IMG/VR virus record: IMGVR_UViG_3300010157_001667
Span: 27,323 to 91,322 of that record
Source of the DNA: a virus
Direction: 5' to 3' (one strand)
Length of the DNA: 64,000 nt
Under the pieces are notes generated by a model. It did not search any database and had not been told where the DNA came from. It saw nothing but the letters and a program-made list of their open reading frames with translations. Below are positions 1 through 64,000 of this stretch, in pieces. Numbering within the stretch: position 1 is the stretch's first letter; every line of letters begins with the position of its first letter. Position numbers and translations under genes: made by a program.

Positions 1-958
1 CGTTACTTGTACCATTTGAAATACTACCAACGGTGATATCACCTGCGCTCAATAATCCTGTGACAGAAAGATTACCTAATGTAGTGTTACCGCCGGCGCT
101 CAATGTACCAGTAGTTGCTAAATTACCACCAGTTATTGTATCGGTAGCAGTTATTATACCTGTACCAACGTTACCAATGTTTGCATTACCTGATACTGAT
201 AAACTTGTTAATGTACCTGTACTTGTAATATTAGGTTGTGCATTAGTTGTCACAGTACCGGCTGTATTCGCACTAGATACAGTACCAGAAACATTTGCGC
301 CTGCTATACTAAGATTAGTTAAATTGCTACCATCACCTTTAAGGTATTGTGCTTCTATAATCCCGGCATTAGCATATATGTTTCCTGCAATAATATTGCC
401 CGATACTGATAGTGAAGCTAGTGTACCCAAACTTGTAATATTAGCTTGTGCATTTTGCGACACAGTGCCAGCCACATTAGCAACATTTGCAGTACTTGAA
501 GTTATATTAGTTAATTGACTACCATCACCTATGAAATAATTTGCAACTACTGCATTTCCTAAACTAGCATTTAGACTAGTTAAATTACCGCCGGCTGATA
601 TATTACCTGATGTAACAAGATTAGAGATTGATAAAGTATTGGGAATTTCAACGTATAGTGTTTGACTGAAATTAGTATAAATTGCAGAATTTGTTACTGG
701 GTTGGGAGTTGTTCCTACTCTTAGTGTTACTGAGCTAATTGAAATTGAAGCAACATTGGCTTCAACAATAACATTACCGGTAGGAGAATTTACTGTTATG
801 CCTCGTCCTGCTGTACGATTGATGGATAATACAGCGGCATTTGCAGTTGAAGAATAAACTTCATCAAAATTCTCTTGTACTTTTTGAAAAGCTGTTCGTA
901 TAGCATCTGCTGACGGATCATCAGGAAACGTTCCGAAATCTATATTTTGTTGGCTCAT
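1..958 (-). CDS. Tail-fibre-like repeat protein (C-terminus outside window)
   Basis: The ATG is at 956-958 and the frame stays open to the window edge, so about 319 N-terminal residues are seen. Residues ~5-35 (core FGTFPDDPSADAIRTAF) resemble the short N-terminal module of many phage fibres (pattern NxGxxPNDGxGDxLRxAFxKINxNF), also present in the 54650-55228 gene. The rest is Ser/Thr/Asn/Gly-rich and repetitive, with GDGSNLTNL and ITSVGTLTSLSVSGNI units that recur in the 24228-26237 protein, as expected for a trimeric beta-rich fibre. A late promoter box lies 20 bases upstream. Function is inferred from composition and modules; the receptor-binding end is not visible. Confidence 0.7.
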   Translation of the reverse strand, partial: MSQQNIDFGTFPDDPSADAIRTAFQKVQENFDEVYSSTANAAVLSINRTAGRGITVNSPTGNVIVEANVASISISSVTLRVGTTPNPVTNSAIYTNFSQTLYVEIPNTLSISNLVTSGNISAGGNLTSLNASLGNAVVANYFIGDGSQLTNITSSTANVANVAGTVSQNAQANITSLGTLASLSVSGNIIAGNIYANAGIIEAQYLKGDGSNLTNLSIAGANVSGTVSSANTAGTVTTNAQPNITSTGTLTSLSVSGNANIGNVGTGIITATDTITGGNLATTGTLSAGGNTTLGNLSVTGLLSAGDITVGSISNGTSN

Positions 959-978
959 ATCTATTTTACCTTATTTAG

Positions 979-986
979 TATTTATC
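979..986 (-). promoter_or_regulatory. T4-type late promoter box GATAAATA
   Basis: GATAAATA on the minus strand, 20 bases before the ATG of the fibre-like gene that runs off the window start. It follows the terminator of the upstream gene, so this is a new transcription unit. Confidence 0.65.
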
Positions 987-1007
987 GTTATTAATAAAAC
1001 GGGTGCC

Positions 1008-1038
1008 CAAAAAAATACCCGACTAGTGCCGGGTATTT
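1008..1038 (-). terminator. Rho-independent terminator
   Basis: On the minus strand a 9-bp stem (AAATACCCG / CGGGTATTT) with an 8-base loop is followed by a run of T. It lies 15 bases after the stop codon of the 780-residue acidic protein. Confidence 0.85.
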
Positions 1039-1052
1039 TATAGTAATGTATA

Positions 1053-3395
1053 TTACTTAATGCCTGCTAGCTTTTTCCAAGCCGCTACGCTATTGCTAGA
1101 TTCGTTGATATCTGTAGTACCCTTTGATACTGTACGATTTAATTGACTTGCTACAACAGGGATAGTTGTTTGACCAGTTGATTTACGTTTGTTTAAACCA
1201 CCACTGATAACATTCATCATAAAGTCAATGTCAGTTTCGAAGGATGTATCTGTACCGTTTTTACCAGCATCATTGGCCCATTCGTCTATCTTCTTCTTGT
1301 CTTTCTTGTCATCATACTCAATGTCTTTTTTGACTTTCTTGCCAGCTTCTTCTGCTTTGTCGTCATCTTTACCTTTATGGTCTTCATCATATTCGATATC
1401 TTTGGCGACTTTCTTAGCGGCTTTTTCAGCTTTGTCATCTTTCTCACTAGTAGATTCTTCTGACAACATTGCTAATTTTTTGTAAAGATTAAAGAAACTT
1501 GATTCTGACATTGTTTCGCATTTGCAAGGTTTGCAATCACATTTCTTACAAGTGCCTTCCTCTAATTCTTCTTTACCGGCTTCTTCACCAGTTTCATCTT
1601 CAGCTTCATTCATTGATGCTTTCATTTCTTCTTCTGCATCACCGGCTTCAATACCTGCGTTTGCTACAGGAGATGCTTCGCTACCTTCATCAATGTCATC
1701 ACTTGGGTTATATGCGGCTGCGGCTGCATTTGCGGCATCAACATCAGCATCTTCTGCGTCAACTTCTGCGGCACCACTGTCTGGAGGATTATCTTCAGCC
1801 ATTTGATAAGTCATTTCATCTTCTGATTCAACTTCATCAACCATTTCTGTATCTTTACTACAAGAATGTCCTGCTTCCATCATACCACCGCATGCTTCAC
1901 ATGTTTCTTCATCGTGTGAATGTGCATCTCCGCCACCAATGCCTGATAGTTTCTTCATCAAATTCATCATACCATCATGGTCATCAACTACTTCAATTGC
2001 GGCACCACCTGCGCCAATTTCAGCTGGTTCACCACCATTATCTACTGTCATTGGCTCTGCGTGTGACATTCCAGAACTATCATCTCCACCAAATAGTCCT
2101 AGACCTGCTGATTTGATAACACTTAATAGTTGGTCAGCTTCACCGTCCTGTGCTGAAACACTTACTGAATCAGGACTACCTTGTTGACCTTTGCTAATAG
2201 ATACAGTCATACCTTCAGTAACTTCACTATCTTCTAGTAAAGCATTCAATTGCTTTTCTAATGCTTCAAAAGCGAATGCATCATTCTTTACAAACTCTTT
2301 ACCACCAAGACTGAATTTACTTCCTTTTGGTGTGTTCTTTGCGGCCCAGCTGAATGGACTTTCTTCAATATCTGCTTCACCTAGTTGACCTTCTTCAGCA
2401 CCGTAGCCAGCCATTGTGCCTACTACATCAGCACCGGATTCTGTTTCACCAACATAACCTTGAATTGGTACTTGACCGTAACACTCATCTAGGCCTTCTT
2501 TGTAACCTTCATGGTAGCAACGTCCTTCTTCTAAGTCATCGTAGTTCTTGCCACAGTGTGCGTGACCACGTAGACCGTGTGCTTTACCTTCTGCACGTGC
2601 GGCTTGTAATCTTTGATCCATACCTTCTTTAACTTTCTTTTTCTTCAAATCGTTCTTACCCTTACCATCTTCTGCGTAGTCAGGGATACCATTCTTGTTA
2701 GCATCTGGCTTTTTAGCTTTCTTAGCTTCTAATGTTAATGGGCTTGCCAATGCATCACGTGGAGGCTGATCTGCTTCTTTGATTTTCTTCATCTGTGCAC
2801 CTGCAATTTTTGTTGCGGCTTCTTTACCATACTTAGGTGTTAGCTTACGCACTAATGCGTCAAAACCTGTAGTAGCATTGTTGTGCTTGCCAATGTCGCC
2901 CTCTTTCATTTCTTCATCACCACCAAGCTTAAGCGTACCTTTTTCGGAGGCGGCTTTAATTGTGTTAGCAGTTGCCGCATCAGCAGTGCCCATTGGCTTA
3001 CCATCTGCGCCAATAATTTGACTTGCACCTGGCATTGGCTTAACAGTAATACCCATTTCATTCAATGGTGCGTACATTTGCTCAAGATATTCTTTGATAC
3101 TATGCTTTTTAGTTTTCTTTTTGTCGTGTTTAGGTAATTTAACATCTTTACCTTTAGTTACGCCAAACGCACTAAAGTCATACTTCTTATCTTCACCTGA
3201 TGTAGATGTAGCTTTCTTAGGACGGCCCTTGCCTTTTTTCTCGGCAGTTTTGTCTTTGATTTTATTGCCATCTTCATCTTCATCGTCTTTACGACCGTAA
3301 CCACCTGGCTCAGCAGTGTGCTTTAAGCCAGTTTTAGTTTTCTCTGTTGCTTCGTTCAACTGGTCTAGTTGTGATAATAAACTTTTGAAATTCAT
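1053..3395 (-). CDS. Large acidic scaffold/internal-head-like protein
   Basis: 780 residues, very rich in Glu, Asp, Lys and Gly, with no recognisable enzyme domain. The N-terminus (MNFKSLLSQLDQLNEA) has a LNE|A site at residues 13-15, like the T4 capsid-targeting peptides cut by prohead protease gp21 after (L/I)xE. More sites of this form are scattered through the chain: IKE|A, LEE|G twice, LGE|A, IEE|S, IDE|G and INE|S. Cys-rich patches (CEACGG, CKKCDCKPCKC) could bind metal, and a near-repeat (AKKVAKDIEYD / GKKVKKDIEYD) lies near the C-terminus. The neighbours are small terminase and head completion genes. I infer a scaffold-core or internal head protein processed during head maturation (gp22-like role); homology to gp22 is not shown. 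Confidence 0.6.
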   Translation of the reverse strand: MNFKSLLSQLDQLNEATEKTKTGLKHTAEPGGYGRKDDEDEDGNKIKDKTAEKKGKGRPKKATSTSGEDKKYDFSAFGVTKGKDVKLPKHDKKKTKKHSIKEYLEQMYAPLNEMGITVKPMPGASQIIGADGKPMGTADAATANTIKAASEKGTLKLGGDEEMKEGDIGKHNNATTGFDALVRKLTPKYGKEAATKIAGAQMKKIKEADQPPRDALASPLTLEAKKAKKPDANKNGIPDYAEDGKGKNDLKKKKVKEGMDQRLQAARAEGKAHGLRGHAHCGKNYDDLEEGRCYHEGYKEGLDECYGQVPIQGYVGETESGADVVGTMAGYGAEEGQLGEADIEESPFSWAAKNTPKGSKFSLGGKEFVKNDAFAFEALEKQLNALLEDSEVTEGMTVSISKGQQGSPDSVSVSAQDGEADQLLSVIKSAGLGLFGGDDSSGMSHAEPMTVDNGGEPAEIGAGGAAIEVVDDHDGMMNLMKKLSGIGGGDAHSHDEETCEACGGMMEAGHSCSKDTEMVDEVESEDEMTYQMAEDNPPDSGAAEVDAEDADVDAANAAAAAYNPSDDIDEGSEASPVANAGIEAGDAEEEMKASMNEAEDETGEEAGKEELEEGTCKKCDCKPCKCETMSESSFFNLYKKLAMLSEESTSEKDDKAEKAAKKVAKDIEYDEDHKGKDDDKAEEAGKKVKKDIEYDDKKDKKKIDEWANDAGKNGTDTSFETDIDFMMNVISGGLNKRKSTGQTTIPVVASQLNRTVSKGTTDINESSNSVAAWKKLAGIK

Positions 3396-3407
3396 TTTAT
3401 ATTCCTT

Positions 3408-4037
3408 TTATTTAGATGCTCTTGCACCAGTTGCTGGCAACGGTGGACGTTTTATTGTACTCATTGGGCTTTTCTCACCCATCTGTTTGTCATCCAAGTA
3501 TGGCTTGAATGGATCGAATGCGTCAGGTGTTTTTGTTCCTGCATAAGGAATATCAATCTCTGAATCCTTCATTTGGTCTTTAATACTCTTTAAGTATGAA
3601 TCACCATAATTTTTACTAGCTTCTTTAGCGCCAGGCTGTTCTTCTAATTCAGTATGTAATAACAATGGATTATGACTCATTTCATTGGCATAACCTACTT
3701 GTTCATTATCAATGCTGTCATTAAAATCAGTTCCAACAACACGAACCATATCAACTTGATAACCCAATAGTTGTGCAATCTGTTGAATCATTGGCTCTGT
3801 CGCTGGATAGCGAAAATCTGCTTTGATAATAGTGATAGACTGATTACTCAAGTTAGGAAATCCATATGGATTCTTTTGAATAGGAGTCTTTACTGGATCA
3901 CTAATTCTGATAGGATCGAATTTATTAAGATTGTACTTAAACAAATCTATAAAATTCTTATCCACATCGCCAGCAATTTTGATAGTGTAATTGTATGTAT
4001 GTACACTTTCTGTTATATAATGTTTGAGGCTTTTCAT
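3408..4037 (-). CDS. Putative internal head protein with capsid-targeting-like N-terminus
   Basis: 209 residues. The start MKSLKHYITES resembles the T4 capsid-targeting peptide MKTYQEFIAE|A, with a possible prohead-protease site ITE|S at residues 8-10. The middle (residues ~17-105) looks like a small alpha/beta domain with IKIAGDVDKNF and TIIKADFRYPATEP. The C-terminus is Pro/Lys-rich and looks disordered. It sits between the acidic scaffold-like protein and small terminase, with its own late promoter and an AGGAATAAGAA ribosome site. Family not recognised; the internal-protein role is inference from the N-terminus and location. Confidence 0.6.
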   Translation of the reverse strand: MKSLKHYITESVHTYNYTIKIAGDVDKNFIDLFKYNLNKFDPIRISDPVKTPIQKNPYGFPNLSNQSITIIKADFRYPATEPMIQQIAQLLGYQVDMVRVVGTDFNDSIDNEQVGYANEMSHNPLLLHTELEEQPGAKEASKNYGDSYLKSIKDQMKDSEIDIPYAGTKTPDAFDPFKPYLDDKQMGEKSPMSTIKRPPLPATGARASK

Positions 4038-4056
4038 TTCTTATTCCTGTATTCTG

Positions 4057-4064
4057 TATTTATC
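4057..4064 (-). promoter_or_regulatory. Late promoter box GATAAATA
   Basis: GATAAATA on the minus strand, 19 bases before the ATG of the 209-residue gene and just inside the end of the small terminase gene. Confidence 0.65.
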
Positions 4065-4548
4065 ATTTATTATCTGTTTTTGATGCCGACAACATCTTCA
4101 GCAATGCATTACGGTCTAAACTTTTTCCTTCACCTAATGGGGTAGCATTTATTTCTTCTTCTTTACCCGCAGTTTTTTGGTCTAGTTGTGCTTTTTTAAG
4201 CTGTAAATCAAGCATTTTAAGCTTCTTGTTGATTTTGGCTGTCTTTGACGTAATTGCGTGACCTAAAAAACTACTGGCACTGTTAAAGATTTCACTAGCA
4301 AAACGACTATCAACTTGCATACCTAAGTCCATTAAATCTTTATAGCTATCGGTTGCTAATCTAGCAAGCTCGTCCATTTCAGTATCGCTTGCTTCTAGTC
4401 CTCTAACTTGAGGCAATGCGGCTTCAATTTTATCTAATGCTTCTGCTGTATCAGTTGTGATTTCTTCCATAGTTTCAGGCAAGGAAATAGTAATACCCCT
4501 ATCATTATTTTCTGGAAGCTCAAATAAATCTTCTAATTTTTTGGTCAT
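4063..4548 (-). CDS. gp16: Terminase small subunit (T4 gp16-like)
   Basis: 161 residues, the usual size for T4 gp16. The middle (residues ~65-125) has the helical pattern of the family: a Tyr-Lys-Asp-Leu segment (DSYKDLMDLG), then SASSFLGHAITSKTAKINKK and a Lys/Leu/Gln helix KMLDLQLKKAQLDQK, matching the long antiparallel coiled coil by which gp16 rings bind DNA and regulate gp17. The N-terminus is acidic. The large subunit is at 51551-53098, far from this gene, unlike the adjacent 16-17 order of T4. The late box ends 4 bases before the ATG and no ribosome site is seen, so the mRNA may be leaderless. Confidence 0.7.
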   Translation of the reverse strand: MTKKLEDLFELPENNDRGITISLPETMEEITTDTAEALDKIEAALPQVRGLEASDTEMDELARLATDSYKDLMDLGMQVDSRFASEIFNSASSFLGHAITSKTAKINKKLKMLDLQLKKAQLDQKTAGKEEEINATPLGEGKSLDRNALLKMLSASKTDNK

Positions 4549-4552
4549 ACAG

Positions 4553-4560
4553 TATTTATT
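4553..4560 (-). promoter_or_regulatory. Late promoter box AATAAATA
   Basis: AATAAATA on the minus strand with only 4 bases between its last A and the ATG of the small terminase gene. The expected start of transcription falls at or next to the start codon. Confidence 0.55.
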
Positions 4561-4997
4561 TACCTTCCCTTACCCTGATGAAAAAGGTCATCTTCTGTTA
4601 TAACTCTAAAGGTGTAACCATGTTGTTTACAGAAAGCCATAGCTGACTGCCATTTAGCGTGATTGATTGCTACAACCATACGGTCTTTGGCACTTGCAAC
4701 TTTGCTTTCAATTAAGCTTTGTTTCTTGGGTTTAATTTCTACTACTTCAGCTATTTGTTTGCCGTACTTGTTTTGATAAACTACAAAGAAGTCAGGTATA
4801 TATATGGTTGGCTTACCTGTAAATGGATGACGATACGGTACACTAAATGATTCACTAGCCCAATATAATACACTTTTATTACTATCACAGAATGTCATAA
4901 ATGTAAGTTCCCAACCACTGCGATATCTAGGTGCATGTTTACCTATATATTTTTTTGGGTTCTTGGGTGTGAATAAACCCTGTGCATACTTAGCCAT
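4560..4997 (-). CDS. gp4: Head completion protein (T4 gp4/50-like)
   Basis: 145 residues, matching the T4 gp4 family length. The family pattern is clear: FTPKNPKKYIGKHAP then YRSGWELTFMTFCD, SVLYWASE, the PYRHPFTGKPTIYIPDFFVVY stretch around residues 54-75 and VVEIKPKKQ. The arrangement of E, PDF and EIKPK fits the TnsA/PD-(D/E)XK-like endonuclease fold proposed for this family. It acts at the end of head assembly, readying the portal for tail joining. It overlaps the upstream gene by one base. Confidence 0.85.
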   Translation of the reverse strand: MAKYAQGLFTPKNPKKYIGKHAPRYRSGWELTFMTFCDSNKSVLYWASESFSVPYRHPFTGKPTIYIPDFFVVYQNKYGKQIAEVVEIKPKKQSLIESKVASAKDRMVVAINHAKWQSAMAFCKQHGYTFRVITEDDLFHQGKGR

Positions 4998-5359
4998 TAC
5001 AGAACTATATTTCTAGCAACAGGTTGATTAGGTTGTGGAATTGTACCTATACCGTACAATGATGTTTTACTTTTAAAAGTGTTAAGATAGTATGTAATAA
5101 CAGTATTCATTTCTAGTTTGTTATTAAGACCTTTGATATAGTTTAATAATTCCAATACTGATATTTGAGTTTGTTGTGAGATTCTAAATAAGTTTGCTGT
5201 AAAATTGTTAGCTATTTGTTTAGTATCACATACTGATACAAAATACCCATGAACAATGTCATACTCATCACCGTTGACTACTAAGTCAAATGAGTAAAAG
5301 TCATCAAATATTCTTACTGTCGAATCAAGTTGAGTTCGTGCGTCAAGTATTCTAGCCAT
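4997..5359 (-). CDS. Conserved phage protein, probably virion-associated
   Basis: 120 residues, mostly alpha-helical, no motif I can name. It begins MARILDARTQLDSTVRIFDDF and contains QISVLELLNYIKGLNNKLEMNT. I recall similar small proteins next to gp4 in marine T4-like phages, without a known role. A perfect TATAAATA late box and a TTTAGGAG ribosome site precede it, so it is expressed late with its head and tail neighbours. A connector or tail-joining function is possible but unproven. Confidence 0.6.
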   Translation of the reverse strand: MARILDARTQLDSTVRIFDDFYSFDLVVNGDEYDIVHGYFVSVCDTKQIANNFTANLFRISQQTQISVLELLNYIKGLNNKLEMNTVITYYLNTFKSKTSLYGIGTIPQPNQPVARNIVL

Positions 5360-5377
5360 GTATAAATCTCCTAAAAG

Positions 5378-5385
5378 TATTTATA
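5378..5385 (-). promoter_or_regulatory. Late promoter box TATAAATA
   Basis: Exact T4 late consensus TATAAATA on the minus strand, 18 bases before the ATG of the 120-residue gene. AGGAG lies between box and start codon. Confidence 0.75.
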
Positions 5386-5388
5386 CAT

Positions 5389-6591
5389 TTAACCTTGCTT
5401 GCCAGCAGATGTTGGACCAATCTGCTGTGGTGATGATAGTGCACCGATTGTTGGTGCACCTGCACTAGCTTTACCTGCAGGAGTAACACCGTAGCCTGGA
5501 TAGTAAGTAGTACCTCTAACACTACCAGGTAATGCCTGTTGAGTCGCTTGTGTAAGTATTCCAGTAATATCTGACTTTGCAACTTGTTTTAAGTTTGTAT
5601 TTTTAAATGTGTTATATGCAGTACCGGCAGTTCTGGCTGCACTTAGGAATCTTCCATTTGACAAATCAGATAATATACCACCTGCACTGTCTACCAAACC
5701 ACCTTGACCTAAGATAGTTTGATTAGATCCAAGGCGCGCTATAGGACTTAGTGTTCTATCATAATTTGAATCTGTACCAAATCCTGGTACTGTGTTGCTT
5801 GGAGCTTTACCATCTAGTTTGCCTTCAGCATATTTTACAGTTTCATAATCAATAGTCATACTGTTTGTCATTGTGCCATTACCTGCACTATAGTCATATG
5901 TGTCGTGGCTAAATCTAGTAAGAATAGGATTAATCAATGTATATGATACAAAACTATGCTGATTAAAACCGTATACTTGTATGTTTTTGAAAAAAGGAAT
6001 TTTACTATTTCCTATTGAAGAATTCAATGTAGTCTGTGATGGGGTTGATGTATCACCTATATATCCCCAATCTTCATCACCTGTTATTGAATCCTTATAT
6101 AAATTTCTACTATTATAATCTGAGGCTAAGTTTAGAGGTTCACTACTAGGTAACTGCGGGCCTACAGGACCTGTTGTAGTGAGAACAGGTTTATTTGCAT
6201 CTTTGTAATAATATGTGTAGTAATTATACCACATGTTACGTATGCTATTTCCGTTATCATCATGGAATGTAATATCTATTGGATCATATTTTATTTTTGT
6301 TTGAACAATACGTTTACGATTATATTGATTCATTATATGTGTATCAAAACTATATGAAGGTAGTTTAACTGTTTTTACTGTTAGACCAAAGTTTGTTCCA
6401 GTGGACAATCCAACTGCATAAACAGCTGGATTTATTTCAAAATATACATGGAATAGAAACTTAAGCTTAGGTGCATATTGATATGCATTAGGTCTAAATG
6501 TTTTTGCCGCGTGAGTGTAATCACGCAGGTATTCATTTCCAAAAAAACCTGCGGCAGTATCTTTAAGTAAATTTTGAAAGAATCCTGCCAT
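5389..6591 (-). CDS. Second tail-tube-family structural protein (gp19/gp54-like)
   Basis: 400 residues. The N-terminal two thirds read like the T4 tail-tube fold: KFLFHVYFEIN, GLTVKTVKLPSYSFDTHIMNQYNRKR, KIKYDPIDITFHDD and, near residue 250, NSMTIDYETVKYAEG. The C-terminal ~130 residues are Gly/Ser/Thr-rich and probably flexible. It lies directly downstream of the tail tube gene with no promoter of its own and is probably co-transcribed with it. In T4, gp54 and gp48 are gp19-related proteins that cap the baseplate and start the tube; this may be such a protein, but which one I cannot say. Confidence 0.65.
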   Translation of the reverse strand: MAGFFQNLLKDTAAGFFGNEYLRDYTHAAKTFRPNAYQYAPKLKFLFHVYFEINPAVYAVGLSTGTNFGLTVKTVKLPSYSFDTHIMNQYNRKRIVQTKIKYDPIDITFHDDNGNSIRNMWYNYYTYYYKDANKPVLTTTGPVGPQLPSSEPLNLASDYNSRNLYKDSITGDEDWGYIGDTSTPSQTTLNSSIGNSKIPFFKNIQVYGFNQHSFVSYTLINPILTRFSHDTYDYSAGNGTMTNSMTIDYETVKYAEGKLDGKAPSNTVPGFGTDSNYDRTLSPIARLGSNQTILGQGGLVDSAGGILSDLSNGRFLSAARTAGTAYNTFKNTNLKQVAKSDITGILTQATQQALPGSVRGTTYYPGYGVTPAGKASAGAPTIGALSSPQQIGPTSAGKQG

Positions 6592-6612
6592 TTATAAGGC
6601 CTTTGTAGTCAA

Positions 6613-7248
6613 TTAACCTTGACCAGAACCAATACCGGTTACAGTTGAACCACCCAAGATTCTGCCAATGTTTGTACCAATGCCACTTGTTAACGGAGAC
6701 TGGACTGCGTTATCGTAACGAATTGTCAATGCAATAGTTGCGATTTCGTTTGATCCATAATTCAATGAACCATAGTTAGCTGTTTTTAGATAACAGCCAT
6801 AGCATTCCCAAGTTTCTAATACTTGAGGAACAGCAGTACCATTACCACCGTCTAATACTTCAATGTTTGTTTGAAACTTATAATCTTGACCAGTTGCGGC
6901 TGAAGCTTGTTCAACCATGTCTAATTGTTTCTGTACTTGTTGACCAACTAATTTAGAAACACTACCTTGAGCATCATCTCTAACATTAATTGTCAATTCA
7001 TTCCAACTATGTTTACCTGCCAAATACAATGTTGAGTTGTAAATAGGTATAGTAATTTCTTCAAAACTGATTTGTGGTCTGTTAAGGTCTATTACTTGTT
7101 TAGTCAACTCAATAGTTGCTCCAGTACCGAAACTCAAAAAGTTAACTCTGAAACGGTATTGTAATTTGGGCATCAACAAGCCCTGGTTTCCACCAGCGTT
7201 GTCTGACGCTACTGTCATGTTGAACAATGATTGTGAGGCTGTTGCCAT
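6613..7248 (-). CDS. gp19: Major tail tube protein (T4 gp19-like)
   Basis: 211 residues, close to the usual gp19 size of cyanophages. Family landmarks are clear: PKLQYRFRVNFLSFG, ELTKQVIDLNRPQISFEEI, YNSTLYLAGKHSWNELTI, VRDDAQGSVSKLVGQQVQKQLD, DYKFQTNIEVLDGGNG, LETWECYGCYL and IALTIRYDNA. It polymerises as stacked hexameric rings forming the inner tube inside the sheath. It sits just downstream of the sheath gene, as 18-19 in T4, with its own late box and an AGGAG ribosome site. Confidence 0.92.
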   Translation of the reverse strand: MATASQSLFNMTVASDNAGGNQGLLMPKLQYRFRVNFLSFGTGATIELTKQVIDLNRPQISFEEITIPIYNSTLYLAGKHSWNELTINVRDDAQGSVSKLVGQQVQKQLDMVEQASAATGQDYKFQTNIEVLDGGNGTAVPQVLETWECYGCYLKTANYGSLNYGSNEIATIALTIRYDNAVQSPLTSGIGTNIGRILGGSTVTGIGSGQG

Positions 7249-7268
7249 TTTTTAATCTCCTGTATACT

Positions 7269-7276
7269 TATTTATC
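7269..7276 (-). promoter_or_regulatory. Late promoter box GATAAATA
   Basis: GATAAATA on the minus strand, 20 bases before the ATG of the tail tube gene, with AGGAG in between. It gives the tube its own transcript in addition to read-through from the sheath gene. Confidence 0.7.
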
Positions 7277-7285
7277 TTTAACATT

Positions 7286-7307
7286 GAATACCCCTTTCAG
7301 GGTATTC
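7286..7307 (-). terminator. Hairpin between sheath and tube genes
   Basis: Perfect 8-bp stem GAATACCC/GGGTATTC with a 6-base loop, right after the sheath stop codon. No run of T follows on the minus strand, so it may attenuate or protect the 3' end rather than stop transcription fully. Confidence 0.5.
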
Positions 7308-7308
7308 A

Positions 7309-10300
7309 TTATGCTGTTGCTTGTATCTCACCTGTGTTTAGAACACGTACCGGGATGTAAATGAATTCAGCCGCTTTTACTGGCTCAATTGCAACGTCAA
7401 CCCATAATTCGTTTCTATCAATTCTTGCTGGTGTGTTGTTTTGGTCATCACATTGTACAAGATAATCATAGATACCACGTTTAGCTACCAAATCAACCAT
7501 CAATGTTTGAACAACACCCGCAATTTGATTACGTGTTAATGCATCATTTGGCTCAAATACAAACGGTCTTGCTGCCAATGTTAATTGACGGCGTATGTAA
7601 TTGACTAATCGTGCAACGTTTGTTCTATCTAATGCACTTTGACTATTATAGCTATTCTTGTTACCATAATTCAATAATCCTATACCAGTAAAGAATACTA
7701 GAGGATTGATGAAGTTAATATATAACACATCACGAATACCCAAACGTGTCTTGATCGCTACAAACTCACCGGTAGTACGATCCAAGTAACCAATGTTCAA
7801 TGCATTGTCAATGTTACCTCTACGTGTACCAGCTGCCGCTAACCAAGGATAAGCAATGTTATCATTACGTAAGAATGTTCGTAACATCATATGACTTGCT
7901 GGAACAACAACTTCATTACCATTCAAATCATTTGTAATTCCACTTGGATAGAATAGACCTAAATATGTATTACGTGTAACTAATCCTGCTTCACCTGTAG
8001 ATACAGCACCTGCATCGTTGTTAGCCCAGGCTTGAATTTCAGTCGCACCATCAACTAACCCTAATGGTGTATCACCGATAATATAACCTGTCTCACCACG
8101 ATCAGCATTCAATACAACCATGTTAGGTTGTAGTTCTGGATAGTTAGGTGTAGCTAATAAATTGAAGTAATTATCTTCATCTCGTATATCCGTGTTCGTA
8201 TCAATTGCTGAACGCAATGATTGAACAACCATAGCACGTTGTGCTTGACGACCCATATATGGACTACCGTCTGCTTTATTTCCACTAACTGTTACCCATG
8301 CATCTGTTTGTGTAGGCAATGTTTCGTCTGGGAAACTTGCGTTATTAAAATAGTTTACACGGAATTGTTTAACGTTATAACCTGAACGTCTTGTGTTAAA
8401 CAACAGCATACCTTGTGGATATAGTGCTGGATTAGGAGCATCTAAATCTAAGTAGTTGCTTGTTAACAAACTTTTGATTGTTGGTATAGGATCATCAACT
8501 GGACTTGTTGTACCATTTGTTGCCCAACGTGCATCTAAGAATGTAACACCTGTTGAACTTACTTGGTCTGTATTATTAATCAAAATCCATTGAGCTACAC
8601 CACCAACCAATTCCCAACGACTGATTACTGGATATACTTCTAAATTACTTGTATCAATCCATAAATCACCGTAACTTAGTGCATCGCCTGTACTTTGTGT
8701 AGTTGGCTTTGATGCAGATATAATCGGACCATTGATATCAGTTGTGTTTGATCCAGATGATGCTGGTGCACCAGTTGTATCATAACTAGTATTTCTATAA
8801 CCAATCCAAGCACCACCTTTTTGTACCATTATATCAACTTGGTCAACTACACTGTAGAACCAATTTGTATTATTTGCCGGTGCAACTGCAGGGGCACTAT
8901 CATTACTGGTATAATAGAAATCAATCCAATTACTTAGTTGGGTTCTAAATCCAATAGCAGGTAAACCACTCTCATAAGTAACTGCGGTAACTGGGCCAGT
9001 TGCTCCTCCACCTGAAATAGTAGCAACAATCACAGTTAAATCATTAACACTAGCTACTCCACCTAAACTTGAACCAGAAACAGTAATTGTATCACCTATA
9101 GCATATCCGCTACCTCCGCTAGTTACACCATCACCATTTAAGAAATATGTACCAGGAACAGCTTTAACAGTTAATGTAGCGCCAGATCCAGATCCAGATG
9201 TAGAATTTTGCGGGGCTGTTGAGAATATAGCAAAACTATTAGGACCATACTTAACATTAGGCTGTGCATTTATTACAAAACCGGCCTCAACTATAGCTCC
9301 ATTTGATACACCAATACCGTCGAATGAACTATTTACAGTGTCATCTAATATAATTTCACCACCCTCAGTATGTTCTAATTGAATAGATCCTTCAGTTGTT
9401 ACTGATGCCATTGTATAAGGAATTCCGGCTGCTGCCCAAGCTGTTACAAAATCAGTAGCATCACTATTGTCAGGAATAGTCACATTATAAGCAACACTTA
9501 AAGTAGTACTTCCGGGCACACTCACATAAACATTCATATAATATGGCCCAGCATTAAACATTGGTTCTGTATTATCACCTACCACAATAGTAGCACCAAT
9601 TGCGGCACGCTCCCAAATGTACAACGGAGAACTTGGCCATGATCCATCAAATCCATATTGTGCATATATACTGCCTGCGGGTATTGCTTTACCTCCGGTT
9701 GCATCAAGCACGTTAGTAACAGTCCAATCGCTAGTTGCTAATGTTACTGTTTTGTTAATCCAACTTGCTGTTGCTGAATTATATCTAGACATAGAAGGTT
9801 GTAAACCATTACCAGCGGAACCTACTTTAATCCATACTGCTCCAGTTGGTTGTGGTTGAGATTGACTTGAAGTCCATAATGGCATTTGAGCACTAGTCCC
9901 GTATTTAATAATAGGTTGATTAAATCTACTAGCTACAATACCCAAGTCAGACAATACACCATCAGTTGATGAAAGGGTAATATAAGGTGAACTTGATGGT
10001 AAGAATTGATTTGAAAATATGCATAATTTACCATCACGTACTTCGGATGATAAAGAAGTCCAACCTAAATCATTAATTGCAGTAGCAACACCTTCAACTG
10101 TGGCATCTGCCGGAACAGTAATTGTTGCTGTATATAATCCACTCATGCTAATATTAAAAGTGTCACCGACACTTAATGAAGGGTTAGAATTTGAACCTTG
10201 AACACACGGAGTATCTAATCTCCAACCAGTTGTTCCTAACGAAACCCATTCATTTAATGTTGTTTTATAGAAATACGTTTTATTATTAAGGTCGTTTGGT

Positions 10301-10884
10301 GCACCATCGACAGCCATTGCATTTACTGCATAATCACCAATATTTCCTATACTATTTAATGGTATTCCATAAGCTAAATCCATAGAATCAGTAATAACTA
10401 TAGGTTGCTGTAATACAAATCTACCAGTAGTTGCATTAAATTCATATATTCCCCATGTGCTTGTTGTAGTATCTAACCAATATGTTCCATTGTCTGGATT
10501 ACCAACTGGACGACCTGTTTGACCAACTAGACTAGCTAGGTCAATCTCACAACGTAGTACGTAGCAACGATTTGTAACTCCTAGTAATGAATAAGCGGCT
10601 AACAAACCATATTCGTTAAGTTCATATCCTTGAATAGGTGTACCATTTGTCGTTGTATAGAAGAACGGTGTACCATATAAGTTTACTAAATCACGTTGAC
10701 TTGTTACTTGATATAATTTATTTGCATTAGCGGCTGTAGTTGCTACTGCTACCCCTGTTCCAGTTGCATTTGCTTTATTTTGAGCAGTTGCTAATAGAAC
10801 TATTGGGACTGAATTGGTTGGGGCTGGTAAATATTGACTTTCATCAGTAATCGTTACCTGTACGCCAGGAGAAGTTAATGCCAT
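7309..10884 (-). CDS. gp18: Tail sheath protein (T4 gp18-like), enlarged
   Basis: 1191 residues, about twice T4 gp18 (659). The N-terminus (SPGVQVTITDESQYLPAP, VPIVLLATAQNKAN) and the C-terminus (NYIRRQLTLAARPFVFEPND, WVDVAIEPVKAAEFIYIPVR) are the conserved sheath core that carries the inter-subunit arms. The extra length lies in the middle, roughly residues 120-780, as Ser/Thr/Gly-rich beta domains. Several of these carry a conserved NxxYxYxxTxNxW-like segment also seen in the gp14 and gp15 homologues. Contraction of the sheath drives the tube through the host envelope. A late promoter precedes it. Confidence 0.92.
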   Translation of the reverse strand: MALTSPGVQVTITDESQYLPAPTNSVPIVLLATAQNKANATGTGVAVATTAANANKLYQVTSQRDLVNLYGTPFFYTTTNGTPIQGYELNEYGLLAAYSLLGVTNRCYVLRCEIDLASLVGQTGRPVGNPDNGTYWLDTTTSTWGIYEFNATTGRFVLQQPIVITDSMDLAYGIPLNSIGNIGDYAVNAMAVDGAPNDLNNKTYFYKTTLNEWVSLGTTGWRLDTPCVQGSNSNPSLSVGDTFNISMSGLYTATITVPADATVEGVATAINDLGWTSLSSEVRDGKLCIFSNQFLPSSSPYITLSSTDGVLSDLGIVASRFNQPIIKYGTSAQMPLWTSSQSQPQPTGAVWIKVGSAGNGLQPSMSRYNSATASWINKTVTLATSDWTVTNVLDATGGKAIPAGSIYAQYGFDGSWPSSPLYIWERAAIGATIVVGDNTEPMFNAGPYYMNVYVSVPGSTTLSVAYNVTIPDNSDATDFVTAWAAAGIPYTMASVTTEGSIQLEHTEGGEIILDDTVNSSFDGIGVSNGAIVEAGFVINAQPNVKYGPNSFAIFSTAPQNSTSGSGSGATLTVKAVPGTYFLNGDGVTSGGSGYAIGDTITVSGSSLGGVASVNDLTVIVATISGGGATGPVTAVTYESGLPAIGFRTQLSNWIDFYYTSNDSAPAVAPANNTNWFYSVVDQVDIMVQKGGAWIGYRNTSYDTTGAPASSGSNTTDINGPIISASKPTTQSTGDALSYGDLWIDTSNLEVYPVISRWELVGGVAQWILINNTDQVSSTGVTFLDARWATNGTTSPVDDPIPTIKSLLTSNYLDLDAPNPALYPQGMLLFNTRRSGYNVKQFRVNYFNNASFPDETLPTQTDAWVTVSGNKADGSPYMGRQAQRAMVVQSLRSAIDTNTDIRDEDNYFNLLATPNYPELQPNMVVLNADRGETGYIIGDTPLGLVDGATEIQAWANNDAGAVSTGEAGLVTRNTYLGLFYPSGITNDLNGNEVVVPASHMMLRTFLRNDNIAYPWLAAAGTRRGNIDNALNIGYLDRTTGEFVAIKTRLGIRDVLYINFINPLVFFTGIGLLNYGNKNSYNSQSALDRTNVARLVNYIRRQLTLAARPFVFEPNDALTRNQIAGVVQTLMVDLVAKRGIYDYLVQCDDQNNTPARIDRNELWVDVAIEPVKAAEFIYIPVRVLNTGEIQATA

Positions 10885-10937
10885 TTTATTTTTCCTTTAT
10901 GTAAAATTATGAGGTTTACTACCTTTTTGCATACTAT

Positions 10938-10945
10938 TATTTATC
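10938..10945 (-). promoter_or_regulatory. Late promoter box GATAAATA
   Basis: GATAAATA on the minus strand, 53 bases before the ATG of the sheath gene. The leader carries an AAAGGAAAAATA ribosome site. Confidence 0.6.
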
Positions 10946-11000
10946 TAATATCTTTAAAAAAACATAACTACTATGCTGTTTTGTGCCTTCGAAGGTTCCT

Positions 11001-11008
11001 GATAAATA
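11001..11008 (+). promoter_or_regulatory. Late promoter box GATAAATA (plus strand)
   Basis: GATAAATA with 4 bases before the ATG at 11013. It decides the start: the in-frame GTG at 10983 lies upstream of the promoter and is unlikely to be used. Confidence 0.6.
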
Positions 11009-11012
11009 TATC

Positions 11013-11360
11013 ATGCTTAGACCTATATGCAAAACATGCGGAAAGAATCACTGTGCTGTGAATTATATCCGTGAGGGTATTACACACTATCGCAGTGGAT
11101 GTGATGAATGTGGACGTAAGAAAAAGAAGTTAAAGCCTAGAAAGGCTAACTGGACTAAGAGTGGTTATAAGAAAAAAGCCACATGTGATTTGTGTGGCTT
11201 TAAGAGTTTGTTTCCTGCGCAAATGACAGTATATCACATTGACGGTAATTTAGAGAATATTGCTCTTACTAATTTACGAACTGTTTGCTTATGCTGTATT
11301 GAGGTTGTTAAACGCAAGGAAGTAACTTGGCGTCGAGGTGATTTACAGGTTGACCACTGA
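11013..11360 (+). CDS. Small zinc-binding HNH-like protein
   Basis: 115 residues. Several CxxC pairs (CKTCGKNHC, CDECGRKKKK, CDLCGF, CLCC) surround a degenerate HNH core VYHIDGNLENIALTNLRTVCLCC, where the usual DH pair is YH. I recall this type of protein as widespread in T4-like cyanophages. A nuclease role is doubtful because the first catalytic position is changed; a zinc-stabilised DNA-binding role is equally possible. The frame converges on the dNMP kinase gene and overlaps its last 18 bases. The start is the ATG just after the late box. Confidence 0.7.
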   Translation: MLRPICKTCGKNHCAVNYIREGITHYRSGCDECGRKKKKLKPRKANWTKSGYKKKATCDLCGFKSLFPAQMTVYHIDGNLENIALTNLRTVCLCCIEVVKRKEVTWRRGDLQVDH

Positions 11361-11984
11361 GTTGACTTGTTTATGCAGTTCATCTATTGAACCATTGTTG
11401 TCGATATAATAATCATATAACAATCCTACACTACTATACTCACTAGCATGAACACTATAGTTACCTAATTCTACCATAGCTTTTAGTCTTTGTTCGCTAC
11501 CTTCAGGTTCATTGTTATAGTCTACTGCCGAACTATACCAAACTGGACGTTCACCCCTGCTTACACGCATTGTAATGCCGCCTACACTTTTAATAGAATT
11601 AACTTCATTAACAAAACGACAATCTGTAATAACAATGTTTTCATCAGTCTGGCGTAACTTATTCTCTACACTTGCTACCCAAATATCAGTATGAAAGTTA
11701 TTACGACACACTTCTGTTCCCCAGTATTGTAATACCCATCTTGGAGTAATATTCATACCCAATCGTTCACTCCACCATTCATCACGTTGTTCGCGCCAAG
11801 CTCTACTGGTTTTAGTTGAACCCTCTAGATATTCTCTATTCCAACCAAAGACGGCTGCTACAGCGTCTTTTAAACTTGCCGCAAAACTAACACGCTTGAA
11901 CCCGTGAAATGTGCAAAGATAGTCAGCAATCGTATCTTTCCCGCTCGAAATTAGCCCGGTTACACCAATAATTTTATTTTTCAT
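11343..11984 (-). CDS. gp1: Deoxynucleoside monophosphate kinase (T4 gene 1-like)
   Basis: 213 residues. A P-loop variant GVTGLISSGKDTIADYL at the N-terminus, FKRVSFAASLKDAVA, RWVLQYWGTEVCRNNFHTDIW and a DCRFVNEVNSIKSVGG segment follow the T4 dNMP kinase pattern. The enzyme phosphorylates dTMP, dGMP and modified dCMP to feed replication. The sequence upstream of the ATG holds a weak sigma70 promoter (TTGACT, 17 bases, TAAACT), consistent with early expression although virion genes lie on both sides. Confidence 0.88.
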   Translation of the reverse strand: MKNKIIGVTGLISSGKDTIADYLCTFHGFKRVSFAASLKDAVAAVFGWNREYLEGSTKTSRAWREQRDEWWSERLGMNITPRWVLQYWGTEVCRNNFHTDIWVASVENKLRQTDENIVITDCRFVNEVNSIKSVGGITMRVSRGERPVWYSSAVDYNNEPEGSEQRLKAMVELGNYSVHASEYSSVGLLYDYYIDNNGSIDELHKQVNSVVNL

Positions 11985-11990
11985 AAACTA

Positions 11991-12019
11991 AGTTTATCAC
12001 ATACTAATAGTAAAGTCAA
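11991..12019 (-). promoter_or_regulatory. Early sigma70-type promoter for dNMP kinase
   Basis: Minus strand: TTGACT at 12014-12019, 17-base spacer, TAAACT at 11991-11996. The -10 ends 7 bases before the ATG, so the leader would be extremely short. Confidence 0.5.
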
Positions 12020-12852
12020 TTAGTATTTGCCCTATTATAATCCTCAAACAATTCTTCTATTGTTTTGTGACACTTAGCACCCTTACTTGAATTTTCTATT
12101 TTTGGAATTAATCTTAGATTAGTCCAATGACCAATAACTTCTACAGAGATATTATTTTTGAATCCCTCGCTGATACTATAAATGTGGTCTAAATGTAATT
12201 GATTACTTCTTTCTAATTTATTTGGATTGATATCATAAAAATGTTCATACCAGTTTTTATTAGTAATCAATTTGACAGCGTTGTAATATTCTTCTACTAG
12301 AGTTCTATCTTTGGGATTGAGTGATTGCCATTCTTTGTTTCTATCTGAAAGTTTTTGTTTGATAGTAGGATGTTTGGATGGATTATCAACTCCGTACTTT
12401 TCCATCCAAGTTTTTCTTGCCGCCGCAAGGCTGGCTTTGTAGTCTCTATTGCGTTCATTCCATGGTTTATGATTACCTTCAATAAATCCAATTGAGAATT
12501 TTTTATTTGCTTGCATAGACTTATCGGGATCTTTTTGCCTCCAGTGATTCCCGGTAGTTGCTTTACTAACTATTTCTCCTATTGCAGTATTTTTTATAGC
12601 TACAGATGAAAATTTGCGATAGGCTTTTTCATTCCATCTTAGAGGTTTTGCAGTAATCGGGCACACCTCAATAGAATATCGTTCGTTAAGTATATGCCAT
12701 ACTCGTTGTTTTGGTTTAGCATTAGGTGGTAGGAACGATGTAGCCTCTAAAATGTCAGACCATAATTCAGGGTGGGTTTTACTCAAATATCTGGTTACAG
12801 ATTTATTACAACTTGTATCTTCAGCAATAATGGTTGCAAGTATGTTTCTCAT
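12016..12852 (-). CDS. HNH-type homing endonuclease-like protein
   Basis: 278 residues. The C-terminal part has an HNH-like core, LHLDHIYSISEGF, then N-containing VIGHWTNLRLIPKIENSSKG. The middle has a KYGVDNPSKHPTIKQKLSD segment of the kind repeated in phage DNA-binding endonucleases (NUMOD/DUF7487-like). It is a free-standing gene between dNMP kinase and the neck gene, a typical site for a mobile endonuclease gene. The late box ends 5 bases before the ATG with no ribosome site. Activity is inferred. Confidence 0.7.
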   Translation of the reverse strand: MRNILATIIAEDTSCNKSVTRYLSKTHPELWSDILEATSFLPPNAKPKQRVWHILNERYSIEVCPITAKPLRWNEKAYRKFSSVAIKNTAIGEIVSKATTGNHWRQKDPDKSMQANKKFSIGFIEGNHKPWNERNRDYKASLAAARKTWMEKYGVDNPSKHPTIKQKLSDRNKEWQSLNPKDRTLVEEYYNAVKLITNKNWYEHFYDINPNKLERSNQLHLDHIYSISEGFKNNISVEVIGHWTNLRLIPKIENSSKGAKCHKTIEELFEDYNRANTN

Positions 12853-12857
12853 ACTTG

Positions 12858-12865
12858 TATTTATG
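12858..12865 (-). promoter_or_regulatory. Late promoter box CATAAATA
   Basis: CATAAATA on the minus strand, 5 bases from the ATG of the HNH gene, predicting a leaderless or near-leaderless message. Confidence 0.5.
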
Positions 12866-12890
12866 CCTTATCCTTATACTCATGTAAGAA

Positions 12891-13688
12891 TTAACCGGTG
12901 ACCCAGGTCAGGGGTTGCGAATAGTCCACATATCGTTTCAACTCATCAATAAGTTGTTCCATTGCGGCTTTGCCTTCAGCTTTCATGGCTGTGCCGTTTA
13001 ATGTTGTACCACCACCTGGGCCTGCAATAGTTCCAAACTTCTCACGTGCTTCACCAATGGTCAGTTTAAGATTAGCTAATATAAAGTCACCAATCCATAC
13101 ACCAGCACCCGGGTCTTGTAGTAATACTTCTTCTGGTCTTTGAACGTCTGCCCAAATAAGAACACGCTCACCACTACCTTTTGGATCACGCACAATACGT
13201 ATAACTTTTGTTACTGGATCAAATGTGTAGATTACATATCCACCAAACATACGTGCGGCTAGTTCAACATAACCAGCATAGAAGTCATATGTTGCCATAC
13301 CACCTGCATAGTTATAGTTGAGTAAATAAGTGTTTAATATAGCACTACTGAATGGATCAAAACTACTAGAACTTGGACCAGTTTCTAATCCAACTGTTCT
13401 GCGATAGATACAACGAACATTGATAAACTCTTGTGGAAGTGTGTAAATATCAACATTTTTTACAATCGTCATTAGTGTGTATGATTCTGCCGTAGCATTT
13501 TGCGCTCTTTGACGATATACTTTAATTGCGTAGTTATATGCCGCTTCGTAGTGTTGAGGATCTAACTCTAGGTCAATGATGCCATCACCCAATCTATAAC
13601 GTAGATTACTGAATAATGCTTGTTTTAATTCATCCAGTGTTAGTCCAGATGGTGTAGAAAGCGGGTTAGCTGTTGCAGATATAGTCAT
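12891..13688 (-). CDS. gp13: Neck protein (T4 gp13-like)
   Basis: 265 residues. The pattern follows cyanophage gp13: an N-terminal helix with LDELKQALFSNLRYRLG, an IYTLPQEFINVRCIYRR strand, a central aromatic region, VLIWADVQRPEE, and the C-terminal TTLNGTAMKAEGKAAMEQL then YVDYSQPLTWVTG. gp13 joins gp14 to form the collar that closes the filled head and accepts the tail. The gp14 and gp15 homologues lie about 4 kb away on the opposite strand. The late promoter is 18 bases upstream. Confidence 0.75.
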   Translation of the reverse strand: MTISATANPLSTPSGLTLDELKQALFSNLRYRLGDGIIDLELDPQHYEAAYNYAIKVYRQRAQNATAESYTLMTIVKNVDIYTLPQEFINVRCIYRRTVGLETGPSSSSFDPFSSAILNTYLLNYNYAGGMATYDFYAGYVELAARMFGGYVIYTFDPVTKVIRIVRDPKGSGERVLIWADVQRPEEVLLQDPGAGVWIGDFILANLKLTIGEAREKFGTIAGPGGGTTLNGTAMKAEGKAAMEQLIDELKRYVDYSQPLTWVTG

Positions 13689-13706
13689 GGTAGTTTCCTG
13701 ATATTG

Positions 13707-13714
13707 TATTTATC
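13707..13714 (-). promoter_or_regulatory. Late promoter box GATAAATA
   Basis: GATAAATA on the minus strand, 18 bases before the ATG of the neck gene. The flanking bases TTATCAGGAAACTATAG recur at 14715, part of the kelch-gene duplication. Confidence 0.65.
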
Positions 13715-13738
13715 AGGAAACTATAGTCTTATAACCTA

Positions 13739-14692
13739 TTAGGCGTAACCATACCCTGCGGCGCCTAGATAACTTCTAGCAGTACCAACTCCTGTGGTAT
13801 TTGTGGCAACAACACCTGCATTACTTACTAAATTGGTTATTGATGTTGCTGATCCGGTATCTCCATATCCAAATATAGCTTTATCAGCACCATAAATTGC
13901 GGCTGCTAGACCGGTTCTGGCAGTACCAACACCTGTAGTGTCACTGGCAATAGTACCGGTATTACTTACTAGATTAGTTATTGCAGTAACTCCAATAGTA
14001 CCACCATATCCATATCCAAATATAGCTGTATCAGTACCGTAGCCGGTTGCCGCCATATAACCTCTAGCAGTACCAACACAAGTAGTATTACTAGCAACTA
14101 CTCCCGTATTGCTTACTAAGTTGATCGTTGACACTTGTGTACCACTGGAATTTTCACCAAATGCAAACATAGCTTTATCTGTTCCATATCCTACCGCCGC
14201 AATTTGATTCCTAGCAGTACCGGAACTCCCTACATCAGTAGCAACTACGCCCGTATTTGACACTAAGTTAGTCATCGATGCTCGGCTAGAATTATTAATC
14301 CATCCAAATCCAAATATAGCTTTATCTGTTCCATAACTTGCGGCTGCTAATCCATTTCTAGCAGTGCCTACACCAGTAGTATCTGTAGCAACTACACCAG
14401 TATTTGATACTAGATTAGTTACTGCTGTTACAGCCACTGCTGGATAAACTGATCCAACATCACCGTATCCAAATATACCTTTGTCAGTACCATAAGTAGC
14501 GGCGGCTAAACTATTTCTAGCAGTGCCTACACCAGTAGTATCTGTAGCAACTACACCAGTATTTGATACTAGATTGGTCATTGATACTAAAGTAGTTGAA
14601 TAACCATATCCAAATATTGCCTTGCTTGAGGGGGGAGGTTGCTTTGTTACACTTACCCCGGCTCCAAATGAAATTCCTGCTCCAATATCCAT
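13739..14692 (-). CDS. Kelch-like repeat protein A (candidate adhesin)
   Basis: 317 residues: a ~22-residue leader (MDIGAGISFGAGVSV) and six repeats of ~46 residues with the frame DKAIFGYG, variable loop, TNLVSNTGVVATDTTGVGTAR, LAAAGYG. The pattern resembles kelch or beta-propeller blades. Between FGYG and TNL the sequence varies strongly in length and content, while the rest is nearly constant at the DNA level. It is a paralogue of the next gene, with the same leader peptide and the same promoter region. A virion-bound receptor or glycan binder is plausible; not proven. Confidence 0.7.
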   Translation of the reverse strand: MDIGAGISFGAGVSVTKQPPPSSKAIFGYGYSTTLVSMTNLVSNTGVVATDTTGVGTARNSLAAATYGTDKGIFGYGDVGSVYPAVAVTAVTNLVSNTGVVATDTTGVGTARNGLAAASYGTDKAIFGFGWINNSSRASMTNLVSNTGVVATDVGSSGTARNQIAAVGYGTDKAMFAFGENSSGTQVSTINLVSNTGVVASNTTCVGTARGYMAATGYGTDTAIFGYGYGGTIGVTAITNLVSNTGTIASDTTGVGTARTGLAAAIYGADKAIFGYGDTGSATSITNLVSNAGVVATNTTGVGTARSYLGAAGYGYA

Positions 14693-14711
14693 AATATATC
14701 TTCCTTTATAT

Positions 14712-14719
14712 TATTTATC
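14712..14719 (-). promoter_or_regulatory. Late promoter box GATAAATA
   Basis: GATAAATA on the minus strand, 19 bases before the ATG of kelch-like protein A, with AAGGAAG as ribosome site. Confidence 0.65.
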
Positions 14720-14743
14720 AGGAAACTATAGTGTTGTAACCTA

Positions 14744-15688
14744 TTACACGGAACCATAACTTGCGGATGCGAGCCAACCTCTGGTAGTACCTACACCTGT
14801 AGTATCGGTAGCTACAACTCCTGTGTTTGATACTAGGTTGGTCATTGATAACTTAGTATTGGTAACATTTTGACCATATCCAAATATAGCCTTATCGGTA
14901 CCATAACCTGCGGCTGCTAATGAATATCTAGCAGTGCCAACACCGGTAGTATCACTAGCAATAGTACCTGTATTACTTACTAGATTAGTTATTGCTGTTA
15001 CATCCCCGGATACTGTACCAAAACCAAATCCAAAAATAGCTTTATCAGTGCCGTAGCCTGCGGCTGCTAATGCATACCTACTAGTACCGACACCTATCAC
15101 ATCATTACCAACTACACCTGTATTTGAAACTAGATTGGTGATTGAGTTTGGACCACCACCTGTTCCATATGAAAAAATAGCTTTATCAGTACCGTATCCT
15201 GCGGCTGCTAACGCATATCTAGCAGTGCCAACACCTGTTACATCATTACCAACTACACCTGTATTTGAAACTAGGTTAGTTAGTGAATAAGTTGTTGCTC
15301 CGATTCCATATCCAAATATAGCTTTATCAGTTCCATAGCCTGCGGCTGCTAACGAATATCTAGCAGTGCCAACACCCGTAGTATCTGTAGCAACTACACC
15401 TGCATTTGATACTAGATTGGTCACCGATACTGCCGCAAATGACCCATCTCGCCCAAATCCAAATATAGCTTTATCAGTACCATAACCTGCGGCTGCAAGT
15501 TGTTGTCTAGCAGTGCCAACACCCGTAGTATCTGTAGCAACTACACCTGTGTTTGATACTAAGTTAGTTATCGAAATTTGTGTACCGGAATTATTAGTAC
15601 CATATCCAAAAATTGCTTTATATGAGGGTGGGGGTTGTGGAGTTACACTTACTCCACCGCCAAATGAAATTCCTGCTCCAATATCCAT
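14744..15688 (-). CDS. Kelch-like repeat protein B (paralogue of A)
   Basis: 314 residues with the same architecture as its neighbour: leader MDIGAGISFGGGVSV, six blades with FGYG, variable loop, TNLVSNTGVV, VGTAR, LAAAGYG. The loops (TNNSGTQISI, RDGSFAAVSV, GTGGGPNS, FGTVSGDVTA and others) differ from those of protein A, apart from a shared SGTQ motif. Six blades could close a propeller with all variable loops on one face. Probably a virion surface protein; no enzyme motif is seen. Confidence 0.7.
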   Translation of the reverse strand: MDIGAGISFGGGVSVTPQPPPSYKAIFGYGTNNSGTQISITNLVSNTGVVATDTTGVGTARQQLAAAGYGTDKAIFGFGRDGSFAAVSVTNLVSNAGVVATDTTGVGTARYSLAAAGYGTDKAIFGYGIGATTYSLTNLVSNTGVVGNDVTGVGTARYALAAAGYGTDKAIFSYGTGGGPNSITNLVSNTGVVGNDVIGVGTSRYALAAAGYGTDKAIFGFGFGTVSGDVTAITNLVSNTGTIASDTTGVGTARYSLAAAGYGTDKAIFGYGQNVTNTKLSMTNLVSNTGVVATDTTGVGTTRGWLASASYGSV

Positions 15689-15707
15689 AATATATCTTCC
15701 TTTATAT

Positions 15708-15715
15708 TATTTATC
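15708..15715 (-). promoter_or_regulatory. Late promoter box GATAAATA
   Basis: GATAAATA on the minus strand, 19 bases before the ATG of kelch-like protein B. It overlaps the stop codon of mazG. Confidence 0.65.
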
Positions 15716-16163
15716 AGAGATCGCCCTCTTTTCGATTTTCACTATAAAATGCGTCAAAACTGCCACCGGGATAGCGACTTTCTAACTTCTTAACATTCTC
15801 AGCAATCACTTCATTTGGATCTAAATTCAATGCTCTACAAGCATTAATCCAATACCAAATTACATCTCCTAACTCACGTTTCATATGATAAACATTCTCA
15901 TCTGTTAGTGCTTTTCCCTGAAAGAAAATCTTTTTGGGAATCTCAATAAACTCTCCAGACTCTGCGGCTAAACCCAAACAAGCGGTTAACAATAATGGAA
16001 TATTAACATCTGGACCATGCTTTGTTAATCCATCATTTAAATCTATTTCACAATTACTATCTAATCGGTCTAGAGTGTCCATAAATGTAGTCAAGTCATT
16101 ACTTGGTTTACTTGTTACAGCCTTTACAAATTCACTATATTTGTTTAAATCAATGTTACTCAT
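15714..16163 (-). CDS. mazG: MazG-like nucleotide pyrophosphohydrolase
   Basis: 149 residues. The MazG signature is intact: LAAESGEFIEIPKKIFF (first EExxE-like metal site), then MKRELGDVIWYWINACRAL (second ExxD site) and the C-terminal VKKLESRYPGGSFD. The family hydrolyses NTPs or (p)ppGpp-like nucleotides and is a common auxiliary gene of cyanophages. It overlaps the upstream early gene by one base, so it is probably made from the sigma70 promoter at 17357. Confidence 0.92.
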   Translation of the reverse strand: MSNIDLNKYSEFVKAVTSKPSNDLTTFMDTLDRLDSNCEIDLNDGLTKHGPDVNIPLLLTACLGLAAESGEFIEIPKKIFFQGKALTDENVYHMKRELGDVIWYWINACRALNLDPNEVIAENVKKLESRYPGGSFDAFYSENRKEGDL

Positions 16164-17329
16164 TAAAATGCTTTCAGTATAATCATGTTCTCATTAAAGC
16201 GTCCATTGGGTGCTGTAGCAACTGCTTTAATATCTTTAAAATACTTACGTGCCGCAGGCTTACTACCCATTACTTCTTTAATCTGCTCAGCCGGTTTACG
16301 TAATGTCTTAACTTCACTTTGTGCGGTATCAAATCCGAGCAATGTATTACCTTTAACAGTAAATGCTTTACTGTAATCATCAGCAATGTAATGATGTAAC
16401 TTACGTTTTGCACTATCATAAATCCAAGCCTCACTAGCTCCATGTAATTTGATCGGACTAATGCTTGCCAAATCAAGTTTGCTTGCAGTATCTTTAAATA
16501 CTTTTTGATATTTCAATTTAGCTACAATTTTCTCAACAGGCACAGCTTTACGTGCCCTAGGAGCTTTAGCGGCTTTCTTAACACTAATGTAACTGTTCAA
16601 ATCATTGATAACCAATTCAATGAACTTAACAATGTTCTTAACTTGCGTTTTAGTTAAATGGTCGTAACCTTGCACTAGTTGTGCATCGGTACCTTTGAGT
16701 AACTCCTCAAACTCATTTTGTTTCTTTTTCCATACTTCAGTTAAAATACTGATATGTTGTGGCATCACATTCTTTTTAGCGACTTCATCCATAGGACGTA
16801 GTGTGTGCTTTGTAGGTGCACCAGATGTAATGAACTCATCAAACAATCCTTCAAGTTCACCACCAGCTTCACGTGCTTTGTCACGCAAAATTTCCTGAAT
16901 GTTGGGTCGTGATGGTGCCTCAACTTCAACTTTTTCTTCTTCCGGTTTGTGTACTAACTTTAGCAAACGATTGATTTCGTTTTCAAGTGTTAGTTCCTCA
17001 TGCTCGGTTAATGATAGTCCACGCAATTGCATACGTGCTAACCAGCACAATGTTAGTAAGAATTCATTTTCATGTATCTTACGCATAATCTTAGCATCAG
17101 TAGGACGTTTATTGTATTCCAAATATTGGGACAATAATTCTTTAGCGTCTTTCTTACCATAAAAACGATGATACCAAGTAAAACTACGCATCAATGCGAC
17201 TCTACGTTTATCCTCATCTGGTTGTAGTACAAATAAGGGTTCATCCCCATAATGTTGTACATCTGCATCCCGAGGATTCAATGCTTTAACTAGACTATGG
17301 TCCTCTGTATTACGCTTACGTGTTGCCAT
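16163..17329 (-). CDS. Conserved early phage protein of unknown function
   Basis: 388 residues from the ATG at 17327-17329 (MATRKRNTEDHSL), chosen because AAAGGAGTGCC lies just before it and the sigma70 promoter at 17357-17385 lies inside the longer frame. Residues ~1-130 are helical; a charged region with KPEEEKVEVEAPSRP follows; the C-terminal half has basic KKAAKAPRARKA and a compact end with DDYSKAFTVKGNTLLGFD. No enzyme motif. It heads a two-gene early operon with mazG and is divergent from gp14. Family recalled from marine T4-like phages, without a role. Confidence 0.65.
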   Translation of the reverse strand: MATRKRNTEDHSLVKALNPRDADVQHYGDEPLFVLQPDEDKRRVALMRSFTWYHRFYGKKDAKELLSQYLEYNKRPTDAKIMRKIHENEFLLTLCWLARMQLRGLSLTEHEELTLENEINRLLKLVHKPEEEKVEVEAPSRPNIQEILRDKAREAGGELEGLFDEFITSGAPTKHTLRPMDEVAKKNVMPQHISILTEVWKKKQNEFEELLKGTDAQLVQGYDHLTKTQVKNIVKFIELVINDLNSYISVKKAAKAPRARKAVPVEKIVAKLKYQKVFKDTASKLDLASISPIKLHGASEAWIYDSAKRKLHHYIADDYSKAFTVKGNTLLGFDTAQSEVKTLRKPAEQIKEVMGSKPAARKYFKDIKAVATAPNGRFNENMIILKAF

Positions 17330-17356
17330 TAGGCACTCCTTTGTATTGATTTTATT

Positions 17357-17385
17357 ATTATAACATAACCCATATTTATTGTCAA
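17357..17385 (-). promoter_or_regulatory. Early sigma70-type promoter
   Basis: Minus strand: TTGACA at 17380-17385, 17-base spacer starting ATAAAT, TATAAT at 17357-17362. It drives the 388-residue protein and mazG. Confidence 0.88.
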
Positions 17386-17412
17386 CCTTAGGATTCAAGC
17401 GTAGGACATTGC

Positions 17413-17420
17413 GATAAATA
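17413..17420 (+). promoter_or_regulatory. Late promoter box GATAAATA (plus strand)
   Basis: GATAAATA followed by CTATT and the ATG of gp14 at 17426. With T4 geometry the first transcribed base would be the A of the ATG. Divergent from the early promoter at 17357. Confidence 0.7.
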
Positions 17421-17425
17421 CTATT

Positions 17426-19120
17426 ATGCCAAAACTGTCACTATACCGCCCAAATAAACAAAATGATTATCGTTTCTTCGATAGGACAATATCCGAAGAA
17501 TTACGTGTTGGCGGCACGGATTTATACATTCACAAGTATTTAGGTCCAACTAATCAAGGACCTAGTATTGATTATACTCAACCAGAATATGATAGTTTAA
17601 ATCCTACTAATATTCAGGATCTATTATTCCTAGAGAATAGAGATAGAACATACGATCCAAACATTTATAGATTACGTGGTCACTATAATGTACAGAATTT
17701 AGACTTTGATTTAAGTCAATTTGGTTTATTTTTAAATAACGATATTATCTTTATCAATGTACATTATAATGATATGATTGATATTGTTGGTCGCAAGTTA
17801 ATGGTGGGTGATGTATTAGAATTACCTCACTTATTAGATTATAATCCATTAAAAGAAACTATCCCAGTAGCATTAAAAAGATTTTATAGTATTACTGATG
17901 CTAACTTTTCCAGTGAAGGATTTAGTCAAACATGGTATCCACATATGTGGCGTATTAAATGTGAACCATTAGTTGACAGTGAAGAATTTAGTCAAATATT
18001 AGCTGAACCAATTAACCAAGATAACTATTTAGGATTATGGGATAAAGATAAAACATATCCACCGGGTTATGTTATTACATTTGGTGATAAGAATTATGTC
18101 AGTAAAATAGAAGTACCTATTGGCATTATGCCACCAAATCCAACATATTGGGAGTTAGATACGGCATCAAATCTTAAAGATATTCTCGCTACTTATAATA
18201 AGAATATTGCAATTAATAATGCGGCATTGGAAGAGGCTAAACGTCTTGTACCTAAATCAGGATATGATAATAATAATTTATATATTGTGCCTACATATGG
18301 TGTATTTGAAACTGATACACAATTATCAGGTAAATATAATCAACCTGCACCACCTGTTAATGTTATAATATCAAACTTTGGTCCGCCTACTGCTACTGTA
18401 CAAATGATGCGTTCTTCACAATATAGAAACGCTAGCCCAGTATTACGTATACCTGCTAATTCAGTAAAAACAATTTGGGATATGACACATGAAGGCGGTG
18501 CAATAGAACCTAGTGCAACGTTGTCATTACGATCAATGACCATTAAACCTACATTAACTGACACTGGTTCAGGTGCAGTATCAGGTGATATTGTATTGAC
18601 ACTTGATAGTATTGGCGTCATTACAGGACCATATGGTACAGCAGATAATACATATGCAACGGCTGACCAGAATCCAGAATTACCAGGATTTACCGATGAG
18701 ATAACACCAGACATGGACTTTAGAGCAGATTGTGATCCACGATTCCAATTCATTGCACGTAGTAGTCCAAGAAGTTTTGGATATACAACAGGTTACTTAG
18801 ATGGTACAGGTGAAGCTCCAAATGGATTCCCAACAGGTGCTGGCATTAGTTTCCCGCAAAATCCTCAAGTAGGAGATTATTTCTTACGTATAGATTATTT
18901 GCCACAATTACTATATCGTTGGGATGGTCAATTGTGGATAAGAATTTCACAAAATGTAAGAACAGATACCGGTATGACTACAGGAGATTTGTCACAACAA
19001 TCTAGCTTCATAAATAATAGCAATGTAACAGTATTAACTGATGGCACAACTACTACACAGAAACAGGCATTGAGTACAATACTTACAATTGCACCAGACA
19101 CGATACCACCACAACCTTAA
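17426..19120 (+). CDS. gp14: Neck protein (T4 gp14-like), enlarged
   Basis: 564 residues against 256 in T4. The N-terminal ~190 residues hold the gp14 core: RFFDRTISEELRVGGTDLYIHKYLG, YDPNIYRLRGHYNVQNLDF, SQFGLFLNNDIIFINVHYND, MVGDVLELPHL and FSQTWYPHMWRIKCEPL. A middle beta-rich region follows, and near residues 470-500 the segment GDYFLRIDYLPQLLYRWDG, W..I is typical of cyanophage gp14. It pairs with gp13 in the collar. One of two virion genes in a plus-strand operon with gp15. No ribosome site; the start sits 5 bases after a late box. Confidence 0.78.
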   Translation: MPKLSLYRPNKQNDYRFFDRTISEELRVGGTDLYIHKYLGPTNQGPSIDYTQPEYDSLNPTNIQDLLFLENRDRTYDPNIYRLRGHYNVQNLDFDLSQFGLFLNNDIIFINVHYNDMIDIVGRKLMVGDVLELPHLLDYNPLKETIPVALKRFYSITDANFSSEGFSQTWYPHMWRIKCEPLVDSEEFSQILAEPINQDNYLGLWDKDKTYPPGYVITFGDKNYVSKIEVPIGIMPPNPTYWELDTASNLKDILATYNKNIAINNAALEEAKRLVPKSGYDNNNLYIVPTYGVFETDTQLSGKYNQPAPPVNVIISNFGPPTATVQMMRSSQYRNASPVLRIPANSVKTIWDMTHEGGAIEPSATLSLRSMTIKPTLTDTGSGAVSGDIVLTLDSIGVITGPYGTADNTYATADQNPELPGFTDEITPDMDFRADCDPRFQFIARSSPRSFGYTTGYLDGTGEAPNGFPTGAGISFPQNPQVGDYFLRIDYLPQLLYRWDGQLWIRISQNVRTDTGMTTGDLSQQSSFINNSNVTVLTDGTTTTQKQALSTILTIAPDTIPPQP

Positions 19121-19129
19121 AGAATATAT

Positions 19130-20506
19130 ATGGCAGCTTTCTTCTATGATAATCAGGTACGCAGATTTTTAATTCAATTTGCGAAAATTTTTTCCAATTG
19201 GGAAGTTACCAAAGGTAAAGATCCTGCAGGTAATGAGATATTTGTTCGTGTTCCTATTATGTATGGTGATAGTAGTAGACAAGCTAGCACTATCATAGCT
19301 AATAACAGTGCAAGTAATTTGCCGAGTGCACCACTGATGACTTATTATATCAGTGGATTAGAATACGATCAAAAACGTACACAGGACCCTACGTTCATTG
19401 ATAAGATACAAGTTCGTCAACGTGCATACAATAATGACACACAAAATTATGAGCAAGTACAGGGGCAAGCATTTACAGTTGAAAGATTAATGCCCGTACC
19501 TTATACATTAAGAATAACAGTTGATTTATGGACTACTAATTATCAACAGAAATTGGAATTAGTTGAACAATTAGGCACATTGTTTAATCCATCATTAGAA
19601 ATACAAAGTACTGATAACTTCATTGATTGGACAAGTTTAAGTGTTGTATATCAAGATGGTATAACATTTACCAGTCGCAGTATACCACAGGGTACAGGTA
19701 ATCCTATTGATGTATTAAGTTGGAAATTTTATATGCCCATCTGGTTAAGCAATGCCGCTAAACTTAAAAAGATGGGTGTTATCGAAAAAGTTATTGCCAG
19801 TATCTTTAAAGGTCAAGCACTACAAGATATACAAGATGATGATTTGTTATTGGGTACTCGACAAAAGATTACACCATATGGATACAAACTATTGTTGATA
19901 GGTAATAGACTTCAACTATTACCTGCTGATGAAGCATTTTATCCAAGCAATGAAAGTTTAGAATACCCTCCTCCACCTGACACAAGTTTATATTGGAGTA
20001 GTTTATTAAATGTATATGGAACATTACGTCCGGGTATCAGTCAAATATGGTTACAAAATCCATTTATGACCACTGATATCGTAGGTACTATTGTTCCTGA
20101 TCCATTAGATGATAGATTATTAATATATGATATCGATGCCGACACCCTGCCACAAAACACATTGGATCCTGTAGACAGTGTAATTAATCCAACAGTCACA
20201 GGACCAAACGCAGGGTTGCCTAGTCCTATTAACGGGCGTAGATATCTTATTGTAGAAGATATTGGTAGTCCAGACAATACTACCATAGCTTGGGGAAATT
20301 TAGTAGCCAATGCAAATGATATCATTGAATATGATGGTACATCAAGTGAATGGTTTGTATCATTTGATAGTCAACTGGCTACTACCATTGAATATGTAAC
20401 TAACCTTACTACTGCCTTACAATATAGATTTGATTATATCAACAACGTATGGATGAAATCATTTGAAGGCTGGTACGACCAGGGATCGTATTCAATTGTG
20501 ATTTAA
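19130..20506 (+). CDS. gp15: Tail sheath terminator/stabiliser (T4 gp15-like)
   Basis: 458 residues against 272 in T4. The N-terminal ~230 residues are the conserved domain: FFYDNQVRRFLIQFAKIFSNW, FVRVPIMYGDSSRQA, FTVERLMPVPYTLRITVDLWT, QLGTLFNPSLEIQSTDNFIDW, SRSIPQGTGNPIDVLSWKFYMPIWL. A C-terminal extension with RRYLIVEDIG, NDIIEYDGTSSEWFV and a Tyr/Trp-rich end is absent in T4. gp15 caps the finished tail and docks to the neck. It starts 9 bases after gp14 and its end overlaps the convergent GIY-YIG-like gene by 15 bases. Confidence 0.85.
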   Translation: MAAFFYDNQVRRFLIQFAKIFSNWEVTKGKDPAGNEIFVRVPIMYGDSSRQASTIIANNSASNLPSAPLMTYYISGLEYDQKRTQDPTFIDKIQVRQRAYNNDTQNYEQVQGQAFTVERLMPVPYTLRITVDLWTTNYQQKLELVEQLGTLFNPSLEIQSTDNFIDWTSLSVVYQDGITFTSRSIPQGTGNPIDVLSWKFYMPIWLSNAAKLKKMGVIEKVIASIFKGQALQDIQDDDLLLGTRQKITPYGYKLLLIGNRLQLLPADEAFYPSNESLEYPPPPDTSLYWSSLLNVYGTLRPGISQIWLQNPFMTTDIVGTIVPDPLDDRLLIYDIDADTLPQNTLDPVDSVINPTVTGPNAGLPSPINGRRYLIVEDIGSPDNTTIAWGNLVANANDIIEYDGTSSEWFVSFDSQLATTIEYVTNLTTALQYRFDYINNVWMKSFEGWYDQGSYSIVI

Positions 20507-21322
20507 TATAACTTCCCATCCAGCTAATGATTTAGTTTGCTTTCTAACCAAATTAGATGCTTGTGCATATTGTATACCCAATGTCCTGAGAAATAATGTC
20601 ATTTCATAACAGGTTTCTTGTTTTATTTCTCCGGTAATCTTATTACGAAAGGTGAATGTCTCTTTAATTGCCCTAGCATTGTTCAACCCTGAATTTTTTT
20701 CTTTGTTAATTTTCATTACTTTGGGCCTACTGTTTATTTCAATACTTATTCTACTTCTTTTTTCTTTTATTTCAGGAAGTTGATTTGTAATTGCAAGTGA
20801 TTTTTTTCTTTTATCTATTGCATCCTGACTGAATGCTTTAATGAGCCTATTATGTTTTTTAACAGGATCGGCCTCTCTTTTTAGAGCAGCCATTCTACGT
20901 TTTTCTTTTGTTTCTGACAATAAATCTGTATTTTTTCTTTTTTCTTTTGCGGCTGAAAGATTAATAGCTTTTTTCATATTTTCATTTCTTTTTATTGACA
21001 CTGCAGGATCACTATAATTAATACCTTTACTATTTTTCTTATTAAGGTAATCATTGCGCTTAGCGGCATTAAGTCTATCTAATACTCTTTTTTCCCAGTT
21101 CAACGCTTCATTAATTCTATTTTCATTAGTGAATGTATTTCTTATTTCTATAATACTAGGTACACCATTTTCTTTAACATAAGCGTTAACGTAATCACTG
21201 GATGTAAAATATGTTACGAATAGATCGGATGGGTGACAGTTTTTTGCGTATCTAACCCCATAATATTTCATTCCAGTAGACCACTCTAGATAATAGGTAT
21301 ATGGTACATTATAATATTGCAT
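20492..21322 (-). CDS. GIY-YIG-like homing endonuclease with repeat DNA-binding region
   Basis: 276 residues. Residues ~5-95 match a phage endonuclease domain related to GIY-YIG: YYLEWSTGMKYYGVRYAKNCHP, YFTSSDYVNAYVKENG, then INEALNWEKRVLDRLNA. A long basic middle with repeated KEKR units and an end with EMTLFLRTLGIQYAQAS looks like NUMOD-type DNA binding. Convergent and slightly overlapping with gp15, as expected for a mobile endonuclease near a virion gene. A late box lies 16 bases upstream with AAAGGATC as ribosome site. Activity inferred. Confidence 0.65.
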   Translation of the reverse strand: MQYYNVPYTYYLEWSTGMKYYGVRYAKNCHPSDLFVTYFTSSDYVNAYVKENGVPSIIEIRNTFTNENRINEALNWEKRVLDRLNAAKRNDYLNKKNSKGINYSDPAVSIKRNENMKKAINLSAAKEKRKNTDLLSETKEKRRMAALKREADPVKKHNRLIKAFSQDAIDKRKKSLAITNQLPEIKEKRSRISIEINSRPKVMKINKEKNSGLNNARAIKETFTFRNKITGEIKQETCYEMTLFLRTLGIQYAQASNLVRKQTKSLAGWEVILNHN

Positions 21323-21338
21323 GATTGATCCTTTTATA

Positions 21339-21346
21339 TATTTATC
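21339..21346 (-). promoter_or_regulatory. Late promoter box GATAAATA
   Basis: GATAAATA on the minus strand, 16 bases before the ATG of the GIY-YIG-like gene; AAAGGATC lies in between. Confidence 0.6.
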
Positions 21347-21399
21347 ATTAAGGTGATTATTCTATAAAAAGTAATTATTCTATCGTCATCTAATACTGT

Positions 21400-21407
21400 G
21401 ATAAATC
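21400..21407 (+). promoter_or_regulatory. Late promoter box GATAAATC (plus strand)
   Basis: GATAAATC followed by ATAGT and the ATG at 21413 of the Nudix gene; same 5-base geometry as gp14. Confidence 0.5.
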
Positions 21408-21412
21408 ATAGT

Positions 21413-21829
21413 ATGAGTAATATTTCTGCAGGTGTCTTTTTTTATTCCGGTACTACTAACCGTTTCTTATATCTATTAAGAAATGATAATAGAAACCCGG
21501 GTAACTGGGGAATACCTGGTGGTAAGATAGAAAGTGATGAAACATTACTTGAAGGACTACAACGTGAATGTATGGAAGAAATAAATTACTTTCCAAATCA
21601 TGCTAAACTTGTGCCCATTCAAAAGTTTGTAAATAATACATTTACCTATCATACATTTTTTTGTAAAGTGTCAGAAGAATTTACACCTATATTAAATGAA
21701 GAACATTGCGGTTATGCATGGGTAGGTGAGAAACAATATCCTAAACCATTACATCCGGGATTATTCAATACTGTTAATTTTGATATTGTTCAATCTAAGT
21801 TAAATGCACTTACAAAAAAAGAGACCTAA
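21413..21829 (+). CDS. Nudix hydrolase
   Basis: 138 residues. The Nudix box is complete: GKIESDETLLEGLQRECMEE fits G x5 E x7 R E x2 E E. The rest follows the compact alpha/beta/alpha Nudix fold, with WGIPGG before the box. Substrate unknown; phage Nudix enzymes act on ADP-ribose, dinucleoside polyphosphates or oxidised nucleotides. I choose the ATG at 21413 over the GTG at 21398 because the late box covers the latter. The stop codon lies inside a bidirectional terminator. Confidence 0.88.
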   Translation: MSNISAGVFFYSGTTNRFLYLLRNDNRNPGNWGIPGGKIESDETLLEGLQRECMEEINYFPNHAKLVPIQKFVNNTFTYHTFFCKVSEEFTPILNEEHCGYAWVGEKQYPKPLHPGLFNTVNFDIVQSKLNALTKKET

Positions 21830-21841
21830 GTCTCTTTTTTT
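21814..21841. terminator. Bidirectional terminator between Nudix and membrane-protein genes
   Basis: GAGAC/GTCTC stem with loop CTAA, flanked by A7 and T7, so it can work in both directions. It overlaps the Nudix stop codon and the stop of the convergent gene. Confidence 0.9.
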
Positions 21842-22151
21842 ATTTTAGCAATTTTGCTATCGTATCGAATCCCAGTGATCCTATTACAACACCAGCACCC
21901 ATCATCATCCAGCGCCATTTTTCAAGTGCAGAAACTTTGTCAGACATAGACTTATGGGCGTTAGCACTAGCTTCTTTCATTTCTTTTAGAAGCTGGTGTG
22001 TATCTTCGTTATTCTTCGCCATACAAACATTAACATCTTTGATATCAGCTTTGATTTCACTGATATCATTTGTGATGTTTTGTACTTGTACTTGAAGAAC
22101 TGCGATTTCCGTTTCAGTCTTTGGCATTTTAATAGTTCTACCAGTTACCAT
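21840..22151 (-). CDS. Small coiled-coil membrane protein, holin/XhlA-like
   Basis: 103 residues: a helical heptad region (residues ~12-60, QVQNITNDISEIKADIKDVN) followed by KWRWMMMGAGVVIGSLGFDTIAKLLK, a C-terminal membrane segment. This layout is that of haemolysin XhlA-type phage proteins linked to lysis or membrane anchoring. It starts 2 bases after the stop of the virion gene upstream, thus co-transcribed late. Holin function is only a suggestion; T4-type holins look different. Confidence 0.55.
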   Translation of the reverse strand: MVTGRTIKMPKTETEIAVLQVQVQNITNDISEIKADIKDVNVCMAKNNEDTHQLLKEMKEASANAHKSMSDKVSALEKWRWMMMGAGVVIGSLGFDTIAKLLK

Positions 22152-22153
22152 GA

Positions 22154-23542
22154 TTAAGCACTAGCAATAACTACGATTGGGTTAGGCTGACCTTCATATG
22201 TATTAGCGGCGTATGCTGTATTGAATGTAGCGATAACATCAGGATTAACACTATTAACAACAGCAGTACCTGTACCAGTACCTGTAGCTGTAGCAATAAA
22301 TGTAACACCTGTCATATTACTTGCTGAACCACATAATGTCCAATTTGTCGTACCAGTACTATAAATTGTATACACTGTACCTACACTTAATGAACCGGCT
22401 GCAACTTGCGTTGGGAACACTTCAGTGTTGTAATCATTAACACTTGAAACATATGCTGTAGCAGAGGCTGCATCAGTAGACAATATATTCATTGTATTTG
22501 GTGTCAATGCTGTGTTAGCAACATTGGCTGTATAGCATTGTGCAATTAAACCAGTTGTACCACCTTGTACTAGATACTTTGTCTTACCTTTTTGACGTAA
22601 GATGAAACCAGCTTCGTCATTTGCATATACAAAAGATGTGCCTGCATAATTTGCAGTAGAATTTGCAGCCAACACAGTAACGTCAATAGTAGCATTTGCC
22701 GCTGTTGTGCCGGTAGTAACTGCTTTCTGTGGACCATATTGTGAGGTTGAAACAGTAAATGCAGATGCGTTAGCAATAGCATCAACAAAGTATGTTGAAC
22801 CTGCAATTAATCCGCCGGTAGTTGTATCAAACACAACTGGTGCACCCACAAACAATGTTTGTGCGTTTCCTGAAGTGCGAATAACGTTACCTGTAGCATT
22901 TGTGTTAGCAACAGCAACAGTAATATAACCTGTATTTGTATCAACAAAACCAACATTAATTGGTGTTGTCTGACCTGGAATACCAGTTGGTTGAAGAATT
23001 TGAACTGCTGATCCAACTGATAATGTATTTGCAAAATCAGTGCCGGCACCGTAGACATTCAAATTAGCTGTGTCACCATAGATGATACCTGTACCAGAGA
23101 TACCAATAGCTACTTGTGGTAGAACTTGTGATCCAACGATAGCTGTGTTACCACCAACTACACCATATGTGTTAGCGTTGTTTGACGGAAAGCCTGCACC
23201 ACCTTCTGGGTTGTTGAAATATGCATCAACAACTTCAAATGATGCTTTAACAGTGCCACCAGTTGAATTAGACAATGAAGCCATTACACGTGGTTGAACA
23301 CTTAGTTGTGTCGTTGAAACACTGAATGTAGTGTTTGATAGTATAGTATCAACATAATATAATGTGTTGGTTACTAAACCACTAATGGCACCTGCGACTA
23401 CAAATGACATACCAGATGCTATGCCAACAGTTGGACTAGTTGTTAGATTTCCACCTGAGATTGTAACGATACTGCCTGTTGTTGCTGTATCAGTGATTGT
23501 TAAGACTGCTTGAGCCTTTGCGATTTTTAGAGGACGTCCCAT
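22154..23542 (-). CDS. Virion structural protein, beta-rich with internal repeats
   Basis: 462 residues, Thr/Ala/Gly/Val-rich. It begins MGRPLKIAKAQAVLTIT and carries at least two copies of a module ending YYVDTI..TTFSVSTTQ / YFVDAI..SAFTVSTSQYGPQ, plus SVGTVYTIYSTGTTNWTLCG. Cyanophage and pelagiphage particles contain proteins of this type; role unknown (fibre, head decoration or whisker). A long leader with three hairpins precedes an AAAGGAAAAAC ribosome site, which suggests strong late expression. Confidence 0.6.
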   Translation of the reverse strand: MGRPLKIAKAQAVLTITDTATTGSIVTISGGNLTTSPTVGIASGMSFVVAGAISGLVTNTLYYVDTILSNTTFSVSTTQLSVQPRVMASLSNSTGGTVKASFEVVDAYFNNPEGGAGFPSNNANTYGVVGGNTAIVGSQVLPQVAIGISGTGIIYGDTANLNVYGAGTDFANTLSVGSAVQILQPTGIPGQTTPINVGFVDTNTGYITVAVANTNATGNVIRTSGNAQTLFVGAPVVFDTTTGGLIAGSTYFVDAIANASAFTVSTSQYGPQKAVTTGTTAANATIDVTVLAANSTANYAGTSFVYANDEAGFILRQKGKTKYLVQGGTTGLIAQCYTANVANTALTPNTMNILSTDAASATAYVSSVNDYNTEVFPTQVAAGSLSVGTVYTIYSTGTTNWTLCGSASNMTGVTFIATATGTGTGTAVVNSVNPDVIATFNTAYAANTYEGQPNPIVVIASA

Positions 23543-23557
23543 TTGTTTTTCCTTTGA

Positions 23558-23620
23558 TAAAATTAGCGGGTTCTAGCCGCTACGCAGTGGGTAACTGCAT
23601 AAACTCTCAGAATGAGAGTG
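23558..23620 (-). promoter_or_regulatory. Structured 5' leader with three hairpins
   Basis: Between the late box (23628-23635) and the ATG (23542) the minus strand forms three successive hairpins: ACTCTC-ATTCT-GAGAGT, GCAGT-TACCC-ACTGC and AGCGG-CTAGAAC-CCGCT. They end before the ribosome site. Likely an mRNA-stabilising leader. Confidence 0.55.
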
Positions 23621-23627
23621 TATGATG

Positions 23628-23635
23628 TATTTATC
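23628..23635 (-). promoter_or_regulatory. Late promoter box GATAAATA
   Basis: GATAAATA on the minus strand, 85 bases before the ATG of the 462-residue virion protein, the longest leader among the late genes here. Confidence 0.65.
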
Positions 23636-23649
23636 AAATAAGGGTAAAA

Positions 23650-24201
23650 TTAACCAGTAAAGCTACCAGTTGGGCTGGTGTAACCACTTGTTCCTGTATT
23701 AGGATGAGGTGCGCCCAATTCAGTTATAGTAAACAATGTATTAGCTCCCGCTGTGGTTAGATAAGAAACAATGTTTCCTTGTCCAACTATGATACTGTTA
23801 TTAACTGTGTTAGGAGGAATCAACTCACTATTTGCAGTAGCTATCGTATAAGGAACTCCGTAAGGATTGTATCTTGCAGTTGTGTTAGCAATGGCAACTG
23901 CGGAATTTGCAGTCAATGTTAAACTTGTGTTATTTGCAATGGCTGCTACAATACCTACATTTGCGCCTGTTGTATTACCAATCCAACTACCAACAGCTAA
24001 TTCAGTACTGAATGATGTACCTGCTCCGGTAACTGTTGCACTATTAGTTGCACAAGTTACATTTCCAGTCAATGCAACGTTTGGGAAGCTTGTGGTAAAC
24101 TGAATACCTACATTAGATGTAGCTATTCTAATTTTATCTGTCGCAATATTTGCGGAAGCTGCCGCTGTTGCGCTGTTTGCTGTATATGCGTATGATGCCA
24201 T
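23650..24201 (-). CDS. Small beta-rich virion-type protein
   Basis: 183 residues, rich in Thr, Ala, Asn and Val, no Cys or catalytic motif. The segment GTSFSTELAVGSWIG followed by AAIANNTSLTLTANSAVAIANTTA is the short phage beta-module seen in many marine virion proteins. It sits between two fibre-like genes with its own late box and is probably part of the tail or fibre set. Family otherwise not recognised. Confidence 0.5.
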   Translation of the reverse strand: MASYAYTANSATAAASANIATDKIRIATSNVGIQFTTSFPNVALTGNVTCATNSATVTGAGTSFSTELAVGSWIGNTTGANVGIVAAIANNTSLTLTANSAVAIANTTARYNPYGVPYTIATANSELIPPNTVNNSIIVGQGNIVSYLTTAGANTLFTITELGAPHPNTGTSGYTSPTGSFTG

Positions 24202-24218
24202 TTTAAATTCCTATATCT

Positions 24219-24226
24219 TATTTATT
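24219..24226 (-). promoter_or_regulatory. Late promoter box AATAAATA
   Basis: AATAAATA on the minus strand, 17 bases before the ATG of the 183-residue protein; TAGGAATTT is the ribosome site. Confidence 0.5.
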
Positions 24227-24227
24227 C

Positions 24228-26237
24228 TTATAGTCTGCCTACGGCGACCTCTATTATACCTTCACCGTCAAAGTTTTCTAATGCTTTGCCGATAACTGTT
24301 CCCATTTGTGGTGATGCACTATGTTTAGCATAACCATCACCAGCTGACACTAACATGTCACCTTTACTTATTGTTCCACGAACTTTAGTTGGCACACGAC
24401 CTTGTAATGCAAGTGCTACAATATGTTCACCTTTGCATTTCATATTCATTACATATGCTGGATCAGTAGAAACAACACCGGCTACTTTGTTAGTTCCATC
24501 TTCAGCTAATGTTACTTCTTTATCACCACCAAATGCTAGTACTGTGCCAGGTTTATATTTTTTATCTGCTTCGTAATATTCTGCTAAGTCAGCATATGTT
24601 GCACTAAGTCTTGATCCTGCACTCAAACTGAAGTTACCAGTTATAGTACCTACTGTAGTATTTGCTCCGGTTGTTAAGACTGTAGTAATAATATTACCTG
24701 CAGTTATGTTACCTGTTGTAGATATAGTATTACTTCCATATGAGTTCAATAATGTAACAACATTACTATCACCGTATGTTCCATTACCTCCACCTGTAGC
24801 GGCTGCAAATACACCATTACCATATAATACATTACTAGAATTACCATCTTTATTAATAGTAGCAATATTTCCTATACCACTAACATTTGCTACAGCTACA
24901 CTGTTGGCTATATTAGCGTAAGCTACTGTACCTGATACATTGGCACCCGGAATAGAAGTTAATCCAGTTGCGGCTCCATAATATGTGCCTGTTATATTTG
25001 CACCAGTAATGTTTCCACTTGATGACAATGATGTAAGAGTACCTACACTTGTAATATTAGGTTGAGCATTGGTTGTAACAGTACCTGCAGTTGACGAATT
25101 ACCTGTTACATTGCCTGTAATATTAGCAACAAGGTCTCCGGAAATAGAAACACTTGTTGTATTGGCACTAATTGTTTGTGTGCCTATATAGATAGTACTA
25201 TTAGCCAAATACAAATCATTAAATCTATTTGTATTATTACCTAAATTATATGTTATGTTTGCATTAGGTATAATATTACCTGCAACAACAAGACCAGATA
25301 GTGTACCTACGCTTGTAATATTTGGTTGTGATCCGGTTGTTAATGATCCGGCAATGGTAGTTGCACTGAAATTACCTGTCAATGTTACAATATTTCCATT
25401 TGTGATTGTAAAGTTAGCAGAACCATTTAAAATACCATTATTATTATATTGTAGTGTATTAGCAGAACCACCTGGATTGGCTACTCCACTACCAGTAATA
25501 GAAGTTGCAATAGCGTTTGGACTGTTAGTGTAACTTAAGCCAGTACCAACTGAATTTGCTGTTAAATCTATATCAGTGAATAATGAAACGTTACCTGATG
25601 TTGGATAATCATTTGCCAACTTGGTATAAAAAGTACGACTGTTAACAATAGCATTAGCGTTACTATTGGCACCTGAGTTAGACCCAGATACGCCTGAAAT
25701 AGTAATTTTTGTACTATTTGTGTATGGTGTGGTGTTTGCAACGGTCATCACAATTGGAGTAGCATTTGATAGTGCTACAATATTTGTGTACAGAGTACCT
25801 TTAGTTGTCCAATTTAAATTACCTTGACCATCAGTTTCTAATATATATCCAGTTGCACCACCACCAATTTTAACATTAGAAATAGTGCCTAAATGTATGG
25901 GTATACCTTCATATTCAGCAGTGTTGTCAGGGCTCTCGGCATTTCCACCAGTATTAATCCACGAATTAGTATTGATATCATATGCTAATATTTGACCGGG
26001 CAGTACATTAGTAATGTTAACATTACTACCATTACTACCTTCAACTTGACTAAAACTAATAGTTGAATAAGAAGTAAGTACTTCAACATTTTCAACATTG
26101 GTTACTGCTACGTTGCTAGCACCTATAAACAATTGTTTAGCATCATTAGCCCAACCGAATTGAGCCTCATCAAGCTGTGGCAGGTCTACAAGATTGCCTG
26201 AACGTTGTTGTATCTTCGAGATTTGGATGATTGCCAT
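24228..26237 (-). CDS. Tail fibre-like protein with C-terminal peptidase-G2-like domain
   Basis: 669 residues in three parts. The N-terminus (IQQRSGNLVDLPQLDEAQFG, WANDAKQLFIG) is the short module common on phage fibres. The middle ~450 residues are beta-repeat units with GDG.., NITSVGTL, GNI and TGNVTGN motifs. The last ~125 residues (SATYADLAEYYEADKKYKPG, TNKVAGVVSTDPAYVMN, ALQGRVPTKVRG, GTVIGKALENFDGEG) resemble the intramolecular-chaperone or peptidase G2 domain at the end of phage fibres, which helps trimerisation and may be cut off. Shares repeats with the gene at 1-958. Confidence 0.75.
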   Translation of the reverse strand: MAIIQISKIQQRSGNLVDLPQLDEAQFGWANDAKQLFIGASNVAVTNVENVEVLTSYSTISFSQVEGSNGSNVNITNVLPGQILAYDINTNSWINTGGNAESPDNTAEYEGIPIHLGTISNVKIGGGATGYILETDGQGNLNWTTKGTLYTNIVALSNATPIVMTVANTTPYTNSTKITISGVSGSNSGANSNANAIVNSRTFYTKLANDYPTSGNVSLFTDIDLTANSVGTGLSYTNSPNAIATSITGSGVANPGGSANTLQYNNNGILNGSANFTITNGNIVTLTGNFSATTIAGSLTTGSQPNITSVGTLSGLVVAGNIIPNANITYNLGNNTNRFNDLYLANSTIYIGTQTISANTTSVSISGDLVANITGNVTGNSSTAGTVTTNAQPNITSVGTLTSLSSSGNITGANITGTYYGAATGLTSIPGANVSGTVAYANIANSVAVANVSGIGNIATINKDGNSSNVLYGNGVFAAATGGGNGTYGDSNVVTLLNSYGSNTISTTGNITAGNIITTVLTTGANTTVGTITGNFSLSAGSRLSATYADLAEYYEADKKYKPGTVLAFGGDKEVTLAEDGTNKVAGVVSTDPAYVMNMKCKGEHIVALALQGRVPTKVRGTISKGDMLVSAGDGYAKHSASPQMGTVIGKALENFDGEGIIEVAVGRL

Positions 26238-26264
26238 AAGTGTGATTCTTTACAGATTTACACT

Positions 26265-26272
26265 TATTTATC
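26265..26272 (-). promoter_or_regulatory. Late promoter box GATAAATA
   Basis: GATAAATA on the minus strand, 27 bases before the fibre gene ATG. The leader can fold as AAGTGT...ACACTT, with the AAAG ribosome site in the loop and the start codon next to the stem. Confidence 0.6.
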
Positions 26273-26280
26273 TTAAATCA

Positions 26281-26967
26281 TTATAAGAACTTCATGTAAT
26301 ATTGTTCAACACGACTGAACCAAATGTCAGTGTATTTGTCAAATTCAGTACCTTCTAGGATGAATTCCTGATATAGATTGTCAGCAGAACACATGAAAAT
26401 GACACCCTTACGTATCTTTGTACCGTGTACTTCATTGTGGGCATTTGCATAAGCGGCTAATTGAACAAAGTAATCATCAATCCACTCACGTTTTTTAGGC
26501 TTGTTTGTTTGCTTGTGATCCATAATAGATTCACTACCATCATGAATACCTGCTAAGTCTGTCGTCCCTGCATAAATCTTCGGATAATACAACGGAACTT
26601 CTGTACCCCAATATTCACTGCATTTAACAAGACCTTGATTAATGATTGATTGGGCCATCTGATGGCTTTGCAAGCTATACGGATTGCTTCCGGGCTCATT
26701 GAGTACTCCTGTCTTAATATAATCTTCTAGCCACTTGTGCATTCGTGTACCACGACCTGCGGCTTCTGTTGTGATTTCTTGTGCTTTTTGAACGCCAACT
26801 CGTTTACGCCAATTATTAAGTGCTTGTTTAGATTCTTCACTTTTAGTAGCATCTAGTATTGTAGTAACACTGGGAAGTTTCTCACCATCGGGTGTAGCGT
26901 ATTTGCGTGACCCGTTTATTGTTTCTCTAAGTAAAGGAACATAATTATATTTGTTTGGAATGTACAT
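26281..26967 (-). CDS. PD-(D/E)XK exonuclease (RecB/Cas4/MGME1-like)
   Basis: 228 residues. Motifs in order: KLPSVTTILDAT, GTRMHKWLEDYI (motif I region), GTTDLAGI then SIMDHKQTNK (D...DxK catalytic core) and DYFVQLAAYANAHNE (QxxxY). This is the RecB-family exonuclease pattern of phage and mitochondrial MGME1-like nucleases. Probably a role in DNA degradation or recombination. It has its own sigma70 promoter, so it is an early gene embedded among late ones. Confidence 0.87.
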   Translation of the reverse strand: MYIPNKYNYVPLLRETINGSRKYATPDGEKLPSVTTILDATKSEESKQALNNWRKRVGVQKAQEITTEAAGRGTRMHKWLEDYIKTGVLNEPGSNPYSLQSHQMAQSIINQGLVKCSEYWGTEVPLYYPKIYAGTTDLAGIHDGSESIMDHKQTNKPKKREWIDDYFVQLAAYANAHNEVHGTKIRKGVIFMCSADNLYQEFILEGTEFDKYTDIWFSRVEQYYMKFL

Positions 26968-26973
26968 TAGACT

Positions 26974-27002
26974 ATTATAATATATTTTATAATTTAATGC
27001 AA
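26974..27002 (-). promoter_or_regulatory. Early sigma70-type promoter
   Basis: Minus strand: TTGCAT at 26997-27002, 17-base spacer, TATAAT at 26974-26979, 6 bases before the ATG of the exonuclease gene. Confidence 0.65.
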
Positions 27003-27011
27003 GAGTTTAGG

Positions 27012-27338
27012 TTAAACTCTAAAACTCTCTCCACACCCGCATCGGTCACGCTCGTTCGGGTTGGTGAACTCAAAACCCTCATTTAACCCATTACGCACAT
27101 AATCTACGACCATGTTCTTTAAATACACATCATGTTTTTTATCTACTAAAATAATAAAACTTGGTTGTGCATAATTTATTATTGATTCATCATATTTGTA
27201 TTCATCAACATATTCTAATACATAAGCAAGACCAGAGCACCCGGTCGTTTTTACACCTATACGAATACCAAGGCCTTTACCTCGTTTTGATATTATTTGT
27301 TGAATTTTGTTTGATGCTTTTTCTGTTAAGCTTATCAT
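27012..27338 (-). CDS. iscA: IscA/HesB-type iron-sulphur carrier protein
   Basis: 108 residues, the normal A-type carrier length. The three conserved cysteines are present: TTGCSGLAYVLEY and the C-terminal DRCGCGESFRV. The family binds and transfers Fe-S clusters to apoproteins, so here it is an auxiliary metabolic gene of the kind reported in marine T4-like phages. It overlaps the upstream gene by 4 bases (ATGA), so it is translated with the late/internal-protein cluster and not with the exonuclease. Confidence 0.9.
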   Translation of the reverse strand: MISLTEKASNKIQQIISKRGKGLGIRIGVKTTGCSGLAYVLEYVDEYKYDESIINYAQPSFIILVDKKHDVYLKNMVVDYVRNGLNEGFEFTNPNERDRCGCGESFRV

Positions 27339-27664
27339 TGCGGTTGTTGCATTGCATTTTGAGCCATCTGTGCTACTATTTTTTGATTCTCATCGGGCTG
27401 TGCTGCCGGAGCAGGCTCATTGCCTTTAAAAATAACATTGTCACCCTGAATGTTTGCTATGCTCTTGTTTAGTGGAGCTTTCTTAATCATATCATACAAA
27501 TCAGATTTGTCAATAACTATATCATTGTCTCTATAATATTGCAATAATTCTGGAACTGTCCAATCACTATGTACTTCTCCGGAGTCAATCTCACTCTTTA
27601 GTTGACTAGTACTTGCAACCAGTCTAACTAATAGAGGACTGCCTTCAAATTCATACAATCGCAT
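27335..27664 (-). CDS. Small acidic protein of the head-protein cluster
   Basis: 109 residues. The N-terminus MRLYEFEG resembles the MR/K..EF start of several proteins in this window. A helical middle (VPELLQYYRDNDIVIDKSDLYDMIKKAPL) is followed by a disordered Pro/Gln-rich tail (APAAQPDENQ, MQQPQ). It starts 2 bases after the upstream gene and overlaps iscA by 4. Family recalled only as a small conserved protein in related phages; a head-internal role is inferred from the N-terminus and context. Confidence 0.55.
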   Translation of the reverse strand: MRLYEFEGSPLLVRLVASTSQLKSEIDSGEVHSDWTVPELLQYYRDNDIVIDKSDLYDMIKKAPLNKSIANIQGDNVIFKGNEPAPAAQPDENQKIVAQMAQNAMQQPQ

Positions 27665-27666
27665 GG

Positions 27667-28380
27667 TTATCTCTTAGGACGACCTGCACCGCCTAGAGGT
27701 TCTTCTTCTGGAGTTTCAAGGTCAACGTTCATTTCTTCTTCACCGCCACCGGGTAGTGGTTCTTCCATGCCAACGTCAGTATTCATCTCGCCACCGGGTG
27801 CAGGAACACCCATATCACCGCCTGCATCAAAAGCTTCAGCACCTCCTTGACCAGTAATACCGTTCAATGCTGTTTTTAATGTTGCTTGACTTTGTGTCAA
27901 TGCGGCTTGTAATGAAGTCAATGCTTCAGATACTTGTTGATTAAATGTCTCACTTTCGTTAACACCAATCTCAGATTGAACCGAATCAGTTAATGCCGGT
28001 AATTCTTTTACCAACATATCACTAACTTCTTCAACCATTTTTTGTACTTGGTCTACCAAGTCTTGTGCAGCCAAAACTACTTGTGACTTTTCAACTTCTT
28101 CATTTTCTACAACAATACGTGGTTTACGTAAGCTGATTTCAGCAAAATGCTTACTCAATGCTTGTTCCATAAACACAAGTTTTAGATATGAAGAATTCTG
28201 CTGGCTTTCATAGAAATCGTTAGATTTCTTTGTTTCGCTCATTAGGCCACGAACTCTTGTAAGCATATCTCTTGCTTGAGCATAAGACATTTTACGAACA
28301 TTAAACGGAACGTTATAATGCTCTTTTAACGCTTTAGTGGCGTTTTCGATTGGGTTTTTGTCAAAATCAGTTAATTTCAT
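27667..28380 (-). CDS. Conserved helical virion/core-type protein
   Basis: 237 residues. The start MKLTDFDKNPIENATKALKE is followed by a helical region (RDMLTRVRGLMSETKKSND, YLKLVFMEQALSKHF), a long helical stretch around residues 100-170 that could form coiled coil, and an acidic Gly/Pro/Glu tail (GGGEEEMNVDLETPEEEPLGG). Similar proteins occur in cyanophages near the head genes. The composition suits a scaffold or core component, though no clear protease site of the (L/I)xE type is at the N-terminus. Own late promoter. Confidence 0.6.
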   Translation of the reverse strand: MKLTDFDKNPIENATKALKEHYNVPFNVRKMSYAQARDMLTRVRGLMSETKKSNDFYESQQNSSYLKLVFMEQALSKHFAEISLRKPRIVVENEEVEKSQVVLAAQDLVDQVQKMVEEVSDMLVKELPALTDSVQSEIGVNESETFNQQVSEALTSLQAALTQSQATLKTALNGITGQGGAEAFDAGGDMGVPAPGGEMNTDVGMEEPLPGGGEEEMNVDLETPEEEPLGGAGRPKR

Positions 28381-28406
28381 AGTTGTATTCCAAGACTAAT
28401 ATAAAG

Positions 28407-28414
28407 TATTTATC
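28407..28414 (-). promoter_or_regulatory. Late promoter box GATAAATA
   Basis: GATAAATA on the minus strand, 26 bases before the ATG of the 237-residue protein. Confidence 0.65.
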
Positions 28415-28429
28415 TTTTTTCATTTATTG

Positions 28430-28912
28430 TTAGGATTTTAAGCCAAATCTTTTCTGTTGCCAAGCATATGAATTTGCTATATATTTGTTCAATTCATCAC
28501 TCATAGATTTTTTTTGAAATTTATCTTCATTCAATTTAGCAAGATAGATTAGTTTATCCTCTGTTTTTTTAGCTTTTTTAAACAATTTAGAATGAATAGA
28601 AATGTGTACTTCTACACTACTTAAATACATATCCAAATCAATTACTCGATTTGCTAGTTGATACTTTCCTATTTTGTCCAATACACACCAACATACTGCG
28701 TTTTTCATACTAAAAAAAGAATTAACATCATCTCCGTTATTTAATGATACTGTTATGTTATTTACATCTTTCTTTTTAATATGATACTTGTTAAACAAAC
28801 TGTATGTACCATCGGTATCTTGGAAGATGACAACATCTTGTAATTTGGCAAATTCTGATGTTGATATCATGTTGTCCAATTTTCTATCAATCTTTGCAAT
28901 ATCAACTTTCAT
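28430..28912 (-). CDS. Conserved phage protein, unknown function
   Basis: 160 residues. It begins MKVDIAKIDRKLDNMISTSEFAK, has an alpha/beta core with DGTYSLFNKYHIKKKD and ends with ELNKYIANSYAWQQKRFGLKS. No catalytic motif recognised. It overlaps the upstream gene by 11 bases, so the two are probably translated together from the late promoter at 29369. I recall similar proteins in marine T4-like phages, without a role. Confidence 0.6.
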   Translation of the reverse strand: MKVDIAKIDRKLDNMISTSEFAKLQDVVIFQDTDGTYSLFNKYHIKKKDVNNITVSLNNGDDVNSFFSMKNAVCWCVLDKIGKYQLANRVIDLDMYLSSVEVHISIHSKLFKKAKKTEDKLIYLAKLNEDKFQKKSMSDELNKYIANSYAWQQKRFGLKS

Positions 28913-29363
28913 TGTTTACCACCTTAAAGTAAATGTTTCGTAATTCGTCAGATGTATCTAAAAATCCAGGAAGTTTAGACCATGCTGTGTCAGTTTTAAT
29001 CATAGGAACACTATCACAATCTGAATACAATGATCCTAATTCTGTTATCCCATCATCAAATACACTAGGATGCTGTATCTCAAAATCAAATGTCCAACAT
29101 ATATATTCTTCATTATCATGTTGTTCAAACAAGAATCCAAAATTATCAAACTCATCAAATTTAATGTTTATTTGTTTAGGATAATTTAGTATCTCGGGTT
29201 GACTACGTAATGATATAGCCTGTAATATAGTATCAAAATTACATTGTGTGTTACGTTTATGTAACCAAATGTTTTCATCCTCATCAAGTGCAGGTTTATT
29301 CCTGTTAACAGTACCAGTCTGTGTAATATCAAATAACGTATAACAACTTAATGTGAAACTCAT
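28902..29363 (-). CDS. Conserved phage protein, unknown function
   Basis: 153 residues from the ATG at 29361-29363 (MSFTLSCYTLFDITQTG). The in-frame TTG further upstream lies beyond the late box and is rejected. The segments RNTQCNFDTILQAISLRSQPE, DNFGFLFEQH, CWTFDFEIQHPSVF and SDELRNIYF look like a compact beta protein; I recall the family from cyanophages without a function. A baseplate or neck role is possible because of late expression. The box-to-ATG distance is 5 bases. Confidence 0.6.
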   Translation of the reverse strand: MSFTLSCYTLFDITQTGTVNRNKPALDEDENIWLHKRNTQCNFDTILQAISLRSQPEILNYPKQINIKFDEFDNFGFLFEQHDNEEYICWTFDFEIQHPSVFDDGITELGSLYSDCDSVPMIKTDTAWSKLPGFLDTSDELRNIYFKVVNNES

Positions 29364-29368
29364 ACATG

Positions 29369-29376
29369 TATTTAGA
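29369..29376 (-). promoter_or_regulatory. Late promoter box TCTAAATA
   Basis: TCTAAATA on the minus strand, then CATGT and the ATG of the 153-residue gene. One or two mismatches to the usual box, but the spacing is that of the other leaderless starts. Confidence 0.45.
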
Positions 29377-29378
29377 GG

Positions 29379-29409
29379 CAAAAAAAATCCGAGAATAAAT
29401 CTCGGATTT
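29379..29409 (-). terminator. Rho-independent terminator
   Basis: 10-bp stem AAATCCGAGA/TCTCGGATTT with a 5-base loop and a T8 run on the minus strand, 20 bases after the stop of the 140-residue virion protein. Confidence 0.9.
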
Positions 29410-29429
29410 CTTTGAAGTTAAACTTCTAA

Positions 29430-29852
29430 TTAGCTTGCGCTTGTAGCTGTAGAAGCTAGGCGGAAACCAACGTTAGTAACAACAGCGCCACTTAGGTCAT
29501 AACCATTAACTGTACCTAAAGCACGAACTTGTGTTTGTAGTGCAGCCGCAGTGTATGCGCCAACTGGGTAAACAGCAACAGACATGTTAGTTGTGTTTGA
29601 AGTAGCTTGAACAGCGTACATCATAACTGTTGATAACTGCTCAATTGAAACCATAACTTGTGCAACCATCTCGTCAACACCTAATTGGTCTGTAGGAGCT
29701 GCACCTAGATCGAAACCAAAGAAGTCCATTGCTGGACCGATAAAGTTTGTAGTTGTGCCGTTAGCCGCAGTATTTGGTGCTACTGGGCCGTTTTGTACGT
29801 CCATTGCGAATACTGGTTGTGCATCGCCGTGTGTTCTTGTAAATTGTGCCAT
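29430..29852 (-). CDS. Small virion protein, monocistronic late gene
   Basis: 140 residues, Ala/Thr/Val-rich, no Cys except none in motifs. Landmarks: MAQFTRTHGDAQPVFAMD, GPAMDFFGFDLGAAPTDQLG, MVSIEQLSTVMMYAVQATS and ALQTQVRALGTVNGYDLSGA. Proteins of this type are found in marine T4-like virions. It has its own late promoter, a leader with a GAATC-TATAT-GATTC hairpin, AAAGGATTT as ribosome site and a strong terminator. This stand-alone unit implies high expression, as for a major structural or decoration protein (inference). Confidence 0.6.
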   Translation of the reverse strand: MAQFTRTHGDAQPVFAMDVQNGPVAPNTAANGTTTNFIGPAMDFFGFDLGAAPTDQLGVDEMVAQVMVSIEQLSTVMMYAVQATSNTTNMSVAVYPVGAYTAAALQTQVRALGTVNGYDLSGAVVTNVGFRLASTATSAS

Positions 29853-29875
29853 GATAAAAATCCTTTAAAAGTTTT

Positions 29876-29890
29876 GAATCATATAGATTC
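29876..29890 (-). promoter_or_regulatory. Leader hairpin
   Basis: GAATC-TATAT-GATTC hairpin in the 5' leader of the 140-residue virion gene, located between the late box and the ribosome site. Probably mRNA protection. Confidence 0.4.
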
Positions 29891-29897
29891 ATACACT

Positions 29898-29905
29898 TAT
29901 TTATG
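29898..29905 (-). promoter_or_regulatory. Late promoter box CATAAATA
   Basis: CATAAATA on the minus strand, 45 bases before the ATG of the 140-residue virion gene. Confidence 0.5.
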
Positions 29906-29934
29906 CCTGGCAATGAAAAAAGTTGGTTTTGGGC

Positions 29935-31086
29935 TTATCTTCCAGCAAGATTTTGACGACTAAAGCCCATTCTATCTACAAATTTAAGCCCGTGACTTAC
30001 AAAACCCTCTTGAGTTTGTGTGCCATTATCTAAATAACCTTTGACAGGGGCTGTCATTGCGGCTTTATTAAGCTGATCCACAATGTTCATTTTGAGATTA
30101 TAGATGGCTACCCATATAGTAAATGCACCCACTACTCCATTTTTGTTAACTTCTAAATGCTGATTAATCTTCTCACGCATCTTATCAGTCATTGGTCTTG
30201 ACTGAACATACTCAATAAATCCTGCATACAAATCATTCAAGTCACCCGCTACAATACGCTTATTAATATATGTAGTAAATAATTGATTGAATGTATTTCT
30301 AGCCTGGGGCGCAGTGGTCATTAATTGCTCTACTGCTTCTCCATATTTTTGTATAGTTGCTTGTGCTTTTTTAAATAATGTTGAATTAATTTTCAAGTTA
30401 GGTGTGATTGGCATTTTAGCAGGCAATATAGCTACATCACTGTTATTCTTAAGATTACCAATAGTTCCATCTAATGGGGATGATTGGTCGGTTGTTAATG
30501 CGGTCGGTGGAATAAATCCGTGTACTACAATACCAGAATTTTTACCATCTAAAAATTTACCCAAGTCGCTGTTTGCATCTACTGTATATGTAATACCTTT
30601 AGGGTTTGCTTTGAATGTGTATAGCCCGTTCTTTTCTGCTAATGGTTTACTGAATAACAAATCACCCCAATAATAACCCTTGCTTCTATCGGACTTCTCT
30701 AAGCCAGGCCATATCTGTGCAATTAACTGATGCAAATCTGAACGATTTACTCCACGTGCCATATCATACTGAGCAAACTGTTCCGGGCTGAATACTTGAC
30801 GACCACTACCATCTTTCTTGTTGAACATATGTTTGTCTAATATAGTGAACTTACCATTACTGTTACGTCCAAATATCAATGCAGGGTAACCATCCCATTT
30901 GATTGTTACTTTTTCTGGATTAGCTACTGTATCGGCCATTGCTTGTATGGCTTGATTAGCACCCTGTGTGCCACGCAAAAATATCAAATCTTCAGGATGA
31001 TCTAAGTGACCCTTATCTTCGGCTATGACATTGGTGATATTATCTACTTTATTTCTAAGTAGTGCTAATGCTTCGGATAGATTCAT
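29935..31086 (-). CDS. Ligase/nucleotidyltransferase-like protein in the head-protein cluster
   Basis: 383 residues. KVTIKWDGYPALIFGRN near residues 79-95 has the KxDG motif I of DNA/RNA ligases and capping enzymes; GYYWGDLLFS fits motif III, SGIVVHGF fits motif IV, and NLKINSTLFKK could be motif V. The N-terminus (MNLSEALALL ... VIAEDKG) carries LSE|A and IAE|D, the (L/I)xE form cut by T4 prohead protease. I recall a DUF6267-like annotation for relatives. Activity is unproven: a packaged nicked-DNA or RNA end-joining enzyme is one idea, a catalytically dead relative another. It abuts the upstream gene (TAAATG). Confidence 0.6.
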   Translation of the reverse strand: MNLSEALALLRNKVDNITNVIAEDKGHLDHPEDLIFLRGTQGANQAIQAMADTVANPEKVTIKWDGYPALIFGRNSNGKFTILDKHMFNKKDGSGRQVFSPEQFAQYDMARGVNRSDLHQLIAQIWPGLEKSDRSKGYYWGDLLFSKPLAEKNGLYTFKANPKGITYTVDANSDLGKFLDGKNSGIVVHGFIPPTALTTDQSSPLDGTIGNLKNNSDVAILPAKMPITPNLKINSTLFKKAQATIQKYGEAVEQLMTTAPQARNTFNQLFTTYINKRIVAGDLNDLYAGFIEYVQSRPMTDKMREKINQHLEVNKNGVVGAFTIWVAIYNLKMNIVDQLNKAAMTAPVKGYLDNGTQTQEGFVSHGLKFVDRMGFSRQNLAGR

Positions 31087-32586
31087 TTACAGCTTGCCTT
31101 GCTTTTTTAACATGTCTAACATTTTAGCATCGTCAGGATTGTTCGGATCTAATTTATTACCACCAACCGATAGGTCAGAACTGCTTGCTAATTCTTTTTG
31201 TAGGGCTGCCAATATTTTTTGTTTGTTTGCAGGAGTCAAATCTTTTAATAAACCCTGAATCTGTTGATATGCTGTTTTAGTTTTTTGACCTGATGCATTA
31301 TTGGATGTAGTGTTAGGTGCAGTTGTATTAGGTGGAGTTGTATTATTAGGTGGAGTTGTATTATTAGGTGGAGTATTTTTTGGTTGTTCTTCAGCTTGAG
31401 CATGTTGTACAGCCCATGCCAAATCAGCTAATTTAGGTAATACTGATTTACCTTTATCTTTATTATAAGTTTGTTCTAGCTCTTTAGCCAATTCTTTTAA
31501 TCTAGAAACTACTGCCCTATCACTTATAGTGACACCCTTCATAAACTGTGTGAAGAAGTTAGTGATATATTGACTAATAGATTGTTTAGACCTTGAAGCT
31601 TCAGATAAGATATTTTCAAACAAAAAGTTTAGTTTATCAAATTTAGAATCTTCAGCAACCCTATCACCACCTAAGTTTTGAGCCATCTGTCCAAATGCAT
31701 TTTTTCCTGAATTTTTAAGTCTGGAATTGCGCTTAAACTGATTTTCAGGTTTTGTAACAGGTTCCATAATATCTGCTTGTTTTTTCTGTCTGACATTAGC
31801 CGCACTTTTATTAAACTGATCTGCAGGTAATTTACTCATTGGAGACATTTGGTCTTGAGCAGTTTGTGTTGCACTTGTTTGTTTCTGTTGTCTTGTACTA
31901 GTAGCTGTTTTATTAAACTGGTCTGCAGGTAATTTACTCATTGGAGACATTTGGTCTTGAGCGTTCTGAGTAGCAACACCCTGTTTTTGTTGTCTTGTAC
32001 TAGTAGCTGTTTTATTGAATTGGTCTGTAGGTAGCTTACTGAATTGACCATTCTGAGACATTTGGTCTTGAGCTACACCGGCTGCGGCAGCTTGTTTTTC
32101 TTGTCTGATTTGCTCTGGAGATTTTTTAGTAGTTGCCAACTGATTAGCCATCTGACCAAAAGCATTTGCTCCTGTTTCTGGAGATTGTTTAGGAGTTGTT
32201 AACTGATTAGCCATCTGACCAAAAGCATTTGCTCCTGCTGTAGGTGCACCTGCAGGTGTCGTAACTGGTGTCGTAACTGGTGTAACTTTTGGATTAGCAA
32301 TAGGAGTATTAACTTTTGTTGTTACAGGCTTAGTTACGGCAGAAGAATTACCGGAAGTGTTAAGGTCAATCAATCCACTACTAATGCCACTTTGTAATCC
32401 ACTATACGCACGACTGGTGAAATTCTTAATGAATTCATCTTTAACCATCTGGTCTTGTGTACTTAATACATTCTTGCGACCCAATGAGCCTAATCCAGTT
32501 CTAAGAGCGGCGGATCCATAATCGCCTATAAATGAGCTTAGGTCTATTTCATTTAGTTTGGGTTTTTTAAATTCAGTCAGCTTCAC
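31087..32586 (-). CDS. Repetitive, disordered internal-head-type protein
   Basis: 499 residues. It starts MKLTEFKKPKLNEIDLSS. The middle is made of repeats: GANAFGQMANQL twice (a third, NAFGQMAQNL, later), QDQMSPMSKLPADQFNK-like units three times, and PPNNTT near the C-terminus. ILSEASR around residue 330 is a good T4-type prohead-protease site (LSE|A). The rest is Gln/Asn/Thr/Pro-rich and looks unfolded. It overlaps the upstream gene by 14 bases and abuts the ligase-like gene. Internal head protein or scaffold is inferred. Confidence 0.55.
   Translation of the reverse strand: MKLTEFKKPKLNEIDLSSFIGDYGSAALRTGLGSLGRKNVLSTQDQMVKDEFIKNFTSRAYSGLQSGISSGLIDLNTSGNSSAVTKPVTTKVNTPIANPKVTPVTTPVTTPAGAPTAGANAFGQMANQLTTPKQSPETGANAFGQMANQLATTKKSPEQIRQEKQAAAAGVAQDQMSQNGQFSKLPTDQFNKTATSTRQQKQGVATQNAQDQMSPMSKLPADQFNKTATSTRQQKQTSATQTAQDQMSPMSKLPADQFNKSAANVRQKKQADIMEPVTKPENQFKRNSRLKNSGKNAFGQMAQNLGGDRVAEDSKFDKLNFLFENILSEASRSKQSISQYITNFFTQFMKGVTISDRAVVSRLKELAKELEQTYNKDKGKSVLPKLADLAWAVQHAQAEEQPKNTPPNNTTPPNNTTPPNTTAPNTTSNNASGQKTKTAYQQIQGLLKDLTPANKQKILAALQKELASSSDLSVGGNKLDPNNPDDAKMLDMLKKQGKL
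31808..32090 (-). repeat. Three tandem coding repeats (~81-99 bases)
   Basis: Three near-identical copies coding for Q(D)QMSPMSKLPADQFNKTATSTRQQKQ-type units inside the 499-residue protein. The DNA identity is high enough for slippage or recombination to change copy number. Confidence 0.7.
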
Positions 32587-32821
32587 GGTTTTTCCTTAAT
32601 GATTTGGAAAACTTTGCCTGATCCTTGCTCTTTATAGCACCTAACAGTTTACGCTCTAAAATGGCGGCTTGTTCAGGACTATAGTTACGATTAATCATCT
32701 CTATTAGATTAATAGCACTTGTGATAATATTGTGGCCACGACTCTCAATAATGTGGGTCGTGTCCCTATTATTACCAATAGCTTCTAATTCCTCTAGTAG
32801 ACTGCGAGTTTGTTTTTGCAT
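32573..32821 (-). CDS. Small conserved helical protein
   Basis: 82 residues, helical and basic at the end: MQKQTRSLLEELEAIGNN, THIIESRGHNIITSAINLIEMI, ERKLLGAIKSKDQAKFSKSLRKNREAD. I recall short proteins of this kind in cyanophages next to internal-head genes, without a role. It has a late promoter 16 bases upstream with TAGGAAACT as ribosome site, and opens the operon with the repetitive protein and the ligase-like protein. Confidence 0.6.
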   Translation of the reverse strand: MQKQTRSLLEELEAIGNNRDTTHIIESRGHNIITSAINLIEMINRNYSPEQAAILERKLLGAIKSKDQAKFSKSLRKNREAD

Positions 32822-32837
32822 ATTAGTTTCCTAATAG

Positions 32838-32845
32838 TATTTATC
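32838..32845 (-). promoter_or_regulatory. Late promoter box GATAAATA
   Basis: GATAAATA on the minus strand, 16 bases before the ATG of the 82-residue gene; marks the switch from early helicase to late genes. Confidence 0.7.
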
Positions 32846-32857
32846 TACTCTTAGGTT

Positions 32858-34300
32858 TTATTTCTTTAAACTATTAAGCATTGCCTTCAATTTTGACCCC
32901 TGCACATCTGCTATAATACGCTTGTTTTCAGGCTCAAGTATCTCTCCTGTAGCTTGGTCTATGATAGGTTCAGTTGATAATAACACAGATTGTGGCTTTA
33001 AGCTACTCATAATATCATTAGCACTGGGTTTGGGAGTATAACTATTCTCATTGTCAGGATCGCTATCGCTGATACGCATTGTCTCAATATCATAATCTAA
33101 GTCAATCTTTTGACCTACACCAGTTGAACTACGTGACTTCATACACTGAATTTGATACTTTCCACGCTCTCGCATACTGCGACTTGTAAAGATACCAAAC
33201 ACGTTATCTGCTGTATTAATCTTACTGATACCACCAGCAATATGACTATGGTCAAACTCAATCTCATCAACTGCACTACGATTTAACTGACTTGCAGTAA
33301 CCATCAATATGCCTAATTCTTTTGCTAAGTTACGCAATTCTTCTGCTACATACTTGTCTTTGATAAACTGGTCGTTAGGATTAACTTTAACAGAAACTGG
33401 CATAACCAAATCTAAGTAGTCAACCATTACAAAGTCAATCTTAATACCTGTTTGAATTTGTACTTCTTTTAAATAAGCACGAATGTCATTTACGTTACTT
33501 TGTGCAGGTAATCCTTTAACACGATACTGCCCAGACTTCTTTCCGACCATCTTAACTTTAAGACTAGTAGTATCAATGTCTTTACGAATTGCTTTAGTTC
33601 CCATCATAGTCAACATAGCATCTGTTCTTAATGATGTTAGTTCTTCACTCAGTTCTAGTGTTACATATACACCACTCATTCCCTGTTTCAACCAGTTCAA
33701 AGCAATATTCATCATAACCAAACTTTTACCTGAACCACTGCCACCTGCAAAGATGTTGAGTTCACCACGACTAAATCCACCATATAAGATACGATCCATT
33801 TGTGGCCAGCCTGTACTTACTTGTCCACCATTGTTAAAGTATTTGTTGATACGTGCTGCCGGGTCATAGAAGTAATCAGTTCCCATGTCTTTTTGTAAAC
33901 TAATTTGTACCGCATCTTTAATCAATTTCTCAACAGGATCAAAGTCACCCTTCTCAAGTAAGTCTGCCGCTTTAAGAATAGCACGTTCTAATTCTTGTCG
34001 TTTAGTAAATGATTCAAACTCATCCAAGAACCAATCAAATTGATTAGGACTGAAGTTGGGTATAATATCAATGTCTTGCCCTGTAATAGCTTTGATTTGT
34101 GCAGGATCGGGCAAAATACTATATTTTGTTGAATGCTCTTTGTACAAATTTGCAACCGGGCGCAATGACCTATCAAAATTATCACTGTTCAATATGTTCA
34201 TAACTCTGGTATAGAGTTCTGCTTCAGTAATCATTATACGCAAAAATATCTTTTGCACTTCTATACCATACTCTTTTTTATTTTCGTAATCTTTTTTCAA
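32858..34300 (-). CDS. gp41: Replicative DNA helicase (T4 gp41-like)
   Basis: 480 residues. Walker A GGSGSGKS (residues ~186-193) in FSRGELNIFAGG, Walker B IDFVMVDYLDLV, then LMVTASQLNRSA and the arginine-finger region of DnaB-type helicases. It forms the hexameric 5'-3' helicase of the replisome with primase. I keep the TTG start at 34300 because AAAGGAAAAAAA precedes it and the first residues (YGIEVQKIFLRIM) align with the start of T4 gp41; the first ATG would cut these off. It overlaps the primase end by 23 bases. Confidence 0.93.
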   Translation of the reverse strand: MKKDYENKKEYGIEVQKIFLRIMITEAELYTRVMNILNSDNFDRSLRPVANLYKEHSTKYSILPDPAQIKAITGQDIDIIPNFSPNQFDWFLDEFESFTKRQELERAILKAADLLEKGDFDPVEKLIKDAVQISLQKDMGTDYFYDPAARINKYFNNGGQVSTGWPQMDRILYGGFSRGELNIFAGGSGSGKSLVMMNIALNWLKQGMSGVYVTLELSEELTSLRTDAMLTMMGTKAIRKDIDTTSLKVKMVGKKSGQYRVKGLPAQSNVNDIRAYLKEVQIQTGIKIDFVMVDYLDLVMPVSVKVNPNDQFIKDKYVAEELRNLAKELGILMVTASQLNRSAVDEIEFDHSHIAGGISKINTADNVFGIFTSRSMRERGKYQIQCMKSRSSTGVGQKIDLDYDIETMRISDSDPDNENSYTPKPSANDIMSSLKPQSVLLSTEPIIDQATGEILEPENKRIIADVQGSKLKAMLNSLKK

Positions 34301-35255
34301 TTTTTTTCCTTTGTAGTTCTATTTTGATTTTGCTTGCCGTTGCACTACTCAATATACTGAGCAATGTAGGCAACTTACCATACTTAACTACCGCGTCATT
34401 CACATCTTTAACATCATCTTCCCAATTGGGAATACTAATACTATAACCTAATTCTAATGCTCTATCACATGTTTCTAAACCAGTTTCATCTCTATCGGGA
34501 ATAAAAATAATTTGTTTATTTAATTGTGCTAGTAATTGTACTTGAGTATCATTGATTGTATTATGTGTTAACGCACAAGCATTTAAACTTAATGCATCAA
34601 AAATACCTTCAACTAACAAACATACTTCCCAATTAGGTTTCTGAAAGTCATAACCAAATACATAGCCAGGTTGTTGCTCGTTAATATATTTTGGGATTTT
34701 GTTATCTAAGAATCTACTTGTATGACCTACAATTTTGTTCTTGTAAGTATAGGGGATAATAATTCTGTTTGACTGTCTGCCAGTGTCATTAGGTGTAACT
34801 AAGAACGGGTAGTCATTATAATTTATCAGTCTTGCAGACAAGTAATCAACGTATACTTTGTGTAATGGATTACTTACATCTAATATTTCAGCTTCAGGGA
34901 GTTTATGTTCTTCAAATTTTATTTTTGTTTTTTGTTTCTTAAGATGAGCAAAATCTAACAGATCCCTATATTGCAGACTTTCTAAACTCCATCGTTGAAT
35001 TTGAATATCATCTATACCACACCATTTTAATAAACTTTTAGTAATCTCACTAATTTGTTTACCTAAGGTGAACCCACATTTAAACCCACAATTGAAACAG
35101 GCATATGACCAGTTTTCTCCGTCTTTTTTAACACCACCTCTACCTCTAGTGTCAGATTTGTGCCCACGATGATGACAGCATATAGCATTAAAGCTATGCC
35201 ATCCACCTTGTGTTATTTTTTTCTTTCCGGGAATTACTGACAGTATATCAAACAT
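34278..35255 (-). CDS. gp61: DNA primase (T4 gp61-like)
   Basis: 325 residues. An N-terminal zinc domain (CCHHRGHKSD ... CFNCGFKCGF) is followed by the catalytic Toprim fold: LLVEGIFDALSLNA (Glu) and IIFIPDRDETG (DxD). It makes RNA primers for the lagging strand in complex with the helicase encoded immediately downstream. The sigma70-type promoter TTGTTT-17-TATACT lies just before the ATG; primase and helicase form one early operon. Confidence 0.92.
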   Translation of the reverse strand: MFDILSVIPGKKKITQGGWHSFNAICCHHRGHKSDTRGRGGVKKDGENWSYACFNCGFKCGFTLGKQISEITKSLLKWCGIDDIQIQRWSLESLQYRDLLDFAHLKKQKTKIKFEEHKLPEAEILDVSNPLHKVYVDYLSARLINYNDYPFLVTPNDTGRQSNRIIIPYTYKNKIVGHTSRFLDNKIPKYINEQQPGYVFGYDFQKPNWEVCLLVEGIFDALSLNACALTHNTINDTQVQLLAQLNKQIIFIPDRDETGLETCDRALELGYSISIPNWEDDVKDVNDAVVKYGKLPTLLSILSSATASKIKIELQRKKIEKRLRK

Positions 35256-35261
35256 CTATGT

Positions 35262-35290
35262 AGTATAACATATCTGTCACAGATAAACAA
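35262..35290 (-). promoter_or_regulatory. Early sigma70-type promoter for primase-helicase
   Basis: Minus strand: TTGTTT at 35285-35290, 17-base spacer, TATACT at 35262-35267, 6 bases before the primase ATG. Confidence 0.6.
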
Positions 35291-35303
35291 CAGTTTAGGT
35301 TGA

Positions 35304-35993
35304 TTATCTTGACAAAATATTGGTTACTGCCCCGTTATTACTTTCAAATTGCATTCTAATATACGGGTGATAACCTTGAACCACGTATCCTATTGTATCA
35401 GTTTCAGCAGTATAAGTATCGGTTAATATGGGATACCAATCACCGTCTACAATAGTAGAACCTTCAATAACAATATTGCCATAGAAGTCACTATATTGTG
35501 CTTGTAGTGTTAATATAGGACTATCATTTGTATCTATAACACTGGTATAATATGTTAGGTCACTATCACTATTACCTTCAGGGTTAGTATTTGGGAATAC
35601 TTGTCCAGTAGGAATACTGATTGGCATTGAAGGAATAAAGCTAGGTAATACACTGTTAACAATATTCATATCGCCGCGGGCACCTGCATTGCTATCAACA
35701 AATACAGGATAGTCAAACTCTCCTACAGGAATTTCTAATGAGTAATAACATTTTTGTGCGTCAATACCTGCAAGGTCTGCTGGATTTAAAAATAATGCGG
35801 CAATACCGGTTGCAGGTAATTGTAGTGTTAATGCTTTTTGTAATAGGACCACGTTACCTTCATAATTGATAATTCTACAGGTTATTGATTTACCAGTAAT
35901 ATCTACGGGTTTTTGTTCTTGGTTTAAGAACTGAAACTGAATCTGGTTGTCTACACCCTTATTAAGAGTTAGAGGTTTGGCATACTGAGGCAT
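35304..35993 (-). CDS. Beta-rich virion-type protein
   Basis: 229 residues from the ATG at 35991-35993 (MPQYAKPLTLNKG), chosen because CCAAGGAGCTAT gives an ideal ribosome site. A longer form from the ATG at 36071, placed 5 bases after a late box, would add 26 residues (MYSTQVFVYTQRQIVILL...). The protein has DNQIQFQFLNQEQKPVDITGKSI-type N-terminal beta strands like phage baseplate or fibre 'DUF/BppU-type' domains, then Thr/Tyr-rich strands. Structural role inferred. It lies as a late island between early operons. Confidence 0.55.
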   Translation of the reverse strand: MPQYAKPLTLNKGVDNQIQFQFLNQEQKPVDITGKSITCRIINYEGNVVLLQKALTLQLPATGIAALFLNPADLAGIDAQKCYYSLEIPVGEFDYPVFVDSNAGARGDMNIVNSVLPSFIPSMPISIPTGQVFPNTNPEGNSDSDLTYYTSVIDTNDSPILTLQAQYSDFYGNIVIEGSTIVDGDWYPILTDTYTAETDTIGYVVQGYHPYIRMQFESNNGAVTNILSR

Positions 35994-36076
35994 ATAGCTC
36001 CTTGGGGAAAATCCTGTTAAAAGTATAACGATTTGTCTTTGTGTATAGACGAAAACTTGAGTTGAGTACATAATGA

Positions 36077-36084
36077 TATTTATC
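36077..36084 (-). promoter_or_regulatory. Late promoter box GATAAATA
   Basis: GATAAATA on the minus strand with TCATT before an ATG at 36071. Here a strong ribosome site for a second ATG lies 78 bases further, so the first ATG may start a short leader peptide or be unused. Confidence 0.65.
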
Positions 36085-36109
36085 AAAATATATTGCCAGG
36101 CATTCCTGT

Positions 36110-36117
36110 GATAAATA
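36110..36117 (+). promoter_or_regulatory. Late promoter box GATAAATA (plus strand)
   Basis: GATAAATA, 21 bases before the ATG at 36139, divergent from the late box at 36077. No clear ribosome site follows. Confidence 0.55.
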
Positions 36118-36138
36118 TTTCGGTCAATAATTATAATA

Positions 36139-36519
36139 ATGATTCAAAACGAATTTTTTAACAAACTATCTCAAAATCACCCGTTCATAACCATATGTTC
36201 ATACGCCAACCAAGATTATGTTGGAATAGTACAAAATAGAGATGATATAGTCACCACTATATATGACTATGGAGCTATTATTGATAATATAGCTAGAGAA
36301 AAATTCTTAGAATTAGGTGATATTTGGTGGTGGGAAAGTAATAGACTTATCCCTATTAACCTGTTCTTAAAAGACGAATGGACTATCTTTAAACCATATC
36401 TTAGAACATTCAATAACAAAAGCTTAACAGTCATACACGGCCCAACGTGTAGTATGTCTGAACTAAACAAACGTAGAAGTAAACGCCGTAGTATTACCCT
36501 TGTTAAACGGATTTTGTAA
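36139..36519 (+). CDS. Conserved phage protein, unknown function
   Basis: 126 residues, alpha/beta: FITICSYANQDYVGIVQNRDD, IARE KFLELGDIWWWESNR, LIPINLFLKDEWTIFKPYLRTF, and a basic end NKRRSKRRSITLVKRIL. The compact size and basic tail could suit nucleic-acid binding. I recall relatives in cyanophages without a function. It is one of few plus-strand genes, transcribed late, and its end overlaps the convergent DnaE-like gene by 17 bases. Confidence 0.6.
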   Translation: MIQNEFFNKLSQNHPFITICSYANQDYVGIVQNRDDIVTTIYDYGAIIDNIAREKFLELGDIWWWESNRLIPINLFLKDEWTIFKPYLRTFNNKSLTVIHGPTCSMSELNKRRSKRRSITLVKRIL

Positions 36520-37075
36520 GTAAGTTCATATGTACTACTACTAGTTGGCTATAGGATAAGCTGTGACTTTTTTTGAAACTATACCCATCGTCTCCTTTGT
36601 CCCAGATAGTCATACTGACTTCTTTCCAACTCTTACCAATTAAATGTCTTTTAGCTGGGCGAATCAATGCTAAAAACATTGCTAATCTAGGAATACTATC
36701 AATAGGTTCAGGCATTTTTTTAATAGATTGATAATGATTTCCTAAATGAATTAGTTTCTCAACAAATTCTCTGTCATTTAACTTAGACCAATCAGGGTCT
36801 GCCATCAATTCAACTAAATGTTTTTCATTTTGTACTTGTGAGTATACATGAACATTCAATAAATCTAATTTAAAATATCCACGACTTTCTGCCACAACAT
36901 AATCAATTGCTGCCATATCATTTACAGGATCATAAGGAATATCAGTAACATATACACCAGTAGCATGTTTACGCATAGGTTTAGCATTACGCATAGCGGC
37001 AGGCGTGTGTTTAATAAGTTGTAATAACTTGTCTCTATCACCAAAATCAATGTCAATGTCTGATTCTATTCTCAT
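36503..37075 (-). CDS. Miniature DNA polymerase III alpha (DnaE)-like protein
   Basis: 190 residues with the order of motifs of the bacterial DnaE polymerase core. Residues 6-11 DIDIDF match the catalytic PDxDIDF; RD...IKH follows as in DnaE. HATGVYV (37-43) matches HAAGVV. KLDLL (69-73) matches KFDFL with the third catalytic Asp. ALIRP (136-140) matches ALFRP. GYSFKKSHSLSY (164-175) matches GYAFNKSHSAAY. The usual alpha subunit needs over 1000 residues for PHP, palm, thumb, fingers and tail; here everything between these motifs is removed. It overlaps the DnaQ-like gene by 4 bases (ATGA). Polymerase activity is unproven; a regulatory or primer-handling role is also possible. Confidence 0.7.
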   Translation of the reverse strand: MRIESDIDIDFGDRDKLLQLIKHTPAAMRNAKPMRKHATGVYVTDIPYDPVNDMAAIDYVVAESRGYFKLDLLNVHVYSQVQNEKHLVELMADPDWSKLNDREFVEKLIHLGNHYQSIKKMPEPIDSIPRLAMFLALIRPAKRHLIGKSWKEVSMTIWDKGDDGYSFKKSHSLSYSQLVVVHMNLLTKSV

Positions 37076-37626
37076 CTTGGAGGTGCTACCAATTCTGCTT
37101 TCATTAATTTAGTATACGCTTTTTGTACAACAATAGCTTGTCTTTCGGCATCTTCTACTGCTTTGTGACTAGTCACGTGACCACCGTCTTTAAGACTTAC
37201 GCCGGTTATCTCGTACAAGGTACGTGTATCTCTAACGGTGTAGAAAGGCCAAGGGATTCGCATTTCAAGGTTTCGCCAGGCCGACTCTGCCACAACCACA
37301 TCGAATGATGCACCGTTACTCCAAACAGCACGGCGATTCCAACAAAACTTATAAAGTATTTCCATACATTCTCTAAACGGAATTCTGCCGTGTTCTCCCA
37401 TAGCCTCTTCAAGTGCTGCCGGGCTTTGCTCACTCCACCATCGTAATGTATCTTCATTTATACTCCTATTATAAATTTCTGTTTGTTCTTCAATCGTTGG
37501 TCGTAACTCTAATCTTTCAACAACACCACTACCTTTAGGATCAAATCTTACTGCGCCAATGGTTAGTATAACACAATCAGGACTTGTGTCAAGTGTTTCC
37601 ATATCAATCATTATATCTTGTGCCAT
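37072..37626 (-). CDS. DnaQ-like DEDDh 3'-5' exonuclease
   Basis: 184 residues with all Exo motifs: DIMIDMETL (Exo I, DxE), WSNGASFDVVVAESAW (Exo II, D), and HKAVEDAERQA (Exo III, HxxxxD). The closest type I recall is the phage/RNase AS-like DEDDh nuclease (Rv2179c-like). In bacteria the DnaQ epsilon subunit proofreads for DnaE; here the start of the DnaE-like gene overlaps its end, so the two are translationally coupled. It is preceded by the tiny-protein array in the same early operon. Confidence 0.85.
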   Translation of the reverse strand: MAQDIMIDMETLDTSPDCVILTIGAVRFDPKGSGVVERLELRPTIEEQTEIYNRSINEDTLRWWSEQSPAALEEAMGEHGRIPFRECMEILYKFCWNRRAVWSNGASFDVVVAESAWRNLEMRIPWPFYTVRDTRTLYEITGVSLKDGGHVTSHKAVEDAERQAIVVQKAYTKLMKAELVAPPR

Positions 37627-37627
37627 A

Positions 37628-37978
37628 TTATGCCTGTAATGTTTTCCAAATATATTTCTTCTCTAAGTAATCTTGTAGCTTCAATGCTTCATCTTCACTA
37701 TTGAATGCCACACCTTTAATCTCATACATATCTTCTAGGTATCTAGCATATTCTCCATTAATGTCTTGTGCCCAAGTGTTTAATGTAATCCACATAATAT
37801 CAAGTTCGTCTTTTACAATCGACATGCTAATACCAACTTCATCACTACCGATATCTTCAAATAGTACATCTAACAGTTTTTTCTTAATAGCAAACGTTTG
37901 AATGTTACCCCATTTAGGCCATGATACTAGGAATTTACCTTTTTGTAAAGAGGTTATGGGAAAAGGTTTATTGTTCAT
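37628..37978 (-). CDS. Small protein of the early array
   Basis: 116 residues: MNNKPFPITSLQKGKFLVSWPKWG, a negatively charged middle (FEDIGSDEVGISMSIVKDELDIMWIT) and an end with AFNSEDEALKLQDYLEKKYIWK. The FNSEDEA-type end is a distant version of the FxNEKDA motif shared by the next four genes. It starts within the end of the upstream gene (ATGA) and ends 1 base before the DnaQ-like gene. Function unknown. Confidence 0.6.
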   Translation of the reverse strand: MNNKPFPITSLQKGKFLVSWPKWGNIQTFAIKKKLLDVLFEDIGSDEVGISMSIVKDELDIMWITLNTWAQDINGEYARYLEDMYEIKGVAFNSEDEALKLQDYLEKKYIWKTLQA

Positions 37979-38241
37979 TGGAATTTTAATAAAAATATTA
38001 GGTACTTCTTTTCGTCAACAATCTCATAACCATCTGTTATATTACCATTAACTATGTTCATCTTTAAGCCATATTGTCCAGTAAGATAATCTTCAAAATC
38101 ATATGCGTCAAACTCTTTGTTCTGTGCCATATATTCTTTACGAACTTTCTTCAATGCTTCCCAATAGTTCCAACGATTTCTACGTTGGTCTATACTTGGA
38201 TCATCGTCATCGTAGTCCTGTATGTGAGGTATTGATGCCAT
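37975..38241 (-). CDS. Small protein of the early array
   Basis: 88 residues from the ATG at 38239-38241 (MASIPHIQDYDDDD), picked because AAGGTGGAG lies just before it and it shares a base with the upstream stop codon (TGATG). Ends YEIVDEKKYLIFLLKFQ, a variant of the array end motif. Charged N-terminal half (QRRNRWNYWEALKKVRKEYM). Function unknown. Confidence 0.55.
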   Translation of the reverse strand: MASIPHIQDYDDDDPSIDQRRNRWNYWEALKKVRKEYMAQNKEFDAYDFEDYLTGQYGLKMNIVNGNITDGYEIVDEKKYLIFLLKFQ

Positions 38242-38477
38242 CAACTCCACCTTAACGTGAACAAAATGTAATCTTTTTCATATCTAAACTTGAAACTGAT
38301 TAGGTCATCGTCAGTTATACCCCATCTACAATGTCTTTCGTGTTTACCAATATTGGTTTCTAACCATTTAACTATTTCGTTATATTTGTCAAGATGTTTA
38401 GCATGTACTGAACATTCATGCCAACCGGGTTTGGTGTTTTCCCATCCAGCATCATAGTCATAATGTTCATATATCAT
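38241..38477 (-). CDS. Small protein of the early array (LRW family)
   Basis: 78 residues from the ATG at 38475-38477 (MIYEHYDYDAGW), which overlaps the previous stop codon and has GAGATGG before it; an in-frame ATG two codons earlier is possible. Shares VKWLETNIGKHERHCRWG with the sister proteins' W..xNIG.R motif and ends FKFRYEKDYILFTLRWS. Function unknown. Confidence 0.6.
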   Translation of the reverse strand: MIYEHYDYDAGWENTKPGWHECSVHAKHLDKYNEIVKWLETNIGKHERHCRWGITDDDLISFKFRYEKDYILFTLRWS

Positions 38478-38686
38478 TGCCATCTCAGCGAAAACCAAAA
38501 AGCATCTTTTTCATTTCTAAAATGCCAGCTATAACTTTTAGGATCATCTCTTCCTACCCAAAAACATGTCCAATTGCCTGTCTTTCTACCAACAGCAAAC
38601 CATCGTTCTCCTATGTTATCTCTGCACCATTCTTCTACTTCGTATCCAAGTTTCTTAGTAATTACAGTGTATGGCAATTCTTTCAT
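38474..38686 (-). CDS. Small protein of the early array (LRW family)
   Basis: 70 residues from the ATG at 38684-38686 (MKELPYTVITKK), start overlapping the previous stop (ATGA) with AGGTGGGG before it. Contains VEEWCRDNIGERWFAVGRKTG and ends WHFRNEKDAFWFSLRWQ. Trp-rich. Function unknown. Confidence 0.65.
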   Translation of the reverse strand: MKELPYTVITKKLGYEVEEWCRDNIGERWFAVGRKTGNWTCFWVGRDDPKSYSWHFRNEKDAFWFSLRWQ

Positions 38687-38901
38687 CCCCACCTCAACAT
38701 AAAATAACTTGCATTACTATCATTGTAAAAAGTAAAAACTGTATGTTGTTCCATAATAGGTTCAGAACTAAAATCATCCCACATTTCTTTGTAATAAGCA
38801 AAGTCAAAATCAACTCCTTGAACCCAACCCATTTTTCTTACCTCTGATACTATATCTAAAACTCTAGTTACGTTTATTTCCTTGATAATTATATTAGCCA
38901 C
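38683..38901 (-). CDS. Small protein of the early array (LRW family), GTG start
   Basis: 72 residues. The only useful start is a GTG that overlaps the end of the upstream gene by 8 bases (MANIIIKEINVTRVLDIVSEV). Contains MGWVQGVDFDFAYYKEMWDD and ends FTFYNDSNASYFMLRWG, the array end motif. Function unknown. Confidence 0.6.
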   Translation of the reverse strand: MANIIIKEINVTRVLDIVSEVRKMGWVQGVDFDFAYYKEMWDDFSSEPIMEQHTVFTFYNDSNASYFMLRWG

Positions 38902-39091
38902 AGATCAACTCAAATAATATAGCATCACGCTCATCCTTAAAGTAAAAATCCATATAATCTTCAGTCACATGTGTTTCATATTTGTCTCCGGGTAAACCAA
39001 ACTTTTCTACCGCTATTGCACAAGTTTCATTCCATATAGGATGTTTGTGATGTGTTTGCCATGTTATACGAACTCTAGTACCCGCCGGCAT
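38894..39091 (-). CDS. Small protein of the early array (LRW family)
   Basis: 65 residues with AAGGAATTATTGA before the ATG (MPAGTRVRITWQTHHKHP). Middle NETCAIAVEKFGLPGDKYETHV; ends DFYFKDERDAILFELICG, the most divergent end of the family (LICG in place of LRWG). First in order of transcription of the tandem array; overlaps the end of the zinc-finger gene by 17 bases. Function unknown. Confidence 0.6.
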   Translation of the reverse strand: MPAGTRVRITWQTHHKHPIWNETCAIAVEKFGLPGDKYETHVTEDYMDFYFKDERDAILFELICG

Positions 39092-39797
39092 TCAATAATT
39101 CCTTAACTTGTTTCACATTATCTGTTTCACGGTTAAACTTAATCTTCCATAGTTCTGGATTAATATAATCAATGACCATCTTTACATGTGATTCATTTAA
39201 ACTATCTAAGAACTTTACACCACTGTCACTTTGATATAACATCCATGGACTAATCTTACCATTGGTAATACTATGACATATCTTGTTAATATTACCATAA
39301 CACAAATAGTCTTTAGCTAGTATCCCTTCTTTTTCTGCTAAATCTATGGTAGTTTGGACACTACGTGCAATCGCATCAAACGGATCTTCACTACGTAAAT
39401 ACTCAATTAAATATTTTGTATATACAGTATCAGTTGCCCATGTGTCAACTTTAATTTGATTCTTTAATAACCAATCTACATATCTACTAACGTTGATTGC
39501 ATTAATGTTTGCACAATGACTACCAAACTTAACAAAGGCTGTATAATAAGCACTGCGAATAAATTCTTCGTATGTTTTTGCTTTTTTAGTTGAAGTATTC
39601 TTCTTATAAAATTGTATCCAAGCTTGAAACCCAATACGATTACCCTGCAATTCTTTGTTCATCCAACGTTGTTTATTTTCACATAGGTGTTTAGCCATAG
39701 TAGATTCACGTAGGAACTCTCTATTGCAAAAATCACAACCATACTTGATTGTGTTATCAGTTGCCTCTGTCTTTTTCGTATTGAGTGATATCTTCAT
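39075..39797 (-). CDS. Zinc-finger conserved phage protein
   Basis: 240 residues. Near the N-terminus YGCDFCNREFLRESTMAKHLC is a C2H2/C2HC finger. The rest is helical: NKELQGNRIGFQAWIQFYKK, YEEFIRSAYYTAFVKFGSHC, then ESHVKMVIDYINPELWKIKFNRETD. A conserved partner gene of the clamp-loader region in cyanophages as I recall; function unknown, nucleic-acid binding likely. It overlaps the upstream gene by 41 bases, unusual even here. Confidence 0.65.
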   Translation of the reverse strand: MKISLNTKKTEATDNTIKYGCDFCNREFLRESTMAKHLCENKQRWMNKELQGNRIGFQAWIQFYKKNTSTKKAKTYEEFIRSAYYTAFVKFGSHCANINAINVSRYVDWLLKNQIKVDTWATDTVYTKYLIEYLRSEDPFDAIARSVQTTIDLAEKEGILAKDYLCYGNINKICHSITNGKISPWMLYQSDSGVKFLDSLNESHVKMVIDYINPELWKIKFNRETDNVKQVKELLNAGGY

Positions 39798-40350
39798 CTG
39801 TAACCGTTTGACTTAATACTTCTATATCTGCTATTTTTAAATGGGGATATATTTCTGCAAGATGCATTTTCTTTCTTTGCTCTTGCACGAATGCTTTTGA
39901 ATATTCTGTTAAATCTTCACTACTTGCTTTAGGATAAATCTTTGTAAAATATTCTTTTATTTCTTTTACTTGTGCAGGTTCTTTTAATAAACTTACACGT
40001 TCTTTGATTTGCGGTAACCATTGATGATATTGTTTACCTAATCCGGGACTAGCCGCACATAACATGTACCATTGTAGTTTAGGATGCTTACTAACACTTT
40101 CATTAAAGAAGTATTTGTTAGCATTGTATTCTGTACTCATCACATAATAACCTGCAATATCTCCTGAACCTTTCACGTAGCTTAACCACTTGATTAACAT
40201 GAATGGCACAAACTTGCGCTGTTGTTCAGGGGTCAGTCTATCGTAATAACCATAATCTTTCTTGTCTAGTGCCGCAATGGCTTCGAACAAGTTAAAATCT
40301 TGATTCTCTAACTTTTCATCAGTAGGGATAATCTTTTTTGTTGCCATCAA
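39757..40350 (-). CDS. gp62: Probable sliding-clamp loader small subunit (T4 gp62-like)
   Basis: 197 residues against 187 for T4 gp62. The stretch around residues 45-115 follows the family: PFMLIKWLSYVKGSGD, NANKYFFNESVSKHPKLQWYMLCAASPGLGKQYHQW, comparable with the T4 segment having LMAAVPRGKRYGKW. The rest is helical. gp62 acts with gp44 to load gp45 clamps. The gp44 and gp45 genes are not in this window. It overlaps the next gene upstream by 4 bases. Moderately sure. Confidence 0.55.
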   Translation of the reverse strand: MMATKKIIPTDEKLENQDFNLFEAIAALDKKDYGYYDRLTPEQQRKFVPFMLIKWLSYVKGSGDIAGYYVMSTEYNANKYFFNESVSKHPKLQWYMLCAASPGLGKQYHQWLPQIKERVSLLKEPAQVKEIKEYFTKIYPKASSEDLTEYSKAFVQEQRKKMHLAEIYPHLKIADIEVLSQTVTDEDITQYEKDRGN

Positions 40351-40847
40351 AAAGCCTGACTATAATCCACAATCTCACAGTTACGACTAATTTCTTTTAC
40401 AAAGTAAACACATCTAGGCTTAGGACCATCATCTAATGGTACACACAAAAATTGTCCGTTCTTTAATCGAGGTGCATACCATGTTACATCGTGATATATA
40501 TCTACAATCTCAATTGAAACAAAACTTGGACTAAAACTAGTTAGTGGATTAAACTCAAACGCATTGAACCCTCTATCATTGATACTTGTTAACGGTAATG
40601 TTTCTAAGTCCCCGTGTTCTTGTTCACCAATTAGTATTTGCCAATCAATAGGCATCTTAATAGTGCTATCACCAATCTTTAATACAAGTGCAGGACTATT
40701 AAATGATTCTAAAAAGATAAGTGGTATGTAATGATAGTCTACGTTTTGTGGATTACTATTGTCTAGTATGGCAAATCGAAGGTCATCAATTTCGTCCGGG
40801 AGTGTTTCTAAGTTATAGAATTCGTTTTCTAGTGTGAGTATACGCAT
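40347..40847 (-). CDS. Conserved early phage protein, unknown function
   Basis: 166 residues, mostly beta: MRILTLENEFYNLETLPDEIDDLRF, DYHYIPLIFLESFN, LKIGDSTIKMPIDWQILIGE, WYAPRLKNGQFLCVPLDDGP. The hydrophobic strands with IPLIFLE and LIGE.EHGDLE suggest a beta-barrel or a metal-less cupin-like core, but I cannot assign it. It has a perfect sigma70 promoter 7 bases upstream and opens the operon with gp62, the zinc-finger gene and the small array. Confidence 0.6.
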   Translation of the reverse strand: MRILTLENEFYNLETLPDEIDDLRFAILDNSNPQNVDYHYIPLIFLESFNSPALVLKIGDSTIKMPIDWQILIGEQEHGDLETLPLTSINDRGFNAFEFNPLTSFSPSFVSIEIVDIYHDVTWYAPRLKNGQFLCVPLDDGPKPRCVYFVKEISRNCEIVDYSQAF

Positions 40848-40853
40848 TTTGTT

Positions 40854-40882
40854 ATTATAACACTTTCTTATCTGTATGTCAA
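40854..40882 (-). promoter_or_regulatory. Early sigma70-type promoter (start of array operon)
   Basis: Minus strand: TTGACA at 40877-40882, 17-base spacer, TATAAT at 40854-40859; it lies inside the end of uvsW and directly before the 166-residue gene. Confidence 0.9.
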
Positions 40883-42319
40883 CTTTTCTAAGTCAAACGG
40901 GTAGTTTGCTTCTTTATAAAAAGCCTTACGTTGGGTTAAATGTCTTTTGGCAAACTTACAACTGCTTGTTACATCCCAAATTTGTACAAAGTCTTTATCT
41001 TCTGCTTTACGAATGCCTCGACCGATGCTTTGGATAACACGGACGAAGGATTTTCCAGGTTCAATGAGAACCAGATTAAAAATCCTAGGTATGTTGATAC
41101 CAACAGCGGCGACACCATAAGTCGCAACAATAATTTTATTTGTACTGGTTGCAATTTCATCATATTCTTCTTTCCTTTCAACCATATTAGTAGCACCACT
41201 CACAAATACACTATCGGGTAATCTACTAACAATTTCTTTACCTGCATTAACTCTATCAACTAGAATCAATACATTGCCTGTTTCTTTAATCTTTAATATT
41301 AGTTGTGCAATAGCATCTAGTCTATTTGTATCCTCAAGCAAGTGTTTCAACTCACTTTGGTAATTACTAAACTCTACATCATCTTTTAATTGAACAATAT
41401 TAACGTGACATTGTGCTAGTACACCTTGATCCTGTAACTCACTTGCACTTAGTTTACTGATAACAGGACCTAAACTAACAAACAATGATTGTGCTTCAAA
41501 CTTAGCTTTAGGGATAGTTCCGGTCAATCCCCAGCGAATCGGAACCTTAGCAAAGGCCCCAGTCAGTAATGTCTTTAGTGCATCTGCTTTGGCCATGTGA
41601 ACCTCATCTACCATGACACAAACAACACCTTCAATGAAGTCCATAATATCTGCTTCACCTGCTTTTGTTTTCTTAAGCATATTGTTAAGACTCTGCCAAG
41701 TACAAATAGTATGTGTTTTATTGTACTCTTTGCGATCACCAAAGTATACACCAACATCTAATCCAAGATTAATGTAATCTGCTTCTGTTTGTGTTACTAA
41801 ACTCTTGTTCGGAACGATAACAATACTACGACCATATTGTTCTATACTATAACTTAGTGCGGCAGTCATCAATGTTTTACCCGCACCTGTAGCAATCTCT
41901 TGTAGTGATTGCGGGTTCTTTAGAAAGTTATTAACAATAGTAATTTGATAATCACGTAGCTCTACGGGGGTGCCTTCTTTGGGATGACCTTTAGGCCAGT
42001 TCTTATGAGCGAACGTTGATTCGGACACTTCAGCGAATTCAAAGGTTGTTGTATAATCCCTAGTATCATCCAACTCAATATCATATCCTGCTCTGTCTAA
42101 TACGGGAAGTATTTCTTCCAATAGATTAATATATGTACTACCAGCAAGACTGAAATAACTTACTTTGCCATTCCATCTTCCTAGTCGTACTGCAGGTAGA
42201 TATCGTGCACCGGGAACTTCATACTCAAACATTTTCATTAGTGCTTTACGCTCTGCTAATTCAAGACCTTCTATCTTTACATTAACTTCATCTTTAACGA
42301 TTATTTTACATTGTTTCAT
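40868..42319 (-). CDS. uvsW: UvsW-type DNA/RNA helicase
   Basis: 483 residues, superfamily 2. Q-motif region LRDYQITIVNNFL, Walker A ATGAGKTL, DEVH box in VCVMVDEVHMAKAD, motif III GLTGTIPK, and motif VI VIQSIGRGIRKAED. The N-terminal ~100 residues are the small UvsW DNA-binding part. UvsW drives branch migration and removes R-loops, helping the change from origin- to recombination-dependent replication. It overlaps the gene upstream by 4 bases. Confidence 0.92.
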   Translation of the reverse strand: MKQCKIIVKDEVNVKIEGLELAERKALMKMFEYEVPGARYLPAVRLGRWNGKVSYFSLAGSTYINLLEEILPVLDRAGYDIELDDTRDYTTTFEFAEVSESTFAHKNWPKGHPKEGTPVELRDYQITIVNNFLKNPQSLQEIATGAGKTLMTAALSYSIEQYGRSIVIVPNKSLVTQTEADYINLGLDVGVYFGDRKEYNKTHTICTWQSLNNMLKKTKAGEADIMDFIEGVVCVMVDEVHMAKADALKTLLTGAFAKVPIRWGLTGTIPKAKFEAQSLFVSLGPVISKLSASELQDQGVLAQCHVNIVQLKDDVEFSNYQSELKHLLEDTNRLDAIAQLILKIKETGNVLILVDRVNAGKEIVSRLPDSVFVSGATNMVERKEEYDEIATSTNKIIVATYGVAAVGINIPRIFNLVLIEPGKSFVRVIQSIGRGIRKAEDKDFVQIWDVTSSCKFAKRHLTQRKAFYKEANYPFDLEKLTYR

Positions 42320-43344
42320 TTAATTCCCAAATTTACAGGTTCCGAATTTACACATTTTATAATTTTAAATAGATTTGTAGGAATATCCATAAACCCGTAA
42401 TTTCTATATTGTATCATAACAGGTTTCTCATATGATTTCAAGTTAGATTGGTCTCTTATTATATCAATGTTCAATTTATTTAACAAGTTATCCGAATGTT
42501 CCCCTAACAAAAACAATTGTTTAGAACTAATTTTTGATGATTCTGTTATACCATCGCAACCCAATTCACTTAACCATTTAACAGCAATATCCAAATCTCT
42601 AATCTCAAATTCACTTTGAAAATTAATAGCAAGATTTACTTTTAGCGGATCTTCAATATTAGAAAAATGTTCTACAACCGAATCACTGATATAAATTCCA
42701 TATTGAACGTAATCCGATATCATTCGTAAATCATTGGTTAAAGTAATATCTTTAATATTGTTATACAGAACTTCATTCAATGCGGCTACATAGTAATAAC
42801 CGTTATTATAAACAAGTGTTGGTTCCCAATATTTAACTGATTCATAATCACTAAGAACATCAATAATTTCTTTAGTAATAGGACAATAATCTATTGTAGT
42901 AAAATAATCTGCACTTAAGGACACTAGTGATTTTAGTGTAGAAGGTCCGTACTCCATTTCATATTGTCTTTTATCTTTATGCCATTCCATTGAATATACA
43001 GGATTCTTTTTTAGTGCAGTTAAAAAACTTTTACTGAAAGGAGATTTGAATATGATTTTATCCTTTATTACACTAATAGATGCATTTGTATATTGTGGAG
43101 AACTTTCTATCATATTGCATTTCCATGGCAATAATAATACATCATCAACATTAAGTTTGTGTTGAATAAACTGTTTTCGATATTTAAATGATATCTTTCT
43201 AAAAAGAGAGTCCTGATTTGATGTGATTGTATTATTTCTAATAATTAATGTAGTTAAGTTATTAACAAATTGTAGGTCATACCTGCTTAGTCTAATATTG
43301 ACAAGCATAAAGGTCGCAACATCTTCAAGTGTTTTTAAATCCAT
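42316..43344 (-). CDS. Conserved protein coupled to UvsW, possibly HARP-like
   Basis: 342 residues. Around residues 110-160 IIFKSPFSKSFLTALKKNPVYSMEWHKDKRQYEMEYGP resembles the HARP-type substrate-recognition repeat that accompanies annealing helicases. The remaining parts (KISFKYRKQFIQHKLNVDDVLLLPW, WLSELGCDGITESSKISSKQLFLLGE) are not recognised. The 4-base overlap with uvsW suggests a joint function as a DNA-binding partner. A strong UUCG terminator upstream separates it from the AAA+ gene. Confidence 0.55.
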   Translation of the reverse strand: MDLKTLEDVATFMLVNIRLSRYDLQFVNNLTTLIIRNNTITSNQDSLFRKISFKYRKQFIQHKLNVDDVLLLPWKCNMIESSPQYTNASISVIKDKIIFKSPFSKSFLTALKKNPVYSMEWHKDKRQYEMEYGPSTLKSLVSLSADYFTTIDYCPITKEIIDVLSDYESVKYWEPTLVYNNGYYYVAALNEVLYNNIKDITLTNDLRMISDYVQYGIYISDSVVEHFSNIEDPLKVNLAINFQSEFEIRDLDIAVKWLSELGCDGITESSKISSKQLFLLGEHSDNLLNKLNIDIIRDQSNLKSYEKPVMIQYRNYGFMDIPTNLFKIIKCVNSEPVNLGIK

Positions 43345-43359
43345 TTACTATCCTAAGGT

Positions 43360-43389
43360 AAAAAAAAGGGGAACCGAAGTTCCCCAAAA
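43360..43389 (-). terminator. Rho-independent terminator with UUCG loop
   Basis: GGGGAAC-TTCG-GTTCCCC followed by T8 on the minus strand: a very stable C(UUCG)G tetraloop. It closes the AAA+ ATPase unit. Confidence 0.93.
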
Positions 43390-43404
43390 GTTCTATTAAA
43401 CAAT

Positions 43405-44433
43405 TTACACAGACTTCATACATGTAGTACGTGCAAGATTCTTCCAGTTGCCGGGGCTAATCTTTACTAAGTCAGCAATCTTCAAGCACATACGCAAGGA
43501 CACTTCACGCAATTTCGTATGATTGTCCCACATAAAGTCAATCACAATTTGTGATTGTTCTTCATTAAAATCATAGTCTTTGAACAAACCACCATCAGCA
43601 TCACGATGGACCTGCTTGATACGCAACATCTTATCACGATCACCATCAATAGTCAGGTCCAGAAAGTGACAACGTGATTGCAATGCTTCTAAGTGATCCT
43701 GTAATTTCTTAGACTTCAAGTTGCCGAATTTCAAGTTAGTGATAAAGATAGCACTACCATTGAAGTTGAAAGTATTCGGGATACCTTCTTCACGCAACAA
43801 ACGTGAATCACTGTTCCAGCAAATTCTACGTGTCTTACCTGAATCAAGTGCGGCCTTCAAAATGTTCAAACTCAAGTCATCAGTAAAAACACTATCACAA
43901 TCATCAAAAATTAACACATTCTTTGTGTCAGAATATTTGTACAGTTGACTATACAAACCCAATGCTGTCATCGCACCTTTCACAATTTGAAAGCGAACTT
44001 TCTTACCTGCAAGCTTGTCAAACATACTTGCTTTTTCCATTTGTGTCTCAACACCATAACTTTTGCCGACACCGGGCGGGCCTGAAACAATCATAGCACG
44101 GATATCACCATTGATACAAGCACGTGACATTTCATCAAGGACCTCGAAACGAGTAGCAATACGGTCCATTGCTTCTGTTTCAGTTTCTTTCACAACTTCT
44201 TTTGCAAATTTTACTGTATTTTCTATCACATTATCTCCATTCAAAAATTCAATTTGATTAATATTATCAACAAGTACCTTAACTGCAGGGATATTGATTG
44301 CGAATTGACCGTCATTTTTTACAGTCACATAACTACCTTTTTTACTTGTCTGAAAACCCTTGACTAGTGTAAACTCAGTATTGACTACTGCTTGTTTACG
44401 ATAAGAGCCAGAGAGAATGCGAATAGTAGACAT
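43405..44433 (-). CDS. AAA+ ATPase of unknown role
   Basis: 342 residues. Walker A VSGPPGVGKSYG near residue 118, Walker B VLIFDDCDS near 170, sensor 1 GSAIFITNLKF, and arginine SRCHFLDLT. The N-terminal ~90 residues form a separate small domain (SYVTVKNDGQFAINIPAVKVLVD). It is not gp44: the P-loop context and the N-terminus differ. It stands alone with an early promoter and a strong terminator, so it is expressed early and separately. Possible roles: remodelling of host or phage complexes, DNA loading. Confidence 0.75.
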   Translation of the reverse strand: MSTIRILSGSYRKQAVVNTEFTLVKGFQTSKKGSYVTVKNDGQFAINIPAVKVLVDNINQIEFLNGDNVIENTVKFAKEVVKETETEAMDRIATRFEVLDEMSRACINGDIRAMIVSGPPGVGKSYGVETQMEKASMFDKLAGKKVRFQIVKGAMTALGLYSQLYKYSDTKNVLIFDDCDSVFTDDLSLNILKAALDSGKTRRICWNSDSRLLREEGIPNTFNFNGSAIFITNLKFGNLKSKKLQDHLEALQSRCHFLDLTIDGDRDKMLRIKQVHRDADGGLFKDYDFNEEQSQIVIDFMWDNHTKLREVSLRMCLKIADLVKISPGNWKNLARTTCMKSV

Positions 44434-44464
44434 TTGTTTCCTTTATTTCAGTGTCAATACAAGT

Positions 44465-44493
44465 ATTGTATCACGTTATCCATTTATTGTCAA
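44465..44493 (-). promoter_or_regulatory. Early sigma70-type promoter for AAA+ ATPase
   Basis: Minus strand: TTGACA at 44488-44493, spacer of 17 starting ATAAATGG, TACAAT at 44465-44470. Shares AAATTTGACAATAAATGG with two more promoters downstream. Confidence 0.85.
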
Positions 44494-44503
44494 ATTTTGT
44501 GCC

Positions 44504-44881
44504 TTATGCGGCCTTACGAAAATACATATAAGGCAAGCCCAATGTATAGCACAAGTACTCATCATCGCTTTGAGTATCCTCAGCTTCGTGGATCCAGCGC
44601 ATTGCTGTTGTACGGTCCTTAGCACCAGCATCAACCAATGACTGAATCCGTTGCTCAAAAACAACAGTTGCAGTAGCTTCTGCCTCTTTGCGGGCCTTAT
44701 CTTCGGCTTCAATAGCTACACCAAGTCCTTCAAACTCAGCTTCAAACTGTTCCAAAGTCCAAGTTGAAGTGTCAACACCGCGAGGGCGAACACCGTAAGC
44801 GTCCTTGTACATATCCCAGTAAAGTTCCCGGGCTTGTTCCAATTGTGTCAACTCTTCCCAAGATTTAAATTCTGTAGTCAT
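44504..44881 (-). CDS. Small acidic early protein
   Basis: 125 residues, helical and acidic: FKSWEELTQLEQARELYWDMYKDAYG, TWTLEQFEAEFEGLGVAIEAE, KDRTTAMRWIHEAED. Related short proteins occur in many phages without known function. Own early promoter, ribosome site AGAGGACTAC, monocistronic. Acidic early proteins of phages often inhibit host enzymes, but nothing shows this here. Confidence 0.65.
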   Translation of the reverse strand: MTTEFKSWEELTQLEQARELYWDMYKDAYGVRPRGVDTSTWTLEQFEAEFEGLGVAIEAEDKARKEAEATATVVFEQRIQSLVDAGAKDRTTAMRWIHEAEDTQSDDEYLCYTLGLPYMYFRKAA

Positions 44882-44914
44882 TTTGTAGTCCTCTTCTTTA
44901 CTGTCTAAGATTCT

Positions 44915-44943
44915 ATTATAGCAGAAAGCCCATTTATTGTCAA
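44915..44943 (-). promoter_or_regulatory. Early sigma70-type promoter
   Basis: Minus strand: TTGACA at 44938-44943, 17-base spacer ATAAATGGG..., TATAAT at 44915-44920. Perfect consensus. It drives the 125-residue acidic protein. Confidence 0.93.
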
Positions 44944-45152
44944 ATTTTGGCTATCAAACTAGCATGAATTTCATTCATTTCCGACTGTTCTACGTAGAAA
45001 TCGGACCTAGGATCATAGTACTGGCCTTCACTGTTGTCATAATACAACACTCTTCCGGAGAAATTGAACGGGCCTTCTAGTCCGTTTCTAGGACCATATT
45101 TGGTACGCATTTCATCCATCTGATACTTGTCAGCAACAACACGATATCCCAT
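44940..45152 (-). CDS. Small early protein, unknown
   Basis: 70 residues: MGYRVVADKYQMDEMRTKYGPRNGLEGPFNFSG-type start, Tyr-rich middle (VLYYDNSEGQYYDPRSDFYVEQ), ends SLIAKI. Own early promoter and AAAGGGATTT ribosome site. No family recognised beyond small phage early proteins. Confidence 0.6.
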   Translation of the reverse strand: MGYRVVADKYQMDEMRTKYGPRNGLEGPFNFSGRVLYYDNSEGQYYDPRSDFYVEQSEMNEIHASLIAKI

Positions 45153-45179
45153 AAATCCCTTTCAACTGAATAAGACTCT

Positions 45180-45208
45180 ATTATATAGCCAAATCCATTT
45201 ATTGTCAA
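45180..45208 (-). promoter_or_regulatory. Early sigma70-type promoter
   Basis: Minus strand: TTGACA at 45203-45208, 17-base spacer ATAAATGGATTTGGCTA, TATAAT at 45180-45185. Perfect consensus; drives the 70-residue protein and starts just after the uvsY stop. Confidence 0.93.
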
Positions 45209-45210
45209 AT

Positions 45211-45669
45211 TTAACCTATTGTGATATCTTCCATACCGGCAGCCCTCAAGCGAACAATATGACCTAACATAAAATTCTTAGATTCTAAGGCCTTCATAAT
45301 ACCAAGCCAACGATTTCTAAGTAATGCAATTTCATTAATCAATACTTCCATATCAATTACTTCATCTTCACCTTCAGCATACTTTTCAGCATCACGGCTT
45401 GTCAATGCTCTATTATATGCTTCTAAATACTTTTGAAAATGTTTTCGGCGAATTTTACGTAATTGGATATTGAGATAATTCAATACGGCTTCTATCTCTT
45501 GTAGTTGATTAAATCTATGCTCAGTAACTCCGGGTATTGCGGCAATGTTCTTTTCAACATTGCCATATACCTTTACTTCTTGTTTAGCTGAAATTAGTTC
45601 ATTCTCATAATGAGAGATGAAGTCAGGTAACACACCAAGATTTTGGGTGATGCGTGTATACCAATTCAT
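45211..45669 (-). CDS. uvsY: Recombination mediator UvsY
   Basis: 152 residues, helical, size and pattern of UvsY: LNIQLRKIRRKHFQKYLEAYNR basic central region and the diagnostic C-terminus ALESKNFMLGHIVRLRAAGMEDITIG, which matches the T4 end with IKSRGFAIKHIQDMRA. UvsY loads UvsX onto gp32-coated ssDNA. It follows uvsX in the order uvsX, 83-residue gene, uvsY, in one operon. Confidence 0.8.
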   Translation of the reverse strand: MNWYTRITQNLGVLPDFISHYENELISAKQEVKVYGNVEKNIAAIPGVTEHRFNQLQEIEAVLNYLNIQLRKIRRKHFQKYLEAYNRALTSRDAEKYAEGEDEVIDMEVLINEIALLRNRWLGIMKALESKNFMLGHIVRLRAAGMEDITIG

Positions 45670-45921
45670 TTAATCCCATTCTTCGTCTGCGTCATCTTCA
45701 TCATAATCTTCATACGATTCTTCAGTATCGTTGTGTGCCAAATTCTCTTTAAGAGCAGTTAGTACTTCTTTCTCACCCTTAAAGGTATTTTTGATATCGT
45801 CAGCTTCGTAATTGTTATCAATCAGTAGATTGATTAGTGAATCAGCCGCATCGCTACGGTCATTTAAATCAATATGAGAACGCAATGCGTCCCATACTTC
45901 TGCAACAAAATCTAAGTTCAT
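45670..45921 (-). CDS. Small acidic protein between uvsX and uvsY
   Basis: 83 residues: helical start MNLDFVAEVWDALRSHIDLND with DAADSLINLLIDNNYEADDI and a very acidic end ESYEDYDEDDADEEWD. Conserved position between recombination genes in cyanophages, as I recall. It overlaps uvsX by 4 bases and abuts uvsY. The acidic tail could mimic DNA or contact basic recombination proteins; unproven. Confidence 0.65.
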   Translation of the reverse strand: MNLDFVAEVWDALRSHIDLNDRSDAADSLINLLIDNNYEADDIKNTFKGEKEVLTALKENLAHNDTEESYEDYDEDDADEEWD

Positions 45922-46985
45922 TCTGTAACATCCTCCTCCGATGATACATTACTTATCTTTGTTGTTGATTTTTGTGAGTACTCAATCATAACTTTGTCTA
46001 GGCAGCCATCACTATTTGCTTCCCAAGCTTTGCGAAACTTCTTAATGATTTCACCATCAAGTGTTGTGTAAACTAAACTGTTACCTTCTTTCTTAACAAG
46101 TTCAGCCTTCTCAATCATATCTAATAATCCTGAGTAAGGGCTCATGCCTGTTTCATAAGGAATCTTAACTTGAACACTTTCAAATGGTTTCGCATAGCGA
46201 GTTTTCATAATCTTACATGCGGCACGAATACCTCGTACATCACTAATCTTATTACCATCTTCATCTTCTTTAAGTTTCAATTTCTTCATAGCAACTACAA
46301 TACTAGAAGCATAAACGAAACCTTGACCACCTGATATTTTATCATCTGGATCAAACATATCCTGTGAAGCATATGTGTGATTAGTAGCTACTAAGCCAAT
46401 GCCTAGTGAACCGAACATATTAACACAGTTACGAACAAGTGCTGTTAGTGCTTTAGGCTTACGACCCATGTCACCTTTCATATCACCTGCTTCAAACTGA
46501 TTAACGTCTGTGGGTGTTAGTAACATACCTAAACTGTCAACTACGAACAATACCTTAGGACGATCTGTTTCTGGTAGTGTTTTGTAATCTTTAACAAACA
46601 TAGAAATAGTTTTTCCTACTTCGTCAATCATTGCCATGTTTAGTTTTAATAGTTTATTTTCTTCTGTAGATACACCAAGTGCGTGTAGCCATGCTTCGTC
46701 AAGGGCATTCTCGGAGTCAACTAAGACTACAAAAATTCCTTGTTCTTGTGCGTGTCTGACGAGGTTTCCTGAACAGATGAACGATTTTCCTGCGCCTGAC
46801 TCTCCGGCAAAGACAGTAACTTTACCAAGAGGTACGCCTTTATTAAAGTCGCCGCTAATGAGATAATTGAGAGCATAGTTACCAGTTGAGATCCAGTCAG
46901 TAGGATCGTTAAATCCTATTGATAGACCTTCAATACTTTTTGTAATGTCCTTACGGAACTTACTAATGTCAAAGGGTTTTGCCAT
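45918..46985 (-). CDS. uvsX: UvsX RecA-like recombinase
   Basis: 355 residues. Walker A GESGAGKS (residues ~61-68), Walker B VLFVVDSLGML, the GRKPKALTALVRNCVN region and a QGFVYASSIVVAMKKLK segment follow the UvsX pattern. It forms filaments on ssDNA for strand exchange and recombination-dependent replication. It abuts the 63-residue gene upstream and is transcribed from the promoter at 47207. Confidence 0.93.
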   Translation of the reverse strand: MAKPFDISKFRKDITKSIEGLSIGFNDPTDWISTGNYALNYLISGDFNKGVPLGKVTVFAGESGAGKSFICSGNLVRHAQEQGIFVVLVDSENALDEAWLHALGVSTEENKLLKLNMAMIDEVGKTISMFVKDYKTLPETDRPKVLFVVDSLGMLLTPTDVNQFEAGDMKGDMGRKPKALTALVRNCVNMFGSLGIGLVATNHTYASQDMFDPDDKISGGQGFVYASSIVVAMKKLKLKEDEDGNKISDVRGIRAACKIMKTRYAKPFESVQVKIPYETGMSPYSGLLDMIEKAELVKKEGNSLVYTTLDGEIIKKFRKAWEANSDGCLDKVMIEYSQKSTTKISNVSSEEDVTE

Positions 46986-47177
46986 TTAATTATCCAATTC
47001 TAGTGCTAATGCTTCTTTGATTACTTCAAAGAGTTCTTCATCAGTGGTACAGAGAAATTTGTAATTCTTCCAATCATTCTCTGAATCTCTTCCACCTACT
47101 TCAACCATATAACCATTAGTATAACGATTGATTGTAAATGATTCATTTACTTTGCTTAAATTTTCTAGGTATTTCAT
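46986..47177 (-). CDS. Small protein before uvsX
   Basis: 63 residues: MKYLENLSKVNESFTINRYTNGYMVEVGGRD-type beta start with DEELFEVIKEALALELDN at the end. Beta-beta-alpha layout. AAGGAATAAT is the ribosome site. First gene of the uvsX operon. Function unknown. Confidence 0.6.
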   Translation of the reverse strand: MKYLENLSKVNESFTINRYTNGYMVEVGGRDSENDWKNYKFLCTTDEELFEVIKEALALELDN

Positions 47178-47185
47178 ATTATTCC

Positions 47186-47419
47186 TTATTGCTTGTGTAT
47201 GCCGTTAGTATATACATGTAACGGTTGTTTGTCAAGGTATTCTGGACAATTGTCCGCAATACGCTCAAGTTCGTAATCATTTGGAAAATGTCGTAATGCG
47301 GTCCTTGCTTTGTCTCTAATAAGACTAGGCACTCTTGGTGTCTTGCCTGGATCGCATAACTCTTCCAACAACTTTTTACTTTGCTTTAAAGCACGGTATC
47401 GTTCGTCTGTTGTGGTCAT
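47186..47419 (-). CDS. BPSL0761-family-like small protein
   Basis: 77 residues. TTTDERYRALKQSKKLLEEL, DPGKTPRVPSLIRDKARTALRHFPNDYELE match the small family known as BPSL0761, frequent in Burkholderiales genomes. Function unknown. It lies right after gp32, with AAGGAATATTCC before the ATG. As a gene shared with betaproteobacteria it is one of few clues to the host. The uvsX promoter lies in its 3' end. Confidence 0.7.
   Translation of the reverse strand: MTTTDERYRALKQSKKLLEELCDPGKTPRVPSLIRDKARTALRHFPNDYELERIADNCPEYLDKQPLHVYTNGIHKQ
47207..47235 (-). promoter_or_regulatory. Early sigma70-type promoter for the uvsX operon
   Basis: Minus strand: TTGACA at 47230-47235, 17-base spacer, TATACT at 47207-47212. 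Confidence 0.85.
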
Positions 47420-47435
47420 GGAATATTCCTTAGGA

Positions 47436-47449
47436 GGGGCCTGAGCCCC
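47436..47449 (-). terminator. GC-rich hairpin after gp32
   Basis: GGGGC-TCAG-GCCCC on the minus strand between the gp32 stop and the next ribosome site. No T run follows, so it is more likely a 3'-end protector or attenuator than a full terminator. Confidence 0.5.
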
Positions 47450-47457
47450 ATTACCTA

Positions 47458-48459
47458 TTAAGACTTGTTTTGTCTAGCACGAATCATTGCTAGAATGTCT
47501 TGTGCTTTGTCACTTGAAGGCTGTGCTGGCGGAATCTTAATTGATTCTGCGGCTGCCATTGCATCTTCTTCCCACGGCGCTGTAGAAGGTTCTGCTACGG
47601 GTGCAGTTGCGGGTGCTCTAGTTTCAGTAGTAGCTGTTGTTTGAACCGCGGTCGCTCCTGCAGGTGCTTCTAATCCATATGGACGATAGTAACTACCCCA
47701 ACGCTCATTATCAAAAGGTTGACCATCAACTGATGCCTCAAACATTTCTTTAATGATACGTAATTCTGCTTCATTTGGTTTCTTAGGTAAGAAGTCATTC
47801 ATGTTAAACAAACCATGTGCTTCAATAGCGGCCTGTTCTGTTTCTGTCAATGGTGATTCTTTACGTGCCCAGTTACTTGTAGAATAATCTGCGTAACCAC
47901 CTTTACTTGTTTTCTTAACGTTGAAGTCAAGACCACGCATAAGGTCTGTTGGCAATTCTTCCATTTCAGGATCCATCAAACTAGATTTGATGATTGTGAA
48001 AATCTGTGGACTAATAACAAATCTGCGAATTGGATTTGCAGGAACTTTGTCATCACCCATTGGGTTCTGACGAACAAAACCTTGAAATAGATAACTGCGT
48101 TTCTTCCAATACTTGTTTGCCATTTCTTTCAGTGTTTCGTCTTTATACCAAGGACGAACTTCGGCCAGTACTGGGCAAGCATCGCCATACATTTCCATAC
48201 ACGGAACTTGTACAACTGTTTGCTTAATGTTAGTATCACCTTTTACTCCATTGAATGGAAGTTTAATAATCTGACGTTCAACCCAAAAGAATGTGTTAGA
48301 ATTATTCGCATCTGGCAAGAAACGAATTGTAGCTGTTGTGCCTTCGTCCATATTCCAGTGTGGATAAATTGAGTTGTCAGATTGTGTTCCTGAACCCTTG
48401 TTGTTTGATTTGTTGTCTTGTGCCGCGATACGGGCACGAATGTCTGCTAATGATGCCAT
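47458..48459 (-). CDS. gp32: Single-stranded DNA-binding protein gp32
   Basis: 333 residues. The basic N-terminus (LADIRARIAAQDN) is the cooperative B-domain type. The OB-fold core has TTATIRFLPDANNSNTFFWVERQIIKLPF, CMEMYGDACPVL (Cys of the zinc site), WKKRSYLFQGFV and NPIRRFVISPQIFTII. The C-terminal part is Pro/Thr/Ala-rich and ends with QDILAMIRARQNKS rather than the usual strongly acidic tail. It coats ssDNA in replication and recombination and recruits UvsY and helicase. Two promoters and a structured leader precede it. Confidence 0.92.
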   Translation of the reverse strand: MASLADIRARIAAQDNKSNNKGSGTQSDNSIYPHWNMDEGTTATIRFLPDANNSNTFFWVERQIIKLPFNGVKGDTNIKQTVVQVPCMEMYGDACPVLAEVRPWYKDETLKEMANKYWKKRSYLFQGFVRQNPMGDDKVPANPIRRFVISPQIFTIIKSSLMDPEMEELPTDLMRGLDFNVKKTSKGGYADYSTSNWARKESPLTETEQAAIEAHGLFNMNDFLPKKPNEAELRIIKEMFEASVDGQPFDNERWGSYYRPYGLEAPAGATAVQTTATTETRAPATAPVAEPSTAPWEEDAMAAAESIKIPPAQPSSDKAQDILAMIRARQNKS

Positions 48460-48506
48460 GATAATATTTCCTTATAAAATTGAGATGGTCTCGTTTTTTA
48501 ATATTC

Positions 48507-48527
48507 GCTACTTCCCTATGAAGTAAC
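48507..48527 (-). promoter_or_regulatory. Hairpin in gp32 leader, candidate autoregulatory operator
   Basis: GTTACTTC-ATAGG-GAAGTAGC (8-bp stem, one G-U) near the 5' end of the early transcript, then an A/U-rich open stretch (TATTAAAAAACGAG) up to AAGGAAATATTATC and the ATG. The layout recalls the T4 gene 32 operator, where gp32 binds a folded 5' element plus an unstructured AU-rich run. Function inferred. Confidence 0.5.
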
Positions 48528-48540
48528 TAACATTAGAGAT

Positions 48541-48569
48541 AGTATAGCAAAACTATCTGTTAATGTCAA
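48541..48569 (-). promoter_or_regulatory. Early sigma70-type promoter for gp32
   Basis: Minus strand: TTGACA at 48564-48569, 17-base spacer, TATACT at 48541-48546. Confidence 0.9.
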
Positions 48570-48572
48570 TAG

Positions 48573-48580
48573 TATTTATC
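48573..48580 (-). promoter_or_regulatory. Late promoter box GATAAATA for gp32
   Basis: GATAAATA on the minus strand, 3 bases upstream of the TTGACA of the early promoter. The two are stacked: late RNA would start about where the early -35 lies. Confidence 0.65.
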
Positions 48581-48606
48581 CCTTTTGCGGGTAAACACAT
48601 TTTTTC

Positions 48607-49851
48607 CTACGGTTTTTTAACCCTTTTAATAGATGAAAGATTTATGATTCTGTTTAACATATCTATACTTTCGTTAGATAATTCTAATTGTGGATCGGGC
48701 TTTTGTTGAAATAAAGCATTTTTAGCAATTTTTAAGAAATTAGCCATCATTTCAGATGATGGCATAACACCCTGGTCAAGTTGTAGTTTTATATAAACTG
48801 CTTCATCTTGTAAGGTATCTAATATTTGTTTTTTAGTATACGGTGGATTCGCATTACTTAATTCTTGTTTATAGGCACTAATGAAATGCTTATATAAAAA
48901 TGGAATATTTATTTCCATCCATTTATTAAACTGGTCGTTACTCCAATTTAATCTACCTTCTTCGTTTAATTGTAGTGCTTCTTTTAAGTTATGATTAATA
49001 TCTTCTGCCTGTATATCAACATTAGGACCAACCAAATTTGGATAATTAACATTTTGATTGCCACCCTGCTGATCACCTTGCTTATTTGCAAGTGATTTAT
49101 AAAGTTGTGTTACAGCGTTTAATAAACCACGTATTTCAGTTGCATCATTTTTTGCACCTGCTTGTAAAGTTTTCAATTCGTTAGCATCTTTTGCAAATTG
49201 TTGAAGTTGAGTTGAAGTATCTGCAAGTTGTTGTGATGTTTGTTTTTTATAATCATTGGTGTTATCTCTATAAGTGGAGAATCTTTCTTCTTTATCATCC
49301 AATTCTTTTTGAGTAGCTTGAAGTTTTTTGTAAACAGCATCATAGTTAACCGTTGCCTTACTATCAATACTGTTTACTAAACTTTGTAATTTTTTAACAT
49401 CACTATTTTCTGCTGAGGGGTTAGAAGCCAAAGCCATAATTTGTGCTTCCATTTCTTTATACTGCTTAGGATCCAAATTTGGTTTATCTTTTAATTCTTC
49501 TAATTGCTTTTGTAGTTTCTCTAATTCATCACCACTTACTTTTGCTTTTTGTCTAGCGTCAGCACCGCCGGCAGTTACTCTAGCAGTTAATTGTTTAATT
49601 CTTTCAACTTCATCTTCATTGGCATCTAATTCTCCCTGAAGAGTTTGAATAGCATTTCGTTGTGTATTGATTAGATTATTTTGAGAGGCATCAATTTTTT
49701 GTTGTTGATTTAACTTATCAGCCATATACAATGATAATGCCTGTTGGCTATCATAACCGGGAAACTTTAACATGGCTCTCTGCATTAAATCCTGATCTAA
49801 AGATAATGCAGGAGTACTTGGTGCTTCTCTCAACAATGCTGATATTTTCAT
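48607..49851 (-). CDS. Coiled-coil internal-head-type protein
   Basis: 414 residues. The start MKISALLREAPST has LRE|A at residues 7-9, a T4-type capsid-targeting and cleavage signal. A long coiled coil (residues ~50-240, many Gln/Lys/Asp/Leu heptads) is followed by a Gly/Gln/Asn linker (KQGDQQGGNQNVNYPNLVG) and a helical C-terminal domain (FNKWMEINIPFLYKHFISAYKQEL). It abuts the 558-residue gene and is transcribed from the late promoter at 51534. Scaffold-core or ejected protein (inference). Confidence 0.6.
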   Translation of the reverse strand: MKISALLREAPSTPALSLDQDLMQRAMLKFPGYDSQQALSLYMADKLNQQQKIDASQNNLINTQRNAIQTLQGELDANEDEVERIKQLTARVTAGGADARQKAKVSGDELEKLQKQLEELKDKPNLDPKQYKEMEAQIMALASNPSAENSDVKKLQSLVNSIDSKATVNYDAVYKKLQATQKELDDKEERFSTYRDNTNDYKKQTSQQLADTSTQLQQFAKDANELKTLQAGAKNDATEIRGLLNAVTQLYKSLANKQGDQQGGNQNVNYPNLVGPNVDIQAEDINHNLKEALQLNEEGRLNWSNDQFNKWMEINIPFLYKHFISAYKQELSNANPPYTKKQILDTLQDEAVYIKLQLDQGVMPSSEMMANFLKIAKNALFQQKPDPQLELSNESIDMLNRIINLSSIKRVKKP

Positions 49852-49852
49852 A

Positions 49853-51529
49853 TTACTTACTTAATAAACGTCTAATAGTATCTAAGTCTTCTTGACCTTC
49901 TGTTACAGGTTTTTCTTTATCACTAAATTCAGCACGAATGTTTTGCATTGTTTTTTCACTGGCATGTTTTTGTCCTGCGGCACGTAGTTTATCCATACCT
50001 TTTTTACCGTACTTCTTAATACCAAAAGATGCTTGTAGTGCGCTTTCTTCAATATCATCTTCAATGATATCTGTATCATCATTTGGTTTAGCCATGCTAG
50101 GTTTACCGTGCTGTGATCCTGCTGGTGCACCTACATCTTTTTGCATCTTTTTCAATAGTTCTTCATCACTGCCATGACCCAATTTATCTAATACTTTACC
50201 GCCAACGGTCTTAACAGCATCTTTGACTTTATCAAACATACCTTCATCCACACCATTTAGTTGGCGTGCTACTTGCTTGACCCAACCACTAACATCACTT
50301 GACCCAATTTCTTCAACATCACCCACAAAGTCTGCAACATCGGCAATAGCAGCCAATACTTTATCAGGACCGTGCTTCAATAATTCAGGGTGTTGACGTA
50401 TGATGCGGCGAGTTATTGCACTTACAACTGGATCATCAATATCGTCTTCCGATTCTTCTAAATCAAATGCTCTTAAATTCTTAGCATCTGTTCTTACATT
50501 GTGTCCAAGTGTTTCAGCGCCAGGAGCTTCTGTTAAACTATCAGCCCATTCGCTTAACTCACCAACTTCTTTCATCTCTGCTACTTTCTTTTGTAGCTTG
50601 TTCAATATTGGCATTACACTTTCAATACGTGGGTCTAATGTCTCTTGCACAAACAACTCATTCAAATTGTTTTCTTCAGTTTCGTTTTCCATCAATGATG
50701 GTGTCCAGCTTTCAAAGTAAGTATTGTAACCACGATGACCAGTCATTCTACTTAATGTCTCACGTAAACCTTGATAGTGATTGATACCTTCATTCACTAG
50801 ACGTTGTGCAGATTCATTGAACTGACCATTACGTGTAGCACGAACAAACGCACCCATCTTTTGATATTCTTCTACTAAACTTGTAACGTGATTCCAACGT
50901 TCACCGTGTGGCTTATCACCTTCAGCAATTAGTCGACCATATACTCTAGCAACACCTGGCTTGATAGTTGGAGCTAAGAATCTTTCACCCTCTTGGTTCT
51001 CTAAAAAGATTTTAGCAATATTACGATAACGTTGCTCACCTTCTTCAATTTGGCGAGTGTGCTGTATTACAATCTTTACATTTGGTACAGCATCGTTGTA
51101 GCTTGCTTTTTTACCCATTGGGTAATAACCTTCTGATATTCTTTCTTGCTTTTTCATATATTCCCTTTTTGCCATATCGTGTTTCAAATGGTCAACATTT
51201 TTTAACTCAAAACTCAATTGATATTTTTGTGAGAAACGTTTCAATTGATTTAATATTTTATACCAAGATTCATCTTCCCCATGACTTTCTTCTTTTTCAC
51301 TACTTGCTACTTCATCGCTAAAATATATACATAACTTATGTAATCCATCAATAGAGATAGTTACTTTACCGTAATCTTCCCCGTCTTTGATGAAGTTGAA
51401 TTGAAATACTTCTGCTTCCTCAGGAGTAGGAATTTCCTTACCTGAGGTATCAAGCATTGTAGGGTCAAACCCTTTACTGTGTAAAAGGTCAAATAATGAA
51501 CGGTTTAATGATTCTGTGTTTTTTGGCAT
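49853..51529 (-). CDS. Conserved head-associated protein with multiple (L/I)xE sites
   Basis: 558 residues. The conserved core (residues ~130-270: ERISEGYYPMGKKASYNDAV, NVKIVIQHTRQIEEGEQRYRNI, RWNHVTSLVEEYQKMGAFVRATRNGQFNESAQ, MTGHRGYNTYFESW) is one I recall from marine T4-like phages without a named role. ISE|G, IEE|G, IAE|G, LTE|A, LEE|S and IEE|S occur along the chain, suggesting prohead-protease processing. The C-terminus is basic with DTIRRLLSK. Leaderless late start 4 bases after GATAAATA. It lies next to large terminase. Confidence 0.6.
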   Translation of the reverse strand: MPKNTESLNRSLFDLLHSKGFDPTMLDTSGKEIPTPEEAEVFQFNFIKDGEDYGKVTISIDGLHKLCIYFSDEVASSEKEESHGEDESWYKILNQLKRFSQKYQLSFELKNVDHLKHDMAKREYMKKQERISEGYYPMGKKASYNDAVPNVKIVIQHTRQIEEGEQRYRNIAKIFLENQEGERFLAPTIKPGVARVYGRLIAEGDKPHGERWNHVTSLVEEYQKMGAFVRATRNGQFNESAQRLVNEGINHYQGLRETLSRMTGHRGYNTYFESWTPSLMENETEENNLNELFVQETLDPRIESVMPILNKLQKKVAEMKEVGELSEWADSLTEAPGAETLGHNVRTDAKNLRAFDLEESEDDIDDPVVSAITRRIIRQHPELLKHGPDKVLAAIADVADFVGDVEEIGSSDVSGWVKQVARQLNGVDEGMFDKVKDAVKTVGGKVLDKLGHGSDEELLKKMQKDVGAPAGSQHGKPSMAKPNDDTDIIEDDIEESALQASFGIKKYGKKGMDKLRAAGQKHASEKTMQNIRAEFSDKEKPVTEGQEDLDTIRRLLSK

Positions 51530-51533
51530 AATG

Positions 51534-51541
51534 TATTTATC
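51534..51541 (-). promoter_or_regulatory. Late promoter box GATAAATA
   Basis: GATAAATA on the minus strand, then CATT and the ATG of the 558-residue gene. No ribosome site in between. Confidence 0.7.
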
Positions 51542-51550
51542 AAATATTGT

Positions 51551-53098
51551 TTAACCCAGTACCGCATAGAAGGGCAATGGCATGATGACTTCATCATGGT
51601 CACGTATTTGGTTCTCTAAGTCAAAATGATAGTCACTTAATTGCTGTAGCATACGTGTCACTAACAAACTAGCCATAATCAAGTCATCTGTATCACCAAT
51701 TTTTGCGGCATAACTACCACCATGTGCAACAAATGCTTTTAATTCACTTATAAGACTACGACTATTTACGGTCATTTTCTTGCTTTCAACCAATGTTTTG
51801 AACTTAGCACAACTTGCTAATTTACTCTTATTAGTAGTATTGAATCCTCTACGTCCTTTACCTGCTTCACTGATAAAGATACCCGGAATATTACTTTCCC
51901 CGTATTCATTTAATGAAATGATCGCGGCTTCACCAATTCCATTACATTCAATACTGTAATAGATGTTATTAGGTTCATTGGTGCATTCTACTATATATTT
52001 GCTTATTTGTGCTAATAGTTTAATTTGGCTAGGGATATCTGTTTTATTGTGTTTCCACTCACCCACTTGAGTAGTAGTGTTTGCTTCAAATATTTGAATA
52101 GCAGATGGGTCGCCACCTGTACCAAGACTTGGATCCAATCCTATACAATATATATTACCTTTTGTTGGTTTTTGATACCAACGAACTTGTCCTATACGAC
52201 TTACGGGTTCTATACCTTCCATCATTAACAATGTGTTTGGATTAATCAATGTTTCATCCGCAATAATAAATTCGCAACCAATTTCTCGATTGAAACGATC
52301 TTCACCTAACTGTGCTTTTATTTCATCAGCCCATTGTTGATCTCGTCCGGGTTGTTCACTCCAATGCGCTCTGTATGCTCTAAATCCATTAACTCCTACT
52401 TCAGTGGTGTTACCAAAATCATCTTCAGTCTTGTTAGCACCTTTCCAGATATAAGCAAACTGATCCTCATCACTGTTTGGTGTACTTGTAATAATAGCTT
52501 TACCACCAGTTGACAATGTTGGTGTAATAGCTGTCCAAAATTCTTTAGCTATACTTGGACGAACGAATGCAAACTCATCTAAGTATAATAGTGTAATAGA
52601 CATACCACGACCTGTATTTTCAGTAGTTGTTGCACTAACAATACGACTACCATTCTCAAAGTCTAATGAGCCTTTATTGTATGTAGTAACACCTGCTTTA
52701 ATATGATCGGGGCAGTTTTCATATGCATAACGTATACGTTGCATAATCTCCTGAGCACCTGTATATTTGTGTGCCGCAACTAAGATAGTACTGTCTGGAA
52801 CAAACATTGCATACCAAAGTAAATATCCGGCGGCTGAAGTTGATTTACCACTCTGTCGAGGCATCAAACTAATACTATAACGATAGTTGTGATATGTTTC
52901 AATCAATCGTTTTTGATAAGCCCAGGGGTGATATACCATACTACCCTTTGTAGGGTGTTGTATCATAAAGAAGTTATCCATAAAATATAGATAACCTGTA
53001 TCTGGGTCACAGCATTTAATAAAATCCTGTAGTTCTTTATCAGTTTTAAAAACTGTTTTAGTGTACGGGTTCTTTACTAATGAAGGTGTATTACTCAT
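51551..53098 (-). CDS. gp17: Terminase large subunit (T4 gp17-like)
   Basis: 515 residues. ATPase domain: Walker A MPRQSGKST (79-87), Walker B TLLYLDEFAF (169-178), coupling motif TSTPN (205-209). Nuclease domain: IGLDPSLGTGG with the first catalytic Asp at 322, then IECNGIGEAAI and DTDDLIMASLL near the end. It packages DNA into the prohead by ATP-driven translocation and cuts concatemers. The small subunit is 47 kb away in this window. A perfect TATAAATA late box ends 6 bases before the ATG; no ribosome site. Confidence 0.95.
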   Translation of the reverse strand: MSNTPSLVKNPYTKTVFKTDKELQDFIKCCDPDTGYLYFMDNFFMIQHPTKGSMVYHPWAYQKRLIETYHNYRYSISLMPRQSGKSTSAAGYLLWYAMFVPDSTILVAAHKYTGAQEIMQRIRYAYENCPDHIKAGVTTYNKGSLDFENGSRIVSATTTENTGRGMSITLLYLDEFAFVRPSIAKEFWTAITPTLSTGGKAIITSTPNSDEDQFAYIWKGANKTEDDFGNTTEVGVNGFRAYRAHWSEQPGRDQQWADEIKAQLGEDRFNREIGCEFIIADETLINPNTLLMMEGIEPVSRIGQVRWYQKPTKGNIYCIGLDPSLGTGGDPSAIQIFEANTTTQVGEWKHNKTDIPSQIKLLAQISKYIVECTNEPNNIYYSIECNGIGEAAIISLNEYGESNIPGIFISEAGKGRRGFNTTNKSKLASCAKFKTLVESKKMTVNSRSLISELKAFVAHGGSYAAKIGDTDDLIMASLLVTRMLQQLSDYHFDLENQIRDHDEVIMPLPFYAVLG

Positions 53099-53104
53099 AG
53101 TGAG

Positions 53105-53112
53105 TATTTATA
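53105..53112 (-). promoter_or_regulatory. Late promoter box TATAAATA
   Basis: Exact T4 consensus TATAAATA on the minus strand, 6 bases before the ATG of large terminase. Confidence 0.75.
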
Positions 53113-53117
53113 TCCAT

Positions 53118-53142
53118 AAAAAAACGGCTAAGCCGTTTTTTA
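53118..53142 (-). terminator. Rho-independent terminator
   Basis: AAAACGGC-TTA-GCCGTTTT with T-run on the minus strand, at the stop of the methyltransferase gene and just before the late promoter of large terminase. Confidence 0.88.
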
Positions 53143-53829
53143 TTTAATATCTAACGGTCGTTGTTTTGTAGCTACAATACAGTAAAATACTTCTTTTGCA
53201 TTATAATCTTCACCTTTTTCGTTTTTACCTTCTAGCGTGAATTCTAAATTGTTAAAGATATTAGCATCAAAGCCACATCGTGACAGTAATGCTGCCAATT
53301 GATTTTGACCTAAAATACTATAATGATTTAGGTTCCATTCATGCTTACGGTCACAATCCGGAGCAGGAACTTCAATGTAAATCTTTGCACCTTGCTTTAA
53401 TATACGATTGTATTCCATTAAACTAAAGATAGGATATGGACTATGTTCTAATGCATGGCGTAAGAAAATAAAATCAACAGATTCATCATGGTATCCATCT
53501 TTTTGTGGTAAAAAACTTAAATCATACTTCTTGATAGTATGACCTTTATCTTCACAGATTTTAATATCACCCGGACTTAATGTTACTCCAGTAAGATTAG
53601 TATATCCACGTTCTTTCATACCATCTAGAAAATAACCAGGACCACAACCTAAATCTAAGATTTTACTATCTTTTGGTAAATTTAATGGATCAATGTATTG
53701 TTTAACAACTTGTGCGGTCAGACTCTCGTGTATCTGGCTGTTACCTTCGTCATATATGTGTGCTTGGTACAGGTATTCATTGTAGAATTTAAGTTTTATG
53801 AGGTCTAGGGTGTTATTAATATCAATCAT
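53140..53829 (-). CDS. SAM-dependent methyltransferase (class I)
   Basis: 229 residues. SAM-binding motif I ILDLGCGPGYFLDGM near residue 60, motif II FIFLRHALEHSPYP, and EYNRILKQGAKIYIEVPAPD as in Methyltransf_11/23 proteins. Target unknown: small molecule, sugar or protein. Closest by context are the sugar-modifying genes 3 kb away. The leader can fold so that the AGGAA and start codon are closed by ATTGAGA/TCTCAAT. No promoter box is clear; a terminator follows. Confidence 0.82.
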   Translation of the reverse strand: MIDINNTLDLIKLKFYNEYLYQAHIYDEGNSQIHESLTAQVVKQYIDPLNLPKDSKILDLGCGPGYFLDGMKERGYTNLTGVTLSPGDIKICEDKGHTIKKYDLSFLPQKDGYHDESVDFIFLRHALEHSPYPIFSLMEYNRILKQGAKIYIEVPAPDCDRKHEWNLNHYSILGQNQLAALLSRCGFDANIFNNLEFTLEGKNEKGEDYNAKEVFYCIVATKQRPLDIK

Positions 53830-53868
53830 TGAGATTCCTGTAATTTGATATAATTACTTATTCTCAAT
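53828..53868 (-). promoter_or_regulatory. Leader stem-loop hiding the methyltransferase start
   Basis: Outer stem ATTGAGA (53862-53868 on +) with TCTCAAT next to the ATG, inner hairpin GTAATT/AATTAC; the ribosome site AGGAA lies between the two stems. Could repress translation until melted. Confidence 0.4.
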
Positions 53869-53881
53869 ATAGGTGATGAAA

Positions 53882-54256
53882 TTATTTTCTTTTGTAACCT
53901 TTAAAAGGTTTAACCAAACTTGTAGTATTAGTGTCATCTGGTTCTTGTGATTTACTATAGGGTACAACATTTTTTTTATCTGTAGGTATAGTTTTAGTAG
54001 CTGAAACAAACATATTATGTTCTTCTTCAGTATATGGATGAACAGTGTTATATTTTTCAGCAAAACTGGCATTATCCATTTCTACTGCATCTTTACTTTT
54101 ACCATCAGCCATGCTCATAGCCATCATTAAACGGTTTAAATGATATATGCGGTCATAACCGCCTATATCACGGCTTTTAGAAACACCAGGGGTAGCTTGA
54201 CTATGATGGTGATGCATTTTGCCTTCACCTTCAGTTACAAATTCAGTTGCTCTCAT
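53882..54256 (-). CDS. Internal head protein-like (capsid-targeting N-terminus)
   Basis: 124 residues. MRATEFVTEGEGK resembles the T4 targeting peptide MKTYQEFIAE|A, with a VTE|G cut site at residues 7-9. A natural HHHHS run follows at ~15-18. The rest is polar (LNRLMMAMSMADGKSKDAV, EEHNMFVSATKTIPTDKK) and it ends VKPFKGYKRK. The sister gene upstream ends KGFKGYKRK, so the pair shares both ends. Overlaps that gene by 4 bases. Packed internal protein inferred. Confidence 0.65.
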   Translation of the reverse strand: MRATEFVTEGEGKMHHHHSQATPGVSKSRDIGGYDRIYHLNRLMMAMSMADGKSKDAVEMDNASFAEKYNTVHPYTEEEHNMFVSATKTIPTDKKNVVPYSKSQEPDDTNTTSLVKPFKGYKRK

Positions 54257-54648
54257 TTTCTTTTATATCCCTTAAATCCTTTAATCGGGCTTATTTTATC
54301 TACATCAGGTGCTTCTTCGCTAGCCATTGAACCAATTTGTTTTGCGTCACTAGGTGGCATACCCATAGAACGTAATGCATCATGTATGTAATCTGCTACA
54401 TGAGGATCATAACTTACTATGATTTCATTTTCACCAAATATTGATTCTTTACCATCAAATTCAGGGACACCATCTTTAGCACGTTGTTGAGCTCCTTTAG
54501 CACCTGCAATTGCTACACCAAAGCGATATTGTAAATAAGGGTCTTGGTTCTTAAGTGCAGGAATTTTAAAAGCACCGGGTAATGCCAATCCTACATCACG
54601 TGTGATTGATCCTGTTTTACCTTCACTGATAAATTCTTTTGCTCTCAT
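54253..54648 (-). CDS. Internal head protein-like (capsid-targeting N-terminus)
   Basis: 131 residues. MRAKEFISEGKTG is the best match in the window to T4 MKTYQEFIAE|A: EF, Ile at P3, Glu at P1 in the same position (residue 9 against 10), small residue next (ISE|G). After the cut site: DVGLALPGAFKIP, YRFGVAIAGAKGAQQRAKDG, DPHVADYIHDALRSMGMPPSDAK, and the end IKGFKGYKRK. Mature protein probably basic and compact. Internal (ejected or DNA-associated) head protein inferred. Confidence 0.68.
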   Translation of the reverse strand: MRAKEFISEGKTGSITRDVGLALPGAFKIPALKNQDPYLQYRFGVAIAGAKGAQQRAKDGVPEFDGKESIFGENEIIVSYDPHVADYIHDALRSMGMPPSDAKQIGSMASEEAPDVDKISPIKGFKGYKRK

Positions 54649-54649
54649 A

Positions 54650-55228
54650 TTAAATACTACTGTTAAAAGTCACTTGAGATGCAATAAAATGTGTTATATT
54701 TGCATTGGCAATTGGATTAGCTAGAATTCTGATATTTCCACCATTTACATCCATGTTATAGTTAGAAACTGCACTACCTGAAAAGGTTAGTCCATACCCG
54801 GTAAACTTGACAGATGCGTTACTATTTGTAATCTGTGCTGATATTGTAATGTCTTGGCTATCACTATTGGCTGGATTACTTGAACGAATTTGAAATACAC
54901 CCTGTGTAAATGCATTAGCTGGATATTCATAGATAACTTGGTTAGCTGTTAATCCAGTAGTATATGTTGAATTTGTGTTGACTGTTGTGAGAAATAAATT
55001 ACTAAAGTTATTATTAATCTTACTAAACGCTGTACGTAATGGATCACCTAATCCGTCATTAGGAGTGGCTCCAATATTAATATATTCTTGTGAACCGTAA
55101 GGTCCTTCACTGCTAACAAATGATAAGGTGTCAACTACTGGAATGGCTTCAACAACAACAGGTGTATTGACAATAGGTTCTGGAGTCTCTTTTGGTATCT
55201 TGCTTGCTTTGATAACTTTTTGTGTCAT
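54650..55228 (-). CDS. Fibre-like N-terminal-module protein
   Basis: 192 residues. After a Pro/Val-rich start, residues ~48-80 (INIGATPNDGLGDPLRTAF, SKINNNFSNLF) are the short module seen at the start of many phage fibres and of the 1-958 gene. The rest is beta-rich with ITISAQITNSNASVKFTGYG. It ends without a tip domain, so it may be a short adaptor to which other fibres attach. Late box 21 bases upstream, TAGGAATTAT as ribosome site. Confidence 0.65.
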   Translation of the reverse strand: MTQKVIKASKIPKETPEPIVNTPVVVEAIPVVDTLSFVSSEGPYGSQEYINIGATPNDGLGDPLRTAFSKINNNFSNLFLTTVNTNSTYTTGLTANQVIYEYPANAFTQGVFQIRSSNPANSDSQDITISAQITNSNASVKFTGYGLTFSGSAVSNYNMDVNGGNIRILANPIANANITHFIASQVTFNSSI

Positions 55229-55249
55229 TATAATTCCTAGACTATAATG

Positions 55250-55257
55250 TATTTATC
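55250..55257 (-). promoter_or_regulatory. Late promoter box GATAAATA
   Basis: GATAAATA on the minus strand, 21 bases before the ATG of the fibre-module gene; overlaps the stop of the lipoprotein gene upstream. Confidence 0.65.
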
Positions 55258-55516
55258 AAAGGCCAAGCCAATTCTTCTTTGGGGCTTCAATAACTATAGG
55301 GGTTTTGCTACGTTGTATCTCTTGTAAAGCACGTATTGCTTCCATTTTAACTTGATTATCTGAACTCTTTGTCAAGTCAATCAGTACACTAATACGTGCG
55401 GCTTCGCTCATTGTAGCATCTCTGCTGATAGCTTTCTGTGCTTCTAAGTATAACTCAAAATCATTGTTAGTGGCGCAACCAGCTAATAATACACTCAATA
55501 ATATAAAATACTTCAT
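55256..55516 (-). CDS. Small lipoprotein (lysis-set candidate)
   Basis: 86 residues. Signal MKYFILLSVLLAGCATN with a lipobox LAGC (Cys at 14); mature chain is helical with EAQKAISRDATMSEAARISVLIDL and ends with APKKNWLGL. One of two adjacent small lipoproteins after a membrane coiled-coil protein; could be an outer-membrane spanin partner or an unrelated phage lipoprotein. Confidence 0.65.
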   Translation of the reverse strand: MKYFILLSVLLAGCATNNDFELYLEAQKAISRDATMSEAARISVLIDLTKSSDNQVKMEAIRALQEIQRSKTPIVIEAPKKNWLGL

Positions 55517-55525
55517 AATATGCTA

Positions 55526-55786
55526 TTATTTTACACTATCAAATATCTTTTTCTGTTCGTTATACCAATCTTGCCATCCATCTACTTTAGTTGAACATTC
55601 GTAGTATAGTGAATAGTTCTGTACAATTACTTTCAACATGTCTGTAATTGCTACTTTATCACCTTCAATCTTTTTAAGACTTTCGCATTTCTTCATCAAT
55701 TCGGGGGTAGCATTGGGAAACTTTTGTTTAACTGGAACAACGGTTGAGCATCCAGCTAATAATAATACTATTAGAAGATACTTCAT
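55526..55786 (-). CDS. Small lipoprotein, o-spanin candidate
   Basis: 86 residues. Signal MKYLLIVLLLAGCSTVV with lipobox LAGC (Cys at 13). Mature part: FPNATPELMKKCESLKKIEGDKV, VIVQNYSLYYECSTKVDGWQDWYNEQKK. This Rz1-like layout, overlapping the end of a membrane coiled-coil gene by 4 bases, is that of outer-membrane spanins. Spanin function inferred from architecture only. Confidence 0.68.
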   Translation of the reverse strand: MKYLLIVLLLAGCSTVVPVKQKFPNATPELMKKCESLKKIEGDKVAITDMLKVIVQNYSLYYECSTKVDGWQDWYNEQKKIFDSVK

Positions 55787-56235
55787 TTCTTATCTCCCAT
55801 GCTAGCGGCTTTATTTAATGTATCAATTACATCTTTAGGTACTGGGCAGTTTTCAATGTACTTGATAACTTCTTCTTTTTTGATTACTTCTTTATCAATG
55901 TATTGGATAATGTCTTTACCCTTTTCACGGATAACCTTAGTCTTTTCTACTATTTTTTCTTGTATCTCTATGTTCTTATTAGCTGATTGTGCTTCAGCTT
56001 GAGCCATTTTAGCTTCCATCTCTTTGACTTTAAGTTCCCACTCTTTATAGTCGGCTAATCCACCCTCAAGGTATACAGCAAATACAAGTACAATAATGCT
56101 ACATATTTGTATAGCAAATTGATATGTTTTGACAAAAGGAATGAATCCTAGGACGAATCCTGCTATTGTGCCCAAAATACCTAATATAAATATTATATGT
56201 ATTGCGGCGTCGGGTAGTAATGATAGGATAAACAT
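55783..56235 (-). CDS. Membrane coiled-coil protein, i-spanin candidate
   Basis: 150 residues. Two hydrophobic segments (HIIFILGILGTIAGFVLGFI at ~12-31 and IQICSIIVLVFAVYL at ~42-57) and a long coiled coil (KVKEMEAKMAQAEAQ ... IEIQEKIVEKTKVIREKGKD). Ends with IENCPVPKDVIDTL. In a usual i-spanin there is one N-terminal anchor; here two. Downstream overlap with a lipoprotein gene supports a spanin pair. Late box 8 bases before the ATG. Confidence 0.62.
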   Translation of the reverse strand: MFILSLLPDAAIHIIFILGILGTIAGFVLGFIPFVKTYQFAIQICSIIVLVFAVYLEGGLADYKEWELKVKEMEAKMAQAEAQSANKNIEIQEKIVEKTKVIREKGKDIIQYIDKEVIKKEEVIKYIENCPVPKDVIDTLNKAASMGDKK

Positions 56236-56243
56236 AGTATTCT

Positions 56244-56251
56244 TATTTATA
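56244..56251 (-). promoter_or_regulatory. Late promoter box TATAAATA
   Basis: TATAAATA on the minus strand, 8 bases before the ATG of the membrane coiled-coil gene. Confidence 0.6.
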
Positions 56252-56253
56252 CT

Positions 56254-57321
56254 TTAGAAAAACAATTTTACTTTATCCGCTATATATTCTACTTCTTGAT
56301 CGGTTAACTCAGGATACATGGGCAAACTTAATACTCCCCTACTTAACATTACGCTTATAGCCATTAAATCAGGTCTACTAATATTCCTATCTTGTGCTAA
56401 CGGTAAATCACCTAGTACATATTCATAATGAATCTTGCTATCTATTCCATGTTCTTTTAGATGTGACTGTAATCTATTTCTATCATCCATATACATTACA
56501 AACTTCTGATGTGCGTGCGGGTCCTTTGTATCAGATAAACAACGTAATGGTAGTTCTTTAAACTTATCACACCAATACTTAGCTATTTCACTTCTACGAT
56601 TCTGCCATTCATCTATGTACTTTGCTCTAACTAATATCTGAGCACAATCTTGTTCACTCATTTTACTATTAGTGCCTACATCATGGAATGCAGGCTTATT
56701 GTTATCTCTATATGTTGATGCAAACAAATATAAATGTTCATCATTCGTTACAATAGCACCACCATTACCTGAACTAGGTAAGTTCTTTGTAGGATCAAAG
56801 CTGATAGACATACCACTACCTACATCCCCATTACACACTAACCAATGTTGTGCTCCATCTACAATTACTGCATTTGCGCTAGCATACCCTGCAATAGGCC
56901 ATGGCTTACGACCACCATATCCCATGACACACGTATATCCTTTTAAACTATTCTCTACTTCAATGACACCGTTCTTGTCTGTATCAACTAAGTCTACATC
57001 CCATCCCGCACTTAATAATGAATTTAGTGTTGCTGGGTAAGTTAAGTTAGGTATACGAATCTTAGGATTATTTTTGAATGTTTCTAAATGTTTATGTTTC
57101 TTATACCTAGCAATAATCTCTAATGCTTGTGTACCACTATGAACTGTGATAGCATATTGTGTTTTAGTACGATTCTTAAGCCATTCTTCAAACGAACGTG
57201 TATAATGCCCACTCACAAGCTGTCCGTCTTTAAGGGCACGGTCTGTGGCATCTAATAACTCATCTCTTAGATTACCGTACTGTCTTTTTAGACCAAAATG
57301 TGCTATTACTAAGCCACTCAT
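56254..57321 (-). CDS. DegT/DnrJ/EryC1-type sugar aminotransferase
   Basis: 355 residues from the ATG at 57319-57321 (MSGLVIAHFG); the in-frame TTG upstream is rejected. PLP fold I landmarks: VHSGTQALEIIARY, NLTYPATLNSLLSAGWDVDLVD, VDGAQHW (Asp), SFDPTKNLPSSGNGGAIV with the Schiff-base Lys, and ending with CLSDTKDPHAHQKFV. The family transfers amino groups to keto-sugars on nucleotides. It overlaps the epimerase gene by 50 bases, and both would work in one pathway altering surface glycans or phage DNA sugars. Confidence 0.9.
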   Translation of the reverse strand: MSGLVIAHFGLKRQYGNLRDELLDATDRALKDGQLVSGHYTRSFEEWLKNRTKTQYAITVHSGTQALEIIARYKKHKHLETFKNNPKIRIPNLTYPATLNSLLSAGWDVDLVDTDKNGVIEVENSLKGYTCVMGYGGRKPWPIAGYASANAVIVDGAQHWLVCNGDVGSGMSISFDPTKNLPSSGNGGAIVTNDEHLYLFASTYRDNNKPAFHDVGTNSKMSEQDCAQILVRAKYIDEWQNRRSEIAKYWCDKFKELPLRCLSDTKDPHAHQKFVMYMDDRNRLQSHLKEHGIDSKIHYEYVLGDLPLAQDRNISRPDLMAISVMLSRGVLSLPMYPELTDQEVEYIADKVKLFF

Positions 57322-58249
57322 AATATTTTTCAAATCCTTCTTCTACATCAGTTTTAGGATCATATCCAAAGTCTTTGCGAGCGGCATCAATGTTCAATGC
57401 CCCACGACTTGGAAAATCTTTATCTTTATCTTTAACTACTAATGTTCCACCACCTGCTAGTTTCAATGCTAATTGTGCGGCTTCTAACAATGTACGACTG
57501 TGGCTCTTAGTAATGTTATATGTCTTGTTCTCTGTGTTATCACTTAATGCGGCTGCAACAATTCCATCTGCGGCATCTTCAACATAGGTAAAGTCTAATG
57601 TTTCATTAGCACCATTTACATTCAATGTACCGCCACGCATTGCAGTTAACATAAACTTAGCGATAACACGATCCTCAACATCTAGTGGTCCATATACAGC
57701 ACTTGGACGAATGATAGTATGAACAAGATTGGTCTTGCGTGTGTAATCTTTGACTAACCATTCACCTGCAAGTTTCATAATACCATATTGTCCTTGTGGT
57801 TTACAGATAGCATCTTCTGTTACATCGTCAGTAAAGTCACCATACACCATTGAACTACTGATATAAATGAATTTACGTACATCATACTTATCGCTAGCTT
57901 CCAGCAAGTTGAGCAACCCTTCACTCATAACACGACTTCCCCAAGCGGGATTACTATTAACTACTTTTTGTCTTGGGAAGCTAGCCATGTGAATTACAAT
58001 CTCTGGTTGCTCTACATTGAATATGTGGTCAACTGATTTAGCATCACAAATGTCTCTATCGTAGATATAACTATCTACTGCTATTTTCTTTCTACGTTCA
58101 GTCATCAAATAATTAATTTCATCTTGTGGGATTATACCATAGTTTGTTTTAGTATCCATGATAGATACTAGATGACCCTTGTCTTGCAATCGTTTAACTA
58201 CATTGTGTCCAATGAGTCCCAATCCTCCCGTTACTAATATATTACTCAT
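57272..58249 (-). CDS. NAD-dependent nucleotide-sugar epimerase/dehydratase
   Basis: 325 residues of the extended SDR family: TGGLGLIGHNVV (Rossmann GxxGxxG), IVIHMASFPRQK, YISSSMVYG (Ser) and YGIMKLAGE (YxxxK), TIIRPSAVYGP and FTYVEDAADG. Substrate probably a UDP- or dTDP-sugar. Overlaps the previous gene by 8 bases and the aminotransferase by 50. No own promoter seen; transcribed with the thymidylate synthase unit. Confidence 0.9.
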   Translation of the reverse strand: MSNILVTGGLGLIGHNVVKRLQDKGHLVSIMDTKTNYGIIPQDEINYLMTERRKKIAVDSYIYDRDICDAKSVDHIFNVEQPEIVIHMASFPRQKVVNSNPAWGSRVMSEGLLNLLEASDKYDVRKFIYISSSMVYGDFTDDVTEDAICKPQGQYGIMKLAGEWLVKDYTRKTNLVHTIIRPSAVYGPLDVEDRVIAKFMLTAMRGGTLNVNGANETLDFTYVEDAADGIVAAALSDNTENKTYNITKSHSRTLLEAAQLALKLAGGGTLVVKDKDKDFPSRGALNIDAARKDFGYDPKTDVEEGFEKYYEWLSNSTFWSKKTVR

Positions 58250-58571
58250 ATTTTAACTTCCAAAATGTTAATTGTTTATGTGTTAGATATGCTCTAATTT
58301 GATATATGTGACCATAACTGTATAGGTCATGGTTACGATGCCAACTAGGTATAGGATTAGAGTTTTCCATTATCCACTTACCTTGTTCTGTTTGTTGCCA
58401 TTCATATATAGGTTGTGCCACCATTAAATCAGGATCTTCAACATCACCCATTCTAATAGTATGAACTACTTGAGTGATAGATACTGATTCTTCACCTGTA
58501 TCAGATATTTGTACCTGATACTTAGGTCTAAGTTCAATATCAGACTGCCATTGTTGCTTTGATAGGGCCAT
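58242..58571 (-). CDS. Small conserved protein
   Basis: 109 residues: LRPKYQVQISDTGEESVSITQVVHTIRMG, Trp-rich middle (YEWQQTEQGKWIMENS) and RAYLTHKQLTFWKLKYE at the end. I recall similar proteins next to thyA in cyanophages; role unknown. It starts inside the end of thyA (32-base overlap) and ends in the epimerase start. Confidence 0.6.
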   Translation of the reverse strand: MALSKQQWQSDIELRPKYQVQISDTGEESVSITQVVHTIRMGDVEDPDLMVAQPIYEWQQTEQGKWIMENSNPIPSWHRNHDLYSYGHIYQIRAYLTHKQLTFWKLKYE

Positions 58572-59439
58572 GACTTTGATAATTCTCTAAATGTATATCT
58601 TGCATTGTCATCTCAAAGATGTTATTCTTTTCTGCGTTTAACATTAATGTAGGCAATGGATAAGGTTCACGTGTTAATTGTTCTTTAACTTGTTCAATAT
58701 GATTTTTATAGATATGTGTATCACCTGTGCTGATTATAAGTTCTCCTACTTTCAAACCACAGTGATGTGCCAATAGATGTATAAGTAATGCATAACTAGC
58801 AATATTAAAGGGGAGGCCTAAAAAAACATCCACGGATCTCTGATACATATGGCAAGATAGTTCACGATTTTTGTTAACATAGAATTGACTCATAACGTGA
58901 CAAGGGGGCAATGCCATTTGGTCTAGCTCGCTCACGTTCCAAGCACTTAGTATGTGCCTGCGCCCATTAGGATCTTCAGTTAATCCTTTAATGAGATTTG
59001 CCAATTGGTCTACTTCAATCTTGTCAACTGCGAGGCGTGTGCCACCTTTGTGTGCCGGGCCCATGTCTTTTTCTATGCGGTACTTATTCCAGTGACGCCA
59101 TTGTACTCCGTAGATACGACCAATATCACCTTCAAATTTTGCTTTGTGTTTCCAATAGGGTGACAATGCATTTGGTGTCCATATCGTAACGGTATCTTCT
59201 CTAGTACCATGGGTAATCTCTGCCAATCTACGCTCATCACTACTGCCTTCAATAAACCAAAGTAGTTCACCGACACAAGCTTTCCATGCAAGTTTTTTAG
59301 TAGTGACTGCGGGAAAGCCCCTACGCAAATCAAAGCGAAGGTGGCGTCCAAAAACACTATGTGTGCCAACACCAGTTCTGTCATCTTTAACTTCTCCGTT
59401 GTCTAGTATATCTTGTAATAATTCTTTATATTGTTTCAT
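58540..59439 (-). CDS. thyA: Thymidylate synthase ThyA
   Basis: 299 residues. DDRTGVGTHSVFG (phosphate loop Arg), ELLWFIEGSSDERRL, YGVQWRHW, the catalytic Cys in LPPCHVMSQFYV, RSVDVFLGLPFNIASYALLIHLLAHH and GDTHIYKNH. It converts dUMP to dTMP with methylene-tetrahydrofolate, feeding replication. A TATAAT -10 with a poor TTGGGG -35 lies upstream at normal spacing. First gene of a unit with the sugar genes. Confidence 0.96.
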   Translation of the reverse strand: MKQYKELLQDILDNGEVKDDRTGVGTHSVFGRHLRFDLRRGFPAVTTKKLAWKACVGELLWFIEGSSDERRLAEITHGTREDTVTIWTPNALSPYWKHKAKFEGDIGRIYGVQWRHWNKYRIEKDMGPAHKGGTRLAVDKIEVDQLANLIKGLTEDPNGRRHILSAWNVSELDQMALPPCHVMSQFYVNKNRELSCHMYQRSVDVFLGLPFNIASYALLIHLLAHHCGLKVGELIISTGDTHIYKNHIEQVKEQLTREPYPLPTLMLNAEKNNIFEMTMQDIHLENYQSHGPIKATMAV

Positions 59440-59444
59440 AATTT

Positions 59445-59473
59445 ATTATATCATAATATAAGGAAAGCCCCAA
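59445..59473 (-). promoter_or_regulatory. Probable early promoter of thyA
   Basis: Minus strand: TTGGGG at 59468-59473, 17-base spacer, TATAAT at 59445-59450. The -35 is poor and lies within the terminator stem. Confidence 0.5.
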
Positions 59474-59487
59474 CGAATCAGGGCTTT
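59464..59487 (-). terminator. Hairpin after the 98-residue gene
   Basis: AAAGCCC/GGGCTTT stem with 10-base loop on the minus strand between the 98-residue gene and thyA. The T run on this strand is weak, so termination may be partial. Confidence 0.5.
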
Positions 59488-59491
59488 TTAA

Positions 59492-59788
59492 TTAAAGTTT
59501 ACCTAATAGTCTATCAGTCTCTGGTTGTACTGTGTCAGCAATACTTTGAACATTAAGTACAAATTCTACGCTAACTATTAGTTCATCCAGTTCATCTAAC
59601 TTACGACTAACTGCATCTTCAATTTGATCGGGATCCAATCCTTGTTGTAAAAACTTCGCAATGTTAATTGTTTGTTGCTTTTTACCTTTAAGTTTGATAA
59701 TTAACTTTTTGATAAATTCAACAGGAATTTTATTCTTCTCAACATCTTCAAGTATGTGTTCCCACTTATCGATAAATTCTGGTGACAT
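59492..59788 (-). CDS. Small conserved phage protein
   Basis: 98 residues: FIDKWEHILEDVEKNKIPVEFIKKLIIKLKGKKQQTINIAKFLQQ, DQIEDAVSRKLDELDELIVSVEFVLNVQSIADTVQPETDRLLGKL. Helical with a strand pair. I recall close relatives in cyanophages, with no known role. Shares one base with the upstream gene (TAATG), hence translationally coupled. Confidence 0.65.
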   Translation of the reverse strand: MSPEFIDKWEHILEDVEKNKIPVEFIKKLIIKLKGKKQQTINIAKFLQQGLDPDQIEDAVSRKLDELDELIVSVEFVLNVQSIADTVQPETDRLLGKL

Positions 59789-60456
59789 TAGACACTAACT
59801 TTAGTTTTCTTTGTTGTAGTTTTCTTTGGTTTAGTTACTTCAGCAGTAACGCCTTCAAGTAGTGCGGCTTCTTTATGTAAACGTGCAGATTCTGCCATCA
59901 AACCTTTAGCTTCAATATCCATCTTAGCTGCCTGTTGACGTAAGTTTTGTGCAATAGCCTGATCACCTAACGCATCACCTGAGGCTTGTAGACCTGTTGG
60001 TACTGTTGCATCTTTAGCACCACGCATCTTACGTGCTACTGTAGCAGGATCTTGTATGCCACGTGACTTGTCTAATTCAGCCATTCTTTTAACAGCATCC
60101 TCACCCAATTTCATTTCATCTAGTATCTTGTTAAGTTCATCTAAACGAATTAATTGATTTGGTGAAGGTGTCATCAAAATTTGACTTGTCTGAACCTTTT
60201 TCAATTGACCTTCTAAATGCAATACTTGTAAAATGGGTTTGCCATCTTTAGTATAGGTTCTGTTTAATGCATCGGCTAAATGCTCACTATTCTGACCGAT
60301 ATCACTCTCAATACATTGAATCAATGGATCGTGTATATGCTGATTGATTGTCTCAGTATAAGTGACTAAACACATATGTGCTTCACCTGGTACTTCTCTA
60401 AATACTACTGCAACTTTTCTATCACCGTGTTTACCAACATGTCGTGTAAAACTCAT
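59788..60456 (-). CDS. Conserved phage protein
   Basis: 222 residues. A beta N-terminal domain (SFTRHVGKHGDRKVAVVFREVPGEAHMCLVTY) is followed by helices and a Lys-rich tail (KPKKTTTKKTKV). No catalytic site seen. I recall it in marine T4-like phages beside the 98-residue gene. TATATAAG sequences and AGAGGAGAACAC lie upstream; the latter is the ribosome site. A role in nucleic-acid binding is possible because of the tail. Confidence 0.62.
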   Translation of the reverse strand: MSFTRHVGKHGDRKVAVVFREVPGEAHMCLVTYTETINQHIHDPLIQCIESDIGQNSEHLADALNRTYTKDGKPILQVLHLEGQLKKVQTSQILMTPSPNQLIRLDELNKILDEMKLGEDAVKRMAELDKSRGIQDPATVARKMRGAKDATVPTGLQASGDALGDQAIAQNLRQQAAKMDIEAKGLMAESARLHKEAALLEGVTAEVTKPKKTTTKKTKVSV

Positions 60457-60519
60457 AGTGTGTTCTCCTCTTATATAAGCTAAACATATTTAATGTGAAT
60501 TAAACATGTTAAATTTTTT

Positions 60520-60765
60520 TTATGACCACTTAAGTTCATAAAACGTAGCATCCTTAGGGTTTTCGAATGCTATGTTACCCAAATTGTATTCTACTAGAAA
60601 AATTTGACTGACTGGTACAATACAAAATCTACCCTTGATATTATCTAATACCCATTGCTTTGAATTCATCGTCAATGGTGTATCACTTAATATAAAATGT
60701 TTTGGATAAAATTCTACTTCTCTTTTACCAAACCAAATATAGGGATCAATCTCATAGTCTATCAT
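60520..60765 (-). CDS. Small protein of the LRW family, separate copy
   Basis: 81 residues. The end IAFENPKDATFYELKWS and the middle KQWVLDNIKGRFCIVP match the two shared motifs of the tandem array at 37975-39091. N-terminal half MIDYEIDPYIWFGKREVEF is unlike the others. Overlaps the upstream gene by 4 bases. Function unknown. Confidence 0.62.
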   Translation of the reverse strand: MIDYEIDPYIWFGKREVEFYPKHFILSDTPLTMNSKQWVLDNIKGRFCIVPVSQIFLVEYNLGNIAFENPKDATFYELKWS

Positions 60766-61193
60766 TTTGTCAATGTATCTAATACTTTATACTTTTCATA
60801 TGCTTCAACTACTGCAGGAGTTGAGTTATCATTGGTGGGAACAACTTGCATCCACAATCCTTGACCTAACCTTGCCGGATGATTATACTGATAATGATGA
60901 CCATCTTTGCGGCCTGCATTATCAAATACTCTAGGTTGATGAATCCTACCTGAGTAGTATAATCTCGTAGCTAATGCTTTTACATCAGTCAAATCATAAT
61001 CACCCAATTCACTCAATTTAGAACGTCTTGGATAGGGATTACCCTCTGCGTAATATTGTTCTACTACTTGCATAAAAGTATCATATGTAGGACATAATGT
61101 ACGTGTTACAATGAACATAACCTCATCCTCGGACACTTCATTATGCATAAGACTAAGTAAGCAACCACCGAGGCTTGTACCAATATACATCAT
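60762..61193 (-). CDS. Conserved phage protein
   Basis: 143 residues: MMYIGTSLGGCLLSLMHNEVSEDEVMFIVTRT-type start, YDLTDVKALATRLYYSGRIHQPR, and a His/Tyr-rich RKDGHHYQYNHPARLGQGLWMQVVP. I recall it in cyanophages without role. Overlaps both neighbours by 4 bases. Confidence 0.6.
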   Translation of the reverse strand: MMYIGTSLGGCLLSLMHNEVSEDEVMFIVTRTLCPTYDTFMQVVEQYYAEGNPYPRRSKLSELGDYDLTDVKALATRLYYSGRIHQPRVFDNAGRKDGHHYQYNHPARLGQGLWMQVVPTNDNSTPAVVEAYEKYKVLDTLTK

Positions 61194-61564
61194 ACAATCA
61201 ATTTCCTATCTTGTTTAAGATAATCACTATAAACTTTTTTACCATTACTTCTAATCCATTCTACAATGGGTTGTGGATCAATTTCAAATACTTCTTTCAG
61301 TTCATCATAAGCCATTGTACTATTAAACTCATAAATCTCATACATACGTTGACTGTTTACTTTTGCACGTAGTAGCATCATTTGTAATGGAATACCTATT
61401 GGCTGACTGGGGATTCGTTCTTCTTTAAGAATGGCAACAACTTTTTGTTTTTCCCATTCATTGTACTTATCCATATGCAAGTCAACATCATGTAGACTTT
61501 CAAGACCCAGCATATCCCACATTGCTAAGTAATGTTTAGTTTTCTTCTTTCTTGAGTATGACAT
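61190..61564 (-). CDS. Conserved phage protein
   Basis: 124 residues, helical, basic start SYSRKKKTKHYLAMWDMLGLESL, RIPSQPIGIPLQMMLLRAKVNSQRM, ends DYLKQDRKLIV. No motif recognised. It starts within the end of the 82-residue gene (29-base overlap). Confidence 0.55.
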   Translation of the reverse strand: MSYSRKKKTKHYLAMWDMLGLESLHDVDLHMDKYNEWEKQKVVAILKEERIPSQPIGIPLQMMLLRAKVNSQRMYEIYEFNSTMAYDELKEVFEIDPQPIVEWIRSNGKKVYSDYLKQDRKLIV

Positions 61565-61784
61565 ATAACATTTCTGCTTTGTTAATTATGTTTGCTAATG
61601 AAGGTTCTGTTTCTGCTAACTTAAGAATTTCTTTCCACTCATACCATTTAGTGATATAGTGCTTATTGGGATCCTCTTGTACTAATGTTCTATCGGACGA
61701 TCCACTCTTACGTGAGTAGACCGTCTTACCACCATCCGGGCTTTCGTAAATGATTATTTCTTCACAAGATTTAATCATCGACAT
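61536..61784 (-). CDS. Small conserved phage protein
   Basis: 82 residues: MIKSCEEIIIYESPDGGKTVYSRKSGSSDRTL, HYITKWYEWKEILKLAETEP, AEMLYVILKKEEN. Short beta hairpin then helices; I recall it from cyanophages as a conserved unknown. Start overlaps the end of a 36-residue membrane-protein gene. Confidence 0.6.
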   Translation of the reverse strand: MSMIKSCEEIIIYESPDGGKTVYSRKSGSSDRTLVQEDPNKHYITKWYEWKEILKLAETEPSLANIINKAEMLYVILKKEEN

Positions 61785-61881
61785 CTTTTATCATTCCCAA
61801 AAATCTAGTTAAGGCAATAACAAAGAGCCAAAGCAAACCCAATATAAGTATTGAAATTATAATGTAGTCAAGATAGCTCAT
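61771..61881 (-). CDS. 36-residue single-span membrane protein
   Basis: A short reading frame not usually listed: MSYLDYIIISILILGLLWLF then VIALTRFLGMIKDVDD. Residues ~6-26 form one membrane helix. Its ATG shares a base with the stop of the VWA-peptidase gene (TAATG) and its end overlaps the next gene, filling an otherwise empty 96-base gap. Coupling and gap-filling favour a real gene. Function unknown. Confidence 0.6.
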   Translation of the reverse strand: MSYLDYIIISILILGLLWLFVIALTRFLGMIKDVDD

Positions 61882-63152
61882 TATTTTTCATCATAGATAG
61901 CATAAGTCCCGAATGGGGGATTGGGATTCTTATCACCATGAATGATCCATGTTGTGTCACAATAATCACTATCACCCCAACTACCACAGGGGTAGCCATC
62001 AGTGAATACAATCAATCGTTTAGGTACATTGCCAATATCTTTCAAGTAAGTAAAGATACAATCAAAGTCAGTACCACCACCACCTTGAGGCTCATATGTA
62101 TCAATCGTGTCCATATTCTCACTGTTAAAATCTTGTGGATTATAAATTTCAGTATCAAAACAGAATACATGAATCTTATAGCCATCAAACGCATCCATCA
62201 TGCCACTGATTTCACCTAAGAATTGTTGTGCTTGTTTGTTACTAATACTACCTGACATGTCAATAGATACGACAACATCAATTTCTTCTCCCGGTGTCAT
62301 GCCGGGCATAATAGCATCCATATGCCAACCTCTACGTGAGGGACGCATCCAACTATAATCAGTACGAATAGCACTTGTCAAATTAGTTTGAATCAGTTCA
62401 CGCCAAGGCATAACTGGGTTAGTATGTTGGCGAATCAATCTTTCAACACCTAGTGGTAACTGACCTGCTTCAGCACTACTTGCGGCATTGATAATAGCTT
62501 GTTTAACTTCTTGGCGAACACGCTCACGTTCTTCAGCACTCATTGAGGGACGTTTACCTTTACCTTCACCATTACCTTCATTATCACCATCACCGTCACC
62601 ATCCATGTGATCGTCAATCATCTGGTCAAGCAAATCTTCAATAGAGATTTTTTGAACATTCTTCATCAAATCATCATAGATAGCTTCTGCCGCTTTACCA
62701 TCATACTTTTGCTCATATAAGCAAGGCACTGATGTAATAAACTGACCCACTTTGTGACGTTTCAAATCTGCATTAACAGCATAGTCATCAGCAATGTTCC
62801 AGATTTCGGGATCACGATTGTCACGGCGGCCCATGTGATCGTATACTACGTGTAACACTTCATGGCCAACTAGAAATTCAACTTCCTTAGGCTTCAACAT
62901 CATAATGAAGCGACTATTGTAATAGAACTTCTGACCATCAGTTGCCGCTGTACTACACCATAGATCGGCATTAATCAATTGCATACGTGTAGCAAGATTG
63001 CCAAAAAAACTATGACGTAACAATAGACCAATACGTGCTGTTACCAAACGCTCACGTGCTAGTGCATCAATTTTACTATCTGTAGGTCCTACTAGATTTT
63101 CAAATTTCTTACTGCGGCTACGTTTCTTTGTGGGATTTAATACTTCACTCAT
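61881..63152 (-). CDS. VWA-domain metallopeptidase-like protein (DUF2201/CoxE type)
   Basis: 423 residues. N-terminal zinc-peptidase-like part with VEFLVGHEVLHVVYDHMGRR (HExxH as HEVLH) and an IADDYAVNADL metal-site segment. A polar, Gly/Asp-rich linker (DGDGDGDNEGNGEGKGKRPS) follows. C-terminal VWA domain with MIDAS VVSIDMSGSIS, then PQGGGGTDF and VFTDGYPCGS. Next upstream is a MoxR/CobS-type AAA ATPase, the usual partner of such VWA proteins in chaperone-like or chelatase-like complexes. Own strong early promoter. Confidence 0.88.
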   Translation of the reverse strand: MSEVLNPTKKRSRSKKFENLVGPTDSKIDALARERLVTARIGLLLRHSFFGNLATRMQLINADLWCSTAATDGQKFYYNSRFIMMLKPKEVEFLVGHEVLHVVYDHMGRRDNRDPEIWNIADDYAVNADLKRHKVGQFITSVPCLYEQKYDGKAAEAIYDDLMKNVQKISIEDLLDQMIDDHMDGDGDGDNEGNGEGKGKRPSMSAEERERVRQEVKQAIINAASSAEAGQLPLGVERLIRQHTNPVMPWRELIQTNLTSAIRTDYSWMRPSRRGWHMDAIMPGMTPGEEIDVVVSIDMSGSISNKQAQQFLGEISGMMDAFDGYKIHVFCFDTEIYNPQDFNSENMDTIDTYEPQGGGGTDFDCIFTYLKDIGNVPKRLIVFTDGYPCGSWGDSDYCDTTWIIHGDKNPNPPFGTYAIYDEK

Positions 63153-63178
63153 AATGATCCTTTAGTGTTTATGTGTCT

Positions 63179-63207
63179 ATTATAGCACATTGTGTATTTA
63201 CTGTCAA
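63179..63207 (-). promoter_or_regulatory. Early sigma70-type promoter
   Basis: Minus strand: TTGACA at 63202-63207, spacer of 17 (GTAAATACA...), TATAAT at 63179-63184. It overlaps the stop of the 50-residue gene and drives the VWA peptidase. Confidence 0.93.
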
Positions 63208-63356
63208 ATTGACAAGCCACGATATCCTGCATCAAATGCAATACGTGCGTAATCCTGTGCGGATTCAATACTATACAAGGCCATTCCTTGGTCCTTTGTC
63301 ATTCCTTTTGCCCGGGCACTTTGACCCAATGAATAAAAATAAACTTTTGCTTTCAT
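63204..63356 (-). CDS. 50-residue conserved-looking protein
   Basis: A short frame: MKAKVYFYSLGQSARAKGMT, KDQGMALYSIESAQDYARIA, FDAGYRGLSI. AAAGGTATAT precedes the ATG (63354-63356). It fills the space between the MoxR terminator and the VWA promoter. The alpha/beta look and clean ribosome site support a real gene. Upstream terminator implies a promoter nearby or read-through. Function unknown. Confidence 0.62.
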   Translation of the reverse strand: MKAKVYFYSLGQSARAKGMTKDQGMALYSIESAQDYARIAFDAGYRGLSI

Positions 63357-63369
63357 ATATACCTTTATT

Positions 63370-63402
63370 AAAAAAGATGAGTATGTTCACACCATACTCA
63401 TC
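63370..63402 (-). terminator. Rho-independent terminator
   Basis: 10-bp stem GATGAGTATG/CATACTCATC with a 7-base loop and T6 on the minus strand, right after the MoxR/CobS-like gene. Confidence 0.92.
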
Positions 63403-63409
63403 TATAAAA

Positions 63410-64000
63410 TCACTCGCCAGCTTGTACGATATACTTGCCGTATTTCTTGTGGAAGTCATCAAAGTGTTTCAATTGACTTGGCTCAATCGGCAACTTGTAT
63501 GTCTTAAGTGCAATCTTTGCGCCCATCACAACCAACTCAGTTTCAAAGTTAGTCATAATATAGTTAAAGAAGTTGTCAGCCATTTCGTGGAATTTCTTAC
63601 TGTCAACTTTCTTATTCTCAAGTGCATCACGCAATTCATAGCACATTGAAATTGTAAGAGAGTACATTGCCGAAATTTCTTTGACTGACAAGTCTTTTAC
63701 TTTACCAGAAAGAATTTCACTTGGCTCGGGCATACGACCTGCAATTTTGCGGTGTGCGGCAAACTTAACAGCAAGACCTTCACCAACAGCACCACTAATC
63801 AAATTGAACAATGTATCACTATCAGTATCATCCTCATCATTCAACAAGTCACTAACGAAACACCAGCTACGGGGTGTAGCGAATGCTCTACTTGATGATT
63901 TGCCATCAAACTCATACAAATCTTGTTTAGCGAATGACAGATAACCCACAACGTCTTTGTGAATACCTTTGTTAACTGCCCATGTCTGCCATGATGTAAA
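63410..64000 (-). CDS. MoxR/CobS-like AAA ATPase, C-terminal part (5' end outside window)
   Basis: The frame is open to the window edge (residues FTSWQTWAVNKGIHKDVVGYL at the edge), so the ATP site is not seen. The visible part has FDGKSSSRAFATPRSWCFVSDLL, the sensor-2 and winged-helix-like end of MoxR ATPases, then SGAVGEGLAVKFAAHRKIAGRMP. CobS-type genes are typical of T4-like cyanophages, and the VWA metallopeptidase downstream fits a MoxR-VWA pair. Assignment rests on the C-terminal part and the neighbour. Confidence 0.7.
   Translation of the reverse strand, partial: FTSWQTWAVNKGIHKDVVGYLSFAKQDLYEFDGKSSSRAFATPRSWCFVSDLLNDEDDTDSDTLFNLISGAVGEGLAVKFAAHRKIAGRMPEPSEILSGKVKDLSVKEISAMYSLTISMCYELRDALENKKVDSKKFHEMADNFFNYIMTNFETELVVMGAKIALKTYKLPIEPSQLKHFDDFHKKYGKYIVQAGE

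Follow-up and report, generated by a model that had tools for sequence, protein, structure and literature searches.

The overlapping twin genes A and B encode, with a probability that we put at about 0.7, tandem paralogues that have diverged within a new family of small T4-like phage proteins, internal to the head (head-core proteins), and that carry a portable N-terminal tag. The best reading of this tag, as judged from sequence comparison, is that it is a T4-type signal for capsid targeting and cleavage by the gp21 protease. The twins come from an uncultured T4-like phage from a lake. The stretch of DNA analyzed here (64,000 nucleotides; hereafter the window) comprises bases 27323-91322 of the 91,322-bp virus record G000. 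The 171-kb record G002, which includes the end sequence of the window, has the twin pair at the same coordinates as G000, and the 524-kb record G001 also carries identical twins. G000 and its 171-kb extension G002 are probably fragments.

Both twins are minus-strand ORFs that lie where the preliminary description placed them, with the ATGA overlap and the common start and end that it reported (Table 1). The start is MRAKEFISEG in A and MRATEFVTEG in B (common pattern MRAxEF[IV]xEG), and both proteins end with FKGYKRK; a check of all ORFs of the window found this start and end in none besides the twins. Identity of the last 7 residues is seen in only 8 of the 143,916 protein pairs among the predicted proteins of five related contigs, and, among the matches listed in a pattern scan of IMG/VR, all full-length proteins with the FKGYKRK end start with MRAx[E/D]F, so that the common end of the twins is not due to chance. 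The array is situated among structural genes near the terminase, and short overlaps like ATGA recur within the arrays of relatives. Elsewhere in the window, two tandem, closely similar proteins consisting of NLVSNTGVVATDTTGVGTAR...GTDKAIFGYG repeats are encoded at 13739-14692 and 14744-15688 (minus strand), and the product of 27012-27338 (minus strand), with CGCGESF near its end, looks IscA/HesB-like by eye.

Table 1. Twin genes, their parts and surroundings (window positions), and fusions of the family domain in other loci (locus positions).
Feature	Position	Strand	Description and basis
Gene A (upstream twin)	54253..54648	-	131 aa, type A; ORF, alignment A1
Gene B (downstream twin)	53882..54256	-	124 aa, type B; ORF, alignment A2
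ATGA overlap, 4 bp	54253..54256	-	stop of A + start of B; sequence
N-terminal tag of A	54622..54648	-	MRAKEFISE, CTS-like; putative cleavage after E9; alignment A1
N-terminal tag of B	54230..54256	-	MRATEFVTE; alignment A2
Middle domain of A	54322..54621	-	residues 10-109, with LPGAFKIPALKNQDPYLQYRFGVAIAGAKG; transitive BLAST and hhalign homology to B middle
Middle domain of B	53951..54229	-	residues 10-102, with GGYDRIYHLNRLMMAMSMADG; transitive BLAST and hhalign; AF2 helices
C-terminal module of A	54256..54321	-	SEEAPDVDKISPIKGFKGYKRK; alignment A1; family-restricted motif
C-terminal module of B	53885..53950	-	SQEPDDTNTTSLVKPFKGYKRK; alignment A2
Terminase large subunit (context)	51551..53098	-	PHROG terminase E=4e-105, Pfam Terminase_6N E=2.4e-18
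Protein with baseplate/tail-fibre-like N-terminus, directly upstream of A	54650..55228	-	PHROG tail families, E about 1e-5
Family domain behind GRFNPPHQGH-motif protein	L267 2044-3381; L270 2044-3381; L272 1841-3001; L277 1841-3001		

Relatives of the twins are numerous in IMG/VR. Homology searches identified 80 loci with relatives of gene A (down to 63% identity) and 80 loci with relatives of gene B (down to 48% identity). A pattern scan for FKGYKRK followed by a stop codon matched at least 120 stretches; the matches listed include 119 distinct sequences with this ending, five of them cut at the N-terminus, and every full-length protein among them starts with MRAx[E/D]F. Altogether, 311 tagged family proteins were collected from the loci of twin homologs with a pattern that demanded R2 and F6, so the conservation of these two residues in this set is not independent evidence. 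At positions left free by the pattern, A3 is present in 311 of 311 proteins, E5 (not D5) in 308 and E at exactly position 9 in 310; position 7 is I, V or L in 308 of the proteins. Within the types, M1, R2, A3, F6 and E9 are invariant in type A (alignment A1), and M1, R2, A3, E5, F6 and E9 in type B (alignment A2). A search with a middle-domain HMM retrieved 337 distinct ORFs, 320 of which bear the strict tag; among the other 17, nine have variants (e.g., MKIKELIVE, MKVFEIISE, MRAKEFVLKE), four follow another protein as part of a fusion, and the N-terminus is incomplete in the remaining four. The fusions in L267 and L272 retain an internal tag-like segment, and the fusion partner in L267, the one of the four that was scanned, matches cytidylyltransferase families.

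The family forms tandem arrays with up to four family genes per locus and at least six types, in variable orders (A-B, A-A-B, B-E-C-A and E-D-A, among others); in one locus (L161), four family genes are accompanied by a tagged DUF6321 protein. Scans of the twins against Pfam and PHROG yielded nothing above the curated cut-offs, the further family members scanned have no PHROG match and no convincing Pfam match, and a tblastn search of 50,697 cultured phage records with both twins and three further family proteins found no match. By these searches, and as far as they reach, the family is new: neither Pfam nor PHROGs nor cultured phages contain it.

The middles of the family proteins were compared after the first 10 and the last 24 residues of each had been trimmed off. 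Of the 311 trimmed middles, which are from uncultured phages, 310 fall in one BLAST cluster at E<1e-5; twin A is connected to twin B by a chain of four BLAST links, each below 1e-6, and the two groups separate at 1e-8 and stricter. The trimmed groups A and B align by hhalign over 89 collinear columns with E=1.1e-4, whereas ten column-shuffled alignments all gave E>=0.12. The HH-suite probability for the direct A-B pair is only 56%, and each of the two groups matches type C strongly (98% and 97%, respectively). Because the trimmed middles form one BLAST-linked family and the profiles align over 89 columns, the twins are ancient, divergent paralogues. The preliminary description had taken the middles for unrelated and had named homology between them as a finding that would refute its interpretation; for the twin pair, BLAST clustering and profile-profile alignment reveal exactly this homology and rule out unrelated middles.

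The C-terminal module of the family follows the pattern SxE...SP[VI]xxFKGYKRK. In type A, S110, E112, S120, F125 and G127 are invariant (alignment A1); in type B, E105 and S113 are invariant, and S103, F118, G120 and Y121 are conserved in at least 90% of the sequences (alignment A2). Among the matches listed in a scan for PVKGFKGY, 94 of the 97 ORFs in the examined loci are family members; of the remaining three, two are short fragments that end like the family proteins, and one is a chance match at an internal position. Matches to this motif are thus essentially limited to the family, which indicates that the C-terminal tail belongs to the family and is not a general tag; the earlier proposal of a common C-terminal tag was accordingly set aside, as this family alone was found, among these matches, to have the motif at its C-termini.

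AF2 modeled both twins with moderate confidence and predicted a few helices, those of B at residues 36-49 and 77-89, with short strands in addition in A; the N-terminal tag is a low-confidence end of the model (pLDDT 44 in A and 50 in B). Foldseek searches with the B model gave no PDB hit and, in BFVD, a single weak match to a protein of an uncultured phage, those with the A model found nothing significant in BFVD, and PDB profile searches found nothing credible.

The N-terminal tag has a much wider distribution than the C-terminal module. A scan for ATG-encoded MRAxEFIxE matched at least 120 stretches, compared to 10 stretches in the whole collection for the permuted control pattern MRAxFEIxE, an enrichment of at least twelvefold. 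Among the matches listed, the examined loci contain 143 tagged ORFs, of which 75 belong to the family and 68 do not; over all loci, the count rises to 533 distinct proteins with the tag, 459 from the family and 74 from outside it. For 60 of these 74, the start codon lies no more than 20 codons downstream of the nearest in-frame stop. The best 68 of the 74 form 29 clusters after removal of the tag, and their alignment shows only M1, A3, E5, F6 and E9 in common, together with a near-invariant R2; most of these proteins were fetched by the tag pattern, so that the informative point is that they have nothing else in common. Family matches of this cargo include GH19 (lysozymes, n=6), DUF6321 (n=5) and GNAT (n=3), as well as ADPrib_exo_Tox, ParB_N and Kinase-PolyVal with one match each. 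In some loci, genes that carry the tag on different bodies lie close together in groups of three or four (L407 1405-5690, L404 5135-7946, L334 6741-12193). In G000 and its extension, the exact tag is found on the twins only. The exchangeable cargo that was originally proposed is hence observed for the N-terminal tag across phages, on 74 non-family proteins, but neither for the twin pair, with its homologous middles, nor for the C-terminal tail.

Several other N-termini are similar in construction. The product of L286 1634-2635 (minus strand) begins with the tag-like MRFNEFIPE, contains a NPPFGRGSD segment that recalls adenine methyltransferases and belongs to a PHROG of unknown function; a Pfam scan gave no hit for it. 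Nine-residue N-termini built like the tag are also present in the proteins encoded at 48607-49851 of the window (minus strand; MKISALLRE/A) and at 2046-3116 of G000 (L282, minus strand; MKISQIIQE/T).

The tag resembles the capsid-targeting sequence (CTS) of T4. The internal proteins IPII and IPIII of T4 start with MKTYQEFIAEA (translated from AF158101), with cleavage written MKTYQEFIAE/A. Foreign proteins that carry this 10-residue CTS are taken into heads, and gp21 cleaves the sequence off (PMC3012670, PMC10229621, PMC9026906); residues 4 and 7 count for targeting, and residues 8 and 10 for processing (PMC9026906). F7, I8 and E10 of the CTS correspond to F6, I/V/L7 and E9 of the tag, which thus ends, like the CTS, in hydrophobic-x-E, followed by a variable residue. 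The tag differs in being one residue shorter and in having no clear counterpart of the targeting residue Y4, and the match to the cleavage site is weakened by the shortness of the [IVL]xE motif. Relatives encode the gp21 protease (Peptidase_S77) and Gp23 in the gene order gp21-gp22-gp23, with a possible cleavage site, QLLAE/S, in the N-terminus of gp23; in G001, Peptidase_S77 is encoded about 95 kb from the twins. Searches of G000 and G002 detected no gp21, gp22 or gp23 gene, several contigs with tagged non-family cargo had no gp21/gp23 hits, and an HK97-type protease is absent from the tested records; the Portal_T4 model matched nowhere and is uninformative. Taken together, the spread of the tag over non-family proteins, its likeness to the CTS and the gp21/gp23 genes of relatives lend good support, by comparison, to the suggestion of the preliminary description that the N-terminus is a packaging tag.

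The twins could alternatively have arisen by plain duplication, in tandem, of a small phage protein with a cytoplasmic or structural role; their ends would then simply be the most constrained parts of the fold and contain no packaging signal. The homologous middles, the common occurrence of tandem arrays and the confinement of the C-terminal motif to the family (among the matches listed) would all be expected in this case; however, the same nine N-terminal residues on 74 distinct non-family proteins and the match to the T4 CTS argue against such a duplication, which we consider rather unlikely. Slightly less probable still is a tag that targets proteins elsewhere, namely, to a membrane, a phage compartment, the tail or baseplate, a host factor or a protease. 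Such a destination would be compatible with the tagged-cargo contigs in which gp21 and gp23 were not detectable, with the residue after E9, which is not limited to A, G or S in the family and can be D, N, R or Y in non-family cargo, and with the hydrophobic stretch right behind the tag in one GH19 protein (L333). The identity to EFIAE of the T4 CTS, the presence of gp21 and gp23 in relatives with longer records, and the resemblance of the ADP-ribosyltransferase and kinase cargo to known ejected effectors, such as the packaged ADP-ribosyltransferase Alt of T4 (PMC9026906), speak instead for the head.

Gene conversion or recombination at the 5'-end, which would keep the ends alike in the absence of a shared function, appears highly improbable. 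The tails of paralogues from the same locus are indeed more alike than those of shuffled pairs (4.07 vs 2.63 +/- 0.19 of 8 residues; 0 of 1000 shuffles), but this co-variation may be plain shared ancestry, which alone could suffice. Where both twins end in FKGYKRK, the 21 nucleotides that encode this tail usually differ between them at 2-4 positions; these synonymous differences indicate that the tail DNA has not been recently homogenized, and recent conversion of the ends was set aside on these grounds. Moreover, the tag is also found on unrelated genes.

If, then, the tag is a T4-type capsid-targeting signal, its nine residues would target the protein into the head, where gp21 would cleave it off, putatively after E9, and the packaged family proteins would be ejected to function in the host. 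The same nine residues are a portable label present on unrelated cargo in related phages, whereas the C-terminal module is part of the family's own structure, with a basic tail that may help packing against DNA. Given that the same tag is attached to dozens of unrelated proteins, sequence may reveal which proteins enter the host with a virus: head-carried, injected proteins of uncultured T4-like phages could be predicted, and the predicted set includes an ADP-ribosyltransferase, GNATs, a kinase and lysozymes. More tentatively, and at odds clearly below even, MRAxEF[IVL]xE could be the head-loading label of many uncultured freshwater phages, and the FKGYKRK family, the arrays of which differ from phage to phage, a group of fast-diversifying injected anti-host or anti-restriction proteins; the injected protein sets of these phages could then be listed from sequence.

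Comparable arrangements exist in other phages. The tagged kinase-like protein of L376 has homologs in the jumbo phage XacN1 and in Alishewanella phage Slicko01, the N-termini of which (MKQVRLSQFLSE/APLPDDWD and MKIYNLYSTLLE/APLPDDWD, respectively) are different from the tag but similarly built, which fits an exchange of the tag between lineages. At least three Slicko01 genes start with MKI[DY]xLYxxL[LI]E, and neighboring genes with this common start are found in L526 (888-2109) and L534 (Slicko01 85888-91594); one of the bodies is the homolog of the L376 kinase-like protein, and two begin, by eye, with FHAT/FHVT segments. No virion data were found for this type of tag, and the virion chitinase of XacN1 (PMC5852040) is devoid of it, so that XacN1 provides no proteomic support. 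In the giant phage SPN3US, gp53 and gp54 are, according to the available text of the source, processed paralogues and ejection proteins of high abundance, the first 15 residues of which are identical (PMC5694885). They resemble the twins as a paralogous pair with a common N-terminus that contains XxE-type cleavage sites but differ in the giant-phage protease and the sequence of the tag, and that text reports no common C-terminal tail for the pair.

The closest parallel is T4 itself. Like the T4 internal proteins, the twins are small, are encoded side by side and carry a short N-terminal peptide with F-I-x-E on different bodies, and their relatives possess the gp21 protease and gp22/gp23. Homology to the bodies of IPI, IPII or IPIII was not detected: PHROG gave no match, Pfam none that was convincing and the PDB profile searches none with E below 0.15. 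The bodies of the T4 internal proteins also diverge among themselves (PMC9026906). In contrast to the latter, the tag comprises 9 residues, MRAxEF[IVL]xE compared to MKTYQEFIAE, packaging is what we infer here, and the family is large, with its own conserved C-terminal module and arrays of up to four genes. With respect to T4 Alt, one non-family tagged protein matches ADPrib_exo_Tox; unlike Alt, the twins show no similarity to enzymes and are linked to this protein by the tag alone. Thus, the principle is already known from T4, whereas the family and the breadth of the tag are new.
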